A DNA stretch of 64,000 bases. It comes from Rhodobacter capsulatus. GTDB taxonomy: Bacteria; Pseudomonadota; Alphaproteobacteria; Rhodobacterales; Rhodobacteraceae. Below the pieces are notes generated by a model. The model was not told the DNA's origin. It worked only from the letters and a program-made list of their open reading frames with translations, and ran no database searches. Positions 1 through 64,000 of the stretch are shown piece by piece (the first letter of the stretch is position 1; each line of letters begins with the position of its first letter). The position numbers and the translations under genes are program-made. The stretch is from contig NZ_SWJZ01000008.1 of NCBI RefSeq assembly GCF_005144475.1, positions 186,001 through 250,000 on the forward strand. The letters are read 5' to 3'.

Positions 1-341
1 AGGCTCGACTGCACCGACATCATCGAGCGATAGCCGCTGTCGACCCGCTCGATTTCCCGCGCCACCAGACCATAGGCGACATAAGACGCGCCCAGCCCGC
101 CGTATTCCTCGGGGATGGTCACGCCCAAAAGCCCCATCGCCCCCATCTCGCGGAAGATCGCCGGATCGGTTTCTTCCTCGGCAAAGGCGCGAATCACCCG
201 GGGTTGCAGCTTTTCCTGCGCATAGGCCCGGGCCGCATCGCGCAGCATCCGTTCTTCTTCGGTCAACTGGCCATTCAGGCGCAGCGGGTCATCCCAGTCA
301 AACCGGGCAAGATCGGGGGCATCCTTGGGTTTCAGGGCCAT
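1..341 (-). CDS. gcdH: Glutaryl-CoA dehydrogenase, N-terminal part (runs off the window)
   Basis: Acyl-CoA dehydrogenase family flavoenzyme. The glutaryl-CoA type oxidises and decarboxylates glutaryl-CoA to crotonyl-CoA in lysine and aromatic breakdown and passes electrons to ETF in the cytoplasm. Only the first 113 codons are present. Visible motifs are [18 protein letters not shown] near residue 14, [13 protein letters not shown], and [21 protein letters not shown] sequence at the window edge, the usual N-terminal signature of this subfamily. The ATG at 341 follows GGAGG by 5 nt, better placed than the ATG at 353. A LysR-type gene lies divergently 90 bp away, an arrangement often seen for glutarate-responsive regulation. 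The rest of the gene lies outside the window. Confidence 0.82.
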
Positions 342-431
342 CTGGTCCTCCATGCGTTCGATGCTTTATGCGCGAGGAAAATACGCTAATCTACCGCTAT
401 TCCGGCTTATGTCGATGCACGGAGCGCATAC

Positions 432-1322
432 ATGACCCTGCCCAGACGCTATATTCCCTCGGTCTCGCTGCTTGCCGCCTTCGAGGCGGTCTGTCGTCTG
501 GGCTCGACCGCCGCCGCGGCGCGGGAATTGTCGCTGACGCAGGGCGCGGTCAGCCGTCTGGTGCAGAACCTCGAAGGGCAATTGGGCGTGCAGCTCTTTC
601 GGCGCGAGGGGCGGCGGCTGATGCCGACCGAGGCGGCGCAGGCCTATGCCCGCGACGTGCGCAAGGCGCTAGAGCTCATCGCACGGGCCTCGCTCGGTCT
701 GCGCGCCAATCCGGGCGGGGGTGTCTTGAACCTGGCGATCCTGCCCACTTTCGGCACGCGCTGGCTGGCGCCGCGGCTGGCAAGCTTTCTGGCGGAAAAT
801 CCGGGGGTGACGCTGAACCTGGGCACGCGGCTGCGGCCCTTCGATTTCGCGACCGAGACCTTTGACGCCGCGATCCATTTCGGCACCCGGCCCTGGCCCG
901 ATGCCGAGCAGATGCTGCTGTTCGAAGAACGCATCCTTGCCGCTTGCTCTGCAGATTTCGCCCGCAGTCACCCGATGCAGACCCCCGCGGATTTGCTCGA
1001 TCAGTCTCTGTTGCAGCTGGAATCGCGTCCGAATGCCTGGACGGCCTGGTTCGCCCATCACGGGCTGCAGGCGCCCGCCACCCGCGGGATCATGTTCGAC
1101 CAGTTCGCGCCGATGATGCAGGCCGCCGCGCATGGCGTCGGCATCGCGCTTCTGCCCGAGTTCCTTGCGCTGCCGGAAATCGCCGAGGGACGGCTGATCC
1201 GCACCCCGGGCGAACCGGTCTCGGGCGTCGGCGCCTATTATCTGGTCTGGCCCGCGGGGGTCACGCCCTCGCCCGCGCTGGTGGCGTTCCGCGACTGGAT
1301 CGGCCGCGCCGCAGCTCAGTAA
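432..1322 (+). CDS. LysR-family transcriptional regulator, divergent from gcdH
   Basis: A 296-aa DNA-binding regulator. The N-terminal winged helix-turn-helix (about residues 10-65) contains SLTQGAVSRLVQNLE as recognition-helix region, followed by a LysR substrate-binding domain (about 90-290). The N-terminus and overall pattern resemble the GcvA/AmpR subgroup. It is transcribed away from the glutaryl-CoA dehydrogenase gene with 90 bp between the two starts, so the simplest inference is that it controls gcdH in response to glutarate or a related acyl-CoA. That is inference from position, not from the ligand domain. Its last 7 bases overlap the end of the convergent tamB gene. I see no cofactor-specific residues that fix the ligand. 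Confidence 0.85.
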   Translation: MTLPRRYIPSVSLLAAFEAVCRLGSTAAAARELSLTQGAVSRLVQNLEGQLGVQLFRREGRRLMPTEAAQAYARDVRKALELIARASLGLRANPGGGVLNLAILPTFGTRWLAPRLASFLAENPGVTLNLGTRLRPFDFATETFDAAIHFGTRPWPDAEQMLLFEERILAACSADFARSHPMQTPADLLDQSLLQLESRPNAWTAWFAHHGLQAPATRGIMFDQFAPMMQAAAHGVGIALLPEFLALPEIAEGRLIRTPGEPVSGVGAYYLVWPAGVTPSPALVAFRDWIGRAAAQ

Positions 1323-4300
1323 TCCTTCTCGAAAAAGACCCCGAGCGAGCTGTCCCCCGCCGAACCGACCGAGGCCTTGGCGGTGATCTGCTTCGTGATG
1401 TCAAGGTTCAGCGTCACCTCGGCCTGACCGGAACTGTCCACCGACACGTCGGAATAGACGTTCTTCGCCAGATACTTGCCCGCTTTCACCGTGGCATTGC
1501 CGCTGTCATCGGTGCCGACATCGAGATCATCAAGCCCAAAGCCCTGCCGCAGCTTCGACACGATCCCGTCGCCGCCCTTGCCCGCCAGCGTCGCCACCGC
1601 CGAGGCCAGCTGCGCCGCCTGCAGCGGCGAAAGCGTCGTCAGCCCCTTGTTGAACAAAAGCCGGGCCAGAACCTCTTCCTCGGGCAGATCGGGCGCCGAG
1701 GAGATGGTCAGATTGGGCTCGGTCGCCGCGCCCTCCAGCGTCAGGGAAATGTCCAGATCCTCCTGCGAGGTGGTCGCCTTGAACATCACCCAGGGCACCA
1801 GCGCGCCTTGCAACGCCACCTGCCCCTCGGTCAGATCGAAGCGCTTGCCCAGCACGTCCAGCCGACCGCGGATCAGGCTGAACTGACCGACCGGAACGAT
1901 GTTCGCCGTCGTGCCGGTGACCCGCAGCTGCCCGCCCAGCTCCGCATCCAGCCCGCGACCGCGCACGAAGATCTGTTGCGGCGCGGACACCGAGACATCG
2001 AGCGCAATCGACCTGCCGCCGCCCTTCGCCGCCTTGGCAGTCTCGATCAGCCCCGCGCGCAGCCGCGTCTGATGCACGCTGCCGGGTTCGTGCTGATGCG
2101 TGATCGCCGGGATCGACCCGGCGCCGCCCAGCCCGCCCGCGGGGATCCGCAGCTCGGTTTCGTCAAGCGTCAGCGCGCCGCCGATCCGCAGCGCGCCGGT
2201 CAGCCCGCCATTGATCGCCAGCTTGCCACTGACGCGGGTGTCGTAAAGCTCTGGGTCGCGCAGCCGGGCGCGGTCCAGAACCAGCGCCAGCTTCGCCGGG
2301 AAGGGCCCGGTCAGACCCACCGGCCCCGACAGCGAGAGCCCGCCGCCGCCTGCGAAACTGGCCTGACCCGAGAGCTGCGCCGTGCCATTGGCCAGTTTCG
2401 CCTGCAGATCCACATCGCTCAGCGCCTGCCCGAGGGTCGGGGCCGCCACGCGCAGGTTCGACCCCATGACCTGCCCGGACAGCGCCGAAAGCCCCGGCGC
2501 CCCCTTCACGGCCAGATCGAAGGTCAGCGGCCCCTGCACCGATTGCGGCTCAAGGAAACTGTTCGCCAGCGCCGTCTCGGCCCGGCCCGAAATCGCCAGA
2601 TCGACAGAGGACGCATCGGCAGCCATCGTGCCCTTGACGGTCGCCTGCGTGCCGCCCGGCCCGGTGCCGCGCAGATCCAGCCCGTAGCGGGCGCCGTGAT
2701 CGGTCAGACTGCCCGAAATCGCCAGCGGCCCGGGAAATCCGGGCGCCAGCAGCGCGACATTCGAGAGTTTGGTGGACAGATCGAAGACCTTCGGCTGATC
2801 CTTGCGCGGTTTGGCCGAGGCCGAAAGCTGCGGCGTCGAGAGGTTCAGATCGGCCAGATGGAAGGTGCCCTCGTCTTGCCGGAGGCTCAGCGCAAAACGG
2901 CTCTGTCCCGCCAGAATCCGGTTCAGGGTCGGCTGCGGCAGGGCCATGTTCCGCCCCGTCCCGCTGACCGAGATCCGCCGCGCATTGAGCGGCCCGGTCA
3001 GCGTCGCATCGACCGCCACCGCGCCGCCGTAACCGGCGCCAAGACGCCCGAGGTTGGGCGCCTGAAGCCGGGCCGAGAGCGTGCTTTCGCTGCTGCTGAT
3101 CCTCCCCGAAGCGTGCAGCGACGCCCCCCCGGCATCGGCCGCAAGCTGGCGCAGGGTCAGGCCCGTGTCATCGCGCGCCGCCGAAAGAAGGATCTTCGCC
3201 TGCCCCGCCAAAAGCGCATCGGCCTGCGCCTGATCAAGGTGCAGATCGGTCGCGTCAAGATCGACCTCGGCGTCGAAAGCGCCGCTGGAAAGCACATAGC
3301 GCCCCTGAAGATCCGCCGAAACAGTGCCGGAAAGGGCGCGGCCCGCCAGCGCGGAGAGGCTTGCCAGCTTGCGGTGATCCGCCTCGAGATGACCCGAAAT
3401 CGCCAGATCCTCGCCCAGCGCGAAGCGGCCGCGGGCGGTGAAATCGCGGCTGCCCAGGGTCAGACGGGGCACGGTCAGGGGGTGTCCCTTTTGCCAGAAG
3501 AACTGCAGCTTGCCCGAGGCAAAGGGGCCCAGCGCCTCGGCCAGTGCCTTGTCTGCGGGGGCGATTCCGGTCGCGATCAAGTTCAACGCCCCGCCCACCG
3601 TCTGCGGCCCGATCCGGCCAGACCCGGACAGGCTGAGCCGGTCGAGCAGGTCGGCGCCGCGCGCAAGTCCGGTCAGGTCGGAGACCAGGCTCCAGCCCTC
3701 GCCCGTCGCACGGTCGTAGCGCAGCTTCACCTCACCGCCGCGCAGGCTGACGGGGGCGCCGGACAGCGGCAAGACCACGGGTTCACCGGTCTCAAGCCCC
3801 AGCTTTGCCGTCAGATCGAAGCGATCGGGCAGGCCGTCGGGGCGCAGATCAAGCCCGCCCGACAGGCTGACCGCCCGCCCGCGCAAATCAAGCTGGCGCA
3901 GCCGCAACATCCCGGTGGTGCTGCGTTCGCCCAGAAAATCCAGCCGCGTCTCGGGCCCGAAGAAGCCGCGATAGGCCTCGGGCAGCAGCGCCGCGACATC
4001 GCCGCCAAGGCTGGCCGCCACCGTGCGGGCACCATTCTTGCCGCCCAGCGCCACCGTGCCAGTGATCCGCGACACGCCCGCGGTGCCCAGAAGCACATCG
4101 GCCTTGAAATCCTCCAGACTGCCCAGCCCGCTCATCGACAGCGTCAGCGACGGCCGCCCCGGCAGGCCGATCAGCCCCGAGGCGATGCCGTCCTGCGCCT
4201 CGGTCAGAAGCATGTCCAGAAGCAGCGCCCGGCTGTCTTCGACATAGCTTGCCCGCAGCGCAAAGCGCCCCTTCGGCCCGTCGGTGCGGGTTGCGGTCAG

Positions 4301-4816
4301 GTCGGTTTCGCCGTCCCCGCCCGACAGCCGCAGCGATCCTTCCAGCTGAAATTCGGCTGCCTGCCCCAGAACGGGCGCGCCAAGACTCAGCTTTTCCGCC
4401 TTCACAGAGCCGATTTCGACCGCGACCGGCAGCTTTGGCAGGGAAAACGGCTTCGCCTCGGGCGGGGTTTCCTGCGGCGGTGCCACCGGCAGGCGCGGCA
4501 GCTCGATCTCGGAGGCCGAGAGTTCCTCGACCGAGATCTTGCCCAGAAGCAGCGCCGCCCGGTCCCATGTCACGGCGCCATTGCGCAGCGTCAGCCAGAC
4601 CCCCTGATCATCGGCGATCGTCAGCGTGTCGAAACTGGCCCGCGAGGACAGCGCCCCGCGGAAACCTTCCAGCCGGATCTCGCGCCCGGTGCCGGACAGA
4701 TTGTCCTCGATCAGCCCGGTCAGATAGGACCGGTCCCGTTCGGTCTGGGCCGGGTCCGCCTCCTGCGCCAGGGCGGGAAGCGGCAGCAGAAGAAGAAAGA
4801 CAACCAGCCACCGCAT
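1316..4816 (-). CDS. tamB: TamB, translocation and assembly module inner-membrane/periplasmic protein
   Basis: A 1166-aa member of the TamB/DUF490 (AsmA-like) family. It begins with a hydrophobic signal/anchor segment (residues 2-18, WLVVFLLLLPLPALA). A very long beta-rich periplasmic part follows, with repeated short AsmA-like strands. The C-terminal conserved TamB domain (roughly the last 330 residues) includes FVRGRGLDAELGGQLRVTG, and the chain ends in an aromatic residue (KDY). TamB works with TamA in assembling some outer-membrane proteins, and the family is also implicated in phospholipid transport across the periplasm. The start overlaps the tamA stop as TGATG, so the two are translationally coupled. 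Length is within the family range. Confidence 0.93.
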   Translation of the reverse strand: MRWLVVFLLLLPLPALAQEADPAQTERDRSYLTGLIEDNLSGTGREIRLEGFRGALSSRASFDTLTIADDQGVWLTLRNGAVTWDRAALLLGKISVEELSASEIELPRLPVAPPQETPPEAKPFSLPKLPVAVEIGSVKAEKLSLGAPVLGQAAEFQLEGSLRLSGGDGETDLTATRTDGPKGRFALRASYVEDSRALLLDMLLTEAQDGIASGLIGLPGRPSLTLSMSGLGSLEDFKADVLLGTAGVSRITGTVALGGKNGARTVAASLGGDVAALLPEAYRGFFGPETRLDFLGERSTTGMLRLRQLDLRGRAVSLSGGLDLRPDGLPDRFDLTAKLGLETGEPVVLPLSGAPVSLRGGEVKLRYDRATGEGWSLVSDLTGLARGADLLDRLSLSGSGRIGPQTVGGALNLIATGIAPADKALAEALGPFASGKLQFFWQKGHPLTVPRLTLGSRDFTARGRFALGEDLAISGHLEADHRKLASLSALAGRALSGTVSADLQGRYVLSSGAFDAEVDLDATDLHLDQAQADALLAGQAKILLSAARDDTGLTLRQLAADAGGASLHASGRISSSESTLSARLQAPNLGRLGAGYGGAVAVDATLTGPLNARRISVSGTGRNMALPQPTLNRILAGQSRFALSLRQDEGTFHLADLNLSTPQLSASAKPRKDQPKVFDLSTKLSNVALLAPGFPGPLAISGSLTDHGARYGLDLRGTGPGGTQATVKGTMAADASSVDLAISGRAETALANSFLEPQSVQGPLTFDLAVKGAPGLSALSGQVMGSNLRVAAPTLGQALSDVDLQAKLANGTAQLSGQASFAGGGGLSLSGPVGLTGPFPAKLALVLDRARLRDPELYDTRVSGKLAINGGLTGALRIGGALTLDETELRIPAGGLGGAGSIPAITHQHEPGSVHQTRLRAGLIETAKAAKGGGRSIALDVSVSAPQQIFVRGRGLDAELGGQLRVTGTTANIVPVGQFSLIRGRLDVLGKRFDLTEGQVALQGALVPWVMFKATTSQEDLDISLTLEGAATEPNLTISSAPDLPEEEVLARLLFNKGLTTLSPLQAAQLASAVATLAGKGGDGIVSKLRQGFGLDDLDVGTDDSGNATVKAGKYLAKNVYSDVSVDSSGQAEVTLNLDITKQITAKASVGSAGDSSLGVFFEKDY

Positions 4817-6615
4817 CAGAATGCCTGCCCTATGCCAAGATAGAGTTGCGGGCCGTCGCCCGTGGTGCCATCGACCGGGGCGGCGACATCCAGCCGGATC
4901 GGGCCGATCGGGGTTCTGTAGCGCAGCCCAAGGCCCGCGCCGGAATGCCAGTCGCCGCCCGCGCCGAAGAAGTCCGAGGCGCTGATGTAGCCCGCGTCAT
5001 AAAAGGCCACGACGCCGATCTTTTCGGTGACGCCGGCGCGCACCTCGGCCGAAAGCCCGACAAAGCGGGTGCCGCCGGTGTGCAGCGTGCCGCCCTGCAG
5101 TTCCTTGACGCCCAGCGCCTGATAAGGTTGCCCGCGCACGGTGCCGCCGCCGCCGGAATAGAACAGGTAATCCCGCGGCGTTTCGGCCAGATCAGAGCCG
5201 AAAACGCCGCCGATCTGCGCCCGTCCGGCCAGCACGAAGCGGTCATTGGCGCCAAAGCCGCGATAGGCGCGGAAATCGCCCTGCAGCCGCGCCCCGGATC
5301 CGGTGGTGCCGAGCCCGTAAAACGGCATCAGATCCAGCTTCGCATAAGTGCCGCGCGTCGCATCGGCGGGCAGATTGCGGTGTTCCCAGGTCGCGGACAT
5401 CGGGAAGGTCATCTGCCGATAGATCAGCTCGCCTGCGCCATCCTCGATCTTCGCCCATTCATAGCCGATCCCGGCCTCGGCCGAGAGTTTCGCGCTGAAG
5501 ATATGGCTGAGCCCGAAGCTGAGCCCGTAGCCGCTCAAGGTGTAATCGTCTTCATGGGCGCGGGCGATTTCGGTTTTCAGAAAGGCGGCGGTGTCCGGCG
5601 AGAAAGTGGCGGGCCGGTCCAGCCGGGCGCCGAAACTGTAATCGGTGCCGCCGCTGCCGACCCCCACGCCCGAGACCTCGGCATCCAGGCGCAGCTTTTC
5701 GCCGCCGCCCATCAGATTGCGGTGCAGCCAATAGCCCGAGAGCTTGCCGCCATCCGAGGTCGAGACCTCGGCGCCAAAGCCGAGACGGCGCAGTTTCGCC
5801 TCGACCACGGTCAGCTCGCCGTCCAAAAGCCGCCCGTCGCGCAGGGTGTCGGCTTCGGTCAGTGTCACCGCGCTGAAGATGCCGGTGCGGCGCAGTCGGT
5901 TGCGGACCTCCTCGAGCGCTTCGGGCGAGAAGACCTCGCCCGAGGGAAACCCGGCGATCTTCGCAAGACGGGCGCTGCGCAGCCGCTCGTTGCCGGTCAT
6001 CTGCAGCGTGCCGAACCAGGTCTGCGGGCCGGGATCCAGCGCGATATCGGCCGCCAGCTCCTGATTGCGGTGATCGGCGGTGATCGTTTGCCGCGCCACC
6101 GCGGCCTTGGCATGGCCCGCGTCGCGCCAGGCCGAAACGCCGTTTCCGGCGGCGGCAACGATGGTCGAGGACCGCGCCACCTCGGTCGCGCGAAAGCTGG
6201 GCGGCACCCGCGTCGCCGGGGCGAGCGGACCGATCGCGGCGCGGGAAAACCGGAACACCGGACCCGGATCGACCCGGATTTCGACCTTGCCGATGCGCTC
6301 GGGCGCATCCATCGGCGCGATATTCGCCGCCTCGCGCCCGTCGATCAGGATCGAGACCGCGCCGCCATAGCGGCCCTCGTCGTAAAGCGCGGCCAGCAGA
6401 CGGGCGTAATCGGCCCGCGCCGCGCCGAACAGATCCTGCGCGTCGGCCTCCTTGTTGCCTGCCGCCTCGCGCGACAGCGACACCTGGGCCAGCGCCTTCG
6501 ACAACGCCGCATCGGGCGCCGAGAGCTGCAGCCGGAATTCCGTTTCGGCCGACGCCATGCCGGCGCAGGCAGCGACAAGAACGATCACGCTTGCGGACAG
6601 ACGCGCAGACACCAC
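4816..6615 (-). CDS. tamA: TamA, BamA/Omp85-family outer-membrane protein
   Basis: A 599-aa Omp85-superfamily barrel partner of TamB. A signal peptide is visible at residues 1-23 (cleavage after GMASA). POTRA-type sequence follows (about 30-260), with a final POTRA near GFPSGEVFSPEALEEVRNRL. A 16-strand beta barrel occupies the rest, with family features such as GGTVRGQPYQALG and YDAGYIS and a C-terminal Phe. The start is GTG at 6615, and a second GTG follows immediately. A GGGGGG run lies just upstream. It heads a two-gene unit with tamB. Confidence 0.92.
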   Translation of the reverse strand: MVSARLSASVIVLVAACAGMASAETEFRLQLSAPDAALSKALAQVSLSREAAGNKEADAQDLFGAARADYARLLAALYDEGRYGGAVSILIDGREAANIAPMDAPERIGKVEIRVDPGPVFRFSRAAIGPLAPATRVPPSFRATEVARSSTIVAAAGNGVSAWRDAGHAKAAVARQTITADHRNQELAADIALDPGPQTWFGTLQMTGNERLRSARLAKIAGFPSGEVFSPEALEEVRNRLRRTGIFSAVTLTEADTLRDGRLLDGELTVVEAKLRRLGFGAEVSTSDGGKLSGYWLHRNLMGGGEKLRLDAEVSGVGVGSGGTDYSFGARLDRPATFSPDTAAFLKTEIARAHEDDYTLSGYGLSFGLSHIFSAKLSAEAGIGYEWAKIEDGAGELIYRQMTFPMSATWEHRNLPADATRGTYAKLDLMPFYGLGTTGSGARLQGDFRAYRGFGANDRFVLAGRAQIGGVFGSDLAETPRDYLFYSGGGGTVRGQPYQALGVKELQGGTLHTGGTRFVGLSAEVRAGVTEKIGVVAFYDAGYISASDFFGAGGDWHSGAGLGLRYRTPIGPIRLDVAAPVDGTTGDGPQLYLGIGQAF

Positions 6616-6719
6616 AACCCCCCGGTCAATACAGCGTGAATGATGCAGCTTTGCGCGCGGATTGCCAGAGCCAGCTTTGCCGGGCGGTGGGTTTTTGCCG
6701 TTTTCCGCAGTCGCGCCCG

Positions 6720-7250
6720 TCAGCCGCGCAGGATTGATCCGAAAATCCGGTCAAGATGGCTCGACAGATAGATGTTGAGCCATTTCGAGAACCGTTCGGG
6801 ATGCCGACCGGCCTCGGCCGCCAGATCATAAAGGCCGATCCAGCGCACCTCGGCCACTTCGCGGGGATCGGGCGCGATCCGCATATGCGGTTTGGCATAG
6901 GCCAGATAGATGTCGACCACCTCATGTTCGATCATGCCGCCGCCGACATCGGCGCGATATTCCAGCCGGTCGGCATGGGCGGGATAAAGCCCGGTGATCC
7001 CCAGCTCCTCGCGCAGCCGCCGCACGGCGCATTCCTCGGGGCGTTCCGTCCAGCCCGGATGGGTGCAGCAGGTGTTCGCCCAAAGCCCCGGAGAATGATA
7101 TTTCTCCTCAGAGCGGCGCTGGATCAGCACGTTTTCGCCATCCATGACGAAAACAGACACCGCCTTGTGGCGGAGCCCTTTCAAATGCACCTCCAACTTG
7201 TCCACCGGAGCCAGTCTGTCACCAACCCAGGCGGGTATAAGCTCACTCAT
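6720..7250 (-). CDS. idi: Isopentenyl-diphosphate delta-isomerase (type I, Nudix fold)
   Basis: A 176-aa enzyme interconverting isopentenyl diphosphate and dimethylallyl diphosphate for isoprenoid, carotenoid and bacteriochlorophyll side-chain synthesis. The family landmarks are present: WANTCCTHP (active-site Cys and metal His), followed by a Nudix-type helix RRLREELGI and the acidic EYRADVGGGMIEHEVVDIY block. It is complete and of normal length. There is no photosynthesis gene next to it. A long perfect hairpin ending 20 nt before the start (7270-7298) separates it from secB. No strong Shine-Dalgarno sequence is visible before ATG 7250. Confidence 0.93.
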   Translation of the reverse strand: MSELIPAWVGDRLAPVDKLEVHLKGLRHKAVSVFVMDGENVLIQRRSEEKYHSPGLWANTCCTHPGWTERPEECAVRRLREELGITGLYPAHADRLEYRADVGGGMIEHEVVDIYLAYAKPHMRIAPDPREVAEVRWIGLYDLAAEAGRHPERFSKWLNIYLSSHLDRIFGSILRG

Positions 7251-7269
7251 GTGACCGACCCGAAAGCAA

Positions 7270-7298
7270 AAGCCATCGCATTTTGAATGCGATGGCTT
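7270..7298 (-). terminator. Strong hairpin with T-rich tail after secB, just before idi
   Basis: Perfect 13-bp stem (7270-7282 with 7286-7298) around a 3-nt loop. Read on the minus strand it is followed by TTTTGCTTT. It lies about 70 bases past the secB stop and ends only 20 bases before the idi start codon, so it could terminate secB transcription or act in the idi leader. Confidence 0.6.
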
Positions 7299-7349
7299 GC
7301 AGTGTCAGCGGGTCACCTTGTCCCTGAGGCAGGTTGACGCGCCGAAAAT

Positions 7350-7366
7350 ATCAACCTTGGGTTGAT
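7350..7366 (-). terminator. Small hairpin at the secB stop codon
   Basis: ATCAACC / GGTTGAT arms of 7 bp with a 3-nt loop, followed on the minus strand by TATTTTC. It abuts the secB stop codon. It is a weak terminator or 3'-end stabilising hairpin. Confidence 0.35.
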
Positions 7367-7860
7367 CAGTTCACCAGCGCTTCACTTGCCTTTTGCGCCT
7401 CGGCGCGGCGGGCAAGCTCGGCCCGATAGAGCGCGACGAAATCGACCGGATCGAGGTTGAACGGCGGGAAGCCGCCATCGCGCGTCACATCCGAGACAAT
7501 ACGCCGCACATAGGGGAAAAGCTGGCGCGGGCATTCGATCAGCAGGAAGGGATGCATCTGATCCTCGGGCACGCCCTCGATGTGGAAGATGCCGCCGTAA
7601 TCGAGCTCCAGCAGGTAAAGCGCCGAATTCGTCGCCTTGTTGGTCGAGGTGATCTTGAATTTGGTGATCACCTCATACTGGTGCTCGGCCGGGCGCTTGC
7701 GGGCGTCGAGGCTGACCTGCACCTGCATTTCCGGCTGCACTTCCGGGCTTTGCAGCCCGTTCAGCGCCACCGCGTTCTCGAACGACATGTCCCGCACGAA
7801 TTGCGCAAGGATGCTCATTTTCATCTGCGGCTGGGCCGCCTCATTCGTGGCTTCGGTCAT
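7366..7860 (-). CDS. secB: Protein-export chaperone SecB
   Basis: A 164-aa SecB-family tetrameric cytoplasmic chaperone that keeps preproteins unfolded and delivers them to SecA. The conserved core is visible: QFVRDMSFENAVALNGL near the N-terminus, YLLELDYGGIF, and the C-terminal block HPFLLIECPRQLFPYVR with SDVTRDGGFPPFNLDPVDF. It starts at ATG 7860 after GGAGTGACCC. In many alphaproteobacteria secB sits next to dnaQ by the replication origin. Here it is about 40 kb away from dnaQ, next to fxsA. Confidence 0.96.
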   Translation of the reverse strand: MTEATNEAAQPQMKMSILAQFVRDMSFENAVALNGLQSPEVQPEMQVQVSLDARKRPAEHQYEVITKFKITSTNKATNSALYLLELDYGGIFHIEGVPEDQMHPFLLIECPRQLFPYVRRIVSDVTRDGGFPPFNLDPVDFVALYRAELARRAEAQKASEALVN

Positions 7861-7909
7861 GGGTCACTCCAGGATATCTGCGATCTTCTAGCATTCCGGG
7901 ACCCGTGTC

Positions 7910-8401
7910 TCAATGGCGTGTCCAGCCCGAATTCCCCTTGATCGACGGGTTTTTCGGGTCGATTTCCTGAAAGTCGCCGTCGATCACCTGCCCCGGATCG
8001 GCGCCTGGCCGGGGCGGTTGCGACACCGTGCCGAAGCCCTGGCCGAAGCCCTGCACCACCACGCGTTTCGACAGCCGCGCGATCAGCAGCCTGCGCACCG
8101 GCGGCACGAGCAAGAGCAGCCCGAAAACATCGGTCAGCAGCCCGGGCAGAATCAGCAGGCCCCCGGCCACGAGGATCAGCGCCTCCTCGGCCAGCGGCAC
8201 GGCCGGGTTGCCGATCCCCGCCATCGCCTGCCGCAACCCGGCCTGCGCCCGGTCGCCCTGCGCGCGCAGCACGGCGATGCCCAGCGCCGCCGTGGCCAGA
8301 ACCAGTCCCAGCGTCGGCCACAGACCCAGCCGTCCGCCGATCTCGACGAAAAGGCCGATCTCGATCAGCGGCCAGGCCATCAGCAGGATAAAAAACCACA
8401 T
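7910..8401 (-). CDS. fxsA: FxsA-family inner-membrane protein
   Basis: A 163-aa small membrane protein with FxsA-type hydrophobic segments at about residues 3-20 and 25-45 (MWFFILLMAWPLIEIGLFVEI, then LWPTLGLVLATAALGIAVL) and another around 75-100. The E. coli homologue was named for suppressing phage F exclusion of T7; its cellular role is unclear. I chose the ATG at 8401 because GGAGGT lies 4 nt upstream and the 15 residues before it are not conserved in type. The tail is polar and Pro/Gly-rich. It is divergent from the Tim44-like gene. Confidence 0.85.
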   Translation of the reverse strand: MWFFILLMAWPLIEIGLFVEIGGRLGLWPTLGLVLATAALGIAVLRAQGDRAQAGLRQAMAGIGNPAVPLAEEALILVAGGLLILPGLLTDVFGLLLLVPPVRRLLIARLSKRVVVQGFGQGFGTVSQPPRPGADPGQVIDGDFQEIDPKNPSIKGNSGWTRH

Positions 8402-8511
8402 TGTTACCTCCGAAGGTGGGACAAGGGCGTCGGTGGACTTGAACAAAGCGCTCCCTTACATAAGTGGGAGAAGCACACGTTCCAATCGTCAACATCGCCG
8501 CGGAAAAGCCC

Positions 8512-9171
8512 ATGAGCCCAGCACTGTTCCAGTTGATCGTTCTTGCCGCTATCGCGATCTTCCTGATCTTGAAGCTCAAGAGCGTTCTGGGCACCCGCGA
8601 CGGCTACGAAGACGAGCCGACGCCGATCGAACCTCCGGGGCCGCGCGGTCCCGACCGGTTCGAGGTGATCGAGGGCGGTCCCGATCATGACATCATCGAC
8701 CATGTGCCCGAGGGCTCGGATGCCGCGGTGGCGCTGGCGCAGATGAAGCGGATCGAAGCGGCGTTCAATGTCGGCGCCTTCCTGCAGGGGTCGAAAGTGG
8801 CCTACGAGATGATCCTGATGGCCTTCGAGCGCGGCGATCTCTCGCCGGTGCGGCGGTTCCTGGCGCCCGAGGTTCTGGACGCCTTCGAGACCGCGGTGGC
8901 GGATCGGCAACGGCAGGGCCTGACGGTCGAGGCGAATTTCCTTGGCCTGCGCGAATTGACGCTGACCGATGCCAGCTTTGACGCTGCCTCGCGCGAGGCG
9001 GAGGTGACGGTGCGGTTCGGCGGCGAGCTGATCTCGGTGGCGCGCGATGCGCAGGGTGCGGTGGTCGAAGGCGATCCGAAGACCCCGCGCAAGCAGCGCG
9101 ACAGCTGGACCTTTGCGCGCGTCATGGGCAGTTCCGATCCGAACTGGCAGCTTGTCGCCACGGGCGGCTGA
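8512..9171 (+). CDS. Tim44-like domain membrane-anchored protein
   Basis: A 219-aa protein with one N-terminal transmembrane helix (residues 2-22, LFQLIVLAAIAIFLILKLK), a charged linker, and a C-terminal Tim44-like domain (about 75-215). The domain contains FLQGSKVAYEMILMAFERGD and the RRFLAPEVLDAFETAV region typical of the family. In mitochondria Tim44 links the TIM23 translocon to Hsp70. The bacterial relatives are inner-membrane proteins of poorly defined role. It starts at ATG 8512 rather than the upstream in-frame ATG at 8464, because the protein then begins just before the membrane helix. The Smr gene follows 6 nt later, forming a likely two-gene unit. Confidence 0.8.
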   Translation: MSPALFQLIVLAAIAIFLILKLKSVLGTRDGYEDEPTPIEPPGPRGPDRFEVIEGGPDHDIIDHVPEGSDAAVALAQMKRIEAAFNVGAFLQGSKVAYEMILMAFERGDLSPVRRFLAPEVLDAFETAVADRQRQGLTVEANFLGLRELTLTDASFDAASREAEVTVRFGGELISVARDAQGAVVEGDPKTPRKQRDSWTFARVMGSSDPNWQLVATGG

Positions 9172-9177
9172 GCCAGG

Positions 9178-9777
9178 ATGCGACGGCGGCGGCTGCTTTC
9201 GGCGGAAGATCGCGATCTTTGGGAAAAGGTTGCCGCAACGACGCAGGCGATGCATCGTCACGCGCCGATTTCGGCCGGGACAGAGCCTGATCCGGCGCAT
9301 GCCCCCCACCACCCGCCGAAGAAGCCCCGCTTCGAGATGAAAGATTTCCGCATCGGCCAGCAGGCCCCCGATCTGGGCTGGCGACTGGATCTGGCGCCGT
9401 CGATTTCGGACCAGCTGCACCGCCAGCCGATCGTGATGGACCGCAAGACCCACCGCGAGATGAGTCGCGGCAAGCTGGAGCCTGAGGCGCGGATCGACCT
9501 GCACGGCATGACGCTGACCCAGGCGCATCCCGAACTGACGCATTTTCTGCTCTCGGCGCAGGATCGCGGCTGCCGTCTGGCGCTGGTGATCACCGGCAAG
9601 GGCAAGCGCGGCGCGGATGACGGGCCGATTCCGCAACGGCAGGGCGTGCTGCGCCATCAGGTGCCGCAATGGCTGCGCCTGCCGCCGCTCGGCGCGGTGG
9701 TGATGCAGGTGACCGAGGCGCATCTGAAACACGGTGGCTCCGGCGCCTATTACGTCTATCTGCGGCGGATGCGTTAA
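9178..9777 (+). CDS. Smr-domain protein
   Basis: A 199-aa protein with a basic N-terminus (MRRRRLL) and a C-terminal Smr domain at about residues 100-197. It carries the signature DLHGMTLTQA and the later ITGKGKRG and LKHGGSGAYYVYLRR blocks. Smr domains are nuclease-like folds found in MutS2 and in stand-alone proteins acting on DNA or RNA. The stand-alone alphaproteobacterial form is uncharacterised as far as I know. It begins 6 nt after the Tim44-like gene, so they are probably co-transcribed. Its stop overlaps the convergent hydrolase gene by 4 bases. Confidence 0.85.
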   Translation: MRRRRLLSAEDRDLWEKVAATTQAMHRHAPISAGTEPDPAHAPHHPPKKPRFEMKDFRIGQQAPDLGWRLDLAPSISDQLHRQPIVMDRKTHREMSRGKLEPEARIDLHGMTLTQAHPELTHFLLSAQDRGCRLALVITGKGKRGADDGPIPQRQGVLRHQVPQWLRLPPLGAVVMQVTEAHLKHGGSGAYYVYLRRMR

Positions 9778-10877
9778 TTCCCGCCGCCCAGCGCGGTGAT
9801 CGGCGACAGCACGATCCGCGTCGCCTCCTGCACTGTCAGCACCACCCCGGTTGCCAGATTGCCCTTGCCGGTCTGTTCGCCTTCCAGCATCTTCGCCAGC
9901 TGCCCGGTGCGGCCCAGCATGCGGATCAGCGCGGGGTTGTTGGCCACGTTGAAATGGCCGTCCGCCGTCGAAAACGCCCCGGTGTCGATCATCGTCACCT
10001 TCAGATCGGCCACCCGGCTGATATCTTGCAACGTGCCCAGCCGGTCACGTTCCCCCGCGATCTTCGACGACAGCCGCAGCGCCTTGTCCTTGCGCGAGGT
10101 GAAGATGACGAAGGGCTGCGGCAGGGTCCCGATGGTGCGGGCCTGTTCGCGGAACATGTCGACATCGATGTCGGGCGAGATCAGCAGAACCCCGGCCAGA
10201 TGCGAAAACGTCTCTGTTTCGCCAGAAAGCGCGATGTCGCGCAGGGTTTCCATCGTCACCGAAGAGCCCATCGAATGCCCGACAAGCAAAATCCGCTTCG
10301 CCCCGGCCCGTTCCAGCTCGCGCAGGGTCTGGCGCAGGCCGTCGCGGGCGAAAATCGCGGAATCGCGGTCATAGGCATAGCCCAGCACATGCCCGCGCGA
10401 GGGCCAGGCGTAATAGACGAGCGTCCTTGGCAGGTCGAAATCGACACCCATCTGCGCCAGCCGATACAGCCCCTCGGCAAAGGTGTTGTTGAAGCCGTGC
10501 ACGAAGACCACCGCCTCGCCGCCGCTGGCCTTCAGGCTTTGCCGCAGCTCGGCCTGAAACGCCGCCGGATCGGGGTAGTTTTTCGACCCCGCCAGCAGGA
10601 AATCCTTTTGCGGGTCGGTCCTGCGGCCTTCAAGCGGATAGTGCAGCTGGCCGGTGCGGCGGTCGGGCGGCACCGACACGACGAACCGCGCCCGTTGCAG
10701 GGTCTCGCTGCGGGTGATGCCGAATTCCGCCCCGGTTTCGGGATCCAGTCCCCGGGTCGATCCGACGAACACCGGCCGGACATGGGCGCTTGGCTCAGGC
10801 GTATAGGCAAGCTCTCCGCGCGGGGCGCAGCTGACCAGGGCGACGAGGGCGGCAATGACAAGAACACGCATCTGCAT
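9774..10877 (-). CDS. Alpha/beta-hydrolase lipoprotein (DUF900 type)
   Basis: A 367-aa predicted lipoprotein with an N-terminal hydrophobic stretch ending in the lipobox LVSC (Cys at residue 17). The body is an alpha/beta hydrolase of the DUF900 type. The nucleophile elbow GHSMGS is visible near residue 200, in RILLVGHSMG, and FVHGFNNTF (oxyanion region) lies near residue 125. It is probably an esterase or lipase facing the periplasm, with unknown substrate. No Shine-Dalgarno sequence is obvious, and the internal ATG at 10871 is an alternative start. It does not appear linked to hslU, whose stop lies 39 bp upstream. Confidence 0.8.
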   Translation of the reverse strand: MQMRVLVIAALVALVSCAPRGELAYTPEPSAHVRPVFVGSTRGLDPETGAEFGITRSETLQRARFVVSVPPDRRTGQLHYPLEGRRTDPQKDFLLAGSKNYPDPAAFQAELRQSLKASGGEAVVFVHGFNNTFAEGLYRLAQMGVDFDLPRTLVYYAWPSRGHVLGYAYDRDSAIFARDGLRQTLRELERAGAKRILLVGHSMGSSVTMETLRDIALSGETETFSHLAGVLLISPDIDVDMFREQARTIGTLPQPFVIFTSRKDKALRLSSKIAGERDRLGTLQDISRVADLKVTMIDTGAFSTADGHFNVANNPALIRMLGRTGQLAKMLEGEQTGKGNLATGVVLTVQEATRIVLSPITALGGGN

Positions 10878-10916
10878 GTCGGGGAGGATAACACATGCCC
10901 CCCCGATCGCCAGAGG

Positions 10917-12214
<1,298 letters not shown>

Positions 12215-12218
<4 letters not shown>

Positions 12219-12772
12219 TTCGAGATGCTCTCCACGGTCAGGTTGCCGTTGGTGTAAACGCAGATATCGGCGGCAATCGCCATCGCCTTGCGGGCGATCG
12301 CTTCCGCATCAAGGTCGGTGTCCATCAGCGCCCGCGCGGCGGCCAAGGCATAGTTCCCGCCCGAGCCGATCGCCGTCACGTCATGTTCGGGTTCCAGCAC
12401 ATCGCCCGCCCCGGTGATGACGTAAAGATCGGCGCCATCGGTGACGATCAGCATCGCTTCCAGATTGCGCAGGTATTTGTCCATGCGCCAGTCTTTCGCC
12501 AGCTCGACACAGGCGCGGGCCAATTGCCCGGGCGCGGCTTCCAGCTTTTTCTCCAGCCGTTCCAGCAGGGTAAAGGCATCCGCCGTCGATCCGGCAAAGC
12601 CCGCCACAACCTCGCGCCCGCCCGGGGAAAGCCGTCGCACCTTGCGCGCCGTTCCCTTGATCACGGTCTGACCAAGGCTCACCTGCCCATCGCCCGCCAC
12701 CACCACGCGCCCGCCCTTGCGCACGCCGATGATCGTCGTGCCATGCCAGCCGGGAAATTTCTCGTCGGTCAT
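12215..12772 (-). CDS. hslV: HslV, peptidase subunit of the HslUV protease
   Basis: A 185-aa N-terminal nucleophile threonine peptidase of the proteasome-like HslUV complex. The catalytic Thr is expected at residue 12 after removal of a short propeptide ([13 protein letters not shown]). The GDGQVSLG motif and the [14 protein letters not shown] block are present. I took the start at ATG 12772 because GGAGGG lies 4 nt upstream. The in-frame extension to 12820 has no such site. The gene is followed by hslU with a 4-nt overlap. Confidence 0.97.
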
Positions 12773-12791
12773 CTTGCCCTCCGTTTGCGCA

Positions 12792-12820
12792 GATATGTGC
12801 GGGGAGCGCACGGCTTGCAA
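12792..12820 (-). promoter_or_regulatory. Candidate hslV promoter
   Basis: On the minus strand TTGCAA and CATATC are separated by exactly 17 nt, 20-48 bases upstream of the hslV ATG. A CTTGCAAG context and CCCC before the -10 region also resemble heat-shock promoters, but the spacing fits the housekeeping type better. Confidence 0.4.
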
Positions 12821-12841
12821 GATGACGCAATGCGCGCATGC

Positions 12842-12863
12842 AAAAGGGCGCCCGAAGGCGCCC
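12842..12863 (-). terminator. Rho-independent terminator of trxA
   Basis: GGGCGCC / GGCGCCC stem with a UUCG tetraloop on the minus strand, followed by TTTT, about 20 nt after the trxA stop. Confidence 0.8.
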
Positions 12864-12883
12864 CGAAGTCGATGGTGCAGCGA

Positions 12884-13204
12884 TCAGAGCGAGGCTTCGA
12901 TCCAGGCCTGCAGCGCGGCTTTCGGCGCGGCACCGACCTTGTTCGAAACGACCTGACCGTCCTTGAACAGGAACAGCGCCGGAATGCCGCGCACGCCCAG
13001 CGCCGCCGGGCTGTCGGGGTTTTCGTCGACATTGACCTTGACGATCTTCACCTTGCCGGCAAGCTCGGTCGACAGATCTTCCAGCGACGGGCCGATCATC
13101 TTGCAGGGGCCACACCATTCCGCCCAGAAATCGACGACGACGGGCAGGTCGGATTGGCGCACTTCGGCGTCAAAGGTGGCATCGGTGACGGCGACGGTAG
13201 CCAT
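12884..13204 (-). CDS. trxA: Thioredoxin
   Basis: A 106-aa classical thioredoxin, the cytoplasmic disulfide reductant, with the active site WCGPC at residues 30-34, the cis-Pro loop RGIPALFLF and full-length fold. It starts at ATG 13204 with GGAGA upstream. It has its own promoter-like sequence overlapping the end of addA (13232-13260) and its own terminator, so it is probably a single-gene unit despite lying downstream of the addBA run. Confidence 0.97.
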
Positions 13205-13231
13205 GGGATTCTCCAGATTGAGGGTTGGGGG

Positions 13232-13260
13232 AAGCTAGGTCTGGCCCGGCCGCGCGTCAA
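13232..13260 (-). promoter_or_regulatory. Candidate trxA promoter
   Basis: Minus-strand TTGACG and TAGCTT with a 17-nt spacer, 28 bases before the trxA ATG. The -35 element overlaps the addA stop codon. Confidence 0.5.
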
Positions 13261-16200
13261 GATGCTGTGGCGGAAAGCAGGGCTTCCTCCAACAGAGTGT
13301 CACCCAACGGCATGACCGCGCCCGTTGCCGTCCAAAGCAGAACGCAGTCGACGGCGCGGCCCGGATAGATCTGCCGCAGCGCGGCGCGATAGGCCGCCAT
13401 CTGCCGCGTCAGCCCCAGCGGCACCTCGGCCGCGGTTTTCGGCACGACGGCATTCGACTTGTAGTCCAGCACCCGGATGCGGTCGGGCCCGATCTGCAGC
13501 CGGTCGATGATCCCGTGCAGCCGCTGCCCGCCCAGTTCCGGCAGCTCGGCGGTCAGCTCCACCTCGGCCAGCGTGTCGGGGCCAAGGAACCCGGCCTGTT
13601 CGACCGCCGTCAGCACCTGCCGCGCCCGGGTCAGAAGCGCGTCGATTTCGTCGGGAAAGGCTCTGTCAGGGCCGAAACCAAGCAGCGACTGCGCCAGATC
13701 CGGCCAGGTTTCCGACGGCGCTTGCGGCAGATGTTCCAACAGCAGGTGCAACTGCCGCCCGCGCAGCATCGCCGCTTCGGTCGAAAGGTCCGCCGTTTCC
13801 CCGGGCAAGGCCTTCGGCCCGCCCAGATCCGAGGCCGACAGCGCCTTGGCCGCTTTCGGCACGGCGGAAACGCGGTCCCGCGCCCAGTCGGGCAGGTCGA
13901 TCCGCGCCACCTCGGCGGCGGCGACCGGCGTGCCATTTTCGGGCCAGTCGCCATGCGCAAACCGCAAGACCGGGCCCAGCGCCTGCAAGGGTTCGGACAG
14001 CGCCGAAACCGTCTCTGTTCCGGCCGCTTTCATCCCCTCGGACACCAGCGCATGCCAGCTTTCGGCGCCCTCCTCCTCGTCGCCCGCGGTGGCGACGATC
14101 AACCATTTCTCCGCCCGCGTCATCGCCACATAAAGCAGCCGCAGCCGTTCGTGTCTTTGCCGCTCCAAAGCCTCGGCCTGCGCCTGCGCCAGCACGGGCG
14201 GCAGCGTCGCCGCGGCGGATTTCCAGAACGGAACGCCCTCGGCCGCCAGCACCTCGCCGCGCTGCGAATTGCGCAGCTTCGCCGTGTCGGGCAGGATCAC
14301 GATCGGCGCCTCGAGCCCCTTCGAGCCATGCACCGTCATCACCCGCAGCGCGGTGCCCGCACTGTCGGATTGTCGCTTGATCTCGATCTCGTCGGCGCCG
14401 AGCCAGACCAGAAAGCCGGTCAGGCTGGGCACTTCGGTCTGTTCATAGGCCAAAGCCTGCGCGATCAGCGCGTCGATCCCCTCCTCGGCCTCGGCGCCCA
14501 GCCGCGCCACCAGCCGCTTGCGGCCCTCGTGCCGGGTCAGAAGCCGCTCGATCAGATCATAGGGGCGCAGGAAATCCGCCCGATCCAGAAGATCGCGCAG
14601 CACGGTCAGCGTGGCCTCGTCGCCCGCCTCGCGCAGCGCCGCCCAAAGATAGCCCTTGCGCGGCTGCGCCAGACGGAAAAGCCGGTCCTCGCTCCAGCCA
14701 AACAGCGGCGATCGCAGCGCCTCGGCCAGGGACAGATCGTCCTCGGGCGTCGCCAGAAAGGCCAGAACAGAGACGATATCCTTGACCGCCAGCTCTCCGC
14801 CAAGCTTGAGCCGATCCGCCCCGGCAACCTCGAGGCCCTGCGCCTTGCAGGCGAGGATGATTTCGTAAAACAGCCCGGACCGGCGTTGCACAAGGATCAG
14901 GAAATCCCCGGCGCTGACCGGCCGCGGACCGTCGCGCCCCGGAAGCTGCACCCCGGCATCCACCATCGCGCGGATCTCGGCGGCAATCGCCCGGGCCAGC
15001 ACGACGGGCGCGGTATCGGCCCCGGGCCGGTCGACGGGATCGTCCCAGGCCTCGGGTTCGGTCTTGTCGGGTTTCGGCACCACGGGCCAAAGATCGACCC
15101 GGCCGGGAAGGTTGTCGTGAAACGCCAGATGTTCCGGGGCACCGCCCAGCGCCAGCGCGGGATCGCCGCGGAAGGTCAGATCGACGAGCCGCAGGATCGC
15201 CAGCGACGAGCGGAAGGAATGCAGCAGCGCCGCATCCTGAAGCGGACGGGAAATCGCCTCGAACTTGGCGGAAAACAGGCTCTTCATCGCCTCGAAATGG
15301 GTGAGGTCGGCGCCCTGAAAGGAATAGATCGACTGCTTGCGATCCCCCACCACAAAGATCGTGCGGCGGCTGTCCCGCGCCCCGTCACCCGAGGTGAATT
15401 CGTCGGCCAGCCGCTCGATCACCCGCCATTGCCCGGGTGACGTGTCCTGCGCCTCATCGACCAGGATGTGATCGATGCCGCCATCCAGCCGGAACAGCAC
15501 CCATTGCGCCACGGAAGGATCGGACAAAAGCGCCCCGGCCCGGTCGATCAGATCGTCGAAATCGAGCCAGCCGCCCTGCGCCTTCTTCAACGCCAAAGCG
15601 CGCAGCAGCACCTGGGCGAACTCATGCAACGCCAGCGTCCGGAAAAGCGTCGCAAGGGCATTTTGCTGCTCTTTCGCCCAACGTACCCGCTCGGCCGTCT
15701 CAAGGAAGTCCTCGGCAAGATCGGGACCGAAGGCCTCGATCGCACCTTTGGTCAGAAGCTTGGAGGAGACACGGCTGCCATCCTTGACGAGACAAAGATC
15801 GGCAAGGCGCGTCAGATCCGTCGGCCCCGGCGCCACGAGATCAAGCTGCGACAGCTGCGCCGCCAGCGTTTTCATCGTCGCCGATTGCGTTTTCAGCAGC
15901 GGAATCGCCTCGGCAATCACCCGATCGGTGCCGGGCAGAAAGACCGCATCGGGCAGGGTATCGAGGCGCAGATCCGGGGGAAGCCCCAGCACCTTGCGCA
16001 GGTCGGCCTCGGTCACCCGACGTGAAAAAGCGTCTCTGTCATGGCTGATTTCCGCGATCATGCCGGTCAGATCGGCGCCGGTGAAGAGCTGCAGGAAGCG
16101 ATCGAACACCGGCCGATCCGCGCCTGAGGCGATCTCTTCCAGAACCTCCTCGCGCATCCGCGCGGCGGTGCGGTCGTCGATTTCGGCAAAACCGTGCGAG

Positions 16201-16622
16201 ACCCCGGCTTCCAGCGGAAACCGCCGCAACAGCGCGCCGCAAAAGGCGTGGATGGTCTGGATCTTCAACCCGCCCGGGGTCTCGATCGCCTGCGCGAAAA
16301 GCCGCCGCGCCCGGGCCAGGCTTTCCGCATCCAAAGGCCCGCAGTCGCCCAAAGCCGCAAGTTGCGCCCGCAGATCGGCATCGGGCAGCATCGCCCAGTC
16401 GCCAAGGCGCTTCAAAAGCCGGTTTTGCATCTCGGCCGCGGCGGCCTTCGTGTAGGTCAGGCACAGAACTTTTTGCGGCTCTGTTCCGGCCAAAAGCAGC
16501 CTTGCGACACGATCGGTCAGCACCTTGGTCTTGCCCGATCCGGCATTGGCGGCCAGCCAGGTCGAGGCCGCGGGATCGGCGGCCTGAACCTGCCGTTCGC
16601 TGGCGGGGTTGCGCGTGGTCAT
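13257..16622 (-). CDS. addA: AddA, helicase-nuclease subunit of the AddAB recombination complex
   Basis: A 1121-aa UvrD/RecB-type helicase with C-terminal nuclease. AddAB processes double-strand breaks for RecA loading, the alphaproteobacterial counterpart of RecBCD. Walker A AGSGKT lies at residues 27-32, the motif II region reads ILVDEAQDTSPGQW, motif VI reads LLYVAMTRAEKW, and the nuclease core GIIDRLQIGPDRIRVLDYKS sits near residue 1050. The start at ATG 16622 has GGAGG 7 nt upstream and overlaps the addB stop, so translation is coupled. The upstream in-frame extension is inside addB and was left out. Confidence 0.94.
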   Translation of the reverse strand: MTTRNPASERQVQAADPAASTWLAANAGSGKTKVLTDRVARLLLAGTEPQKVLCLTYTKAAAAEMQNRLLKRLGDWAMLPDADLRAQLAALGDCGPLDAESLARARRLFAQAIETPGGLKIQTIHAFCGALLRRFPLEAGVSHGFAEIDDRTAARMREEVLEEIASGADRPVFDRFLQLFTGADLTGMIAEISHDRDAFSRRVTEADLRKVLGLPPDLRLDTLPDAVFLPGTDRVIAEAIPLLKTQSATMKTLAAQLSQLDLVAPGPTDLTRLADLCLVKDGSRVSSKLLTKGAIEAFGPDLAEDFLETAERVRWAKEQQNALATLFRTLALHEFAQVLLRALALKKAQGGWLDFDDLIDRAGALLSDPSVAQWVLFRLDGGIDHILVDEAQDTSPGQWRVIERLADEFTSGDGARDSRRTIFVVGDRKQSIYSFQGADLTHFEAMKSLFSAKFEAISRPLQDAALLHSFRSSLAILRLVDLTFRGDPALALGGAPEHLAFHDNLPGRVDLWPVVPKPDKTEPEAWDDPVDRPGADTAPVVLARAIAAEIRAMVDAGVQLPGRDGPRPVSAGDFLILVQRRSGLFYEIILACKAQGLEVAGADRLKLGGELAVKDIVSVLAFLATPEDDLSLAEALRSPLFGWSEDRLFRLAQPRKGYLWAALREAGDEATLTVLRDLLDRADFLRPYDLIERLLTRHEGRKRLVARLGAEAEEGIDALIAQALAYEQTEVPSLTGFLVWLGADEIEIKRQSDSAGTALRVMTVHGSKGLEAPIVILPDTAKLRNSQRGEVLAAEGVPFWKSAAATLPPVLAQAQAEALERQRHERLRLLYVAMTRAEKWLIVATAGDEEEGAESWHALVSEGMKAAGTETVSALSEPLQALGPVLRFAHGDWPENGTPVAAAEVARIDLPDWARDRVSAVPKAAKALSASDLGGPKALPGETADLSTEAAMLRGRQLHLLLEHLPQAPSETWPDLAQSLLGFGPDRAFPDEIDALLTRARQVLTAVEQAGFLGPDTLAEVELTAELPELGGQRLHGIIDRLQIGPDRIRVLDYKSNAVVPKTAAEVPLGLTRQMAAYRAALRQIYPGRAVDCVLLWTATGAVMPLGDTLLEEALLSATAS

Positions 16623-19552
16623 CCGACATCCTCCGGAACCGGCACATCGGTGATATCCCATTCGCCGAAGCGGGACAGGTGGTCATAATCTCCGAGATCG
16701 CGGCTCATCTGCATCGCCCGTCGGGCCGCGAAGCCCTGCGACCGTTCAAGATACCGCGTGATGAGCCCCTGCAACCGGGTCCAGGTCTGTTCGACATCGT
16801 CGCGACCAAGGGCCAGCATGCGACACTCGCCGCTGCCGCCCAGATGCACATAGCTCATCCCCGCAACCTGCCGCGGCCCGATCTGGGCAAAGGCGCCGCG
16901 TTCGATCATCGCCGCTTCCAGCAGAAGCTGCTTGTCGAAATGCCGGACCTCCGCCTCTTTCGGGGGGGGGCCGGATTTGTAATCGTACACAAGCGCGGTG
17001 CCGTCATCGTGCAGATCGATGCGATCCGGCCGCGCCGTCAAGGTGACCCCCGAGACGCCAAGCTCGATCGAGGCCGAGGTCTCGATCACCGCCGGCGTCG
17101 CTTCCGCGCGCCGCTGCGCTTCTTGCGCGACCAGCTGCGGCGCGATCCTGAGCAGACGATGCAGCCAGAGCCGTTGCGTCGAAGGCCAGGGGATCATCTC
17201 CTGCAACACCGTCTCGGCAAGTTCGGAGAGGTGTTTTTGGCTTTGTTCGAGACTTTTTGCCGGATCAAACCCCTTGACGAACGCCTCGACGACACGATGC
17301 AGCGCCTCGCCGCGCAGACGCGGATTCGGACCGGGTTTCAGCGGGTCCAGCGGGCGCAGGCGCAGGATTCGCGCGGCATAGATCGCATAGGGATCGCGGA
17401 TCAGCGTCTTGATCGCGGTCACGGGAAGCTGGCGCGGACGCGCCTCGGCCGGCGGGCGCGGTGCAGGCCGGGGCGCGGGCGCGATGCGCTCGGGCGGCAG
17501 ATCAAGCCGGGACGCCATGTCCAGGAACCGCGCGCCGCGCGCCCGCATCTGCGCCAAAGCCTCGGGGCCGTGCGCCGCGGTCAAGCCCCCCGCAAGGTTG
17601 AGGAGCCTGTTCAACCAGCGCGAGGGCACGGTTTCCGCCTCGCTGTCGCGACGCGCGCGGGTCAGCACGACTTCGGGCGCCGCAATCGCCTGCTGGAAGT
17701 CATGCGCGGAAAGGCCGATCTGCCGTTCGGGCAATAACAGACCCGCATCAAGCCGCATTTTCCGGCTGAGCCAGGGATCGGGCGACGGCGCCTCGGGCCA
17801 GCTTTTTTCATTCAGACCGGCGAGAATGACCACCTCGGCCCCATGCGCCCGCGCCTCGAGCGTGCCAAGGAAAGACACAAGCGGGTGCGCCGCAAGGGTC
17901 GAGCGCACCTGAACGTCTTGCAAAAGCGTGTCGATCAGATCGGCGAAATTCGCAGCACTGAGGCCAAGCCCGGTTTCGTCCTGCGCGGCAAGATCGGAGA
18001 GGGTTCGAAACGCCGCCTGACCGGCCTCGCCCAACCAGAGTTCGCTTGCGGCAACGGTCCCGCCCGGCCCCGCGGCAAAGCCGTCGAGAAGAGCCAAAAG
18101 CGTCTCTAACCAGGCTGAAATCGGATGATCTCCACCGGCGGGGACGGCGTCGATCAAGGCCGCCAGCCAATCGCACCATTGCTGCCGCTCGGGATCATCG
18201 GTTCCGCCCCAAGCGCGCAAGGTCTGGGCATCCGGAAAGGCGGGGCCCTTGCGACGCAACGCGAGTTCGAATTCGCGCGTCAGCCGCAAATGGGCCCCGC
18301 GCAGGGCCGATCCCGTCGCCACCAACGGGTGTTTGAGGATGACAAGCAGGCTTTCCATCGAGATCTTGCGCCCGAGCAGCCGCGCAAGATGCCGGATCAG
18401 ACGGCCGGGCGCGGTCAGCGGCAGCGGTTGACCGGCGGAATCATCGGGAACAATCGACCAGCGGTCCAAGGCGGCCGCGACGCGACGGGTCAGCATGCGA
18501 TCGGGGCTGATCAGAGCCGCCTTTTTCCCCCGGAACACCGCTTCCCGCAGAACCAGCGCGATCGCCAGCGACTCCTGGCGCGGATCGACGGCCTCGATCA
18601 GCGCCATCTGCGCGCAGGCGGCGGGCAGATCCGAAAAGGCTTGCCCTTCCCGCATCCATTGATCGGTGACCGGCGCGGGGCGCAGCGCCAGCGAGACCAG
18701 CGCATTGCGGTCAGGCGCGTCCGGTTGCGTTTCGGTCCAGCGGGCCACCTGCGCCGGCGAAAGCGCCAGCCCGTCCAGCAAGGCACGAAATCGGAATTGC
18801 GGGTGATCTTCGATCGGAACCGGGCCGGAACAGAGACTGTTCCACGCCATCTCGGGCATGTCGAAATCGAAGCCGGGCAGGACCAGAACGCCTTGCGGCA
18901 GAGAGGCGACCGCCTGCATCAAAAGCCGCGTCGCCCCGCGTGACCCGGTGGAGCCCGCAAGGATGATGCGGTCCAGCGGGGGATTTTCGGCCCAGATCCG
19001 CGCCATCGTCTCGACGACACGTCGCTGCCGCCCCTCGGTGTCAAGCTCGGTCTCGAAATAGCGCGACACGATGCGGATGAAAGCCAGGCTTTGGCGCCAA
19101 TGTTCCGCATGCGAGGCCTGAATGTCGAGACGTTCGAGAACGTCGGGATGCACGCCTTCGCTTTGCATCTCGGCCAGCAGGGCCAGCAGGCTGTCGGTCA
19201 GGCTGAAAATGCCGGATCCGGTCTCGAACCCGGGCAGGCCGCGGGCGAGACGGTCCACCAGGCAGGCCAGTTCCAACTTGCGATGCAGCGACGGAACCGG
19301 CGCGGGCAGCCCGGGCAGCGGCAGCCGGGCCAGATCCGAAACCAGCTCGATCCGGGGCAGAAAGCGGGTGCCAAGGCCGTCGAATTCCTCGCGGACACGT
19401 CGGCTCATCCGCCCGGCGTTGAGGATCAGCCGAACGCGGGCCATCGCTTCGGGCGGTTCATCCCGCATCCGATGGACAAGGCCACGCACCAGGTCGCGCG
19501 CAAAATCGACGCCGGGCGGCAGGGCGAAGACATGCGGATCAGCGGGCGGCAT
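16619..19552 (-). CDS. addB: AddB, second subunit of the AddAB helicase-nuclease
   Basis: A 977-aa partner of AddA. The C-terminal PD-(D/E)XK nuclease core is visible as RPDRIDLHDDGTALVYDYKS near residue 830, and the helicase-like body contains VVILAGLNEKSWPEA. The N-terminus (VFALPPGVDFARDLVRG) has no recognisable GKT Walker A. This fits the alphaproteobacterial AddB form, in which AddB is not the motor. I took ATG 19552 as start. It overlaps the end of murU by 14 nt. Upstream in-frame codons lie inside murU. Confidence 0.92.
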   Translation of the reverse strand: MPPADPHVFALPPGVDFARDLVRGLVHRMRDEPPEAMARVRLILNAGRMSRRVREEFDGLGTRFLPRIELVSDLARLPLPGLPAPVPSLHRKLELACLVDRLARGLPGFETGSGIFSLTDSLLALLAEMQSEGVHPDVLERLDIQASHAEHWRQSLAFIRIVSRYFETELDTEGRQRRVVETMARIWAENPPLDRIILAGSTGSRGATRLLMQAVASLPQGVLVLPGFDFDMPEMAWNSLCSGPVPIEDHPQFRFRALLDGLALSPAQVARWTETQPDAPDRNALVSLALRPAPVTDQWMREGQAFSDLPAACAQMALIEAVDPRQESLAIALVLREAVFRGKKAALISPDRMLTRRVAAALDRWSIVPDDSAGQPLPLTAPGRLIRHLARLLGRKISMESLLVILKHPLVATGSALRGAHLRLTREFELALRRKGPAFPDAQTLRAWGGTDDPERQQWCDWLAALIDAVPAGGDHPISAWLETLLALLDGFAAGPGGTVAASELWLGEAGQAAFRTLSDLAAQDETGLGLSAANFADLIDTLLQDVQVRSTLAAHPLVSFLGTLEARAHGAEVVILAGLNEKSWPEAPSPDPWLSRKMRLDAGLLLPERQIGLSAHDFQQAIAAPEVVLTRARRDSEAETVPSRWLNRLLNLAGGLTAAHGPEALAQMRARGARFLDMASRLDLPPERIAPAPRPAPRPPAEARPRQLPVTAIKTLIRDPYAIYAARILRLRPLDPLKPGPNPRLRGEALHRVVEAFVKGFDPAKSLEQSQKHLSELAETVLQEMIPWPSTQRLWLHRLLRIAPQLVAQEAQRRAEATPAVIETSASIELGVSGVTLTARPDRIDLHDDGTALVYDYKSGPPPKEAEVRHFDKQLLLEAAMIERGAFAQIGPRQVAGMSYVHLGGSGECRMLALGRDDVEQTWTRLQGLITRYLERSQGFAARRAMQMSRDLGDYDHLSRFGEWDITDVPVPEDVG

Positions 19553-20231
19553 CTGACAAAAGCCCCTCGGCAAGCGAAATGCACTCGGGGCGGCCGACGT
19601 CACACCAGCCGCCGGGATGCACCATGCCATAGGCGCGCCCCTCGGAGAGGATCCGGTTCCAGAGCAGATTGAGCGAGAAGACCGGATCCGGAATCGTCTC
19701 TATTCCAGCCGGAGTCAGGATTTGCGCCCCGGTATAAACATAGCCCGTGCCGCGGCTGATCCGGCCATCGGGCGCCAGCGCGAAATCCCCGGCACCGGTG
19801 TAGCCCAGCGCGGTTTCGCGCGGGACAAGCGCCAGAAGGGCGGACATCCGATCGCCGTCCCAGGCCTGCGAAAGCGCGCCGAGCACATTCGGCCCGGTCC
19901 AGACCGCATCGGTGTTGAGGGTGAAAACCGGCCCGGGACCAAGAAGCGGCAGCGCCTTGCGCAGCCCGCCGCCGGTTTCCAGCAGAAGATCGGTTTCGTC
20001 GGACAACAACACTTCGGTTCCGGCCAGATGCGCGACGATCTGATCGGCGCGATAATGCACATTGGCGACGACGCGACCGATACCGGCCGTCCGCGCCAGA
20101 TCAAGCGCATGGTCCAGGAGCGGCTTGCCCGCCACCTCGAGCAGCGGTTTCGGCCGGTGCAGGGTCAATTCGCGCATCCGCGTGCCAAGACCGGCCGCGA
20201 AAAGCATCAGCGCATCGGGTGTTGACCGCAT
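19539..20231 (-). CDS. murU: N-acetylmuramate alpha-1-phosphate uridylyltransferase (MurU-type nucleotidyltransferase)
   Basis: A 230-aa sugar-nucleotide pyrophosphorylase fold with the N-terminal signature FAAGLGTRMREL and PKPLLEVAGKPL, and a metal-binding FTLNTDAVW region near residue 105. Next to an AmgK-type kinase, the natural reading is MurU, which makes UDP-MurNAc in the peptidoglycan recycling bypass. Two starts are possible. ATG 20231 overlaps the amgK end and gives a usual N-terminus. ATG 20207 would form TGATG with the amgK stop. Assignment beyond nucleotidyltransferase rests on the neighbour and on family resemblance. Confidence 0.82.
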   Translation of the reverse strand: MRSTPDALMLFAAGLGTRMRELTLHRPKPLLEVAGKPLLDHALDLARTAGIGRVVANVHYRADQIVAHLAGTEVLLSDETDLLLETGGGLRKALPLLGPGPVFTLNTDAVWTGPNVLGALSQAWDGDRMSALLALVPRETALGYTGAGDFALAPDGRISRGTGYVYTGAQILTPAGIETIPDPVFSLNLLWNRILSEGRAYGMVHPGGWCDVGRPECISLAEGLLSDAAR

Positions 20232-21208
20232 TGCCGTCTCATCCTTTCCAGCAGCGCCGCATCGGGCGGCAGCAGCGCTTGTGTCACCACCGCGCGCAGC
20301 GGCGCAAGGGCTTCGTGGGCCAGATTGCGCTGCAACTGGTCCCAGACCCGCGGGATCAGATCGACGTAACCGGGCTTGCCGAGGCCGAGACAGAGCCGCG
20401 CGAAGATGCCAAGGATGCGCAGTGCCCGTTGCGCCCCGATCACGGCGAAGGCCTGCCCGAGGTCCGCCGCATCCAGCCCGCGCCCGGCGGCGTAACGGTG
20501 CAATTCGGCGGCAATGATGGCGGGCGAGACGTCGCGGCGGGCGTCCTGCAGGGCCGAGACGAGATCGTAAGCCGGATGGGTGGCAACGGCATCCTGAAAG
20601 TCGAGCAGGCCCAGACGCGCGGCGCCGTTGCGACCGGGCAACCAGATCACGTTTTCGGCGTGGAAATCGCGCAGCGACAGAACCGGCGGCAACGGAGAAA
20701 GGTCCTCGCACAGGCGGGTGACAAGGGGCGCGATCGCCTCGGCCGCGGCGGGATCGCGCAGCGGATACCAGTCGCGGGCCAGCGACACGAGCGCGCCAAG
20801 ACCCGTCGCATCAAGGCGGGGAACGAAATCGGGCGGCGGCAGGCGGTGCAGATCGAGCAGGAAATCGGTGATCGCGGCGTAATGCCCGGCCTCGGCTTGG
20901 GGATCTTGCCGCAACAGCCGGGCAAGCTGATCGTCGCCGAAATCTTCAAGCAGCATCAGCCCGGTCTCGGTGTCGATGCCGAAAATCCGCGGCGCGGAAA
21001 AGCCCTGCGCCAGCAGCCAGGCGTCGATGCGCTGAAACCGCCGCATTTCCTCGCCCGGCGGGGCGATCATCAGAACGGCGGTGCTGCCGGTGCGATGCAG
21101 CCTTTCGTAACGGCGGGCCGAGGCATCCCCGGCCAGGGGGCGGCGCGCGGCTTCGGCCCAGCCGAAACGGGTCAGGAAAGCGGAGATTTCGGGCTCGGTC
21201 GTGGCCAT
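20207..21208 (-). CDS. amgK: AmgK-type sugar kinase (aminoglycoside phosphotransferase fold)
   Basis: A 333-aa phosphotransferase of the APH/choline-kinase fold. The Brenner-type catalytic motif LRDFHAENVIW lies near residue 180 and the metal-binding LLDFQDAV near 205. AmgK phosphorylates the anomeric carbon of N-acetylmuramate or N-acetylglucosamine so MurU can make the UDP-sugar, bypassing de novo synthesis. The gene lies directly between tsaE (1 nt gap) and murU (overlap), the order commonly seen in alphaproteobacteria. It is not expected to be an antibiotic-resistance gene. Confidence 0.85.
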   Translation of the reverse strand: MATTEPEISAFLTRFGWAEAARRPLAGDASARRYERLHRTGSTAVLMIAPPGEEMRRFQRIDAWLLAQGFSAPRIFGIDTETGLMLLEDFGDDQLARLLRQDPQAEAGHYAAITDFLLDLHRLPPPDFVPRLDATGLGALVSLARDWYPLRDPAAAEAIAPLVTRLCEDLSPLPPVLSLRDFHAENVIWLPGRNGAARLGLLDFQDAVATHPAYDLVSALQDARRDVSPAIIAAELHRYAAGRGLDAADLGQAFAVIGAQRALRILGIFARLCLGLGKPGYVDLIPRVWDQLQRNLAHEALAPLRAVVTQALLPPDAALLERMRRQCGQHPMR

Positions 21209-21209
21209 G

Positions 21210-21686
21210 TCAGGCCTGCCCGAAAGCCGTCAGACGCGGCACCCAATCGGCCGCGCCGCGCAGGCGAACCCGCCGCGATACACCGGCCTCAACCAACGAA
21301 AACTGCAGGAACAGAGCCTTTTCGGGCGCCAGATCGCCCAGACGTTCGGGCCATTCGATCAGACAGATCGCCGTGTCGAAAGCCTCCTCCAGACCAAGTT
21401 CGATGGCTTCATCCGGATGGGTCAGGCGATAAAGATCGGCATGCCAGATCTCGGGATCGGCGCCATAAACCTGCACCAGGGTAAAGGTGGGCGAGGGCAC
21501 GTCTTCGGTCACCCCCAGCCGGGCGCGGATCAGCGCGCGGGCGAAATGGGTCTTGCCCGCGCCGATCGGACCCTCGAGCAACAGCACATCCCCGGCCCGC
21601 AACAGCCGGGCCATCGCGATGCCGAAGCCTTCGGTGGCATCGGCATCGGGCAGATCGAGAGACAGAAGAACGGGGGCGTTTTGCAT
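21210..21686 (-). CDS. tsaE: TsaE, ATPase for tRNA threonylcarbamoyladenosine synthesis
   Basis: A 158-aa P-loop protein required with TsaB, TsaC and TsaD to make t6A at position 37 of ANN-decoding tRNAs. Walker A GPIGAGKT is at residues 39-46. The [10 protein letters not shown] segment and the later [21 protein letters not shown] block are diagnostic of the family. It begins a run of five closely spaced or overlapping genes (tsaE, amgK, murU, addB, addA). The gap to the upstream PAS gene is only 39 nt. Confidence 0.95.
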
Positions 21687-21725
21687 GGCCGCACTCTAGC
21701 GGCCCTGCCCCCCGCGGCAAGCCCC

Positions 21726-23333
21726 TTAACTGGCCAGAACCTTCACCGGACGTTCCTCGTCGAAGATCGCCCGGCTGTGCGGGTCCAGGGTCACGACACC
21801 CTTCGGCAGAAAGCTGGCCATCATCGCGCCGCCGGTCATCGGCGCGAAGCGGCAGCCGATCATCATGCCGTCTTCGCGACGCCGCACCGTTCCCTCGATC
21901 AGCGACCGCTGGCCGATGCGGTTGTTGAACCCCCGCGCCGACGCCCAAAGGTCCGAGCCGTCGCATTTGCCCTGCCAGAGCCGGACCGCATCCAGAATGG
22001 TGGTGCGACGCAGCGACGTGTCAGTTTCCACGCCCCAAAGCCGGTCATAGGCGGCGTTCGAGGCCGTCAGCTCGCCCGAGGGCTGGAACACCGCCACCGC
22101 CTCGCTCATCATGTCGAGGATTTCCTGGCCCTGTTCCAGTTCCGCCCGGAAGCGGCGGGTCAGCGACACTTCGGAGGAGATATCCTCGAACAGGAAGGCC
22201 ACGGCGCCATCGGGATGCGGACGGCCGGTGACGCGATAGGTCTGACCCGAGGGCAGCATCCAGGTTTCGGAATGGAAGCCCGCGGCGGCGGCCTGTTCCA
22301 GCTCGGTCATCTTCAGCCGCCAGCTGCGATAATCCTTCGGCTCGGGCATCATCCGCGCCTCGCGCAGACGGTCGAGAAAGGCGTAAAGCGTCGGCCGGTT
22401 CGACAGGAAATCGGTGCCAAGCTGGGTCAGATCGATCAGCGCCGGGTTGAACAGCTGCAGCTGCCGCGACCGGTCAAAGATCGCCAGACCGATCGGCAGA
22501 TCGGCAAAGGTCTTGGTCAGCGTCTGCACGAAGTCGCGCAGCGCCTTTTCCGCCCGCACCGTCGAGTCGGCCGGCAGGGCGAAATGCAGCGCGCCCTTGT
22601 CCATCGGGAAGGAATGGCAATCGAACCAGGCCGCCCGTTGATCGCCATCATCCAGGCGCAGCCGCCGCGGTCCGGTGTGCCGGGCGTTTTCATCCATCTG
22701 GAACAGCCGCGGCAAGGGCCAAAGCATGGCCTCCTCGGTCTCGGCAAAGGCGCCCGAGCGCAGCACATAGGCGCGGTTCGCCCAGGTGATCGTGCCGGTC
22801 TCGTCCTCGCGCCAGATCAGCGTCGGCGCCCGGTCGAGCGTCAGCCGCATCAGGTCCAGCTCGTCTTCCAGCGCGCGTTGCGACAGGCCGTCGACCAGAA
22901 CGCCACGGCCCTCTGCCTCGGGATCGATGAGGGTGAGTCGCGCGAGGCCATTCACCTCTTCGGCGATCAGCTTGATCTGCGTCCGCCGTCCCTCTTCGGG
23001 TTTCGACACCAGCTCGATCCGGCCGCGTTCGGCCAGGGTCAGCATCACGGCCTCGAACCCGTCGAACCGCGGCGCGACAAAGGCAAGGAAGCGCGCCCAA
23101 TCCGACAGAGCCATCGGCGAGGCCTCCAGCAGCGCCCGCGCCGGGCCGGTCGCGTCAACCAGATCCTGATCGTCAAACAGGAACACCGTCTGTTCCAGCA
23201 CCGGATGCGTCGCCACCCGTGCATCCGGGCCGGTCTTGCGCGCCGAAACCATGCTCAGCAGCAGCAACGCCAGAAGCGACGATCCGACCGAGGTCGCAAC
23301 GATCAGCATCGCCTGGAAAATCTCAATCTGCAT
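21726..23333 (-). CDS. Orphan membrane-anchored multi-PAS protein without kinase domain
   Basis: A 535-aa protein with one N-terminal transmembrane helix (residues 9-29), then PAS-like domains at about 165-255 (TLIWREDETGTITWANRAY), 272-388 (the PAS_7 type ADLPIGLAIFDRSRQLQLF) and 404-512. A degenerate PAS-like segment may lie at 45-100. No histidine-kinase, GGDEF, EAL or HTH domain follows; the chain simply ends. It resembles the sensor half of alphaproteobacterial kinases such as DivL. Its promoter has a consensus CtrA box (23382-23396), and its start codon lies in a perfect inverted repeat. It is adjacent to regB. Function is unknown; I infer a signalling input in the CtrA or Reg network. 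Confidence 0.75.
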   Translation of the reverse strand: MQIEIFQAMLIVATSVGSSLLALLLLSMVSARKTGPDARVATHPVLEQTVFLFDDQDLVDATGPARALLEASPMALSDWARFLAFVAPRFDGFEAVMLTLAERGRIELVSKPEEGRRTQIKLIAEEVNGLARLTLIDPEAEGRGVLVDGLSQRALEDELDLMRLTLDRAPTLIWREDETGTITWANRAYVLRSGAFAETEEAMLWPLPRLFQMDENARHTGPRRLRLDDGDQRAAWFDCHSFPMDKGALHFALPADSTVRAEKALRDFVQTLTKTFADLPIGLAIFDRSRQLQLFNPALIDLTQLGTDFLSNRPTLYAFLDRLREARMMPEPKDYRSWRLKMTELEQAAAAGFHSETWMLPSGQTYRVTGRPHPDGAVAFLFEDISSEVSLTRRFRAELEQGQEILDMMSEAVAVFQPSGELTASNAAYDRLWGVETDTSLRRTTILDAVRLWQGKCDGSDLWASARGFNNRIGQRSLIEGTVRRREDGMMIGCRFAPMTGGAMMASFLPKGVVTLDPHSRAIFDEERPVKVLAS

Positions 23334-23366
23334 GACTGCAGCCCTCTCGCCTGTCCCGCAGTCATG
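23331..23366 (-). promoter_or_regulatory. Inverted repeat enclosing the start codon of the PAS gene
   Basis: CATGACTGC (plus strand 23331-23339) and GCAGTCATG (23358-23366) are perfect 9-bp arms around an 18-nt loop. On the mRNA the downstream arm contains the AUG, and the loop holds the GAGAGGG ribosome-binding sequence. Confidence 0.5.
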
Positions 23367-23381
23367 ATTGATGAATAAAGG

Positions 23382-23401
23382 TTAATGTGCCGTTAAGTTA
23401 A
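23382..23401 (-). promoter_or_regulatory. CtrA-type binding box upstream of the PAS gene
   Basis: TTAATGTGCCGTTAA at 23382-23396 is a perfect TTAA-N7-TTAA, the consensus for the cell-cycle and motility regulator CtrA. A third TTAA follows at 23398-23401. It lies 49-68 bases upstream of the PAS start codon, in an AT-rich gap of 84 bp. Confidence 0.6.
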
Positions 23402-23417
23402 CGAGCAATTATGATCA

Positions 23418-24803
23418 TCAGGCGGTGATCGGAACATTCTCGCCCAGCGGCCCGGTTTCGGGGGCGATCAGACGGCCGATGTGCCAGCGCAGCTCCACCA
23501 CCGCGCCCGAGCGCCGCGGCACCGGGGCATTCTTCTGATAGGGCTCGGAGCCGTTCGCGAATCGCAGCTTCGCCCCGGTGCGCTCCAACAGCGTCTTGGC
23601 GATGAACAGACCGAGCCCCATGCCCTCGTATTCCTTGCGCTCGGCCGAGCGGGTCGAGATGAAGGGATCGCCGATGCGGTTGAGAACGCTGGGCGAATAG
23701 CCGCGGCCGTCGTCGGTGACGCGCACGATGATGCTGCGATCGGTCCATTCCGCATCGACCCAGACCGTGGTCTGCGCGAAATCGACGGCGTTCTGGATCA
23801 GGTTGCGCAGCGCATGCACCAGCTCGGGATAGCGATAGATCGTCGGTTGCCGTTCCGATCCGCCCTCGCCCGGGACGACGTCGAAATAGATCATCTTGCC
23901 ACGGTCCAGATGCGGCTCGGCGGCCTCGCGCAGCACCGCCAGCAGCGGCGCCGTGCGCAGATGCACATCATCCTTGCCCGCCCGCCCCATCGAGCGCAGG
24001 ATGTCGCGGCAGCGTTCGGCCTGTTCACGGATCAGCACCGCATCGTCATGCAATTCGGGATCGTCGATCAGCTCCTCGGCCAGTTCGGTCGAGACCAGCT
24101 TGATCGTCGCAAGGGGCGTGCCCAGCTCATGCGCCGCCGCCGCCACAACCCCGCCCAGATCGGTCAGTTTCTGCTCGCGCGAGAGCGCCATTTGCGTGGC
24201 AAACAGCGCATCTGACATAGAATGGATCTCCTGCGCGATCCGGTGGGCATAGGCGCCAAGGAAGATCACGCCGATCACGATCGCCACCCAGGAGCCGAAT
24301 TCGATCATCGGCGGCACCCCGATATAGCCGCCGTCGCGGGTCTGCAGCGGCTCGTTGAACACCGCGACAAAGGTGATCATCGCGATCGTCGCCCCGCCCA
24401 GAAGCAGCGTCGGGCGCAGCTTCAGCGCCGTCGCGGCAATCGTCACCGGCACCAGGATCAACAGCGCGAAGGGGTTGTTCAGCCCGCCGGTCAGCGACAG
24501 CAACAGCGCCAGCTGTGCGGTGTCGAACAGCAGCGTCGCCGTCACCTCGGCCTGCGACAGCCGCCGGGATTCCGGGTAAAGATAGATCGCCGCGATGTTG
24601 GCCGCGACCGCGAAACCGATCGTGCCGATGCACATCGGCAGGTTCAACGCGATGTCGTAATAGCCATAAGCCGCAATCAGCGCCGCCAGCTGACCGACCA
24701 CCGCGGCCCAGCGCAACAGGATCAGCGTCCGCAGCCGGACCCATTCCTGATGGCTCAAACTTGCCGACATGTCGAATTCCGGCCGGTCGACAGCCCTCAT
24801 CAT
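23418..24803 (-). CDS. regB: RegB, redox-sensing membrane histidine kinase
   Basis: A 461-aa sensor kinase of the RegB/PrrB family that activates photosynthesis, CO2 and N2 fixation and other anaerobic genes through RegA. Six membrane segments occupy about residues 25-190, with the conserved quinone-interacting GGLNNPF at 106-112. The H box AAHELGTP places the phospho-accepting His at 225, and the redox-active Cys is at 265 in QAERCRD. The ATP-binding domain has NLIQNAVDFA, DDGRGY and GMGLGLFIAK. These numbers match R. capsulatus RegB exactly when translation begins at ATG 24803. ATG 24812 is an alternative. It is divergent from senC across 97 bp. Confidence 0.97.
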   Translation of the reverse strand: MMRAVDRPEFDMSASLSHQEWVRLRTLILLRWAAVVGQLAALIAAYGYYDIALNLPMCIGTIGFAVAANIAAIYLYPESRRLSQAEVTATLLFDTAQLALLLSLTGGLNNPFALLILVPVTIAATALKLRPTLLLGGATIAMITFVAVFNEPLQTRDGGYIGVPPMIEFGSWVAIVIGVIFLGAYAHRIAQEIHSMSDALFATQMALSREQKLTDLGGVVAAAAHELGTPLATIKLVSTELAEELIDDPELHDDAVLIREQAERCRDILRSMGRAGKDDVHLRTAPLLAVLREAAEPHLDRGKMIYFDVVPGEGGSERQPTIYRYPELVHALRNLIQNAVDFAQTTVWVDAEWTDRSIIVRVTDDGRGYSPSVLNRIGDPFISTRSAERKEYEGMGLGLFIAKTLLERTGAKLRFANGSEPYQKNAPVPRRSGAVVELRWHIGRLIAPETGPLGENVPITA

Positions 24804-24859
24804 ATCTGCCATCGTCGTCCCCACCGTCTCACCCTTACCGCAACCCCTTGATATTCCCG

Positions 24860-24872
24860 TTGCGCTGCGCAA
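24860..24872. promoter_or_regulatory. Palindrome in the regB-senC divergent promoter region
   Basis: TTGCGCTGCGCAA is a perfect 13-nt palindrome centred between the regB and senC starts. It lies inside the spacer of a possible senC promoter (TTGATA at 24849-24854). It is a candidate operator. I cannot say whether it matches the RegA recognition sequence. Confidence 0.3.
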
Positions 24873-24900
24873 TCAATCTCCAGCACGTGAAGGAGAGGCG

Positions 24901-25566
24901 ATGAACGTTTCGAGCAAGACCGCCGCGCTGGCTGCCACGGCAGCCGTCGTCGTCGTGGTTGGCATCTCTGCCGCCGTGTCCTTCCTCCCCGCGCAGACGG
25001 ATCGCCTTGCCGCCTGCCGCACGGGCACCGGCAGCGCCTCGGCGCAGATCGGCGGCCCGTTCACGCTGGTTTCGGAAACCGGCGTCCCCGTGACCGACCG
25101 CGACGTGATCACCCGGCCCAGCCTCGTCTACTTCGGCTACACCTATTGCCCGGATGTCTGCCCGATCGACAGCACCCGCAATGCCGCCGCCGTCGATCTG
25201 CTGGCCAAACGCGGCCATGAGGTGACGCCGGTGTTCATTTCCGTCGATGCCGCGCGGGATACGCCGCCCGTGCTGACGGAATTCACCGATCTGATGAGCC
25301 CGAAAATGATCGGCCTGACCGGAACGCCCGAGCAGATCGACGCGGCGGTGCGGGCCTACCGGGCCTATTACCTGATCCGCAATCCCGGCGATCCGGCGAC
25401 GCTGGTCGATCACTCGACCCAGACTTATCTGATGGATCCGAAGCTTGGCTTTCTCGATTATTATGATCGCGATGCCACGCCCGAAAGGGTGGCCGAAAGT
25501 GTCGGATGCTTCCTTGACGCGCTGCAGACCCCCGGGGATACCCCCGCGGCGGGCAACGGAAATTGA
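24901..25566 (+). CDS. senC: SenC, SCO1-family copper chaperone for cytochrome oxidase
   Basis: A 221-aa membrane-anchored protein with an N-terminal helix (residues 9-30), exposed to the periplasm. The thioredoxin-like SCO fold carries the copper-binding motif YCPDVCP near residue 85 and a distant conserved His in VDHSTQTYLMDP. SCO proteins deliver copper to cytochrome c oxidase. R. capsulatus senC mutants are known to affect oxidase activity and redox control of photosynthesis genes. The ATG at 24901 follows AAGGAGAGGCG. It is the first gene of senC-regA-hvrA. Confidence 0.96.
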   Translation: MNVSSKTAALAATAAVVVVVGISAAVSFLPAQTDRLAACRTGTGSASAQIGGPFTLVSETGVPVTDRDVITRPSLVYFGYTYCPDVCPIDSTRNAAAVDLLAKRGHEVTPVFISVDAARDTPPVLTEFTDLMSPKMIGLTGTPEQIDAAVRAYRAYYLIRNPGDPATLVDHSTQTYLMDPKLGFLDYYDRDATPERVAESVGCFLDALQTPGDTPAAGNGN

Positions 25567-25618
25567 CCAGCGCAAAATATAGCTTTAGAACCGAAAAAGA
25601 GGGTGAAAGGGGGGAGCC

Positions 25619-26173
25619 ATGGCCGAAGAGGAATTCGCCGAACTCGGAAGCGACAGGTCGCTGCTTCTGGTCGATGACGATAATGCGTTCCTGACCCGCC
25701 TTGCGCGCGCGATGGAAAAGCGCGGGTTTCAGACGGAAATTGCCGAAACGGTTTCGGCCGGCAAGGCGATCGTGCAGAACCGGGCACCGGCCTATGCGGT
25801 GATCGACCTGCGTCTGGAAGACGGCAACGGTCTGGAAGTGGTGGAAGCCCTGCGCGAACGCCGCCCCGAGGCGCGGATCGTCGTGCTGACCGGCTATGGC
25901 GCCATTGCCACCGCCGTTGCGGCGGTGAAAATGGGCGCGACGGATTATCTGTCGAAACCGGCCGATGCGAATGACATCACCAATGCGCTTTTGGCCAAGG
26001 GTGAAGCCCTGCCGCCGCCGCCGGAAAATCCGATGAGCGCCGACCGCGTGCGGTGGGAGCATATCCAGCGCGTTTACGAGCTTTGTGACCGCAATGTTTC
26101 GGAAACGGCACGTCGTCTGAATATGCACCGTCGCACGCTGCAGCGGATTTTGGCCAAACGCAGCCCGCGATAA
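25619..26173 (+). CDS. regA: RegA, redox response regulator
   Basis: A 184-aa response regulator with a receiver domain (about 10-125; acidic pocket D19 D20, phospho-acceptor D63 in YAVIDLRLEDGN, Lys near 112). A short proline-rich linker (PPPPEN) leads to a C-terminal Fis-like helix-turn-helix at 159-184 (NVSETARRLNMHRRTLQRIL). The HTH is almost invariant in RegA/PrrA/ActR proteins. Phosphorylated RegA activates puf, puh, puc, cbb, nif and other operons. The ATG at 25619 follows GGGGGGAG. It lies 52 bp after senC and is probably co-transcribed with it. Confidence 0.97.
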   Translation: MAEEEFAELGSDRSLLLVDDDNAFLTRLARAMEKRGFQTEIAETVSAGKAIVQNRAPAYAVIDLRLEDGNGLEVVEALRERRPEARIVVLTGYGAIATAVAAVKMGATDYLSKPADANDITNALLAKGEALPPPPENPMSADRVRWEHIQRVYELCDRNVSETARRLNMHRRTLQRILAKRSPR

Positions 26174-26205
26174 ACAAATATATCTTGATTGCGCGAACAT
26201 AATAT

Positions 26206-26250
26206 TCGATATCCATGAAACCACTCACTGGAGGATTTCATGGATATCGA
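26206..26250 (+). promoter_or_regulatory. 15-bp perfect inverted repeat over the hvrA translation start
   Basis: Arms TCGATATCCATGAAA (26206-26220) and TTTCATGGATATCGA (26236-26250) are exact inverse complements around a 15-nt loop. The downstream arm contains the hvrA start codon (26240), and the loop contains its GGAGGA Shine-Dalgarno sequence. It could act as an RNA switch, as a DNA operator, or both. Confidence 0.65.
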
Positions 26251-26548
26251 CGCGCTTTCTCTCAACGAACTCAAGGCGCTGCGGTCCAAGGTCGACCGTG
26301 CCATCGTCACCTACGAAGAACGGAAGAAAAAGGAAGCCTACGCCGAACTCGACGAGATCGCGCGCAAGATGGGCTATCCGCTGGCGGAAATCCTGACCAT
26401 GGTCGATGCGAAACCGCGCAAGACCGTTGCCGCGAAATATGCCAACCCCGCAAATCCGGCCGAAACCTGGACCGGCCGCGGCCGCAAGCCGAAATGGGTC
26501 GAGGCCGCGCTGGCTTCGGGCAAGACGCTGGAAGATCTGACGATCTGA
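26240..26548 (+). CDS. hvrA: HvrA, H-NS-like light-responsive regulator
   Basis: A 102-aa member of the H-NS family, known in R. capsulatus for low-light activation of reaction-centre and light-harvesting I genes and for repressing nitrogenase genes. The N-terminal part (about 8-50) is a charged coiled-coil oligomerisation region. The C-terminal DNA-binding loop reads YANPANPAETWTGRGRKPKW at about 69-88, the H-NS-type AT-hook-like core. It starts at ATG 26240 after GGAGGA, inside a perfect 15-bp hairpin. Its stop TGA abuts the hvrB stop, giving TGATCA with no gap between convergent genes. Confidence 0.96.
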   Translation: MDIDALSLNELKALRSKVDRAIVTYEERKKKEAYAELDEIARKMGYPLAEILTMVDAKPRKTVAAKYANPANPAETWTGRGRKPKWVEAALASGKTLEDLTI

Positions 26549-27427
26549 TCAGGCTTCGGTCTTCAGCCATTCGATGAAAATCTTGGCCGCCGGGTTCAAC
26601 CGACCCGGCGGTCTTACGATATAATAGCCCAGGCTTTCCTCGGTCAGCTCGTGGATTTTCACCAGCCAGCCGAGTTTCAGATCCTCGACGATCAGCGCCT
26701 CGGTTTCCAGATGCAGGCCGATCCCTTCACGGGCGGCGGCCAGCGCCAATTCCTCGTTCGGAAAATCGACGAATTTCAGCGCCGCCGGAACCAGCCCCAT
26801 CGATTCCAGCAATTGCATCTGTTCCGGCCAATCGCCCTCGCGCACCCAGGGCAGCATCGCCATTTCCCGCAAGGACAGTTTCTTTCGTCCGCCCAGCAAT
26901 TCCGGCGCCGCCACCACAACCTGAGGGGCAGCGGTCAGAAACTCGGAAATCACCCCGGGCCATTTGCCGATGCCAAAACGAATGCCGATATTCGCGCCGA
27001 TTTCCTTCAGATCGACCAGCCGCGCATCGGGCAAAAGCGACAGCGGAATATCGGGATGACGCTTCCAGAACCGCGCCAGCCGCGGCATCAGCCATTCCGA
27101 GGCGAAAACCGGCGGCACCGTCACCGAAAGCGCCTTTTCGCTGGTATCGGCGCGCAGCATTTCCGCCGCCGATTGTATCATCGAAAACCCGTCCGCCAGC
27201 GCCTTGGCGAAGCGTTCGCCCTCGGGCGTCAGGTGCAGATGCTTGCCGTCCCGCCAGACCAGCGGCACGTCCAGATCGGTCTCCAGCGCGCGGACTTGTT
27301 GCGCAATCGCAGCGTGGGTCACATTCAGCTTGCGCGCCGCGGCACTGAACCCGCCCTCGCTTGCCGTTGCGGCAAAGGCGCGCAGCGCCGTCAGCGGCGG
27401 CATGCGCCGCCAGTCGATTTCGCTCAT
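26549..27427 (-). CDS. hvrB: HvrB, LysR-family activator of ahcY
   Basis: A 292-aa LysR regulator with an N-terminal winged HTH (ALRAFAATASEGGFSAAARK, recognition around NVTHAAIAQQVRALE, residues 10-65) and a C-terminal ligand domain. In R. capsulatus HvrB is reported to activate the S-adenosylhomocysteine hydrolase gene and a neighbouring orf5, and to repress itself. The position between hvrA and ahcY matches. It is convergent with hvrA and divergent from a 30-codon ORF at 27524. An inverted repeat at 27468-27489 in the 96-bp divergent gap is a candidate operator. Confidence 0.93.
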   Translation of the reverse strand: MSEIDWRRMPPLTALRAFAATASEGGFSAAARKLNVTHAAIAQQVRALETDLDVPLVWRDGKHLHLTPEGERFAKALADGFSMIQSAAEMLRADTSEKALSVTVPPVFASEWLMPRLARFWKRHPDIPLSLLPDARLVDLKEIGANIGIRFGIGKWPGVISEFLTAAPQVVVAAPELLGGRKKLSLREMAMLPWVREGDWPEQMQLLESMGLVPAALKFVDFPNEELALAAAREGIGLHLETEALIVEDLKLGWLVKIHELTEESLGYYIVRPPGRLNPAAKIFIEWLKTEA

Positions 27428-27467
27428 CTGTTAGCTCACCTATCACCTGTGGAAAAATTCCTGACTC

Positions 27468-27489
27468 GCCTTGCGGCCTGCGTCAAGGC
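27468..27489. promoter_or_regulatory. Candidate LysR operator between hvrB and the 30-codon ORF
   Basis: GCCTTG-N10-CAAGGC is a perfect 6-bp interrupted dyad, of the general size bound by LysR proteins (T-N11/12-A core). It is 41 bp from the hvrB start and 35 bp from the small ORF start. Confidence 0.4.
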
Positions 27490-27523
27490 ATTGAAGAGGG
27501 ACAGAGAGAAAAGGAGATCCGCG

Positions 27524-27616
27524 ATGTTCCGGATTCTTGAAGAAGTGATGGCCCTTGCCATGGGTGGCTATGCCCCCCGCGCCCGCAACGCTGGCGAATA
27601 CAAGTTCAACCGCTGA
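27524..27616 (+). CDS. 30-aa small protein divergent from hvrB
   Basis: A short ORF with a strong ribosome-binding site, AAGGAG 7 nt before the ATG. The peptide starts MFRILEEVMALAMGGYAP, has a short amphipathic N-terminal half and a basic tail ending in GEYKFNR. Its codon use is ordinary for the region. The last 11 bases overlap the convergent HD gene. The position suggests control by HvrB. Published work on R. capsulatus mentions an orf5 regulated by HvrB beside ahcY; I cannot tell whether it is this ORF or the HD gene. I do not recognise the family. Confidence 0.6.
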   Translation: MFRILEEVMALAMGGYAPRARNAGEYKFNR

Positions 27617-28196
27617 GAGCACTCAGCAAGGCATGGTGACGCGCGGTAAAGGCTGCGCGCACCTCGGGCGGGGGACGCAGGCGGATCGCCAGACCCCGCA
27701 CAAGGACAGGATCGGGCTTTCCGAAGATCCTGTCCGCCTCGGCCTCTGAAAATCCCGCGATCTGTTCGGCTTCCAGCCGCGCTGAGACTGTATCCGCCGC
27801 CTTGATCGCGCGTTTGATCGGGGCAGGCAGCACGCCGGGCAGGCCAAAGCGCAGATGCACCGCCGCGGTCAGCCGGTCATCCAGCTCCACATAGCCCTTG
27901 CCGATCGCCGCCTTGACCGGGGTGATCATGTCGCCCAGCACATATTCGGGCGCGTCATGCAGCAAAGCGGCCAGCCGCCAGCGTTCGCCGATCCCGGGAT
28001 TGGCGCGGGCGAAAAGTTCCTCGACCAGCAGCGAATGTTCCGCCACCGAATAGGCGTAATCGCCCGTCGTCTGGCCGTTCCAGCGCGCGACAAAGGCGAG
28101 GCCGTGGGCGATATCCTCGATCTCGATGTCCATCGGCGTCGGGTCGAGCAGATCCAGCCTGCGCCCCGACAGCATCCTCTGCCACGCCCGTTTCAT
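27606..28196 (-). CDS. HD-domain phosphohydrolase (YfbR/5'-nucleotidase-like)
   Basis: A 196-aa protein with an HD fold. Metal ligands are visible as [10 protein letters not shown] near residue 53 and the HD pair [15 protein letters not shown] near 80, with a later D in [15 protein letters not shown]. This pattern matches YfbR-like and related small HD hydrolases that dephosphorylate nucleotides; the exact substrate is not shown. The start could be ATG 28196 or GTG 28199, and GGGGGGC lies just upstream. It is divergent from ahcY across 124 bp and could share its regulation. Confidence 0.8.
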
Positions 28197-28205
28197 CACG
28201 CCCCC

Positions 28206-28246
28206 CGTTTACCCCCTGCTAGCCAAAGCGAAAGGGACTGTAAACG
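28206..28246. promoter_or_regulatory. Spaced inverted repeat in the HD gene-ahcY divergent region
   Basis: CGTTTAC (28206-28212) and GTAAACG (28240-28246) are perfect 7-bp arms 27 nt apart, 75-115 bp upstream of the ahcY ATG. It is a candidate protein-binding pair, possibly for HvrB, which is known to activate ahcY. Confidence 0.3.
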
Positions 28247-28320
28247 TCGCAGGTTCGCTTCGTTGCGCCACCGGGCTCAAGATGCTATGCAACCGCCGAC
28301 TGAAATTCGAGGAGCGCCCG

Positions 28321-29712
28321 ATGGCAGATTACATCGTCAAGGATATCAAGCTGGCCGACTTCGGCCGCAAGGAACTGGATATTGCCGAAACCGAAATGCC
28401 GGGCCTGATGGCCTGCCGCGAGGAATTCGGCAAAAGCCAGCCGCTGAAAGGCGCCCGCATCGCCGGTTCGCTGCACATGACGATCCAGACCGCGGTGTTG
28501 ATCGAAACGCTCAAGGCGCTTGGCGCCGATGTGCGTTGGGCCTCGTGCAACATCTTCTCGACCCAGGACCACGCCGCCGCCGCCATCGCCGCGGGCGGCA
28601 CGCCGGTCTTTGCCGTCAAGGGCGAGACGCTGGAAGAATACTGGGCCTACACGGACAAGATCTTCCAGTTCCCGGAAGGCACCTGCAACATGATCCTGGA
28701 TGATGGCGGCGATGCGACGCTCTACATCCTGCTTGGCGCCCGCGTCGAAGCTGGCGAAACCGACCTGATCGCCACGCCGACCTCGGAAGAGGAAGTCTGC
28801 CTGTTCAACCAGATCAAGAAGCGCATGGTCGAAACCCCCGGCTGGTTCACCCAGCAGCGCGCGGCGATCAAGGGCGTTTCGGAAGAAACCACGACGGGCG
28901 TGCATCGTCTTTACGACCTGCACAAGAAAGGGCAGCTGCCCTTCCCGGCGATCAACGTCAATGACTCGGTCACCAAGTCGAAATTCGACAACAAATACGG
29001 CTGCAAGGAATCGCTGGTCGACGGCATCCGCCGCGCCACCGACACGATGATGGCGGGCAAGGTCGCCGTCGTCTGCGGGTATGGCGACGTGGGCAAGGGC
29101 TCGGCCGCCTCGCTGCGCGGCGCGGGCGCCCGGGTGAAGGTGACCGAAGTCGATCCGATCTGCGCGCTGCAGGCCGCGATGGACGGCTATGAAGTCGTCG
29201 TGCTGGAAGACGTGGTGGCGGATGCCGACATCTTCATCACCACCACCGGCAACAAGGACGTGATCCGCATCGAGCACATGCGCGAGATGAAGGACATGGC
29301 GATCGTCGGCAACATCGGCCATTTCGACAACGAAATTCAGGTCGCGGCGCTGAAGAACCACAAATGGACCAACATCAAGGACCAGGTGGACATGATCGAG
29401 ATGCCCTCGGGCGCGCGGATCATCCTGCTGTCCGAAGGGCGTCTCTTGAACCTTGGCAATGCCACCGGCCACCCCAGCTTCGTGATGTCGGCCAGCTTCA
29501 CCAACCAGGTTCTGGCGCAGATCGAACTGTGGACCAAGGGCGCCGAGTATCAGCCGGGCGTCTACATCCTGCCGAAATCGCTGGATGAAAAAGTGGCGCG
29601 TCTGCATCTGAAGAAGATCGGCGTGAAACTGACCACGCTGCGCCCCGATCAGGCCGACTACATCGGCGTCACCGTCGAAGGGCCGTTCAAGTCGGACCAT
29701 TACCGCTACTGA
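28321..29712 (+). CDS. ahcY: S-adenosyl-L-homocysteine hydrolase
   Basis: A 463-aa tetrameric NAD-dependent enzyme that cleaves S-adenosylhomocysteine to adenosine and homocysteine, relieving product inhibition of methyltransferases, including those of bacteriochlorophyll synthesis. Landmarks are [16 protein letters not shown] in the substrate domain, the NAD-binding [15 protein letters not shown], and the C-terminal [11 protein letters not shown] with final KSDHYRY. The ATG at 28321 follows GAGGAGCGCCCG; the in-frame upstream extension is not coding in type. Length and neighbourhood match R. capsulatus ahcY, controlled by HvrB. Confidence 0.98.
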
Positions 29713-29733
29713 TCCTGCCTTTCCCGGCAGATT

Positions 29734-29756
29734 GCGGGGCCTTCGGGCCCCGCTTT
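29734..29756 (+). terminator. Rho-independent terminator of ahcY
   Basis: GCGGGGCC / GGCCCCGC 8-bp stem with UUCG loop followed by TTTGCGTT, 22 bases after the ahcY stop. Confidence 0.75.
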
Positions 29757-29887
29757 GCGTTGCGCCCTGCCGCATCGGCAAAGACATGCCGCCGCCCGAT
29801 CGGATGCGGGGATTCCCTTTGTTTCAAGGCGCGCGCGCGCCTAGGCTGCAGCCGGGGACGCAGCGCGCCGACACGGGAGAAGCAAAG

Positions 29888-30229
29888 ATGGGCAAACGGG
29901 ACACCTTGATCGCGAAATACGCCGAGGATCTGCAGGGCAAATGCGGGATCACGCCCGACATGGCGCTGTTGGAGAAAGTCACCATCGGTTGCGGACCGGC
30001 GATCTATGACCCCGATGCCGAGATCGTCGCAGCGACGCAGACATCCGAACTCGATCAAATTCGACGCAATTTTCTGATCCGGAAGCTGGGCCTGCCCGAC
30101 GGCCCCGATCTGGAGGATGCGATCGATGCCGCGATCGAGACCTATGGCCGCTCGGAACCGCGGAAATATCGCGCCGTGATCTATTACATGCTGGTCCGGC
30201 ATTTCCGCAGGGAAAGCCTGTATCTGTAA
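29888..30229 (+). CDS. DUF2853 family protein
   Basis: A 113-aa soluble protein of a small conserved family without known function. It begins MGKRDTLIAKYAEDLQ and ends with a helical segment AVIYYMLVRHFRRESLYL. The helix-rich composition and lack of signal peptide or membrane segment suggest a cytoplasmic location. ATG 29888 is chosen because GGGAGAAGC precedes it and the upstream in-frame residues overlap the ahcY terminator. A 14-nt alternating GC palindrome (29828-29841) lies in its upstream region. It is convergent with the crotonase gene, 1 nt apart. Confidence 0.75.
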   Translation: MGKRDTLIAKYAEDLQGKCGITPDMALLEKVTIGCGPAIYDPDAEIVAATQTSELDQIRRNFLIRKLGLPDGPDLEDAIDAAIETYGRSEPRKYRAVIYYMLVRHFRRESLYL

Positions 30230-30230
30230 G

Positions 30231-30842
30231 TCAGATCAAGGCCTTGATCGCTGCCACATGGGCGGGTGCGGCGGCACTCGCATCGGCCAGAAGCGCGGTC
30301 AGGGTCTCGTCCATCGCCTCGGGCGCGACGATCCGGTCGATCAGCCCCCAGGACAAAGCCTCGGCCGCCTCGATCTTCTGCCCGGCCATCAGGATCATCT
30401 TGGCCCGCGCCGGACCGATCAGCGCCGCAAGACGCTTCGGGTCCGAGGGCTGCGGCAGGAACCCAAGCTTCATCACCGGATAAAAGATCTTCGCCTGCGG
30501 CACGGCAATCCGCAGATCGCAGGCCAGCGCCATCCCCATCGCGCCCCCGGCCAGGGTGCCGTTCAGCGCCGCGATGGTCAGGCAGGGCAGCGCCGCAACC
30601 GCGCCCGACAGCCGTTCCCAGACCGGATCGGTGGCCAGCCCGGCCCGGGCCTCGTCCAGATCGGCGCCCGCCGAAAACACCTTGCCGGTGCCGCGCAGCA
30701 CAAGCGCATGCGCCCCGGACCGCCCGGCCGCCTCGGCCGCATCGGCAATGTCGGTCAGCATCGCCCGGGTCAGCGAATTCGCCTTTTCCGGCCGGTCGAT
30801 CGTCACCGTCCAGATGCCGTCAGCCGATTTCACCTCGATCAT
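30231..30842 (-). CDS. Short crotonase-family protein (enoyl-CoA hydratase/isomerase-like)
   Basis: A 203-aa protein of the crotonase superfamily. The oxyanion-hole regions are visible in FSAGADLDEA (about 60-70) and ALNGTLAGGAMGMALACDLR (about 95-115). It is about 50 residues shorter than typical 255-260-aa family members, lacking the C-terminal helical part. The usual catalytic Glu after the second turn (FGLPE in hydratases) is replaced by YPVMKLG, and the GGGGT loop by QPSDP. It therefore probably is not a standard enoyl-CoA hydratase. The substrate is unknown. Confidence 0.75.
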   Translation of the reverse strand: MIEVKSADGIWTVTIDRPEKANSLTRAMLTDIADAAEAAGRSGAHALVLRGTGKVFSAGADLDEARAGLATDPVWERLSGAVAALPCLTIAALNGTLAGGAMGMALACDLRIAVPQAKIFYPVMKLGFLPQPSDPKRLAALIGPARAKMILMAGQKIEAAEALSWGLIDRIVAPEAMDETLTALLADASAAAPAHVAAIKALI

Positions 30843-30949
30843 CTCGCCCTCCGCGCGCCGCTTTGGCCTTTGTTAGCAACCCCATTGCCCCTTGACCATT
30901 ACGGATGTGCAGCCGAAGGTGGAGCCATTCCTTATCCAAGAGGCCCCTG

Positions 30950-32458
30950 ATGGCACGGCTCACATCCGCTGGCACAACCACGTTCATCGCCCTTCTCATG
31001 AGTTCGACCGCCGTCATGGCCGATGTGACGCCGGAGCAGGTCTGGGAAAGCTGGCAAAAGCAGTATTCCGCCTATGGCTTTACCGTCACCCCCGGCGCGG
31101 TCGAGCGCGATGGCGACGTTCTGACGATTTCCGATCTGGTCCTGACGAACGAAAGCACCACCACCATCGGCACCGACAGGCAGGTGTCGAAAACCGTGCT
31201 GACCGTGCCCGCGATCCTGCTTGAGGATCTGGGCGACGGCACGGTCGAGGGCACGGTCGAGGGCGAGATCACCGGCGACAACGACACCACCGACGCCACC
31301 GGCAAGACCGAGACGGCGAAGATCACGATCGACAAGACCGATGCCAGCGTGGTGATTTCCGGCACGCCCGAGGAAATGTCCTATCTGATCGATGCGCCCG
31401 AGATCTCCGCCAGCATCGAGGCCCAACCCTCGACCCCGGGCGCGCAGCCGGCGCTTTTGGGAATGACGCTGACCGGGCTTGCCGGGACGCAGACGATGAC
31501 CTCGGTCGGCGGTCAGGGCACCAAGGCCGATCTGACGGCCGAGGCGATGGCGCTGACGATGACCGGCAGCGATCCCGAGGATGCGACGACGATCGATGCG
31601 ACGATCGACATGCAGGATCTGGCGATCAAGGGCGACAGCCTGATGCCCGAAGGCGCCGATGCCGCAGAGCTGGGCGATGCGATCGCCAAGGGGATGCGGA
31701 CCAACAGCGCACTGAGCTATGGCGCGCTGAGCTACACCATGTCCTCGAAAACGAAGACCGGGCCGGTCAGCCTGTCCGGGTCCGCCGAAAGCGGTCAGGC
31801 GATCATCGCCTTCTCGCGTGAGGCGGTGCGGTATTCGGCCACCGGCAGCAAGACCAAGATCGATATCCAGACCACCGACTTCCCGCAGCCGATGTCGGCG
31901 ACCATCGATCAGGGCGAGATCGACTTTGCCATGCCGCTCAGTGCCAAGGCCGAGCCGCAGCCCTTCACCAGCAAGGTCTCGCTGATCGGGCTGGCGGTCT
32001 CGGATCAGGTCTGGAAGATGATCGACCCGACGGAGAAGCTTGTGCATGGCGCGGCGACGCTGATCGTCGATCTGACCGGCACCGGCAAGCCGCTGGTCGA
32101 TCTGTTCTCGCCGGCCGCGGCCGCCTCGCCGGTGCCGCCGGTGCAGATCGACAGCCTGAACGTGAACCAGCTGCAGCTGACCGCGGCGGGCGCCGAGCTG
32201 ACCGGCGCGGGCGCGCTGACCTTCGACAATGCGACGGCCACGCCGATCCCGCTGGGGTCGATCGATCTGAAGCTTTCGGGCGCGAACAAGCTGATGGACG
32301 GGCTTGTCGCCATGGGCGTGATGCCGCAGGATCAGGTGATGTTCGCCAAGATGATGATGGGCATGTATGCCGTGCCCGCGGGCGAGGATCTGTTCACCTC
32401 GAAGATCGAGTTCAAGGAAGACGGCCATATTCTGGCCAATGGCCAGCCGATCAAGTAA
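30950..32458 (+). CDS. DUF2125 family exported protein
   Basis: A 502-aa protein with a Sec signal peptide (about residues 1-25, FIALLMSSTAVMA cleavage region). A beta-rich DUF2125 body follows, with many Thr/Asp-rich repeats such as VTPGAVERDGDVLTISDLVL. No catalytic motif is visible. The composition and repeat pattern recall long periplasmic or cell-surface lipid-interacting proteins, but no role is established. ATG 30950 is preferred over the upstream ATG 30905 because the signal peptide begins there. A strong terminator follows. Confidence 0.75.
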   Translation: MARLTSAGTTTFIALLMSSTAVMADVTPEQVWESWQKQYSAYGFTVTPGAVERDGDVLTISDLVLTNESTTTIGTDRQVSKTVLTVPAILLEDLGDGTVEGTVEGEITGDNDTTDATGKTETAKITIDKTDASVVISGTPEEMSYLIDAPEISASIEAQPSTPGAQPALLGMTLTGLAGTQTMTSVGGQGTKADLTAEAMALTMTGSDPEDATTIDATIDMQDLAIKGDSLMPEGADAAELGDAIAKGMRTNSALSYGALSYTMSSKTKTGPVSLSGSAESGQAIIAFSREAVRYSATGSKTKIDIQTTDFPQPMSATIDQGEIDFAMPLSAKAEPQPFTSKVSLIGLAVSDQVWKMIDPTEKLVHGAATLIVDLTGTGKPLVDLFSPAAAASPVPPVQIDSLNVNQLQLTAAGAELTGAGALTFDNATATPIPLGSIDLKLSGANKLMDGLVAMGVMPQDQVMFAKMMMGMYAVPAGEDLFTSKIEFKEDGHILANGQPIK

Positions 32459-32480
32459 GACAGTCCTGCCGAACCAGCGA

Positions 32481-32507
32481 AACCGCCCGGCCTTCCGGGC
32501 GGTTTTC
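32481..32507 (+). terminator. Rho-independent terminator after the DUF2125 gene
   Basis: AACCGCCCGG / CCGGGCGGTT perfect 10-bp stem, CCTT loop, then TT. It lies between the DUF2125 stop and the pmbA ribosome-binding site, only 15 bases before the pmbA start. Confidence 0.75.
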
Positions 32508-32521
32508 CACAAGGAGAGCCC

Positions 32522-33868
32522 ATGCCCCCCGTTCTTGCCGATCTGACCGATGCCCTGCTTTCCGCCGCCCGCAAGGCCGGGGCCGAGGCGGCCGATGCGA
32601 TCGCGGTCGATGGCCGCGCCGTCTCGATCGATGTCCGCGGCGGGGCGCTGGAACAGGCGGAACGCTCCGAGGGGCTGGAGATTGGCCTGCGCGTGCTGAT
32701 CGGCGGGCGTCAGGCCTGTGTTTCGGCCTCGGACATTTCCGCCCGCACGATTGCCGACATGGCCGAACGCGCCGTGGCGATGGCCCGCGAGGCCCCCGCA
32801 GACCCGCATGCCGGTCTCGCCGATCCGGCGCAGCTGGCGCGGGGCTGGGATGCCATGGCGCTGGAACTGGCCGATCCGGGCACAGAACCCTCGGCCGCGG
32901 CGCTGGAAACCGACGCCCGCGAGGCGGAAGCGGCGGCGATGGCGGTGCAAGGGGTCTCGCAGGTGCAATCGGCCTCGGCCTCGTGGTCGAAACGGCTTTT
33001 GCACATGGCGGGCACGAACGGATTTTCCGGCGGCTACGCCCGGACCTCGCGCTCGACCTCGGCGGTGGCGATTGCGGGCGAAGGCGCGGCGATGGAACGC
33101 GACTGGGCCTCGGAGGCGCGGATTTTCGGGGCGGATCTGCCTTCGGCCGCGTCGATCGGGCTGCAGGCGGGCGAACGCGCCGTGGCCCGTCTTGGCGCGG
33201 TGCAGCCGAAAACCGGGGCCTTCCCCGTGCTGCTGGATGAACGCGTCGCGGCCAGCCTGATCGGCCATCTGCTTTCGGCGATCAACGGCACCGCGATTGC
33301 GCGCGGGGCATCCTGGCTGCGCGACGGGTTGAATGCAGACGTGCTGCCCAAGGGCCTCAGCCTGATCGAAGACCCGTTCCGCCGCCGCATTTCCGGCTCG
33401 CGTCCCTTCGACGCCGAGGGCCTGCCCCCTGCCCGCCGTGCCATCATCGACGACGGCATGCTGACCGGCTGGGTGCTGGATCTGGCCACGGCGCGCAAGC
33501 TGGGGCTGCCGAGCACCGGCAATGCGTCCCGTGGAACATCGACGCCGCCCTCGCCCGCGGCGGGCAATGTGGCGCTGACGCAGGGGACGAAATCGCGCGA
33601 GGAGCTGATCCGCGACATGGGCACCGGGCTGCTGGTGACCTCGTTCATCGGCGCGACGATCAACCCGACCACGGGCGATTATTCGCGCGGCGCGGCGGGA
33701 TATTGGGTCGAAAATGGCCAGATTTCGCATGTGGTGAACGAATGCACCGTGGCCGGAAACCTGCGCGAGATGCTGCGCCGGATCATCCCGGCCAATGATG
33801 CGCGCGGCCATCTGAGCCATGTCGTGCCGTCGCTTCTGCTTGAGGGACTGACGATTGCCGGGTCCTGA
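32522..33868 (+). CDS. pmbA: PmbA/TldE-type metalloprotease subunit
   Basis: A 448-aa TldD/PmbA family protein. In E. coli the TldD-TldE heterodimer is a zinc protease that trims peptide antibiotics and antitoxins; PmbA (TldE) is the non-catalytic partner. Family blocks include AGGEGAAMERDWA-like sequence around residue 185, and the C-terminal GTGLLVTSFIGATINPTTGDYSRGAAGYWVE region. There is no HExxxH motif in the sequence, fitting the PmbA rather than the TldD type. ATG 32522 follows AAGGAGAGCCC. It overlaps the next gene by 14 nt. Confidence 0.9.
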   Translation: MPPVLADLTDALLSAARKAGAEAADAIAVDGRAVSIDVRGGALEQAERSEGLEIGLRVLIGGRQACVSASDISARTIADMAERAVAMAREAPADPHAGLADPAQLARGWDAMALELADPGTEPSAAALETDAREAEAAAMAVQGVSQVQSASASWSKRLLHMAGTNGFSGGYARTSRSTSAVAIAGEGAAMERDWASEARIFGADLPSAASIGLQAGERAVARLGAVQPKTGAFPVLLDERVAASLIGHLLSAINGTAIARGASWLRDGLNADVLPKGLSLIEDPFRRRISGSRPFDAEGLPPARRAIIDDGMLTGWVLDLATARKLGLPSTGNASRGTSTPPSPAAGNVALTQGTKSREELIRDMGTGLLVTSFIGATINPTTGDYSRGAAGYWVENGQISHVVNECTVAGNLREMLRRIIPANDARGHLSHVVPSLLLEGLTIAGS

Positions 33869-34664
33869 TGCCGCCACCGATCTTGATCTGCTGATCCGCG
33901 CCGCCGAGGCCGCGGGCGAATTGGCGCTGCAATACTGGAAACATGCGCCGAAGCAATGGGACAAGGAAGGCGATGCCGGTCCGGTCTCCGAAGCCGATCT
34001 GGCGGTGAACGACCTGCTCGCGCATCTTTTGCGCAAGGCGCGGCCCGATTACGGCTGGCTCTCCGAGGAAAGCCAGGACGACGCGGCCCGTCTGTCCTGC
34101 CGTCGCCTGTTCGTCGTCGATCCGATCGACGGCACCCGGGCCTTCCTGTCGAACGAGCCGGGCTTCGCCCATGCGATCGCCGTCGTCGAAGACGGCGAGG
34201 TTCTGGCGGGCGTCGTGCATCTGCCCGTCTTCGAGGAAACCTATGCCGCGGTGCGCGGCGGCCCGGCGCTGCTCAACGGGCAACCGATCCGCAACACCGA
34301 CCCGGGGGCGATCGAGGGCTCCAGCCTGCTGGCCTCGAAAGTCTGCGACATCGCCACGAACTGGCGCAGCGAAAGACCTGCCTATCGACGGTTTTTCCGC
34401 CCCTCGCTGGCCTGGCGGCTGTGTCTGGTCGCCGAAAGCCGCTTTGACGCCAGCCTGACGGTGCGGCCGACCTGGGAATGGGACGTCGCCGCCGCCAGCC
34501 TGATCGCCACCTGTGCAGGCGCGCTGGTGACCGACCGGGCGGGGGCGCCGATCCGCTTCAACACCCCCAGCGCGCAGATCGAGGGGCTTCTGGTCGGCGC
34601 CCCGGGATTGCACGCGCAGTACCTCTCGCATTTGCGGCCGCTGGCCGAAGAATCCGGGCGCTGA
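33855..34664 (+). CDS. Inositol-monophosphatase-family phosphatase (CysQ-like)
   Basis: A 269-aa Mg-dependent, Li-sensitive phosphatase family member. Metal ligands appear as the WLSEES motif near residue 69 and VVDPIDGTRAF near 90-100, with the C-terminal WEWDVAAASLI carrying the third Asp. The pattern fits 3'(2'),5'-bisphosphate nucleotidase (CysQ) or inositol monophosphatase; I cannot separate the two. The start is TTG 33855, which overlaps the pmbA end; the nearby ATG at 33868 is out of frame. It is followed by a 68-bp gap before the flagellar operon. Confidence 0.82.
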   Translation: MPGPDAATDLDLLIRAAEAAGELALQYWKHAPKQWDKEGDAGPVSEADLAVNDLLAHLLRKARPDYGWLSEESQDDAARLSCRRLFVVDPIDGTRAFLSNEPGFAHAIAVVEDGEVLAGVVHLPVFEETYAAVRGGPALLNGQPIRNTDPGAIEGSSLLASKVCDIATNWRSERPAYRRFFRPSLAWRLCLVAESRFDASLTVRPTWEWDVAAASLIATCAGALVTDRAGAPIRFNTPSAQIEGLLVGAPGLHAQYLSHLRPLAEESGR

Positions 34665-34732
34665 TTACCGGATATAAACCTTCTCTCCCTAGGTTCAGCT
34701 TTGGCAAGAATTGCTGAACAAGGGGGAACCCC

Positions 34733-35521
34733 ATGCCAAGGCTTTGGCGAATCGTCCTATTTCTCATGCTTGGCATGTCTGTTCCGCTGCGGTCTGCGCA
34801 GGCTTCGGACACAGCGCAGGGCATCTCGGCGACCTGTGAACGGGTTGCGGAATACGCGTCGCAACAAAGCGGTGTTCCCGTTTCGGTGCTGAAGGCGATT
34901 TCGCTGACCGAAACCGGCAAGAAGATCGACGGCAAGCTGCGTCCCTGGCCCTGGACCGTGAACATGGAGGGGGCGGGCCACTGGTTCGACACGCTCGACG
35001 AAGCCCGCGCCTATGTGTTTCAGGAATTCAAGCGCGGCGCCCGCAGCTTCGACATCGGCTGCTTCCAGATCAATTACAAATGGCACAATGAACATTTCTC
35101 CTCGATCGACGAGATGTTCGATCCGAAGGCGAATGCGCTTTACGCCGCCAGCTTCCTTTCTGATCTTTACGCCGAAACCGGCTCGTGGAACGCGGCGGCC
35201 GGGGCCTATCATTCGCGCACCAAGGAACATGCCGACCGCTATTCCGCCCGCTTCGCCGAGCTGCGCGAGCGTTTCATGGGCGGCGATGGTGAAGGCGACG
35301 TTCTGGCGATGAATGCCGCGCCCGAGGCGATGCCCTATGGCGATATCCCCGAGATCCCCGACATCGTTGCCGCGATGAACGCGCCGATGACGCCGCCGAA
35401 ACCGCCGCGGGTCAATTCCTATCCGCTGCTGCGGCGCACCGGAACCGTCTCGCCGCCGCTGGGGGGCGCCCCGGGTGCCAGCCTCTTCGCCATTTCTCTC
35501 GACAAGACCCAGGTGAACTGA
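34733..35521 (+). CDS. SLT-domain lytic transglycosylase in the flagellar operon
   Basis: A 262-aa exported protein with a signal peptide (residues 1-25), then a transglycosylase SLT domain (about 30-170). The catalytic Glu lies in KAISLTETGKK near residue 64, and the substrate-groove signature includes FDIGCFQINYKWH and AAGAYHSRT. It cleaves peptidoglycan glycan strands. Its stop overlaps the flhA start as TGATG, so it is almost certainly the muramidase that opens the wall for flagellar rod assembly, like SltF described in R. sphaeroides. The tail (200-262) is Pro-rich. ATG 34733 follows AAGGGGGAACCCC. Confidence 0.85.
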   Translation: MPRLWRIVLFLMLGMSVPLRSAQASDTAQGISATCERVAEYASQQSGVPVSVLKAISLTETGKKIDGKLRPWPWTVNMEGAGHWFDTLDEARAYVFQEFKRGARSFDIGCFQINYKWHNEHFSSIDEMFDPKANALYAASFLSDLYAETGSWNAAAGAYHSRTKEHADRYSARFAELRERFMGGDGEGDVLAMNAAPEAMPYGDIPEIPDIVAAMNAPMTPPKPPRVNSYPLLRRTGTVSPPLGGAPGASLFAISLDKTQVN

Positions 35522-37608
35522 TGCCGAAGCTGACCCTTGCGGCGATCTTCCAGCCGACCATTCTGCTGGCCATCGCCCTGATGACCGTGATCGTGATGAT
35601 GATCCTGCCGGTTCCGGCCTGGGTTCTCGACACCGGCCTGGCGGTGTCCTTCGCGCTGGCCATCCTGATCTTCACCGTCACGCTGTTCATCGAACGTCCG
35701 CTGGATTTTTCGGCCTTTCCGACGATCCTTCTGGCCTCGCTGATGCTGCGGCTGTCGCTGAACGTCTCCTCGACCAAGCTGATCATCGGCAACGGCCATA
35801 CCGGCACCGCCGCCGCCGGTCACGTGATCGAGGGATTTGCCAATTTCATCATGGGCGGCTCGGTGATGATCGGGCTTGTCGTCTTCGGCGTGATCATGAT
35901 CGTGAACTTCATCGTGATCACCAAGGGCGCGGGCCGGATGGCCGAGGTGGGCGCCCGTTTTGCCCTCGATGCGATGCCCGGCAAGCAGCTGGCGATCGAC
36001 AGCGACATGAACGCCGGTGCGATCGACCATGCCGAGGCCCGGGCACGGCGCGAGAAGGAACAGGCGGAAACGACCTTCTTCGGCTCGCTTGACGGTGCGT
36101 CGAAATTCGTCAAGGGCGATGCCATCGCCGGTCTCTTGATCACGCTCTTGAACCTTGTCGTGGGTCTGGCGATCGGCACGATCGTGCATGACATGCCGCT
36201 GGATCGCGCCTTGGAAACCTATGCGATCCTCACCGTCGGCGATGGTCTGACCAGCCAGATCCCGGCCGTGATCATCTCGATCGGCTCGGCAATCCTGCTG
36301 TCGCGCGGCGGCACCAAGGGCTCGGCCGATTCCGCCGTGTTCGAGCAGCTGTCGCGCTATCCTTCGGCTCTGGCCACGGTGGCGGCGCTGATGGCGGGCT
36401 TCGCCATCTTCCCCGGCCTGCCCTTCGTCCCCTTCATGACGGGCGCGCTCATTCTGGGCGGCACCGCCTTCTTCGTAAGCCGGAAGGCGCAGAAACAGGC
36501 CGAGCTGGAGGCGATGAAGATCCCCGAAAGCGCCGAGCCGAAGAAACGCAAGTCGATCGGCGACGTGCTGGATGTCGATGATATTCACGTCGAATTCGCC
36601 CCGGATCTGGTGGCGATGGCGCTCGACCCCGCCACCGGGCTGGATGCGCGGATCACCAACATGCGCAACCATGTCGCCGCAAGCTATGGTCTGATCCTGC
36701 CGGAAATCCGCCTGACCGACGATGCGACGCTGGATTCGGGCTGCTATCGCATCCGCATTCAGGGGGTCGAACAGGCCAAGGACAGGCTCTTCCCCGACCG
36801 GGTTCTGGCGCTGATCACCGACAACCGCGATTTCCTGCCCGATGGCGACGACGTGCGCGAACCGGTCTATGGCGCCCCCGCGCGCTGGCTGCCGCCCGGA
36901 AAACAGGAAGATGCCGCGCTGGCCGGGTCCACCGTGGTCGGCCCGACCGAGGTTCTGGCAACCCATCTGCTGGAAGTGATCCGCCGCAACTTCGGCCGCC
37001 TGATGACGCTGCGGGCGCTGCGCCGCCTGCTCGAGGAGATGTGCAACCTCTCCGATCCCGCCCGCGCCGATTCGAACCGCCGACTGCTGGACGAGCTGAT
37101 CCCCGACAAGGTTCCGGTGGATCTGCTGCTGGCCGTGCTGCGTCTGCTGCTGGAAGAACGCGTCTCGATCCGCAACCTGCTGGTGATCGTGGAATCGATC
37201 GCGGAAGTGCGCGGCATGCAGTCGCCCGAGGCGATCTGCGAACATGTCCGCCAGCGGCTCGGTTTCCAGCTCGTGGCGGAATACCGCCGCGACGATGGCA
37301 CGCTGCCGCTGCTGCAACTGGCCCCGGAATGGGAAGAGACGTTCTCGGCCTTCCAGGTTGCAGGCGACCGCGGTCAGACCGATGTCGCGCTGCCGCCCGA
37401 CAAGTTCAACCGTCTGGCGAACAATGTCGCGGAACGGATCGCACGGGCGGGCGAATCGGGGATTTTCCCGGCCATCGTCACCTCCACCCGGCGGCGGCGG
37501 TTCCTCAAGACGGTTCTGGGCGCCAAGGGCATCCTGGCCCCCGTGCTCAGCTTCGAGGAAATCGGCCTTGATGCCCGGCCCTCGATGGTTGGCGTGGTGC
37601 AGGCATGA
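35521..37608 (+). CDS. flhA: FlhA, flagellar type III export gate protein
   Basis: A 695-aa integral membrane protein. Around eight membrane helices fill the first 330 residues, with the conserved FHIPEP-family signature in the LSSTKLIIGNGHTGTAAAGH to GFANFIMGG region. The cytoplasmic C-terminal domain (about 355-695) docks chaperone-substrate complexes and sets export order. The start overlaps the muramidase stop by one base, and the stop overlaps fliR (ATGA). Length is normal. Confidence 0.97.
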   Translation: MPKLTLAAIFQPTILLAIALMTVIVMMILPVPAWVLDTGLAVSFALAILIFTVTLFIERPLDFSAFPTILLASLMLRLSLNVSSTKLIIGNGHTGTAAAGHVIEGFANFIMGGSVMIGLVVFGVIMIVNFIVITKGAGRMAEVGARFALDAMPGKQLAIDSDMNAGAIDHAEARARREKEQAETTFFGSLDGASKFVKGDAIAGLLITLLNLVVGLAIGTIVHDMPLDRALETYAILTVGDGLTSQIPAVIISIGSAILLSRGGTKGSADSAVFEQLSRYPSALATVAALMAGFAIFPGLPFVPFMTGALILGGTAFFVSRKAQKQAELEAMKIPESAEPKKRKSIGDVLDVDDIHVEFAPDLVAMALDPATGLDARITNMRNHVAASYGLILPEIRLTDDATLDSGCYRIRIQGVEQAKDRLFPDRVLALITDNRDFLPDGDDVREPVYGAPARWLPPGKQEDAALAGSTVVGPTEVLATHLLEVIRRNFGRLMTLRALRRLLEEMCNLSDPARADSNRRLLDELIPDKVPVDLLLAVLRLLLEERVSIRNLLVIVESIAEVRGMQSPEAICEHVRQRLGFQLVAEYRRDDGTLPLLQLAPEWEETFSAFQVAGDRGQTDVALPPDKFNRLANNVAERIARAGESGIFPAIVTSTRRRRFLKTVLGAKGILAPVLSFEEIGLDARPSMVGVVQA

Positions 37609-38381
37609 TCGAGGATCTTGCCACCCTGATGCAATCGACCCGGGATCTGCTCTGGGTCGGTTTCATCGTCTTCCTGCGCGTCGGCGGCACGATGGCGGTA
37701 ATGCCCGCTTTCGGCGAAATGATGGTGCCGACCCGGGTGAAACTGGGCCTCACCTTCGCCTTTACCCTGATCGTGATGCCGGGCGCCCTGCCCTTCGTGA
37801 AGGCGCCCGACACCAGCCTGCCCGTGGCGGTCTGGATGTTCGCGGAAATCGTCATCGGGCTGTTCATCGGCCTGATGCTCCGGCTTTTCGTTCTGTGCTT
37901 GCAGATTGCGGGCACGATCGCGGCACAATCCACCTCGCTGTCGCAGCTCTTTGGCGGCACGACGGGCGAACCCCAGCCCGCGGTGGGTGAATTGCTCGTT
38001 CTGGCCGGTCTGGCGATTTCGGTGCATCTGGGTCTGCATGTGAAGGTGACCGAGATCTTCCTCGGCTCCTATCAGGCGCTGCCGCCCGGGGCCTTTCCCG
38101 ATGCCGATCTGTTCCGGCAATGGGGCCTTGGCGGCATTTCGCGCGCCTTTGCGCTCGGCTTTTCGATTGCCGCGCCCTTCGTGATCGCCGGTCTGATTTA
38201 CAACGTCGCGCTGGGTGCGATCAACCGCGCGATGCCGCAGCTGATGGTGTCGATGATCGGCGCCCCGGCGCAGACGCTTGGCGGCCTCGCGCTGCTGATG
38301 ATCGCGCTTCCGACCGGTCTTGTGGTCTGGAGTGATGCCTTCGACGCCTTTCTGGCCAACCCCTTCGAGGTGCTTCGATGA
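37605..38381 (+). CDS. fliR: FliR, flagellar export gate membrane protein
   Basis: A 258-aa inner-membrane component of the FliPQR export gate with about six hydrophobic segments. Examples are VGFIVFLRVGGTMAVMPAFG near the start and IALPTGLVVW near the end. Standard family features include the PAFGE loop. It overlaps flhA and flhB by 4 nt each (ATGA), so the three are translated from one message. FliP and FliQ are not in this window. Confidence 0.95.
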   Translation: MIEDLATLMQSTRDLLWVGFIVFLRVGGTMAVMPAFGEMMVPTRVKLGLTFAFTLIVMPGALPFVKAPDTSLPVAVWMFAEIVIGLFIGLMLRLFVLCLQIAGTIAAQSTSLSQLFGGTTGEPQPAVGELLVLAGLAISVHLGLHVKVTEIFLGSYQALPPGAFPDADLFRQWGLGGISRAFALGFSIAAPFVIAGLIYNVALGAINRAMPQLMVSMIGAPAQTLGGLALLMIALPTGLVVWSDAFDAFLANPFEVLR

Positions 38382-39466
38382 GCGAGGAAGACGACAGCTC
38401 AAAGGAATTCGACCCAACTCCGCAGAAAATCGAGCAGGCCCGAAAACAGGGCGATCTGGTCAAATCCGCCGAAGTGACCGTCGCCGCGGTCTATGCGGCT
38501 TTCGTGATCACCGCCCTCGCCTTCGGAAAAAGCTCGCTCGAAAGCTTTGGCAGCTGGGCGAGCGTGCTGATCGATCAAGCCGAGTCGATTTCGGTGCAGC
38601 TTCTGGGCGGCGGCACCGTGGTTGCCGGCAGCATTCTGGGCCGCGTCGCCTTGTCGATTGCGCCCTGGGTGCTGTTGCCGGGGGTGCTGGTTCTGGGGGC
38701 ACTCATGGCGCAACGCGCCATCGTCTTCGCCCCGGAAAAGCTGATGCCGAAGTTCAACCGCATCGATCCGATCGCGAATTTCAAACAGAAATTCGGACGA
38801 ACCGGTCTGTTCGAATTCGCGAAAAGCTTCGTGAAGCTGGTGGTGATCTCGATCATCCTGGGCAACTTCATCCTGCGGGAACTGCCGGGCATCTTGCTCA
38901 GCCAGCAATTCGAGGCGCCGGTGGTCGCGGTCCGCTTTCCTGAATTGATCGTCGAATTCCTGTTGCTGATGCTACTTCTTGCGGGTGTGATCGCCGCAAT
39001 CGACTATCTGTGGCAAAGGTTCGAATTCCTGCGGCGCAACAAGATGACGCGCAAGGAACTCACCGACGAGATGAAGCAGTCGGAAGGCGATCCCCATATC
39101 AAGGCGCAACGGCGCCAGAAAGCGATCGAAATCGCGACGAAGCAGATGATTTCCGATGTCGCCAAGGCCGATGTGGTGATCGTGAACCCGACCCACTATG
39201 CGGTCGCGCTGAAATGGGAACGCGGCGCGAAACGCGCGCCCGTCTGTGTGGCGAAGGGTGTCGATGAAGTCGCCGCGCGCATTCGCGAGGTTGCGGCCGA
39301 AGCCGGGGTTCCGATCCATTCCGATCCGCCGACGGCCCGGGCACTTTATGCGGCGGTCGACATCGGTCAGGAAATTCATCCGGATCACTATCGCCCCGTC
39401 GCGGCTGCGATTCGCTTCGCAGAAAAAATGCGCCGTCGGTCCCGGGAACGGGGGGCACGGACATGA
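38378..39466 (+). CDS. flhB: FlhB, flagellar export substrate-specificity switch
   Basis: A 362-aa export gate protein with four transmembrane helices (about 35-215), a cytoplasmic linker and the self-cleaving domain carrying NPTH at residues 270-273. Cleavage between Asn and Pro switches export from rod/hook to filament subunits. The N-terminus EEDDSSKEFDPTPQKIEQAR is family-typical. It overlaps fliR upstream and a 123-aa coiled-coil ORF downstream by 4 nt. Confidence 0.96.
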   Translation: MSEEDDSSKEFDPTPQKIEQARKQGDLVKSAEVTVAAVYAAFVITALAFGKSSLESFGSWASVLIDQAESISVQLLGGGTVVAGSILGRVALSIAPWVLLPGVLVLGALMAQRAIVFAPEKLMPKFNRIDPIANFKQKFGRTGLFEFAKSFVKLVVISIILGNFILRELPGILLSQQFEAPVVAVRFPELIVEFLLLMLLLAGVIAAIDYLWQRFEFLRRNKMTRKELTDEMKQSEGDPHIKAQRRQKAIEIATKQMISDVAKADVVIVNPTHYAVALKWERGAKRAPVCVAKGVDEVAARIREVAAEAGVPIHSDPPTARALYAAVDIGQEIHPDHYRPVAAAIRFAEKMRRRSRERGART

Positions 39467-39834
39467 AACGGAAGGATCTCGAGTCGCTGAACGATATCGC
39501 CTCGATGATTCGCGATCGCGAAATGGCGACACTGGCACGGCTGAACCAGCATCGGTTGCGCCTGGAGACGGAACGGACGTCGATAACGCAAGACATGCAT
39601 GCGGCCAGGCGCGAGGGTGCCGACAATCTGATGTTGGCGCAGGCCGCCGAAACCTACGCCAAATGGGGTCAGATGCGGCAGGCACAGATCGAAGACAACC
39701 TTGCGCAACTGCAGCCCTTGATCGAAGCGCAACGGCAGCGCACGGCGGCGGCGACGGGTCGGCATCGAAATCTGGGGGAAATTGGCAAGAAAATGCTGGC
39801 AGAGCAGCTGATCGCCAAGGAAAAACGGCTCTGA
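39463..39834 (+). CDS. Coiled-coil protein, last gene of the flagellar operon
   Basis: A 123-aa charged protein, almost entirely predicted helical, with Arg/Gln/Glu-rich heptad-like patterning (for example ARLNQHRLRLETERTSITQD near residue 25 and KWGQMRQAQIEDNLAQLQ near 66). It has no signal or membrane segment. It overlaps flhB by ATGA, so it is translated with the export gate. Size, composition and position suggest a FliJ-like or export-chaperone role, but I do not recognise it by sequence. Confidence 0.65.
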   Translation: MKRKDLESLNDIASMIRDREMATLARLNQHRLRLETERTSITQDMHAARREGADNLMLAQAAETYAKWGQMRQAQIEDNLAQLQPLIEAQRQRTAAATGRHRNLGEIGKKMLAEQLIAKEKRL

Positions 39835-39835
39835 C

Positions 39836-39849
39836 CCCGCCCGGGCGGG
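39836..39849. terminator. GC palindrome between convergent flagellar and par operons
   Basis: CCCGCCCGGGCGGG is a perfect 14-nt palindrome just after the last flagellar ORF and 27 bp before the parB stop. There is no T-tract, so a terminator role is uncertain. Confidence 0.25.
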
Positions 39850-39876
39850 CCAGGTCAGAGCCTGCTGCAACCACAT

Positions 39877-40779
39877 TTATCTGAGCTGGCTGAGCGCCTG
39901 GCAGAGCTGATCGAGATCATCAAGCGTCCGGTAGCGGATCGACAGCCGCCCACCCTCGGCGCCATCGTGATCGATGCTGACGCTCATCCCGATCGTCGCG
40001 GAAAGATCCGCTTCCAGCGCCCGGGTGTCGGCATCTTTCTCTCGCGGCGGTCTTGACGCGGGCTTCGAGGCGGCGCCTGACATTCCGGGTGTCTCGTCTT
40101 TCGCCAGCCGCTCGACATCTCGCACCGACAGGCCCTTGGCGATCGTCTCCTTGGCCAGCCGAACCGGATCGGGCGCCGTCACCAAAGCACGCGCATGCCC
40201 GGCGGTCAGCTTGCCGTCGCGCAGGAAATCCTGGACCTCGTCGGGAAGATTGAGCAAACGCAACAAGTTGGCAATATGGCTGCGACTTTTGGAAAGCGCC
40301 TCGGCAAGCTTTTCCTGAGTATGGCCGAAGCGATCCATCAGCTGCCGATAGCCCATCGCTTCTTCCAGCGGATTCAGATCGGCGCGCTGGATATTCTCGA
40401 TGATCGCGACTTCCAGCACTTCGGTATCGGTGAAATCGCGCAGGATGACCGGCAGTTCATGCAACTTTGCCAGCTGCGCCGCACGCCATCGGCGTTCCCC
40501 GGCAACGATTTCGAAGCTGTCTTCCCCCTTCGGGTGCTTGCGCACGATCAAAGGCTGAATGATGCCCTTTTCGGCAATCGACGCGCGCAATTCTTCCAGA
40601 GCCTCGGGCGCAAAAGTGCGCCGGGGCTGATCCGGGTTCGGAACGATCTTTTCGATCGGAACAAGCATATCCCTGCGCCGCGGCGCAACCTCGGCTTCGG
40701 CAGTGGGGATCTGAACATCCGCCATCAGCGCCGACAAGCCCCGGCCCAGGCCCCGACGCTCGGGTTTTCTCTCGTTCAT
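39877..40779 (-). CDS. parB: ParB, centromere-binding chromosome partition protein
   Basis: A 300-aa chromosomal ParB with N-terminal [12 protein letters not shown], the CTP-binding motifs including GERRWRAAQ near residue 95, and a central helix-turn-helix (about 150-175, [20 protein letters not shown]). The C-terminal part is a dimerisation domain ([14 protein letters not shown]). It binds parS (two perfect sites nearby), loads SMC and guides origin segregation with ParA. The ATG overlaps the parA stop (ATGA). Confidence 0.97.
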
Positions 40780-41597
40780 GCCCTGGCCTTTCGTTCTTGT
40801 GTCGCATGGAGGTCAAGCAGTTCTGCCGCGAGGGATCGATACGCTTCCGCGCCCTTCGACCCTGCGTCATAGCTCAAGACAGGCAAGGCATACGACGGCG
40901 CTTCGGAGATTCGGACGTTGCGCGGAATCATCGTCCGGAACACAAGCTCACCCAGAGTCGCGCGCGCATCGGCTTCCACCTGCTGCGACAGGTTATTGCG
41001 CACATCATACATGGTCAGCACCACGCCCTCGATCCGCAGATCGCGATTCGCGGTCTGGCGCACTTCCCGGATTGTCAGCATCAGTTGCGACAACCCCTCA
41101 AGCGCGAAGAACTCTGCCTGCAGCGGCACCAAAACCGATTGCGCCGCAACCATCGCGTTGACGGTCAGCAGATTGAGCGAGGGCGGGCAATCGATCAGGA
41201 CATAATCGAGCCGAAACTGGTCGATATCGGTTTGACGCAGCGCATCATGCAGAAGAAAGGTGCGCTTTTCGGACGAAACAAGCTCCATATCCGCAGAGGA
41301 CAGGTCCGTCGTCGCGGGCGAGATCAACAGCCCGTCAAAGTCGGTTTTCTGCACGACCTCTGACAGCGGCGCCTCTCCGAACAGCAGGTCATAGGTGCTG
41401 AACTTGCGATCTGCCGCCTCGACACCAAGGCCCGTCGACGCGTTCCCTTGCGGATCAAGATCAACCAACAGCACCCGGCACCCGCGCTCGGCCATCGCAG
41501 CAGCGAGGTTGATCGCAGTGGTCGTTTTGCCAACGCCCCCCTTCTGGTTCGCGATGGCAATGATTCTTGGTTGTGTCGGTCGAATGGGATCAGGCAC
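40776..41597 (-). CDS. parA: ParA, chromosome partition ATPase
   Basis: A 273-aa deviant-Walker ATPase ([12 protein letters not shown] at residues 19-30, [16 protein letters not shown], and [16 protein letters not shown]) that drives ParB-bound origins apart. The start is GTG 41597 with AAGGGG 8 nt upstream, overlapping the rsmG end by 8 nt. It ends in an ATGA overlap with parB. The rsmG-parA-parB order is typical of origin-proximal operons. Confidence 0.97.
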
Positions 41598-42213
41598 GGT
41601 GCAACCCCTTGATTTTCAGAACGACGGACTCCGGATCCGTGGCACTGGGTTTCGGTTCGAAGTCAAAGGACCATTTCTGCTGCGCCTGCGCAACCTCTTC
41701 GCGCCAGCGATTTCCTTTCGGAAAAAGAGCGATGCCCGCGGGTGACAGATGACGCTCCGCATAGCTCAGCAACATTTCAAGCGGTGCCAAGGCTCGCGCC
41801 GACAAGACATCCGCTGCGAGCGGGTCAAGGGACTCGATGCGGCGGTCCGCTACTTCCGCGAAAAGACCCAGATCTCGGACGGAATTGAGAAGAAAAGCGG
41901 CTTTGCGTTTGTCGCTTTCGACGAGAGTCAGCCGCATATCGGGAAATCGCTCTTTTGCCAGAACGCCGACCACGAGGCCTGGAAATCCCCCGCCACTTCC
42001 CAGATCAGCCCAGTGCTGCGGAGCTTGCGCGACAGATTGAAGGATCTGGGCAGAATCCAGAAAATGACGTGTCCAGATTTCCGCAAGCGTCCGCGGAGAA
42101 ACCAGATTGATGGCCGGGTTCCACTTTTTCAGCAACGCTTCCAGGCGCTCGAGGCGCTCAATTGTTTCACGTGAAACATCAACCAGATCTGCGAAAGCTT
42201 CGGGGCCTGTCAT
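41590..42213 (-). CDS. rsmG: RsmG, 16S rRNA G527 N7-methyltransferase
   Basis: A 207-aa SAM-dependent methyltransferase (formerly GidB). The SAM motif [12 protein letters not shown] lies near residue 70 and [19 protein letters not shown] near 40-58. It starts at ATG 42213, overlapping the mnmG stop by 4 nt. Codons for DVSRETI (about residues 12-18) encode a perfect parS site at 42163-42178, so DNA-binding and protein-coding constraints coincide here. Confidence 0.96.
42163..42178. other. parS centromere site 1 (inside rsmG)
   Basis: TGTTTCACGTGAAACA, a perfect 16-bp parS consensus palindrome bound by ParB, 1.4 kb from parB and about 5.2 kb from the predicted oriC. Confidence 0.95.
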
Positions 42214-44081
42214 TTCCGCTCGGCCCTTTTGTCCTGCCGAAGTCGCGCAAGAATCAAGGACAACGCTGCGGGGGTCGCGCCGTCGACCTGACTCGCTTGA
42301 TGCAATGTTCGGGGCGAAGCAGACCTGAACTTCGTTTTCAGCTCATTCGACAGCCCGGACAACGCGTTATAATCGAAATCAGCGGGAATCTCCCAATTCT
42401 CGTCCCGGCGCATGGCCTCAACATCTCGCTGCTGCCGCAAGATGTAGTTTGCATAAAGCGCCTCGTTCGAGAGCTGCGTTGCGATATCGGCCGAGATCCC
42501 GTGCAGCTCGGGAAAATCTTTCCGAAGCGTTTCGAAGCTGATCTCCGGAAACGCGAGCAACTGATACGCCGACCGTTTCACCCCATCCTGATTGAGTGCA
42601 AGCCCAAGCGAAATCGCCTGCGTCGGCGTCAGAACGATATTGTCCAGAATGCCCTTTCCAGCCGCCATCTTTTCCATCTTTTCGGCAAAAGCGCGATGCC
42701 GTGTCTCTCCGACGCAGCCGATCTCGAATCCGCGCGGCGTGAGACGTTGGTCCGCATTGTCCGCGCGCAGGAAAAGTCGAAATTCGGCGCGAGAGGTGAA
42801 CATGCGATAAGGCTCACTGACGCCCCTGCTCACCAGATCGTCAATCATCACACCGATGTACGAATCGGTCCTGCTGAAAGTCACGGGATCGCGCTGCAAT
42901 GATTTGCTGGCCGCGTTCAGCCCCGCAACCATCCCCTGTGCCGCGGCTTCCTCGTAACCGGTCGTGCCATTGATCTGACCGGCAAGGAACAAGCCGTCCT
43001 GGTCGCGCAATTCAAGCGTCAGCTTCAGCGCCCTCGGGTCCACGTAATCATATTCGATCGCATATCCCGGCTGCAAGATCCGGGCGTTTTCCAGACCACG
43101 GATCGATCGGACATATCTTTCTTGCACATCCGCGGGCAAAGACGTCGAGATGCCATTCGGATAAACGGTATCGTCGTCCAACCCTTCCGGCTCAAGAAAG
43201 ACCTGATGCGAGGTTTTATCCGCGAACCGGACAACCTTGTCCTCGATGGACGGACAGTAACGCGGTCCGACCCCCTCGATATGCCCGCCATACATGGCTG
43301 ACCGCTGCAGGTTGTCGCGAATCACCTCATGCGTCGATTCGTTCGTATGAGTGATGCCGCAAGCGATCTGCCGCACGAAAGGGCCCGAACTGAGAAAACT
43401 CAGCATCACCGGATCTTCATCGCCAGGTTGCTTTTCCAGGCTATCCCAGTCGATGCTTCGGCCATCAAGACGCGGTGGTGTCCCGGTTTTCAGGCGACCG
43501 ACCGCGGGCGCGATCTCGCGCAGCCTTTGCGACAACGGAACCGAGGGGCGATCGCCCACCCGTCCCCCCGGAGACTGCTGATCACCGATATGGATCACGC
43601 CGTTCAGGAAGGTCCCCGTCGTCAACACGACGGCCGGCGCAAGGATCTCGGACCCGTCCATCAACCGCACCCCAGTTATGGCCGTTCCGGTCAGAAGCAG
43701 GTCGGTCACTTCGCCTTCAACCACATCCAAAAGCGGCTGCGTCGCGCAAAATTCGGCGATTGCCATACGATAGAGCTTGCGATCGGCCTGCGTTCGCGGT
43801 CCCTGCACCGCAGGCCCCTTGCGGCGGTTCAAAAGCCGAAACTGGATACCGGCACGATCGGCAGCCTTGCCCATCACACCATCCATCGCGTCGACTTCCC
43901 GCACCAGATGCCCCTTTCCCAAGCCGCCAATGGCCGGGTTGCAGGACATCACGCCAATCGCTGCGCGCCGCATCGTCACAAGCGCGGTTCGGGCCCCAAG
44001 CCGGGCCGAGGCATGGGCGGCCTCGGTTCCGGCGTGCCCCCCTCCGACAACGATGACGTCAAAATGTTTCACGTGAAACAC
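42210..44081 (-). CDS. mnmG: MnmG (GidA), tRNA wobble-uridine modification enzyme
   Basis: A 623-aa FAD protein that with MnmE installs carboxymethylaminomethyl at U34 of certain tRNAs. The FAD-binding [12 protein letters not shown] lies near the N-terminus, with [17 protein letters not shown]-type and [16 protein letters not shown] signatures later. The start is uncertain: GTG 44081 gives MFHVKHFDV but has its GAGGA directly adjacent, while GTG 44072 has GAGGAG 8 nt upstream and gives an N-terminus three residues shorter. A perfect parS overlaps both start choices. Confidence 0.95.
44065..44080. other. parS centromere site 2 (at the mnmG start)
   Basis: TGTTTCACGTGAAACA, identical to site 1, overlapping the first codons of mnmG, about 3.2 kb from the predicted oriC. 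Confidence 0.95.
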
Positions 44082-44084
44082 TCC

Positions 44085-45368
44085 TCACTTGCCGATGCAG
44101 AAACTGGAAAAGATCTCGTCAAGCAGGTTCTCGACATCGACCCGTCCCAGCAGAGATTCCAACGCCCGAACTCCGGTCCTGCAGTGCTCCGCCGCAAGAT
44201 CCAGACGTTCAAGCCCGTGATCCAACTCTCTCAAGGCGGCCCCCAACGCGGCAGAGGCACGCCCCAGGCAGTCGCGATGACGTTCCCGCGTCATCACCCC
44301 TGCCCCGGCAGCCCGTTCGGACAGCCGCTGCGTGATCGCGCCAACCAGCGCATCTATCCCCTCGCCAGTCTTTCCCGAGACACGAAGATGCCCAGTTCCG
44401 CCAAGATCGGCCTTCCCCTGCACGATCAGGTCATCCGCGACGGGTTCCAAAAGCGGAATATCACCATCATCCAGCAGGAAAACGCGCAAATCTGCCCGAT
44501 TTGCCCGCTCAACCGCCCGGGCAACGCCGATCGCTTCGACCTGGTCCTCGGTATCGCGCAAACCTGCCGTATCCAGCAAGGTCACCGCCAGACCAGAAAG
44601 ATCCATCCGAACCTCGATCACATCGCGCGTGGTCCCCGCCACTTCCGAGGTGATCGCCGCTTCTCGCCCCGCAAGCGCGTTCAAAAGCGTCGATTTCCCG
44701 GCATTGGGCCGTCCGACGATCGCAACTTCAAAGCCTTCCCGCACCCGCTCGGTCACCGAAATCCGACCGATTTCCGCCGCCAATTGCGCCGAAACCTCCG
44801 AGAGCAGCGCGAAAGCCTCCGGCGTCACATCCACGGGCAGATCTTCATCCGAGAAATCGATGCAGGCTTCCATCAGCGCCGCGGCGCGGATCAGCTTGCT
44901 GCGCCAGGTCTCGACCATCCGCCCGACAGAACCCGAAAGCACCGCCAAGGCCTGTTTCCGCTGCGCCTCGGTCTCGGCCTCGATCAGATCTGCCAGACCC
45001 TCGACCTGCGACAGATCCAGCCGACCGCTTTCCATCGCCCGCCGGGTGAATTCCCCCGGCTCGGCCAGACGCAGAAACCCCAGCGACGCAAGCGCTTTCA
45101 GAACCGCCGCAACCGTGGCAATGGCGCCATGCAGATGCAATTCCGCCGATTCTTCGCCGGTAAAGCTGCGCCCTACCTCGAAACACAGCACCAAAGCTTC
45201 GTCGAGCGCGTCTTCGCCGATCCGCAACAGCCGAACCGCGGCCTGCCGCGGCGCGGGCAAACGGCCGCACAGGGCCGAAACCGCCTCCCAGGACCGCGGT
45301 CCGGACAGGCGAATGACAGCAACGCCGGCCTTGCCGCGGCCGGATGCCTGCGCATAGATCGTGTCCAT
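44085..45368 (-). CDS. mnmE: MnmE (TrmE), tRNA modification GTPase
   Basis: A 427-aa partner of MnmG. It has an N-terminal tetrahydrofolate-binding domain, a helical domain and an inserted G domain with [12 protein letters not shown] near residue 222. [10 protein letters not shown] is the G3 region, and the chain ends in the essential C-terminal FCIGK motif, whose Cys is family-invariant. The last bases are followed after 3 nt by mnmG, so both are co-transcribed. The ATG at 45368 follows GAGAGGGATTTCG. Confidence 0.96.
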
Positions 45369-45395
45369 CGAAATCCCTCTCGGGGCAACGATACC

Positions 45396-46664
45396 TCAGC
45401 CGTTCATCGAATCGAAGAACTCGCCGTTGGTTTTCGTCTGCTTCAGCTTCGAAATCAGGAATTCGATCGCATCCGTGGTTCCCATCGGGTTCAGGATGCG
45501 GCGCAGCAGATAAGTCTTCTGCAGGTCTTTCTGATCGACCAGCAGATCTTCCTTCCGCGTCCCCGATTTGAGAATGTCCATCGCCGGGAAGACGCGCTTG
45601 TCCGCGACCTTCCGATCCAGCACGATCTCGCTGTTGCCGGTGCCCTTGAATTCCTCGAAGATCACCTCGTCCATCCGCGAGCCGGTGTCGATCAGCGCCG
45701 TCGCAATGATCGTCAGCGAGCCGCCCTCTTCGATGTTCCGCGCCGCGCCAAAGAAGCGTTTCGGCCGCTGCAGCGCGTTCGCATCGACACCGCCGGTCAG
45801 CACCTTGCCCGAGCTGGGCACGACCGTGTTGAAAGCGCGCCCAAGTCTTGTGATCGAATCAAGCAAGATCACAACATCTCGCTTGTGTTCGACCAGACGC
45901 TTGGCCTTTTCGATCACCATCTCGGCCACGGCCACGTGCCGCGTCGCCGGTTCGTCGAAGGTCGAAGAGATCACCTCGCCCTTCACCGAGCGCTGCATGT
46001 CGGTGACTTCCTCGGGACGTTCGTCGATCAGCAGCACGATCAGATAGCATTCGGGGTGATTCACCTCGATCGAATGCGCGATGTTCTGCAGCAGCACCGT
46101 TTTGCCGGTCCGCGGCGGCGCCACGATCAGCGAGCGCTGCCCCTTCCCGATCGGCGCCACCAGATCGATGATCCGCGCCGAGCGATCCTTGATCGTCGGG
46201 TCCTCGATCTCCATCTTCAGCCGCTCGTCGGGGTAAAGCGGCGTCAGGTTGTCAAAGCTGACCTTGTGACGCGCCTTCTCGGGGTCTTCGAAGTTGATCT
46301 TCTCGACCGCGGTCAGGGCGAAATAGCGTTCATTCTCGCCGGGCGCGCGGATGATCCCCCAGACGGTATCGCCGGTGCGCAGGCTGTATTGCCGGATCAT
46401 TTCGGGCGACACGTAGATGTCATCCGGGCCGGGCAGATAGTTTGCCTCGGGCGAGCGCAGGAAGCCGAACCCGTCCTGCAGCACTTCCAGCACGCCATCG
46501 CCGCCGATTTCGACCCCTTCCTCGGCATGCTCTTTCAGGATCGAGAACATCATCTCGCCCTTGCGCATCGTCGAGGCGTTTTCGATCTCCCAGTCCTCGG
46601 CCATCGCCAGAAGGTCCTTGGGGCTTTTCGCCTTGAGATCGGAAAGGTTCAAACGTTCGGTCAT
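45396..46664 (-). CDS. rho: Transcription termination factor Rho
   Basis: A 422-aa hexameric RNA helicase. The N-terminal Rho domain begins [20 protein letters not shown], the RNA-binding cold-shock-like region contains [19 protein letters not shown], and the ATPase has the P-loop [13 protein letters not shown]. The Q-loop reads [21 protein letters not shown] chose ATG 46664 because upstream in-frame sequence is low-complexity and contains a hairpin. The gene starts 133 bp after hemJ ends. The leader is long and structured (46685-46709), as in rho genes that autoregulate. Confidence 0.97.
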
Positions 46665-46684
46665 CTCGCATCCATCCGCGAAAG

Positions 46685-46709
46685 GCGCCAGACCCCTCGG
46701 GGGTGGCGC
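46685..46709 (-). promoter_or_regulatory. Hairpin in the rho leader
   Basis: GCGCCA...TGGCGC outer stem with an inner CCCC/GGGG stem, followed on the minus strand by CTTTCGC, 21 bases before the rho ATG. It is a possible hemJ terminator or rho autoregulatory structure. Confidence 0.35.
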
Positions 46710-46797
46710 AGCATGGGTCAGGGTTCGGCAGAACCTGCGGCCGGACGGCCGGGGCTGTCGCGCTTCTACGCGCAAAGCCCGCGGCGAGTCAACGAAA

Positions 46798-47274
46798 TCA
46801 GAACTTCACGATCACCGCGATCACGATGAGGAACATCAGCAGCGTCGGCACTTCGTTCATCATCCGCCATTGCCGGCCGGCCAGATCATTCGTGCCATCG
46901 ACGAATTTGTGCCGTGCCCGCGCCAGGAACATGTGAAACACCGTCATCGCGATCACGCAGGCGCCCTTGATCCAGGGCCATTGCATGCTCCAGTCGATGA
47001 TCCCCGGCGTGAAGACGAGGCAAAGCCCGAAAAACCAGGTCGAGATCGCCGCCGGATTCATGATCGCCTTGAGCAGCATCCGTTCCTGATGCTGGAACAG
47101 CTGATCCATCTCGCTGCCGCGCACAACGCCCCGCTTTTTCAGGCCTTCGACGTGGTAAACGTAAAGCCGCGGCAGATAGAACAGGCCCGCCATCCAGGCT
47201 AGGACGGACATCACATGCAGCGATTTCGTCCAGAAATACCAATCCGAAAGGAAATCCGTGACGAGTTCGAACAT
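46798..47274 (-). CDS. hemJ: HemJ, protoporphyrinogen IX oxidase
   Basis: A 158-aa inner-membrane protein with about four transmembrane helices that oxidises protoporphyrinogen to protoporphyrin, the last common step of heme and bacteriochlorophyll synthesis. The family signature [20 protein letters not shown] is near the N-terminus (His ligand) and [15 protein letters not shown] follows in the middle. It is the first gene left of the predicted oriC. In relatives hemE commonly lies here too but is absent. Confidence 0.94.
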
Positions 47275-47669
47275 CTGTGCCTCCTGTGTCGGCTTCTTCT
47301 TAAGAATTATTCTTGAAAAGAAAAGATGTTGATTTTGTAGGGGCTGTGGACAGTGTGGATAGACCGGTTTTCCAGACCTTTTCCCAAGCCTTGAAAGCTC
47401 TGCAAGCGAGATTGCAAAACCCTGTTGATAAGCTTTCGATCTCTTTTTAGATCAATAGCTTGCGTGGTTGATACCGAAGGGGACGGTTTGGGGGCGTTCC
47501 GTTTTGTTCTTGTGGGTTGCGGCACTTCCTCACATCCGCCCTGTCGTCCTTCCCACATGCTGGAAGTCTCGTTTCGTTCCTTGACAAACTCGCCCCTTCC
47601 CGGGGAGGAAAAGATGCACCCCCTTTTGTCCCCAGGCGCGCCCCTCCGGTTTTCCCAACGGTTGTCCAC
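47275..47669. other. oriC: Predicted chromosomal replication origin (oriC)
   Basis: About 395 non-coding bases at the point where gene direction flips from leftward (parB to hemJ) to rightward (maf to dnaQ). The same gene order brackets oriC in Caulobacter and other alphaproteobacteria. The segment at 47297-47340 is about 77% A+T by my count, in a very GC-rich chromosome, and contains AAGAATTATTCTT. DnaA-box-like 9-mers follow: TGTGGACAG and TGTGGATAG directly abutting (47345-47362), TGTTGATAA (47423-47431) and TTGTCCACA (47662-47670). The first differs from consensus at two positions and the others at one. A 12/13 match to the IHF consensus lies at 47450-47462. Two parS sites are within 5.3 kb. 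Confidence 0.75.
47430..47461. repeat. Inverted repeat within the predicted oriC
   Basis: Arms of 13 nt (47430-47442 and 47449-47461) match at 11 of 13 positions around a CTTTTT loop. The left arm overlaps the end of the TGTTGATAA DnaA-box-like sequence. Confidence 0.6.
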
Positions 47670-47745
47670 ATGCTTGCCCCCCTTGTTCTGGCCTCTTCCT
47701 CCGAAATCCGCGCGCAGCTCCTGCGCTCTGCCGGACTTTCGGTGA
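47614..47745 (+). CDS. Possible 43-aa ORF overlapping the maf start
   Basis: ATG 47614 follows GGAGGAAAAG, a near-ideal ribosome-binding site, and opens a 43-codon frame rich in Pro, Leu and Ser (begins [11 protein letters not shown]). It covers the maf ATG (47670) in another frame and ends inside maf. It could couple maf translation or be fortuitous. I do not recognise the peptide. Confidence 0.25.
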
Positions 47746-48269
47746 CGATCTCCCCCGCCCGCATCGATGAGGATGCGATCCGTCAGGCGCTGGAACGTGA
47801 GGGGGCGACGCCGCGCGATGTCGCCGATCAGCTGGCCGAGGCGAAGGCGATGAAGCAATCCGCCCGTCATCCGGGCGCTTTGGTGCTGGGCGCCGATCAG
47901 GTGCTTGAATTGCAAGGCGAGATCTTCGCGAAACCCGAAACCCCGGCGCAGGCGATGGCGCATCTGCGCGCGCTCTCGGGGCGGACGCATCGGCTGCTCT
48001 CGGCGCTGGTGGTGGTGCAGGACGGCCGCCCGCTCTGGCGTCATCTGGCCGAGGTGCGACTGACCATGCATCCGCTCTCCGACGCCTTCATCGCCGATTA
48101 CACCGCCCGGAACTGGGACTCGATCCGCCACGCCGTCGGCTGCTACAAGCTCGAAGAGGAAGGCGTGCGGTTGTTTTCCGCCGTCGAGGGCGATTACTTT
48201 GCCGTTCTGGGCCTGCCCCTGATCGAAGTGCTGAACTGGCTGCGCGTGCGAGGAGATCTGACGACATGA
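47670..48269 (+). CDS. maf: Maf-family nucleotide pyrophosphatase
   Basis: A 199-aa Maf/HAM1-like protein that hydrolyses non-canonical or certain canonical nucleoside triphosphates and is linked to septum inhibition. The family start [19 protein letters not shown] and the later [11 protein letters not shown] and [16 protein letters not shown] are present. The ATG at 47670 lacks a Shine-Dalgarno sequence. A strong one (GGAGGAAAAG) instead serves an out-of-frame ATG at 47614. The stop overlaps aroE (ATGA). It is the first gene right of oriC. Confidence 0.93.
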
Positions 48270-49096
48270 CCCGTATTCCTCTGGCTGGCGTGATCGGGCA
48301 TCCGATCCATCATTCCCGCTCGCCCGCGCTGCATGGGCATTGGCTGAAAACCTATGGCCTGCGCGGCCATTACATCCCGATGGATGTGGCCGAGGGCGAT
48401 CTGGAAACCGTGTTGCGGACGCTTCCCAAAGCCGGGTTCGTCGGGTGCAACATCACGATTCCGCACAAGGAAACCGCGCTGGCCCTGGCCGATGTGGTTT
48501 CTGACCGCGCGCTTCGGATCGGCGCGGCGAACACGCTGGTGTTCGATGAAACCGGTCGGATTCACGCCGACAACACCGACGGCATCGGCTTTCTGGCCAA
48601 TCTGGTCGAGGGCGCCCCGGGCTGGCAGGCCACGGCGGGCCCCGCGGCGGTGATTGGCGCAGGCGGCGCCGCCCGCGCCATCGTGGTTGCGCTGCTCGAG
48701 GCCGGTTGCCCGGAAATCCGCATCGCCAACCGCACCCGCGCCCGGGCCGAGGCGCTTTGCACCGCATTCGGCCCCCGCATCGTGGTCGAAGACTGGGACA
48801 AGGTCGGATCGATCTTCGACGGCGCCGCGACAGTGGTGAACACGTCCTCGCTTGGCATGGCCGGAAAAGCGGCGTTCGACCTGCCGCTGGACGCACTGTC
48901 CGCCGCGGCAGTCGTCACCGACTGCGTCTACACCCCCCTGCGCACCGATTTCCTGACCGCCGCCGCCGCCCGCGGCTGTGTCACCGTCGATGGCCTCGGC
49001 ATGCTCTTGCACCAGGCCGTTCCCGGCTTTGAGCGCTGGTTCGGCCACCGCCCCGAGGTCACCCCCGAACTCCGCGCCGTGGTGCTTGCGGCATGA
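48266..49096 (+). CDS. aroE: Shikimate dehydrogenase
   Basis: A 276-aa NADPH-dependent enzyme reducing 3-dehydroshikimate in aromatic amino-acid synthesis. The substrate site HHSRSPALH lies near residue 13, the catalytic Lys in [11 protein letters not shown] near 65, Asp in ADNTDGIGF near 100 and the NADP loop [10 protein letters not shown] near 128. It overlaps maf and coaE by 4 nt each, in the conserved origin-proximal run maf-aroE-coaE-dnaQ. Confidence 0.97.
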
Positions 49097-49689
49097 GCCG
49101 GCCGTTCCGTCTCGGTCTCACCGGCTCGATCGGCATGGGGAAATCGACGACGGCCCGGCTTTTTGCCGAAGAGGACATCCCGGTCTGGGATGCCGACGCC
49201 ACCGTACATGCGCTTTACGCCAAAGGCGGGGCCGCGGTGGCGCCCCTGTCCGCGATTTTCCCCGCTGCGATCCGCGATGGCGCGGTGGATCGCGACCTTC
49301 TGAAGACCCTGCTGCAAGCCGACAAACAGGCTCTATCCCGGCTGGAATTCGTGGTTCACCCGCTGGTTCAGGCCGCCCGTCAGGCCTTTCTGCTATCCCA
49401 TGCAACGGAAGATCTGATCCTTCTCGACATTCCCCTGCTTTATGAAACCGGCGCGGACAAGGACTGCGATGCCGTTCTGGTCGTCACCGCCGCGCCCGAT
49501 GTGCAACGCGCCCGGGTTCTGGCGCGCGGCCAGATGACCGAGGCGCAACTTGACATGATCCTGGCCCGCCAACTGCCCGACGCCGAAAAACGCCGCCGCG
49601 CGGATCATGTGATCGAGACCTTCACCCTTGAACAGACCCGGTCCGAGGTGCGAAAGCTGATCGCAACCCTGCGGAGCCGCCATGCGTGA
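49093..49689 (+). CDS. coaE: Dephospho-CoA kinase
   Basis: A 198-aa P-loop kinase for the last step of coenzyme A synthesis. Walker [12 protein letters not shown] lies near residue 11, with [12 protein letters not shown] and the [16 protein letters not shown] block later. It overlaps aroE by ATGA and dnaQ by 8 nt. It is full-length for the family. Confidence 0.96.
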
Positions 49690-50377
49690 GATCGTCCTTG
49701 ATACCGAAACCACCGGATTTGAACCCTCCGAAGGGCATCGCATCGTCGAAATCGGCGCCGTCGAGCTGATGAACCACGTCCCCACCGGGCGGACCTATCA
49801 TCAATACATCAACCCGGACCGCGCGATGCCGCAGGAAGCCTTTGCCGTGCACGGGCTGGGCGATGATTTCCTGCGCGACAAGCCGAAGTTCGGTGCCATC
49901 GCCCAGGATTTCCTCGATTTCATCGGCAATGACTCGAAGCTGGTGATCCACAACGCCGCCTTTGACATGAAGTTCCTGAATGCCGAACTGGGCTGGGTGC
50001 AAAAGCCGTTGATCCCGGCGGATCGGGCGCTCGACACTTTGGCAATGGCGCGGCGAAAATTTCCCGGCTCGCCCGCGACGCTCGATGCGCTGTGCCGCCG
50101 CTTCAGCATCGACAATTCGGCGCGGACGCTGCACGGGGCATTGCTCGACTCGGAGATTCTGGCCGAGGTTTATCTGGAACTGATCGGCGGTCGCCAGCCC
50201 GGTTTCGGTCTGAATATCGACCCTGTTCCAGCCAAAAATGCCACTTCCGGCACCGAATGGCGGCCCCGTCCCCGTCCGGTTCCCCTGCCCCCGCGCCTCA
50301 CCGAGGCCGAGGCCGAAGCCCATGCCGCCTTTGTCGGAAAACTGGGCGACGGCGCGATCTGGAAGCGGCGCGGCTGA
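49682..50377 (+). CDS. dnaQ: DNA polymerase III epsilon subunit (proofreading exonuclease)
   Basis: A 231-aa DEDDh 3'-5' exonuclease. Exo[11 protein letters not shown] is near the start, Exo[17 protein letters not shown] near residue 98, and the ExoIII region [17 protein letters not shown] near 150-165. The C-terminal tail is short and Pro-rich, used to bind the alpha subunit. The ATG overlaps coaE. It is the last gene of the rightward origin-side operon. Confidence 0.96.
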
Positions 50378-50452
50378 CACATAAATTTCACAAAACGCAG
50401 CCTTGCGGCAATTTTCCCATTCCATCCCCGCCTTGCAGCCATTAGATGCATC

Positions 50453-50484
50453 GCGTTCGCAGTTTAGGGCGTTCGCAGTTTTGG
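50453..50484 (+). repeat. Tandem 16-bp repeat upstream of nadA
   Basis: GCGTTCGCAGTTTAGG and GCGTTCGCAGTTTTGG lie back to back (15 of 16 identical), ending 11 bases before the nadA start. It is a candidate operator or leader element for the nad operon. Confidence 0.65.
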
Positions 50485-50495
50485 GGAGGGAGCCC

Positions 50496-51548
50496 ATGCT
50501 GGACTTCGCTACGATGCGCGCTTCTCTGGCCGAGGCCTATGATCTGGCGCCCTCGCTGACGCTGGCGCAAGAGATGGCCGATATTCACGCCCGCATGGAC
50601 CGCGTGATCCCGCTGCCTGATTTCGCCCGCCACGCGCCCTATATCCGCGCGATCAACCGGCTCAAGCGCGAAAAGAACGCGGTGATCCTGGCGCATAACT
50701 ACATGACGCCCGAGATTTATCACGGCGTCGCCGATGTCGTGGGCGACAGCCTGCAGCTGGCGATCGAGGCGACAAAGGTCGAAGCCGACACCATCGTGCA
50801 ATGCGGTGTGCATTTCATGGCCGAGACCTCGAAGATCCTGAACCCGGCCAAGCGCGTGCTGATCCCCGATGCCCAGGCGGGCTGTTCGCTGGCCGAAAGC
50901 ATCACGCCCGAGGGCATCGCGCAGATGCGGGCGAAATATCCCGGCGCGCCGGTGGTCAGCTACGTCAACACCACGGCGGCGGTCAAAGCCGCGTCCGACA
51001 TCTGCTGCACCTCGGCCAATGCGGCGCAGATCGTGGCGGCTCTGCCCGAACACACGATCATCATGACCCCGGATCAATATCTGGCGCAGAACGTTGCGAA
51101 AGCCGTGCCGCAGAAAAACGTCGTCTGGTGGGCCGGTTCCTGCATCGTGCATGAACAATACACGCCCGCCGATCTGCGCGACTTCCGCAGCTATCACCCC
51201 GGCACGAAGATCATCGCCCACCCCGAATGCCCGCCCGATGTGGTGGCCGAGGCGGATTTCTCGGGGTCCACCGCGGGGATGATCGACTTCGTGACCCGCG
51301 AAAAACCGGCGCAGGTGATGCTGGTCACCGAATGCTCGATGGCCTCGAACATTGCCGATGCCCTGCCCTCGGTCGAGTTTCTGGGGCCCTGCAACATGTG
51401 CCCCTACATGAAGATGATCACGCTGGAAAAGATCCTGTGGTCGCTGCACGCGGGCACGGAAGAAGTCACCGTCGATCCCGCCATCGCGGGCAAGGCCCGG
51501 GCGGCGGTCGAGCGGATGATCGACCTGTCGCGGAAGCCGGGCCGGTGA
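50496..51548 (+). CDS. nadA: Quinolinate synthase NadA
   Basis: A 350-aa [4Fe-4S] enzyme that condenses iminoaspartate with dihydroxyacetone phosphate to quinolinate. Cluster cysteines are seen in VQCGVHFMAET, LVTECSMASN and PCNMCPYMK; an additional CC lies in ASDICCTSANA. The ATG at 50496 follows GGGGAGGGAGCCC. The annotated-looking upstream extension was rejected because it covers a tandem repeat. The stop overlaps nadB as GTGA. Confidence 0.96.
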   Translation: MLDFATMRASLAEAYDLAPSLTLAQEMADIHARMDRVIPLPDFARHAPYIRAINRLKREKNAVILAHNYMTPEIYHGVADVVGDSLQLAIEATKVEADTIVQCGVHFMAETSKILNPAKRVLIPDAQAGCSLAESITPEGIAQMRAKYPGAPVVSYVNTTAAVKAASDICCTSANAAQIVAALPEHTIIMTPDQYLAQNVAKAVPQKNVVWWAGSCIVHEQYTPADLRDFRSYHPGTKIIAHPECPPDVVAEADFSGSTAGMIDFVTREKPAQVMLVTECSMASNIADALPSVEFLGPCNMCPYMKMITLEKILWSLHAGTEEVTVDPAIAGKARAAVERMIDLSRKPGR

Positions 51549-53107
51549 GCGATCCGGTGATCGACACCCCGCGCGTCGTCATCGTCGGTGCGGGGCTGGG
51601 GGCGCTTTACGCGGCGCTGAAACTGGCGCCGCATCCGGTTCTGGTGATCTCGCCCGAAACCTTGGGCGAAGGTGCCTCCTCGGCCTGGGCGCAAGGCGGT
51701 GTGGCCGCCGCGATGGCCCCCCCCGACAGCGCCGAGGATCACGCGAAAGACACTGAAACCGCGGGGGCTGGCACCGTGGATGCCGCCATCGCCCGGCTGG
51801 TGACCCAGGAGGCCCGCGACCGCATTCTGGACCTGACCGCCTTGGGCGCCCCCTTCGACCGCGACGCGCAGGGCGATTACGTGATGTCGCGCGAGGCCGC
51901 CCATTCCCGCCCCCGTGTCGTGCGGGTCAAGGGCGATCAAGCCGGTTACGAGATCATGCAGACGCTGATTGCCGCCGTGCGGGCTTGCCCGTCGGTGCAG
52001 GTGATCGAAGGCGTGATCGCGACACGGCTTGAGGTCGAAAACGGTGCTGTCACCGGGCTTTGGGTCGAATCCGCGGCATCGTCCAGTGGCCGCGTGCTGA
52101 TCCGCACCCCCGCGGTGCTTCTGGCCGGGGGCGGCTCGGGCGGGCTTTACGCCGTCACCACCAATCCGCCGCGCATCCGCGGTCAGGTCATCGGCATGGC
52201 GGCCCGGGCGGGCGCGCAGATTGCCGATGCGGAATTCGTGCAATTCCACCCGACGGCGATTGCGACGGGCGAAGACCCCGCCCCCTTGGCGACCGAGGCG
52301 CTTCGTGGCGAAGGCGCCGTTCTGCGCAATGACCGGGGCGAGCGGTTCATGCAGCCGATCCATCCCGATGCCGAACTGGCGCCACGCGATATCGTTGCCC
52401 GCGCCGTCTATCTGGAACGGCAGGCGGGGCGGAACCCGGTTCTGGATACGCGGCAAGTGCTGGGGGCCGAGCTGCCGAAGCGCTTTCCCGCCGTGGCCGA
52501 AGCCTGTCTTTCAGCCGGAATAGACCCTGTTTCGCAACCGATCCCGGTGGCCGCCGCCGCGCATTATCACATGGGCGGGATTGCGGTGGATGACCGCGGC
52601 TACTCCTCGCTGAACCGGCTTTGGGTTTGCGGCGAGGCCTCTTCGACCGGGTTGCATGGCGCCAATCGGCTGGCCTCGAACGGGCTTCTGGAAGCCCTTG
52701 TCTTCGCCCGCATCTGTGCCGAGGGCATTGCCGAAACCGTTCCCCTGTCAGGGGCCGACACCGTTGCCCTGTCCTTCCCGGCGGGCGGTTCCCCGGTGGA
52801 CGAGGCCGCCGTGGCCCGGCTGCGGCAGGCGATGACCGATGGCGTCGGCGTCGTGCGCGACGCTGCGGGGCTGAAAGCCGCCCTGCGCACGCTTGCGGAA
52901 ATCGAGGCAAAGGCCGACCGCGAGGCGCTGCGCAACATGACCGCCACCGCCACGCTGATTGCCGCCGCGGCGCTGATCCGCACCGAAAGCCGGGGCGGCC
53001 ATTACCGGTCGGACTTCCCGAAAACAGACCCTGTTCAAGCCAAACGCAGCTTTCTGACCTTGACCGAAGCGCTCGCCATCCGTGCCCGCGCGCTGGAGGA
53101 AGAATGA
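51545..53107 (+). CDS. nadB: L-aspartate oxidase NadB
   Basis: A 520-aa FAD flavoprotein oxidising L-aspartate to iminoaspartate for NadA. The dinucleotide-binding VIVGAGLGALYAAL lies near residue 12, with SSAWAQGGVAAAM, EFVQFHPTAIAT and the FAD-site HYHMGGIAVDDRGYS later. The start is GTG 51545, overlapping the nadA stop (GTGA); the long in-frame region upstream lies within nadA. It is followed by nadC with a 4-nt overlap. Confidence 0.95.
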   Translation: MSDPVIDTPRVVIVGAGLGALYAALKLAPHPVLVISPETLGEGASSAWAQGGVAAAMAPPDSAEDHAKDTETAGAGTVDAAIARLVTQEARDRILDLTALGAPFDRDAQGDYVMSREAAHSRPRVVRVKGDQAGYEIMQTLIAAVRACPSVQVIEGVIATRLEVENGAVTGLWVESAASSSGRVLIRTPAVLLAGGGSGGLYAVTTNPPRIRGQVIGMAARAGAQIADAEFVQFHPTAIATGEDPAPLATEALRGEGAVLRNDRGERFMQPIHPDAELAPRDIVARAVYLERQAGRNPVLDTRQVLGAELPKRFPAVAEACLSAGIDPVSQPIPVAAAAHYHMGGIAVDDRGYSSLNRLWVCGEASSTGLHGANRLASNGLLEALVFARICAEGIAETVPLSGADTVALSFPAGGSPVDEAAVARLRQAMTDGVGVVRDAAGLKAALRTLAEIEAKADREALRNMTATATLIAAAALIRTESRGGHYRSDFPKTDPVQAKRSFLTLTEALAIRARALEEE

Positions 53108-53946
53108 CCAACCTGCCCGATTTCCTGCTGGAACCCGTGATCCGCGCCGCTCTGATGGAAGATCTCTCGCCGATGGGCGATGTCACCACCCGCGCCGTCG
53201 TGCCCGCCACCACGCGCTATGAGGCGCGCGTCAACGCCCGCGAAGAGGGTGTGGTCTCGGGCATGCAGGTCGCCGCCCTCGCCTTCCGGCTGGTCGATCC
53301 GACGCTTGCGGTCACGACCCATGTCGCCGACGGCCATGCCTGCGGCAAGGGCCAATGCCTGATGACGATTTCCGGCGCGGCGGCCTCGATCCTGATGGGG
53401 GAACGGGTTGCGCTGAACTTTGCGGGCCGGATGACCGGCATCGCCAGCCTGACCGCCAGTTTCGTCGCCCAGACCCGCGGCACGAAGACCCGCATCACCT
53501 GCACCCGCAAGACCACCCCCGGCCTGCGCCTGATCGAGAAAACCGCCGTCGCGCATGGCGGCGGCTCGAACCACCGCTTCGGCCTCTCCGATGCGATCCT
53601 GATCAAGGACAATCACATCGCCGCCGCAGGGGGTATCCGCGCCGTGCTGGAGGCCGCCAAGACCGCCCGCAGCCACATGATGCGCGTTGAACTGGAGGTG
53701 GACAGCCTTGATCAGCTGGACCAGGCGCTGTCCATCGGCGGTGCCGACGTGATCTTGCTCGACAACATGGACACGCCGACCCTGCGCGCGGCGGTGGCGC
53801 TGACGAAATCCCGTGTGGTCCTCGAAGCCTCGGGCAACATGCGTCTTGACCGCATCGCCGAAGTGGCCGCGACCGGGGTCGATTACATTTCCTCGGGCGC
53901 GCTGACGCATTCGGCGCGCACCTTCGACCTTGGTCTCGATTTCTGA
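53104..53946 (+). CDS. nadC: Nicotinate-nucleotide pyrophosphorylase NadC
   Basis: A 280-aa quinolinate phosphoribosyltransferase forming nicotinate mononucleotide, the entry to NAD. Motifs are RITCTRKTTPGLR, AHGGGSNHRFGLSDAILIKD with NHIAAAGG, and VILLDNMD near the C-terminus. The ATG at 53104 overlaps the nadB stop and follows GGAGGAAGA. It ends the nadABC operon. The rppH gene is convergent 11 bp away. Confidence 0.97.
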   Translation: MTNLPDFLLEPVIRAALMEDLSPMGDVTTRAVVPATTRYEARVNAREEGVVSGMQVAALAFRLVDPTLAVTTHVADGHACGKGQCLMTISGAAASILMGERVALNFAGRMTGIASLTASFVAQTRGTKTRITCTRKTTPGLRLIEKTAVAHGGGSNHRFGLSDAILIKDNHIAAAGGIRAVLEAAKTARSHMMRVELEVDSLDQLDQALSIGGADVILLDNMDTPTLRAAVALTKSRVVLEASGNMRLDRIAEVAATGVDYISSGALTHSARTFDLGLDF

Positions 53947-53957
53947 CGGAACAGAGC

Positions 53958-54446
53958 CTATTTCTTCAGGTGTTCGGCGAAAGTGTCGAACACCTGCTCA
54001 TAGACCGCGCGCTTGAATGGCACGATCTTTTCCACCAGCTCCGCCGGTTCCATCCAGCGCCAGACGGAAAACTCCGGGTGCTCGGTCGCGATGTTCACAT
54101 CGCTGTCCTGGCCCAGAAAGCGGAACAGGAACCATTTCTGCTTCTGGCCGCGATATTTCCCGCCCCAGATATTGCCGATCAGCTCTTCGGGCAGGTCATA
54201 GACCAGCCAATCCTCGGTTTTCGCGATCTTTTCCACCAGGTCCGGCCGGACCCCGGTTTCTTCTTCCAACTCCCGCAGCGCGGCTTCCTTCGGCCGCTCG
54301 CCCGCGTCGATGCCCCCTTGCGGCATCTGCCAGGCATCGCCCGGATTGTCGAGGCGCTGACCGGCAAAGATCAGCCCCTTTGCGTTGATCAGCACAAGGC
54401 CGACATTCTTGCGATAGGGCAGCGCGGCAAGCTCTTCGGGGGTCAT
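53958..54446 (-). CDS. rppH: RNA pyrophosphohydrolase RppH (Nudix)
   Basis: A 162-aa Nudix hydrolase that removes pyrophosphate from mRNA 5' ends, triggering decay, and can act on dinucleoside polyphosphates. The Nudix box [20 protein letters not shown] (about 42-61) is preceded by [23 protein letters not shown] and the acidic RWMEP block are also typical. I chose ATG 54446 (GAGG 5 nt upstream) over the in-frame TTG 54464. A tight hairpin (54465-54482) sits immediately upstream. Confidence 0.93.
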
Positions 54447-54464
54447 CTTGTCCTCATGTGGCAA

Positions 54465-54482
54465 GGGGGCCTTTCGGCCCCC
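54465..54482 (-). terminator. Hairpin between ctpA and rppH
   Basis: GGGGGCC / GGCCCCC stem with a GAAA tetraloop on the minus strand, followed by TTGCC. It lies after the ctpA stop and 19 bases before the rppH start. It has no good T-tract, so it may be partial attenuation or RNA stabilisation. Confidence 0.45.
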
Positions 54483-54491
54483 AGTCCAGGA

Positions 54492-55856
54492 TTACGGTTT
54501 TGCGGCGGCCTTCGGTTCATCGACCGGCACCAGCGTCTGACCGGCGACCGCCAGCCCCTTGATGATGTCGATCCCGTAAGCCAGCTGGAAATCCTCCAGC
54601 CGCAGCTTGGCGGCATCTTCGGCCTTGGCGCGTTCGTCCTCGGCCTGTTTCTTCTCGTCCTCGGTCATCGAGTCGTTCGACAGCACGCCGCGCAGATCGG
54701 CTTCGGACCGGGTTTCCGCGGTGTCCTCGGCCTTGTCGGTTTCGGGCGTGGCGGGCGGTTGCGGCACGACGATGTCGGGCGCAATCCCCAAGGCCTGGAT
54801 CGACCGCCCCGAGGGCGTATAATAGCGCGAGGTGGTCAGCCGCATCGCCCCGTCGCTCTGCACCGGAATGACCGTCTGCACCGAGCCCTTGCCGAAGCTT
54901 TTCGTTCCCACCACGATGGCGCGGTGATGATCCTGCAGCGCCCCGGTGACGATCTCCGAGGCCGAGGCCGAGCCGCCGTTGATCAGAACGACGATCGGCT
55001 TGCCCGCGGCCAGATCGCCCGGCGTGGCGTTGAAGCGTTCGCTTTCCTCGGGCTTGCGGCCGCGGGTCGAGACGATCTCGCCCTTGTCGAGGAAGGCATC
55101 CGAGACCGCGATCGCCTGCGTCAGCAGCCCGCCCGGGTTGTTGCGCAGATCCAGGATCACCCCGTTCAGCTTGTCGATGCCGCCCGCTTCCTCGGCGACC
55201 TTCTTCAGGCTTTCCTGCAGGTTCGGGAAGGTCTGATCGTTGAAGGTGGTGATGCGCAGGACCGCCGTATTCGCCTCCAGCCGCCCCTTGACCGCGGTCA
55301 GCTTGATCGTATCGCGGGTCAGCGTCACGTCAAAGGGTTCGGTCTTGCCTTCGCGCACGATCTTCAGCGTCACTTCGCTGCCGACCGGGCCGCGCATCTT
55401 GTCCACCGCATCATCCAGCGCCAGCCCCATCAGGCTTTCGCCATTCACATGGGTGATGAAATCGCCCGACTGGATCCCCGCCGCCGAGGCCGGGGTGCCA
55501 TCCATCGGCGAAACCACCTTGACCGCGCCATTTTCCATCGTCACTTCGATGCCGAGACCGCCGAAAGAGCCGCGCGTCTGCACTTTCATGTCGTCATATT
55601 CTTCGGCCGGCATGTAGCTCGAATGCGGATCGAGCGAGGACAGCATGCCGTTGATCGCCGCTTCGATCAGCTTCTTGTCGTCGACCTGTTCGACGTAATC
55701 GGCGCGGATGCGGCGGAACACGTCGCCAAACAGATCCAGCTCCTGATAGACCGAGGCCGGTTTCGACGCCTCCTCCGCCAGAAGCGGCGCCACCTGCACC
55801 GAGAGCAGCGTCCCGGCGATCGTTCCGCCCAGTGCGGCAATGACGAATTTCTTCAT
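54492..55856 (-). CDS. ctpA: Carboxy-terminal processing protease CtpA (S41 family)
   Basis: A 454-aa exported serine protease with a signal peptide (residues 1-27), an N-terminal helical region, a PDZ domain (about 90-170, RGSFGGLGIEVTMENG), and the catalytic core. The Ser lies in NGGSASASEIVTG and the Lys in KSFGKGSVQT. The C-terminal part is acidic. Such proteases trim periplasmic proteins and peptidoglycan hydrolases. It starts at ATG 55856, 2 bp after the EnvC-like gene ends. Co-transcription with a murein hydrolase activator supports a role in wall remodelling. Confidence 0.94.
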   Translation of the reverse strand: MKKFVIAALGGTIAGTLLSVQVAPLLAEEASKPASVYQELDLFGDVFRRIRADYVEQVDDKKLIEAAINGMLSSLDPHSSYMPAEEYDDMKVQTRGSFGGLGIEVTMENGAVKVVSPMDGTPASAAGIQSGDFITHVNGESLMGLALDDAVDKMRGPVGSEVTLKIVREGKTEPFDVTLTRDTIKLTAVKGRLEANTAVLRITTFNDQTFPNLQESLKKVAEEAGGIDKLNGVILDLRNNPGGLLTQAIAVSDAFLDKGEIVSTRGRKPEESERFNATPGDLAAGKPIVVLINGGSASASEIVTGALQDHHRAIVVGTKSFGKGSVQTVIPVQSDGAMRLTTSRYYTPSGRSIQALGIAPDIVVPQPPATPETDKAEDTAETRSEADLRGVLSNDSMTEDEKKQAEDERAKAEDAAKLRLEDFQLAYGIDIIKGLAVAGQTLVPVDEPKAAAKP

Positions 55857-55858
55857 TT

Positions 55859-57004
55859 TCAGCCCTTGTTCTGGTCTTTCGTCGGGGTGAACCATGGCGC
55901 GGGGTCCACGGGCTTCTTGCCCTTCCTCAACTCGATATAAAGCGTCTCCGAGCGCGTGGCGCCACTCCCCATCTGCGCGTTCTTCAGGAAATCCTCGCCG
56001 AATTCCTGTGCCCCGGGTTCGCGCCCGCCCATCAGCCCGACCGGAGCCCCCGCGGCCAGCACGTCGCCGGTCTCACCATAGACACTGCCAAGCCCCGCCA
56101 GAACAAGAAGATAGCCTTCCGCCGGTTCGAGGATCATCACATTTCCGTAGTCCAGAAGCGGGCCGCGATAGCGGATCGTCGCGGGCCAGGGCGTCGTCAC
56201 CAGCGCTGCGGGCGCCGTCGCCACAACCAGCCCCGGACGGCGGATGCCCGCCGCATCGGCCTCGTCATATTTGCGCAGCACCGTGCCCAGAACCGGCATC
56301 GGCAGGCTGCCCTTGGCGCCGGCGAAATCCTCCATCGGCGCGCCGATATCGCCTTCAAGATCGGCCAGACCCGAGGCGAAGCCCTCCAGCGTATCGACGC
56401 TTTCGATCAGCTCGCGCAGCTCTTCGGGTTCTTCCAGATAGCGCCGCGGCAGTTTCGACCGATCCGCCACCGCCTTCGACAGCGCCGTCCGCGCCGCCTG
56501 CACCGAGCCGAGCCCGGTTTCCAGCACCTTCTGCGCATTGCCCTGCACCGCGCGCAGGTCCTCGATCTCGATCAGATCGGCGCGCATCTTTTCCGCCTCG
56601 GCCTGCAGCGCGGGCGTCACCGCGCCCAGCATCATCCCCGACCGCGCCGTGCCCAGCGGCCCCGAGGGATGCAGCAACAAAAGCGGCCCCTCGGTGCCGC
56701 TCATCGTGCTCATCACGCCCAGCAACCGGCCGATATCTTCGCGCTTCGCCTCGAATTTCGCGCGGATCTCGGCCTCGCGCACGGCGGCGCGGCGCAGCCC
56801 GTCGCGCAACGCGCCAAGGCCCTTTTCGTAAGCCGAGATCGTCCGCGTCAGCGCCGCCACCCGGTCGGCCCTGGACTGTGCCGCATCCAAAGCCTCGATC
56901 GCGGTGCGCAGATCCTCGGCGGCCTTTTGCGCCACGTCACCGGCGGGGCTGGCCAAGGCCGCCCCCGCCGAAAACAGGAAGGCAACGACCGCCTGACGGA
57001 TCAT
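55859..57004 (-). CDS. EnvC-like murein hydrolase activator
   Basis: A 381-aa exported protein with a signal peptide (residues 1-20), a long coiled-coil (about 25-230) and a C-terminal LytM/M23 domain (about 270-375). The M23 metal ligands (HxxxD and HxH) are not present: where they would fall the sequence reads LDYGNVMILE and YLLVLAGLG. This indicates a degenerate domain that activates amidases rather than cutting itself, as in EnvC. The start at ATG 57004 overlaps the gpmI stop (ATGA), and ctpA follows 2 bp later. Confidence 0.85.
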   Translation of the reverse strand: MIRQAVVAFLFSAGAALASPAGDVAQKAAEDLRTAIEALDAAQSRADRVAALTRTISAYEKGLGALRDGLRRAAVREAEIRAKFEAKREDIGRLLGVMSTMSGTEGPLLLLHPSGPLGTARSGMMLGAVTPALQAEAEKMRADLIEIEDLRAVQGNAQKVLETGLGSVQAARTALSKAVADRSKLPRRYLEEPEELRELIESVDTLEGFASGLADLEGDIGAPMEDFAGAKGSLPMPVLGTVLRKYDEADAAGIRRPGLVVATAPAALVTTPWPATIRYRGPLLDYGNVMILEPAEGYLLVLAGLGSVYGETGDVLAAGAPVGLMGGREPGAQEFGEDFLKNAQMGSGATRSETLYIELRKGKKPVDPAPWFTPTKDQNKG

Positions 57005-58521
57005 GTCTCGATCAGCGTCTTGCCGGTCATTTCCGGCGGCACGGGCAGCTGCATCAGATCGAGCAGCGTCGGCGCAAGGTCGGAAAGCCGCCCCGGATGC
57101 AGGCGGACGCCGGCAGGGCCGCCCACCAGCGCCACCGGCACCAGGTTCGTCGTATGCGCCGTATGCGGCCCGCCCGTCACCGGGTCGATCATGGTTTCGC
57201 AGTTGCCGTGATCGGCGGTGATGATCATCGCGCCCCCGGCCTTTTCCAGCGCCGCCAGCACCCGGCCCAGATCGCGGTCGATCTCCTCGCAAGCCTTGAT
57301 CGCGGCGGGCAGGCTGCCGGTATGGCCGACCATGTCCGGGTTGGCATAGTTGACGATGATCAGATCGTAGCCCTTCTCGATCGCGGCGACGAAATGGTCG
57401 GTGACCTCGGGGGCCGACATCTCGGGCTGCAGGTCATAGGTCGCCACTTTCGGCGATTTCGGCATGAAGCGATCCTCGCCCGCCCAGGGCGCTTCCTTGC
57501 CGCCGTTCAGGAAGAAGGTCACATGCGGATATTTCTCGGTCTCGGCCAGGTGAAACTGCGTAAGCCCCTGTTTCGAAACCCATTCGCCCAAGGTGTTGAC
57601 GATATCGCGCTTGGGGTAGGCCGCCGTCATGTAGGCGTTGTGACCGACCGAATATTCGACCATGCCGAGCATCGCCGACCACTGCGGCCGGGCCGAGACG
57701 TCGAATTCCGCAAAGCCCGGCTCGCCCAGCGTGCGCAGGATTTCCCGCGCCCGGTCGGCCCGGAAGTTGAGGCAGAAGAAGCCATCGTTGTCCGCGGTGC
57801 CGGTGTAACCGGCAATCACCGTCGGCTTGATGAACTCGTCCATCTCGCCGCGGCCATAGCTCTGCGCGACGGCCTCGGCCGGGGTGGCGGCGCTGAACCC
57901 CTGCCCTTTCACCATCGCGTCAAAGGCGGTGCCGACACGTTCCCAGCGGTTGTCGCGGTCCATCGCCCAGTAGCGGCCGATGACGGTGGCGACAGAGCAG
58001 CCCGCGGGCAGACGCGCGCACAGGTCATCGACAAAACGCGCCGCGGAATCCGGGGCGACGTCGCGGCCATCGGTGATCGCATGCAGCACGACCGGAACCC
58101 CTGCCCCGGCAATCATCTTGCAGGCGGCCAGAACGTGTTCGATATGCCCGTGCACGCCACCGTCAGACACCACGCCCATCAGATGCGCGCGGCCCCCGGC
58201 GGCTTTCACTTTCTCAATGAATTCAAGGATCGGCGCATTCGTGAAGAAACTGCCATCCTCGATCGCAAGATCGATCTGGCCCAGATCCATCGCCACGACG
58301 CGCCCGGCGCCAATGTTGGTGTGCCCGACCTCGGAATTGCCCATCTGCCCGCTGGGCAGGCCGACATCATTTCCATGGGTGATCAGCGTCGCTTTCGGGC
58401 AGGTGGCGAAAACCCGGTCCAGGTTCGGCGTGTGGGCCAGTTTCGGCGCGTTGCCCTCGGTCTCGGCGCGCTCGCCCCAGCCATCGAGAATGCACAGAAC
58501 AACGGGTTTCGGACGGGTCAT
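57001..58521 (-). CDS. gpmI: 2,3-bisphosphoglycerate-independent phosphoglycerate mutase
   Basis: A 506-aa Mn-dependent enzyme interconverting 3- and 2-phosphoglycerate. The alkaline-phosphatase-like core begins VVLCILDGWGER. The phospho-Ser is in MGNSEVGHTNIGAGR near residue 63, with later metal-site blocks NYANPDMVGHTG and ITADHGNCE. ATG 58521 has GGAGG 5 nt upstream; the earlier in-frame ATG at 58575 is in the intergenic region. It overlaps the EnvC-like gene. Confidence 0.97.
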   Translation of the reverse strand: MTRPKPVVLCILDGWGERAETEGNAPKLAHTPNLDRVFATCPKATLITHGNDVGLPSGQMGNSEVGHTNIGAGRVVAMDLGQIDLAIEDGSFFTNAPILEFIEKVKAAGGRAHLMGVVSDGGVHGHIEHVLAACKMIAGAGVPVVLHAITDGRDVAPDSAARFVDDLCARLPAGCSVATVIGRYWAMDRDNRWERVGTAFDAMVKGQGFSAATPAEAVAQSYGRGEMDEFIKPTVIAGYTGTADNDGFFCLNFRADRAREILRTLGEPGFAEFDVSARPQWSAMLGMVEYSVGHNAYMTAAYPKRDIVNTLGEWVSKQGLTQFHLAETEKYPHVTFFLNGGKEAPWAGEDRFMPKSPKVATYDLQPEMSAPEVTDHFVAAIEKGYDLIIVNYANPDMVGHTGSLPAAIKACEEIDRDLGRVLAALEKAGGAMIITADHGNCETMIDPVTGGPHTAHTTNLVPVALVGGPAGVRLHPGRLSDLAPTLLDLMQLPVPPEMTGKTLIET

Positions 58522-58586
58522 CGGCGCCTCCTGACGAATTTGCCCCTTCCTACGCTGCCCCGGCCGAAACGGCAAGTTCGGCGGGC

Positions 58587-59054
58587 TCAGACGCGATGAT
58601 AGGGCGTGCCCGCCAGAATCTGCCCGGCGCGGTAGAGCTGCTCGGCCAGCATCACCCGCACCAGCATATGCGGCCAGACCATCTTGCCGAAGGACAGCGA
58701 CCAGTCGGCCTTCGCCCGCAGCGCAGGGGCAATCCCGTCGGCGCCGCCGATGACAAAACTCACATCCCGCGCCGCATCGCGCCAGCCGCCCAGCCGCGCC
58801 GCAAATTCGGGCGAGGAGACCAGATCCCCCCGCTCGTCCAGCGTCACCAGCACCGATCCGGCGGGAATCGCGCGGTCCAGCAGCGCCGCCTCGGCCTCCA
58901 TGCCCAGATTGCGCTTGTCCTCGACCTCAAGGATCGTGGCCGGCCCAAGACCAAAGGACCGCCCGGCCTTGCCGAAGCGGTCCAGATATTCATGGATCAG
59001 ATCAAGCTCGGGGCCCTTGCGCAGCTTGCCCACCGCGCAGATGGTCACCTTCAT
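58587..59054 (-). CDS. rlmH: RlmH, 23S rRNA pseudouridine-1915 methyltransferase
   Basis: A 155-aa SPOUT methyltransferase acting on the 70S ribosome. The C-terminal knot contains DVSFVIGGADG, and the chain ends LLAEQLYRAGQILAGTPYHR, the usual RlmH tail. It follows rsfS by 21 bp and precedes gpmI by 65 bp. The pairing of rsfS and rlmH is widely conserved. Confidence 0.97.
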   Translation of the reverse strand: MKVTICAVGKLRKGPELDLIHEYLDRFGKAGRSFGLGPATILEVEDKRNLGMEAEAALLDRAIPAGSVLVTLDERGDLVSSPEFAARLGGWRDAARDVSFVIGGADGIAPALRAKADWSLSFGKMVWPHMLVRVMLAEQLYRAGQILAGTPYHRV

Positions 59055-59075
59055 CGCCTGCCCCCAAGGCTGCGC

Positions 59076-59435
59076 TCAGACGCGGCCGCCGGTCGGCATC
59101 CACATCTTTTCAAGCTGATAGAATTCGCGCACTTCCGGGCGGAAGACATGCACGATCACATCGGTGGCGTCGATCAGAACCCAGTCGCCCTGATCCTTGC
59201 CCTCGATCTTGCAGCTGCGGCCGAAGGCTTCCTTCAGCCGTTCGGTCAGCTTTTCGGCGATGGCGCCGACCTGACGCGACGACCGGCCCGAACAGATCAC
59301 CATGTGATCGGCGATCGAGGACCGACCGCGCAGGTCGATCGAAACGATGTCTTCCGCCTTGTCGTCATCAAGGGAAGACAGCACGAGCGCCAGCACCTGA
59401 TCGCTCGTTTCGGCATCCGTGACATTCATGGTCAT
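59076..59435 (-). CDS. rsfS: Ribosomal silencing factor RsfS
   Basis: A 119-aa protein that binds ribosomal protein L14 and blocks 30S-50S joining under starvation. The core is DDKAEDIVSIDLRGRSSIADHMVICSG (quoted in parts: DDKAEDIVSIDLRG, then ADHMVICSGRS), with DWVLIDATDVIVHVFRPEVR at the C-terminus. The start is unclear: ATG 59435 has no Shine-Dalgarno sequence, but a 19-codon ORF ending at it (ATGA) has GGAGGACA before its ATG at 59491. Alternatively the protein begins at the in-frame CTG 59482. Confidence 0.9.
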   Translation of the reverse strand: MTMNVTDAETSDQVLALVLSSLDDDKAEDIVSIDLRGRSSIADHMVICSGRSSRQVGAIAEKLTERLKEAFGRSCKIEGKDQGDWVLIDATDVIVHVFRPEVREFYQLEKMWMPTGGRV

Positions 59436-59491
59436 GGCTGCCACCGGTGCACCCGAAGCGACGGGCGCGGCATTGAGATGAGACAGGACAT
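59432..59491 (-). CDS. Possible 19-aa upstream ORF coupled to rsfS
   Basis: ATG 59491 preceded by GGAGGACA opens a 19-codon frame (begins MSCLISMPR) whose TGA overlaps the rsfS ATG as ATGA. It is either a translational-coupling leader or an accident of an N-terminally longer RsfS. The spacing of 3 nt from GGAGG to ATG is short. Confidence 0.3.
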   Translation of the reverse strand: MSCLISMPRPSLRVHRWQP

Positions 59492-59542
59492 TGTCCTCCG
59501 AAACTCCACACGCCACTAACCCCGGGCGCCAGGTCGAAGCCC

Positions 59543-59571
59543 AAACTAACATCGCGGGGGCGAAATCTCAA
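59543..59571 (-). promoter_or_regulatory. Candidate rsfS promoter
   Basis: Minus-strand TTGAGA and TAGTTT with a 17-nt spacer, upstream of the rsfS leader region. Confidence 0.35.
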
Positions 59572-59631
59572 CCGATGGGCGACAGAATTGCTGAAGCCGT
59601 GGCAAAGGGTGGCAAGAGATGGCCAATTTCC

Positions 59632-59660
59632 TTGCGTCAAGACCCGCCTTGGCCTATATC
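59632..59660 (+). promoter_or_regulatory. Candidate leuC leader promoter
   Basis: TTGCGT and TATATC are separated by exactly 17 nt. The expected transcription start, about 7 nt downstream, falls on the A of the ATG at 59667. Confidence 0.5.
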
Positions 59661-59666
59661 GCGGCC

Positions 59667-59753
59667 ATGATCCGCATCTTCGACATGGACGATCGCGCCC
59701 GGCTTCGGGAACGCTTTTACGGCGAAAGCCGTTCCATCCTCGCCCGACTTTGA
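59667..59753 (+). CDS. Possible leaderless 28-aa leader peptide upstream of leuC
   Basis: An ORF beginning MIRIFDMDDRARLRERFYG and ending in Ile-Leu-Ala-Arg-Leu with CTC and CTT codons, in a genome that strongly prefers CTG. There is no Shine-Dalgarno sequence, but the ATG coincides with the predicted transcription start, so it could be translated from leaderless mRNA. Hairpins at 59719-59732, 59744-59759 (stop codon in its loop), 59763-59776 and 59786-59798 follow, as in an attenuator. The segment 59492-59831 holds no other gene. Confidence 0.4.
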   Translation: MIRIFDMDDRARLRERFYGESRSILARL

Positions 59754-59831
59754 TGTCGGCGCGGGGCCCTCGCCCCTGTCTGTCCGGCCGTTTCGGCCAC
59801 TGATCTTCCTCAGCTATCCAAAGAGAGAGCC

Positions 59832-61238
59832 ATGTCCGCTCCGAAGACCCTTTATGACAAGATCTGGGATGCCCATGTCGTCAGTGAAGACGCCGATGGC
59901 ACCTGCCTGCTCTATATCGACCGCCATCTGGTCCATGAAGTGACCTCGCCCCAGGCCTTCGAGGGCCTGCGCATGACCGGTCGCAAGGTCCGCTGCCCGG
60001 AAAAGACCATCGCGGTGCCGGATCACAACGTCCCCACCACCGAGGGCCGCGAGAAACACATCGAAAACGAGGAAAGCCGGATCCAGGTCGAGGCGCTTGA
60101 CCGGAACGCCCGCGACTTCGGCATCCATTACTATCCGGTGACCGACATCCGTCAGGGCATCGTGCATATCGTCGGCCCGGAACAGGGCTGGACGCTGCCC
60201 GGCATGACCGTCGTCTGCGGCGACAGCCACACTGCGACGCATGGTGCCTTTGGCGCGCTGGCGCATGGCATCGGCACCTCGGAGGTCGAGCACGTTCTGG
60301 CGACGCAGACGCTGATCCAGAAGAAATCGAAGAACATGAAGGTGGAAATCACTGGCCAGCTGAAGCCGGGTGTGACCGCCAAGGATATCACGCTGGCGGT
60401 GATCGGCCTGACCGGCACCGCGGGCGGCACCGGCCATGTGATCGAATATTGCGGCGAGGCGATCCGGTCGCTCTCGATGGAAGGCCGGATGACGGTCTGC
60501 AACATGGCGATCGAGGGCGGGGCGCGGGCCGGTCTGATCGCGCCGGATGAAACCACCTTCGACTACGTCCGCGGTCGCGCCCATGCGCCGAAAGGCGCGC
60601 AGTTCGAAGCCGCGCTGAGCTGGTGGAAGACGCTTTTCACCGACGAAGGCGCGCATTTCGACAAGGTCGTGACGATCCGCGGCGAGGATATCGAGCCCGT
60701 CGTCACCTGGGGCACCAGCCCCGAAGACGTGCTGCCGATCTCGGCCGTGGTCCCCGCGCCCGAGGATTTCACCGGCGGCAAGGTCGAGGCCGTGCGCCGC
60801 TCGCTTGACTACATGGGCCTGACCCCGGGTCAGAAGCTGACCGACATCGCCATCGACACCGTCTTCATCGGGTCCTGCACCAACGGCCGCATCGAAGACC
60901 TGCGCGCCGCGGCGAAGATCGTCGAAGGCAAGAAGATCAAGCCGGGCATGCGGGCGATGGTCGTTCCGGGCTCGGGTCTGGTCCGCCATCAGGCCGAGGA
61001 AGAGGGCATCGCCCAGATCTTCATCGACGCGGGCTTTGAATGGCGTCTGGCCGGCTGTTCCATGTGCCTTGCGATGAACCCCGACCAGCTGGGCGAATAT
61101 GAACGCTGCGCCTCGACCTCGAACCGCAATTTCGAGGGCCGTCAGGGCTATAAGGGCCGCACCCATCTGGTCAGCCCGGAAATGGCCGCCGCCGCGGCGC
61201 TGACCGGCCACCTGACCGATGTGCGCGACTTGATCTGA
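59832..61238 (+). CDS. leuC: 3-isopropylmalate dehydratase large subunit
   Basis: A 468-aa [4Fe-4S] aconitase-superfamily enzyme for leucine synthesis. It has the N-terminal [12 protein letters not shown], the cluster cysteines in [13 protein letters not shown] near residue 350 and GCSMCLAMN near 410, and the AHTATHGAF-type substrate loop near 130-140. It starts at ATG 59832 after AAGAGAGAG. It is followed by leuD after 12 bp. Confidence 0.97.
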
Positions 61239-61250
61239 AAGGGCAAAGCC

Positions 61251-61856
61251 ATGAAAAAGTTCGAAAAGTTCACCGGCATCGCCGCCCCCATGCCGCTTGT
61301 CAACATCGACACCGACATGATCATCCCGAAAGGGTTCCTGAAAACGATCAAGCGCACCGGCCTTGGCGTGCATGCTTTCGACGAGATGCGCTATGACCGC
61401 CAAGGCAACGAGATCGCCGATTTCGTGCTGAACAAGCCGCAATACCGCAAGACGGAAATCCTGATCGCGGGCGACAATTTCGGCTGCGGCTCCTCGCGCG
61501 AACATGCGCCCTGGGCGCTGGCCGATTTCGGCATCAAGGTGATCGTCTCGACCTCGTTTGCGGATATCTTCTTCAACAACTCGTTCAAGAACGGGATGCT
61601 GCCGATCGTGCTGCCCGCCGAACAGGTGGAGCTGCTGATGAAGGATGCCGACCGCGGCGAAAACGCCCGGATGACGGTGGATCTTGAGGCGCAGGAAATC
61701 ACCACCTCGGACGGTCAGGTGATCTCGTTCGACGTCGATGCCTTCAAGAAGCACTGTCTGCTGAACGGGCTCGATGACATCGGGCTGACGCTGGAAAAGG
61801 CCGCGGCGATCGACAGCTTCGAGTCGCAATCGGCGCAAAGCCGCCCCTGGGTCTGA
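61251..61856 (+). CDS. leuD: 3-isopropylmalate dehydratase small subunit
   Basis: A 201-aa swivel-domain subunit joining LeuC. Signatures are [14 protein letters not shown] near residue 18, [16 protein letters not shown] near 78, and the [16 protein letters not shown] block near 105. It begins 12 bp after leuC with AAGGGCAAAGCC upstream, and is followed by a clear terminator. leuB is not in the window. Confidence 0.97.
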
Positions 61857-61896
61857 GCCCGTTAGTGGCGCCAACCTGTTGAAACACAAGATGAAG

Positions 61897-61923
61897 GGCC
61901 GCCCACTGGGCGGCCTTATTTTT
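61897..61923 (+). terminator. Rho-independent terminator of leuCD
   Basis: GGCCGCCC / GGGCGGCC stem with ACT loop, followed by TTATTTTT, 40 bases after the leuD stop. Confidence 0.85.
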
Positions 61924-62029
61924 GCACCAAAATTGATGCATTCGCGCACTAGTTCTTCCCAGAAAACGTCCGATTATGGGCCGAGACGTTAAGCATCCGT
62001 TGCCACCCCCGACAAAACAGGGCAATTTC

Positions 62030-62950
62030 ATGGCAAGAATGAGGCAGTTCGCCACAATCGGCGGTAACGACTGGCACGGTTCCGGCAAAGCATCGGAACT
62101 GGCAAGGGCAAAGGGCAGGATCGTGGTGGCACGTTATCTGGGCGCATTGGTGCGGGCAATTCTGGTCCTTGCGGCCATTGCCCTGCCGTCGCTGCTGCTT
62201 CCGTCGATCAGCGACGATACCGGCCAGATCGTGGCGCTCGTCGGCCTCTTTGCCGCCGCGCTGACTTTTTTCGAATATGCCTCGGTCTATCCCGGTCTGA
62301 TCGAATTCCGCGACGCGCCGCCCTTCAACCGCATCCGCTATGCCTCGCTGGTGGCGACGGTGGGGATGCTGTCGATGGTGGTGCTGGCCCGGACCGACCC
62401 TTCGACGCTGACGCTCTTCGTCGATGTGCTGGGTTCGGCGATGGCGCGGTCGCTTGATCTGCCTTATTCCCCGGTGCGGCTTCTGGTGCTGATGCTGCCC
62501 GCCGACGCCTCGGCCGAGCAGATCGAGATCGTCCGCACCGCGGGCGGCATCGCCTACATGACCTCGCTGCTCACGCTGGGCTGTTTCGTCCTGGTGATCC
62601 GCGCGCTGGGCTGGCCGGCCTCGGGGCAGGGGTTCAACGTCTGGGTCAACCTGCCGACCTTCGACCCGACCGCAGGCGGTGACGTGGTCGAGCGTCTGCG
62701 CCGCGACGCCTGGTTCAACATTGCGCTGGGCTTCCTTTTGCCCTTCCTTATCCCGGCGGCGATCAAGGCGGTTTCGGCGGGTTTTTCGTCGGTATCGCTT
62801 GACGCGCCGCATACGATGATCTGGACGGTGACGGCATGGGCCTTTCTTCCCGCCAGCCTGTTCATGCGCGGCATCGCGATGGGCCGGGTGGCCAGCATGA
62901 TCGAGGAAAAGCGCCGCGTCTCGGGCCTTGCGGAGTTGCATCCGGCCTGA
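62030..62950 (+). CDS. Conserved membrane protein of unknown function
   Basis: A 306-aa inner-membrane protein with about six hydrophobic segments. Examples are VRAILVLAAIALPSLLLP near residue 45, ALVGLFAAALTFFEYA near 75, SLLTLGCFVLVIRAL near 190 and ALGFLLPFLIPAAIKAV near 240. A soluble, charged N-terminus precedes the first helix. No enzymatic motif is visible. The ATG at 62030 follows CAGGGC and is preferred to ATG 61976. Its 3' end overlaps or abuts the next gene, so the two may act together. Confidence 0.65.
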   Translation: MARMRQFATIGGNDWHGSGKASELARAKGRIVVARYLGALVRAILVLAAIALPSLLLPSISDDTGQIVALVGLFAAALTFFEYASVYPGLIEFRDAPPFNRIRYASLVATVGMLSMVVLARTDPSTLTLFVDVLGSAMARSLDLPYSPVRLLVLMLPADASAEQIEIVRTAGGIAYMTSLLTLGCFVLVIRALGWPASGQGFNVWVNLPTFDPTAGGDVVERLRRDAWFNIALGFLLPFLIPAAIKAVSAGFSSVSLDAPHTMIWTVTAWAFLPASLFMRGIAMGRVASMIEEKRRVSGLAELHPA

Positions 62951-63939
62951 TCGCGGTTTGCCTCGGCCTTCCCGCCGCGGCCGAGACGCTGCGGCTGGCG
63001 ACCTTTTCCCCGGGCCTGTCGCGCGCCGGTCCGGGGCTGGTGCTGGCGGCGCTGCAAAAGGGGAATGATCCGCAGATTGCCGCGGCCGTGGCGGTGATTG
63101 TCGCGGCGCAGGCCGATGTTCTGCTGCTCACCGATCTGGATTGGGACTATCGGTCCGAGGCGCTGGGCGCCTTGCAAACGCGGCTGGCGGGGCAGGGGGT
63201 CGATTACCCCTTTGCCCATGCGCCGCAGCCCAATACCGGCATCGACACCGGTTTCGACATCGACGGCAACGGCCATTTGTCAGAGCCCCGCGATGCGCAG
63301 GGCTACGGGCAATTCACCGGTCAGCATGGCCTGGCACTGCTCTCGAATCGGCCGATCCTGGTGGATCAGGCGCGGGATTTTTCCGCCTTCCCGTGGCGGG
63401 ACCTGCCCGGATCGCAACTGCCGCAGGCGCAGCTGCCGCCCGGCGCCGAGGGGGGGCAGCGCCTTGCCACGACGGCGTTCTGGGATGTGCCGATCCGCAG
63501 CGGGGCAGGGGCGCTGCATCTGTGGGCCTATGCGGCGACGCCGCCGGTCTTTGACGGGCCCGAGGATCGCAACGGCCGCCGCAATGCCGATGAAACCTTG
63601 TTCTGGCGGCACTATCTGAACGGCGCGCTGCCGCAAAAGCCGACCGCGCCCTTCGTGATCCTCGGGCTTGCGAACCTTGACCCCGACCGCGGCGAGGGCC
63701 AGCGCGCGGTGATGCGCCAGCTGCTCGCCGATCCGCGGTTGCAGGATCCGCGCCCGAGCGCGCCCGATGCGCCGCCGACCCACCCGCTTGCCACCGCCGA
63801 TTTCGGCGGCAGCGTCGGTCCGCTGCGGCTGGATTACATCCTGCCCGCCGCCGGGCTGAAGGTTCTGGCCGCGGGCACGATCGGCGATCCGAAAGCGGGC
63901 AGACACCGTCTTGTGTGGGTCGATCTGGCGGTGCCGTAA
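62836..63939 (+). CDS. Exported endonuclease/exonuclease/phosphatase-family protein
   Basis: Probably a periplasmic member of the EEP (DNase I-like) family. Visible parts are the N-terminal LRLATFSPGLSRAG, the DVLLLTDLDWDY segment, GQHGLALLSNRPI, and a C-terminal LRLDYILPAAGLKVLAAG. The catalytic GDFN is replaced by LGLANLDPDRG, so activity may be altered. The start is unresolved. The only ATG/GTG/TTG near the 5' end is 62836, deep inside the preceding gene. A hydrophobic signal (LIAVCLGLPAAA, cut before ETLRL) directly follows CTG 62947, which would overlap the upstream stop as CTGA. Confidence 0.65.
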   Translation: MGLSSRQPVHARHRDGPGGQHDRGKAPRLGPCGVASGLIAVCLGLPAAAETLRLATFSPGLSRAGPGLVLAALQKGNDPQIAAAVAVIVAAQADVLLLTDLDWDYRSEALGALQTRLAGQGVDYPFAHAPQPNTGIDTGFDIDGNGHLSEPRDAQGYGQFTGQHGLALLSNRPILVDQARDFSAFPWRDLPGSQLPQAQLPPGAEGGQRLATTAFWDVPIRSGAGALHLWAYAATPPVFDGPEDRNGRRNADETLFWRHYLNGALPQKPTAPFVILGLANLDPDRGEGQRAVMRQLLADPRLQDPRPSAPDAPPTHPLATADFGGSVGPLRLDYILPAAGLKVLAAGTIGDPKAGRHRLVWVDLAVP

Positions 63940-64000
63940 GACCCGCGCTTGACCCCGCCCCGGCCCTCGGCTAGGCCGCTTGCAACCCTTGTTCCGTTGG

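Follow-up and report, generated by a model that had tools for sequence, protein, structure and literature searches.

Where does replication of the Rhodobacter capsulatus chromosome begin? The question is raised by an intergenic gap between the genes hemJ and maf, lying in a stretch of 64,000 nucleotides (G000:C160:186001-250000, hereafter the window) from a draft genome (170 contigs, 4,224,534 bases in total). An earlier note on this DNA proposed the gap as the chromosomal oriC. No experimental origin mapping for R. capsulatus was found in the open-licence literature, nor any mention there of hemJ together with oriC. The accessible parts of several reports cover related bacteria: oriC was assigned by Ori-Finder and manual curation in 101 Rhodobacteraceae, with failure in eight (PMC6699656); the R. 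sphaeroides origins were located by GC skew and OriFinder (PMC6315104); marker-frequency work exists for C. sphaeroides 2.4.1 and three Paracoccus strains (PMC13342612); and, in a report on Ketogulonicigenium vulgare Hbe602, DoriC entries show a maf-adjacent oriC to be a conserved trait of Rhodobacteraceae (PMC4793288). The location beside maf is already known as a prediction for this family and is not new; since the place had been predicted, the gap is an ordinary though well-preserved feature. Judged from its sequence and from that of its relatives, and in agreement with the family-wide prediction (PMC4793288), the hemJ/maf gap is very probably the chromosomal oriC of R. capsulatus, and the earlier proposal is supported. 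The contig around the window, C160, has 297,594 bases; accordingly, local tests were made at that scale and chromosome-scale tests on relatives alone, among them a close complete relative, G003 (chromosome of 3,738,958 bases, HemJ 99% identical to the window's). The features of the locus are collected in Table 1.

Table 1. Features of the candidate origin and its surroundings (window coordinates; mismatches of DnaA boxes are to TTATCCACA).
Feature	Position	Strand	Evidence
Candidate oriC, hemJ/maf intergenic region, 395 bp	47275..47669		Box cluster, A+T content, conservation
A+T-rich block, probable DNA-unwinding element	47297..47340		77.3% A+T; instability; position in 108 gaps
Degenerate GAT-type trinucleotide stretch between A+T block and tandem boxes	47325..47340	+	Alignment, sequence
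DnaA-box-like CTGTCCACA, first of tandem pair	47345..47353	-	2 mismatches
DnaA box CTATCCACA, second of tandem pair	47354..47362	-	1 mismatch
DnaA box TTATCAACA	47423..47431	-	1 mismatch
IHF-like site GATCAATAGCTTG	47450..47462	+	1 mismatch to consensus WATCARNNNNTTR
DnaA box TTGTCCACA	47662..47670	+	1 mismatch; last base is the first of the maf start codon
hemJ, left neighbour	46798..47274	-	TIGR00701, E 2.1e-37, 128.3 bits, below cut-off of 138.05
maf, right neighbour	47670..48269	+	Best match NF002690 Maf-like, E 2.4e-64, 216.6 bits, below cut-off of 269
parA	40776..41597	-	ParA-type families, best matches below curated cut-offs
parB	39877..40779	-	TIGR00180, 199.7 bits, cut-off 58.45
parS, exact 16-mer TGTTTCACGTGAAACA, inside rsmG	42163..42178		Exact motif match
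parS, exact 16-mer, 5' end of mnmG (first codons, MFHVKH)	44065..44080		Exact motif match

DnaA boxes were counted by their mismatches to the reference TTATCCACA. The 64-kb window holds six sites with at most one mismatch, none of them perfect, and three of the six lie inside the hemJ/maf gap. Along contig C160 there are 12 such sites, three of which share one 400-bp interval at the gap; outside the neighbourhood of the gap, no 400-bp interval of the contig contains more than one. At two mismatches, the interval at the gap has six boxes against at most three elsewhere in C160. The sole perfect TTATCCACA of the contig lies outside the gap, at C160:39175. The gap therefore carries a box cluster above chance, the densest of the whole 297,594-base contig, and coincides with the contig's highest A+T 400-bp interval (0.515 vs 0.465 for the runner-up). 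All the sequence elements that the earlier note had read in it are present: the two abutting DnaA-box-like 9-mers, two further one-mismatch boxes, an IHF-like site and a 44-base block of about 77% A+T, which proved to be the richest 44-mer of the window. This block adjoins the tandem boxes, from which a short GC-rich spacer separates it. The lowest-stability 50-mer of both the window and the 297.6-kb contig starts at 47293; for 100-mers, the gap region ranks second-lowest in the window and third-lowest in the contig. Some reading frames overlap the gap, whose alignment across the genus shows many substitutions and some indels. Two other identities were rejected: an RNA gene, as an Rfam search of 46700-48300 gave no match up to E 1, and a plasmid origin, as blastn against a plasmid collection gave no match.

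The gene content of the neighbourhood was read correctly in the earlier note, with family matches bearing out hemJ, maf, rho, mnmE, mnmG, rsmG, parA, parB, aroE and dnaQ (the best HemJ, Maf and ParA matches fall below curated cut-offs). Its claim that transcription polarity reverses at the gap stands in part. The genes hemJ and maf do diverge from it, with starts at 47274 and 47670, but polarity to the right is mixed and looser than claimed, because gene-like long reading frames at ~53.9-58.6 kb lie on the minus strand.

The comparison with relatives used HemJ as anchor, which matched 16 of 18 genomes of the genus and 124 of 150 of the family. Two sets of loci were taken: 44 genus and family loci that are the best HemJ matches (including the best 30 family loci, 28 of them new), and 80 named loci, the best 80 of 591. 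The genes hemJ and maf are divergent in 44/44 loci of the first set, across gaps of 355-450 bp, and in 68/80 of the second (best 80 of 591), where 64 gaps measure 353-446 bp and four 1199-2109 bp; the latter belong to L206, L209, L243 and L262, with a hemJ-maf distance of 1.2-2.1 kb. Combining 44 and 64 gaps gave 108 best-match gaps (107 distinct sequences), in which the two sets may share species and from which 16 of the 80 named loci are left out, 12 having no maf match in reach and four having the longer gaps. In its box-bearing gap directly beside maf, the locus resembles the predicted Rhodobacteraceae oriC of DoriC/Ori-Finder, which belongs to the same family and has maf as neighbour and a box-bearing region (accessible text of PMC4793288).

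DnaA boxes are a constant of these gaps. With at most one mismatch, 261 boxes occur in 106 of the 108 best-match gaps, compared with 8.4 on average and 65 at most for 200 permutations of the letters of the DnaA-box motif; exact boxes number 39 (permuted mean 0.26, maximum 11). The two gaps lacking any box within one mismatch are L109, among the 44, and L255, among the 64. Measured from hemJ, boxes on the minus strand concentrate at 60-80 and ~200, and those on the plus strand at 80-100 and at the maf end. An A+T peak lies 20-40 from hemJ across the 108 best-match gaps, so the putative unwinding element keeps its position beside the boxes. In two further genomes, G017 and G157, the gap ranks first among 400 kb for boxes with at most one mismatch; over the same length it does not lead for two-mismatch boxes in G157 and is not among the five most A+T-rich intervals in G017.

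The DNA between the A+T block and the tandem boxes invites comparison with the basal unwinding system (BUS) of Bacillus subtilis and its relatives, described in the accessible text of PMC8287927 as a DnaA box, a GC-rich spacer and trinucleotides with the consensus 3'-GAT-5'. The search rule given there consists of a DnaA box, a spacer of 0-16 bp and at least three NAN trios read 3'-5', and deviant trios without the middle adenine are suspected (PMC8287927). Many relatives share with this arrangement the order of A+T block, trinucleotide repeat, GC-rich spacer and boxes. GATGAT occurs between the A+T block and the tandem boxes in 65 of the 108 best-match gaps (local shuffles: mean 4.2, maximum 11) and is absent at that position from the window's own clade. 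Unlike in B. subtilis, the commonest repeat in the 108 gaps, read 3'-5', is TAG, which fits the middle-adenine search rule and not the 3'-GAT-5' consensus (PMC8287927). A script implementing a simplified form of that rule found it passed somewhere in 71 of the 108 best-match gaps (shuffles: mean 23.3, maximum 32) and at the unwinding-side minus-strand boxes in 45; the window and its three nearest relatives fail this simplified rule, the repeat being broken there. A speculative and rather unlikely reading is that Rhodobacteraceae origins open via a deviant DnaA-trio, of GATGAT type and reading 3'-TAG-5', and that the R. capsulatus clade broke the repeat further while keeping the origin, so that DnaA would grip single-stranded DNA there by a relaxed or different rule.

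The IHF consensus is WATCARNNNNTTR. A plus-strand site resembling it lies at 150-195 from hemJ in 63 of the 108 best-match gaps; local shuffles average 8.7 and never exceed 18. An IHF site, DnaA boxes and ~40 bp of A+T-rich DNA also make up Cori of Caulobacter crescentus, which is flanked by hemE and by CC0001, COG1806, according to the accessible text of PMC1914354. The likeness ends with the flanks and with CtrA: here neither hemE nor COG1806 adjoins the gap, and 8 of the 108 best-match gaps contain the CtrA pair TTAA-N7-TTAA, the window's gap showing a single TTAA by eye. Control by CtrA was rejected on this count. GANTC, the CcrM site, occurs 0 times in the window's gap and 189 times (raw count) in 79 of the 108 best-match gaps.

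The earlier note had remarked that hemE and the RP001 homologue are missing from the flanks. Indeed, hemE sits on another contig, C64, and PF03618 (Kinase-PPPase), which we take to be RP001/COG1806/DUF299, has no match in the genome; the 14 controls included E. coli, B. subtilis and Caulobacter, each of which gave one. This is not peculiar to the present genome, hemJ-gap-maf being the usual order in the fetched loci. Closeness to parABS, usual though not universal for oriC, is observed as well. The parS motif is TGTTTCACGTGAAACA. Two exact copies lie 3-5 kb from the gap, with no other within two mismatches in contig C160, and together with parA and parB they fall within 8 kb of it. Both parS sites are within coding sequence, one in rsmG and one in the first codons of mnmG.

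The strand markers are less concordant, and no marker switches exactly on the gap. The earlier note had named cumulative GC skew as a check, with a minimum elsewhere counting against its reading, and on that check the reading came off badly. In G003, where skew was taken over sixty 20-kb stretches (some partly masked) and hemJ/maf is at 76.8 kb, cumulative skew is lowest at the 250-kb stretch and highest at the 1.94-Mb one, and the best two-step fit places the origin at 312.5 kb; the minimum thus lies ~170-240 kb to the right of hemJ/maf. For sets of 30 polarised 6-, 7- and 8-mers, the switch comes at 305-317.5 kb. At fourfold sites, corrected for gene strand with gene calls from a home-made codon score, G003 has no clean switch at the gap, its skew being left-arm-like to ~120 kb and of mixed sign to ~320 kb. 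In G017, the lowest cumulative GC skew of the 400 kb seen is ~120 kb right of the gap. Raw skew is mostly negative, or left-arm-like, well right of the gap in two genomes of the genus, G003:C1 (~77-150 kb) and G017:C1 (~217-357 kb). The G003 result was weighed less because its arms differ by only ~0.05 in skew and because the switch of a polarised octamer, described below, is only 10-15 kb off, but it still counts against the gap. GC skew was rejected as an origin locator, with the caution that it missed the gap in all three chromosomes sampled (G003, and G017 and G157 within the 400 kb seen). Among 64 loci from the best 80 of 591, 63 have a higher GC skew in the right 5-kb flank of the gap than in the left one (medians -0.088 left and 0.034 right), a difference that is ambiguous because gene divergence alone could produce it.

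The octamer GGGCAGGG, the top-ranked 8-mer of the G003 polarised set, was examined singly once the k-mer sets had disagreed, and it was picked before its own profile was seen, one origin-zone stretch (3.44 Mb) having belonged to the set that ranked it. On one arm of G003, 81.5% of its 92 sites are in the forward direction, against 12.2% of 90 on the opposite arm. The switch is best placed at 89.7 kb (range within 2 log units: 87.3-92.2), where the fit exceeds that at the gap by 9.3 log units; relative to hemJ/maf, the fit worsens by 12 log units at the dnaA end, by 14 at 150 kb and by 47 at 310 kb. In C160 the best switch is at 246.4 kb (244.0-248.9), ~13 kb right of the gap as in G003. Under G003's rates, the switch falls at 226-251 kb in G017, 9-34 kb from the gap at 217.4 kb, and at 314-342 kb in G157, vs the gap at 412.5 kb, with a fit 8.3 log units better than the gap. 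The same interval of G157:C1, 70-98 kb left of hemJ/maf, is also where cumulative GC skew is lowest within the 400 kb seen.

These profiles raise the possibility of a true origin 10-15 kb further right, at about 58-63 kb of the window, where GGGCAGGG changes strand; the hemJ/maf boxes would then do no more than titrate DnaA or act in regulation. The agreement of C160 and G003 on a switch ~13 kb right of the gap favours such a placement, but C160 has no box cluster there. The marker itself is also too coarse at this scale. It fits the FtsK-type KOPS, 5'-GGGNAGGG-3' (accessible text of PMC13342612), and within ~5 kb of the gap, in 64 of the best 80 of 591 named loci, GGGNAGGG occurs 4 times forward and 64 times reverse on the left and 3 times forward and 47 times reverse on the right. 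Since the motif is reversed right of the gap in relatives too, it cannot place an origin finely, and an origin to the right is improbable. In the window, the GGGCAGGG sites right of the gap, at 50283, 51361, 57899 and 58099, are on the reverse strand.

The gap could also lack origin activity and serve hemJ and maf as a divergent promoter region controlled by DnaA and IHF. The divergence of the two genes, the box overlapping the maf start and the element TTGACAAA at 47581-47588, kept in most rows of the genus alignment and possibly the -35 of a maf promoter, would suit this explanation. The 12 of the best 80 of 591 named loci that have no maf in reach speak against it. They comprise six Paracoccus, three Acetobacteraceae (two of them presumably of that family), one alphaproteobacterial MAG and two loci ended by the contig close to hemJ. 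All six Paracoccus loci (L220, L231, L233, L241, L248 and L263), a variant that goes beyond the published prediction, retain 2-6 boxes of at most one mismatch in the 400 bp upstream of hemJ, where no maf match is in reach, while the four distant hemJ loci, from the three Acetobacteraceae and the MAG, have no box within 2.5 kb. The cluster is therefore unlikely to be an operator of either gene and appears to be tied to neither of them as such. The gap is moreover, in our judgement, longer and more constant than promoters need, and a mere promoter region is very improbable. By eye, the neighbour reads as aroE in two of the Paracoccus loci, L241 and L263.

An origin at dnaA, 75 kb to the left (C160:157.6 kb), would follow the pattern of many bacteria, and dnaA does open the G003 record (C1:699-1184), but it is the least credible placement: no DnaA box with at most one mismatch occurs across 59-181 kb of C160, the parS sites are ~70 kb from dnaA, and the G003 octamer fit at the dnaA end is 21 log units below the optimum and 12 below hemJ/maf. 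In G017, the Bac_DnaA family gave 25 matches, many of equal score, which are probably copies of an insertion-sequence ATPase and not DnaA.

With the hemJ/maf gap as oriC, initiation may be pictured as follows. DnaA-ATP would bind the tandem boxes, and IHF would bend the DNA and bring in the outer boxes. A DnaA filament could then grow toward the A+T block and open about 47297-47340, where the helicase would be loaded, and ParB bound at the two parS sites would segregate the new origins. If this identification is right, it settles the origin's position for a family to which model phototrophs and many marine bacteria belong, and the comparative anatomy of the 108 gaps (box positions, IHF position and trinucleotide element) can guide footprinting. 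The accessible text of PMC4793288 names only maf as neighbour; to this the present analysis adds hemJ on the opposite side, the IHF position and the trinucleotide element. A minor observation concerns the maf end of the gap, where TTGTCCACA reaches into the start codon and relatives repeatedly have plus-strand boxes as well; maf expression may thereby be coupled to initiation.
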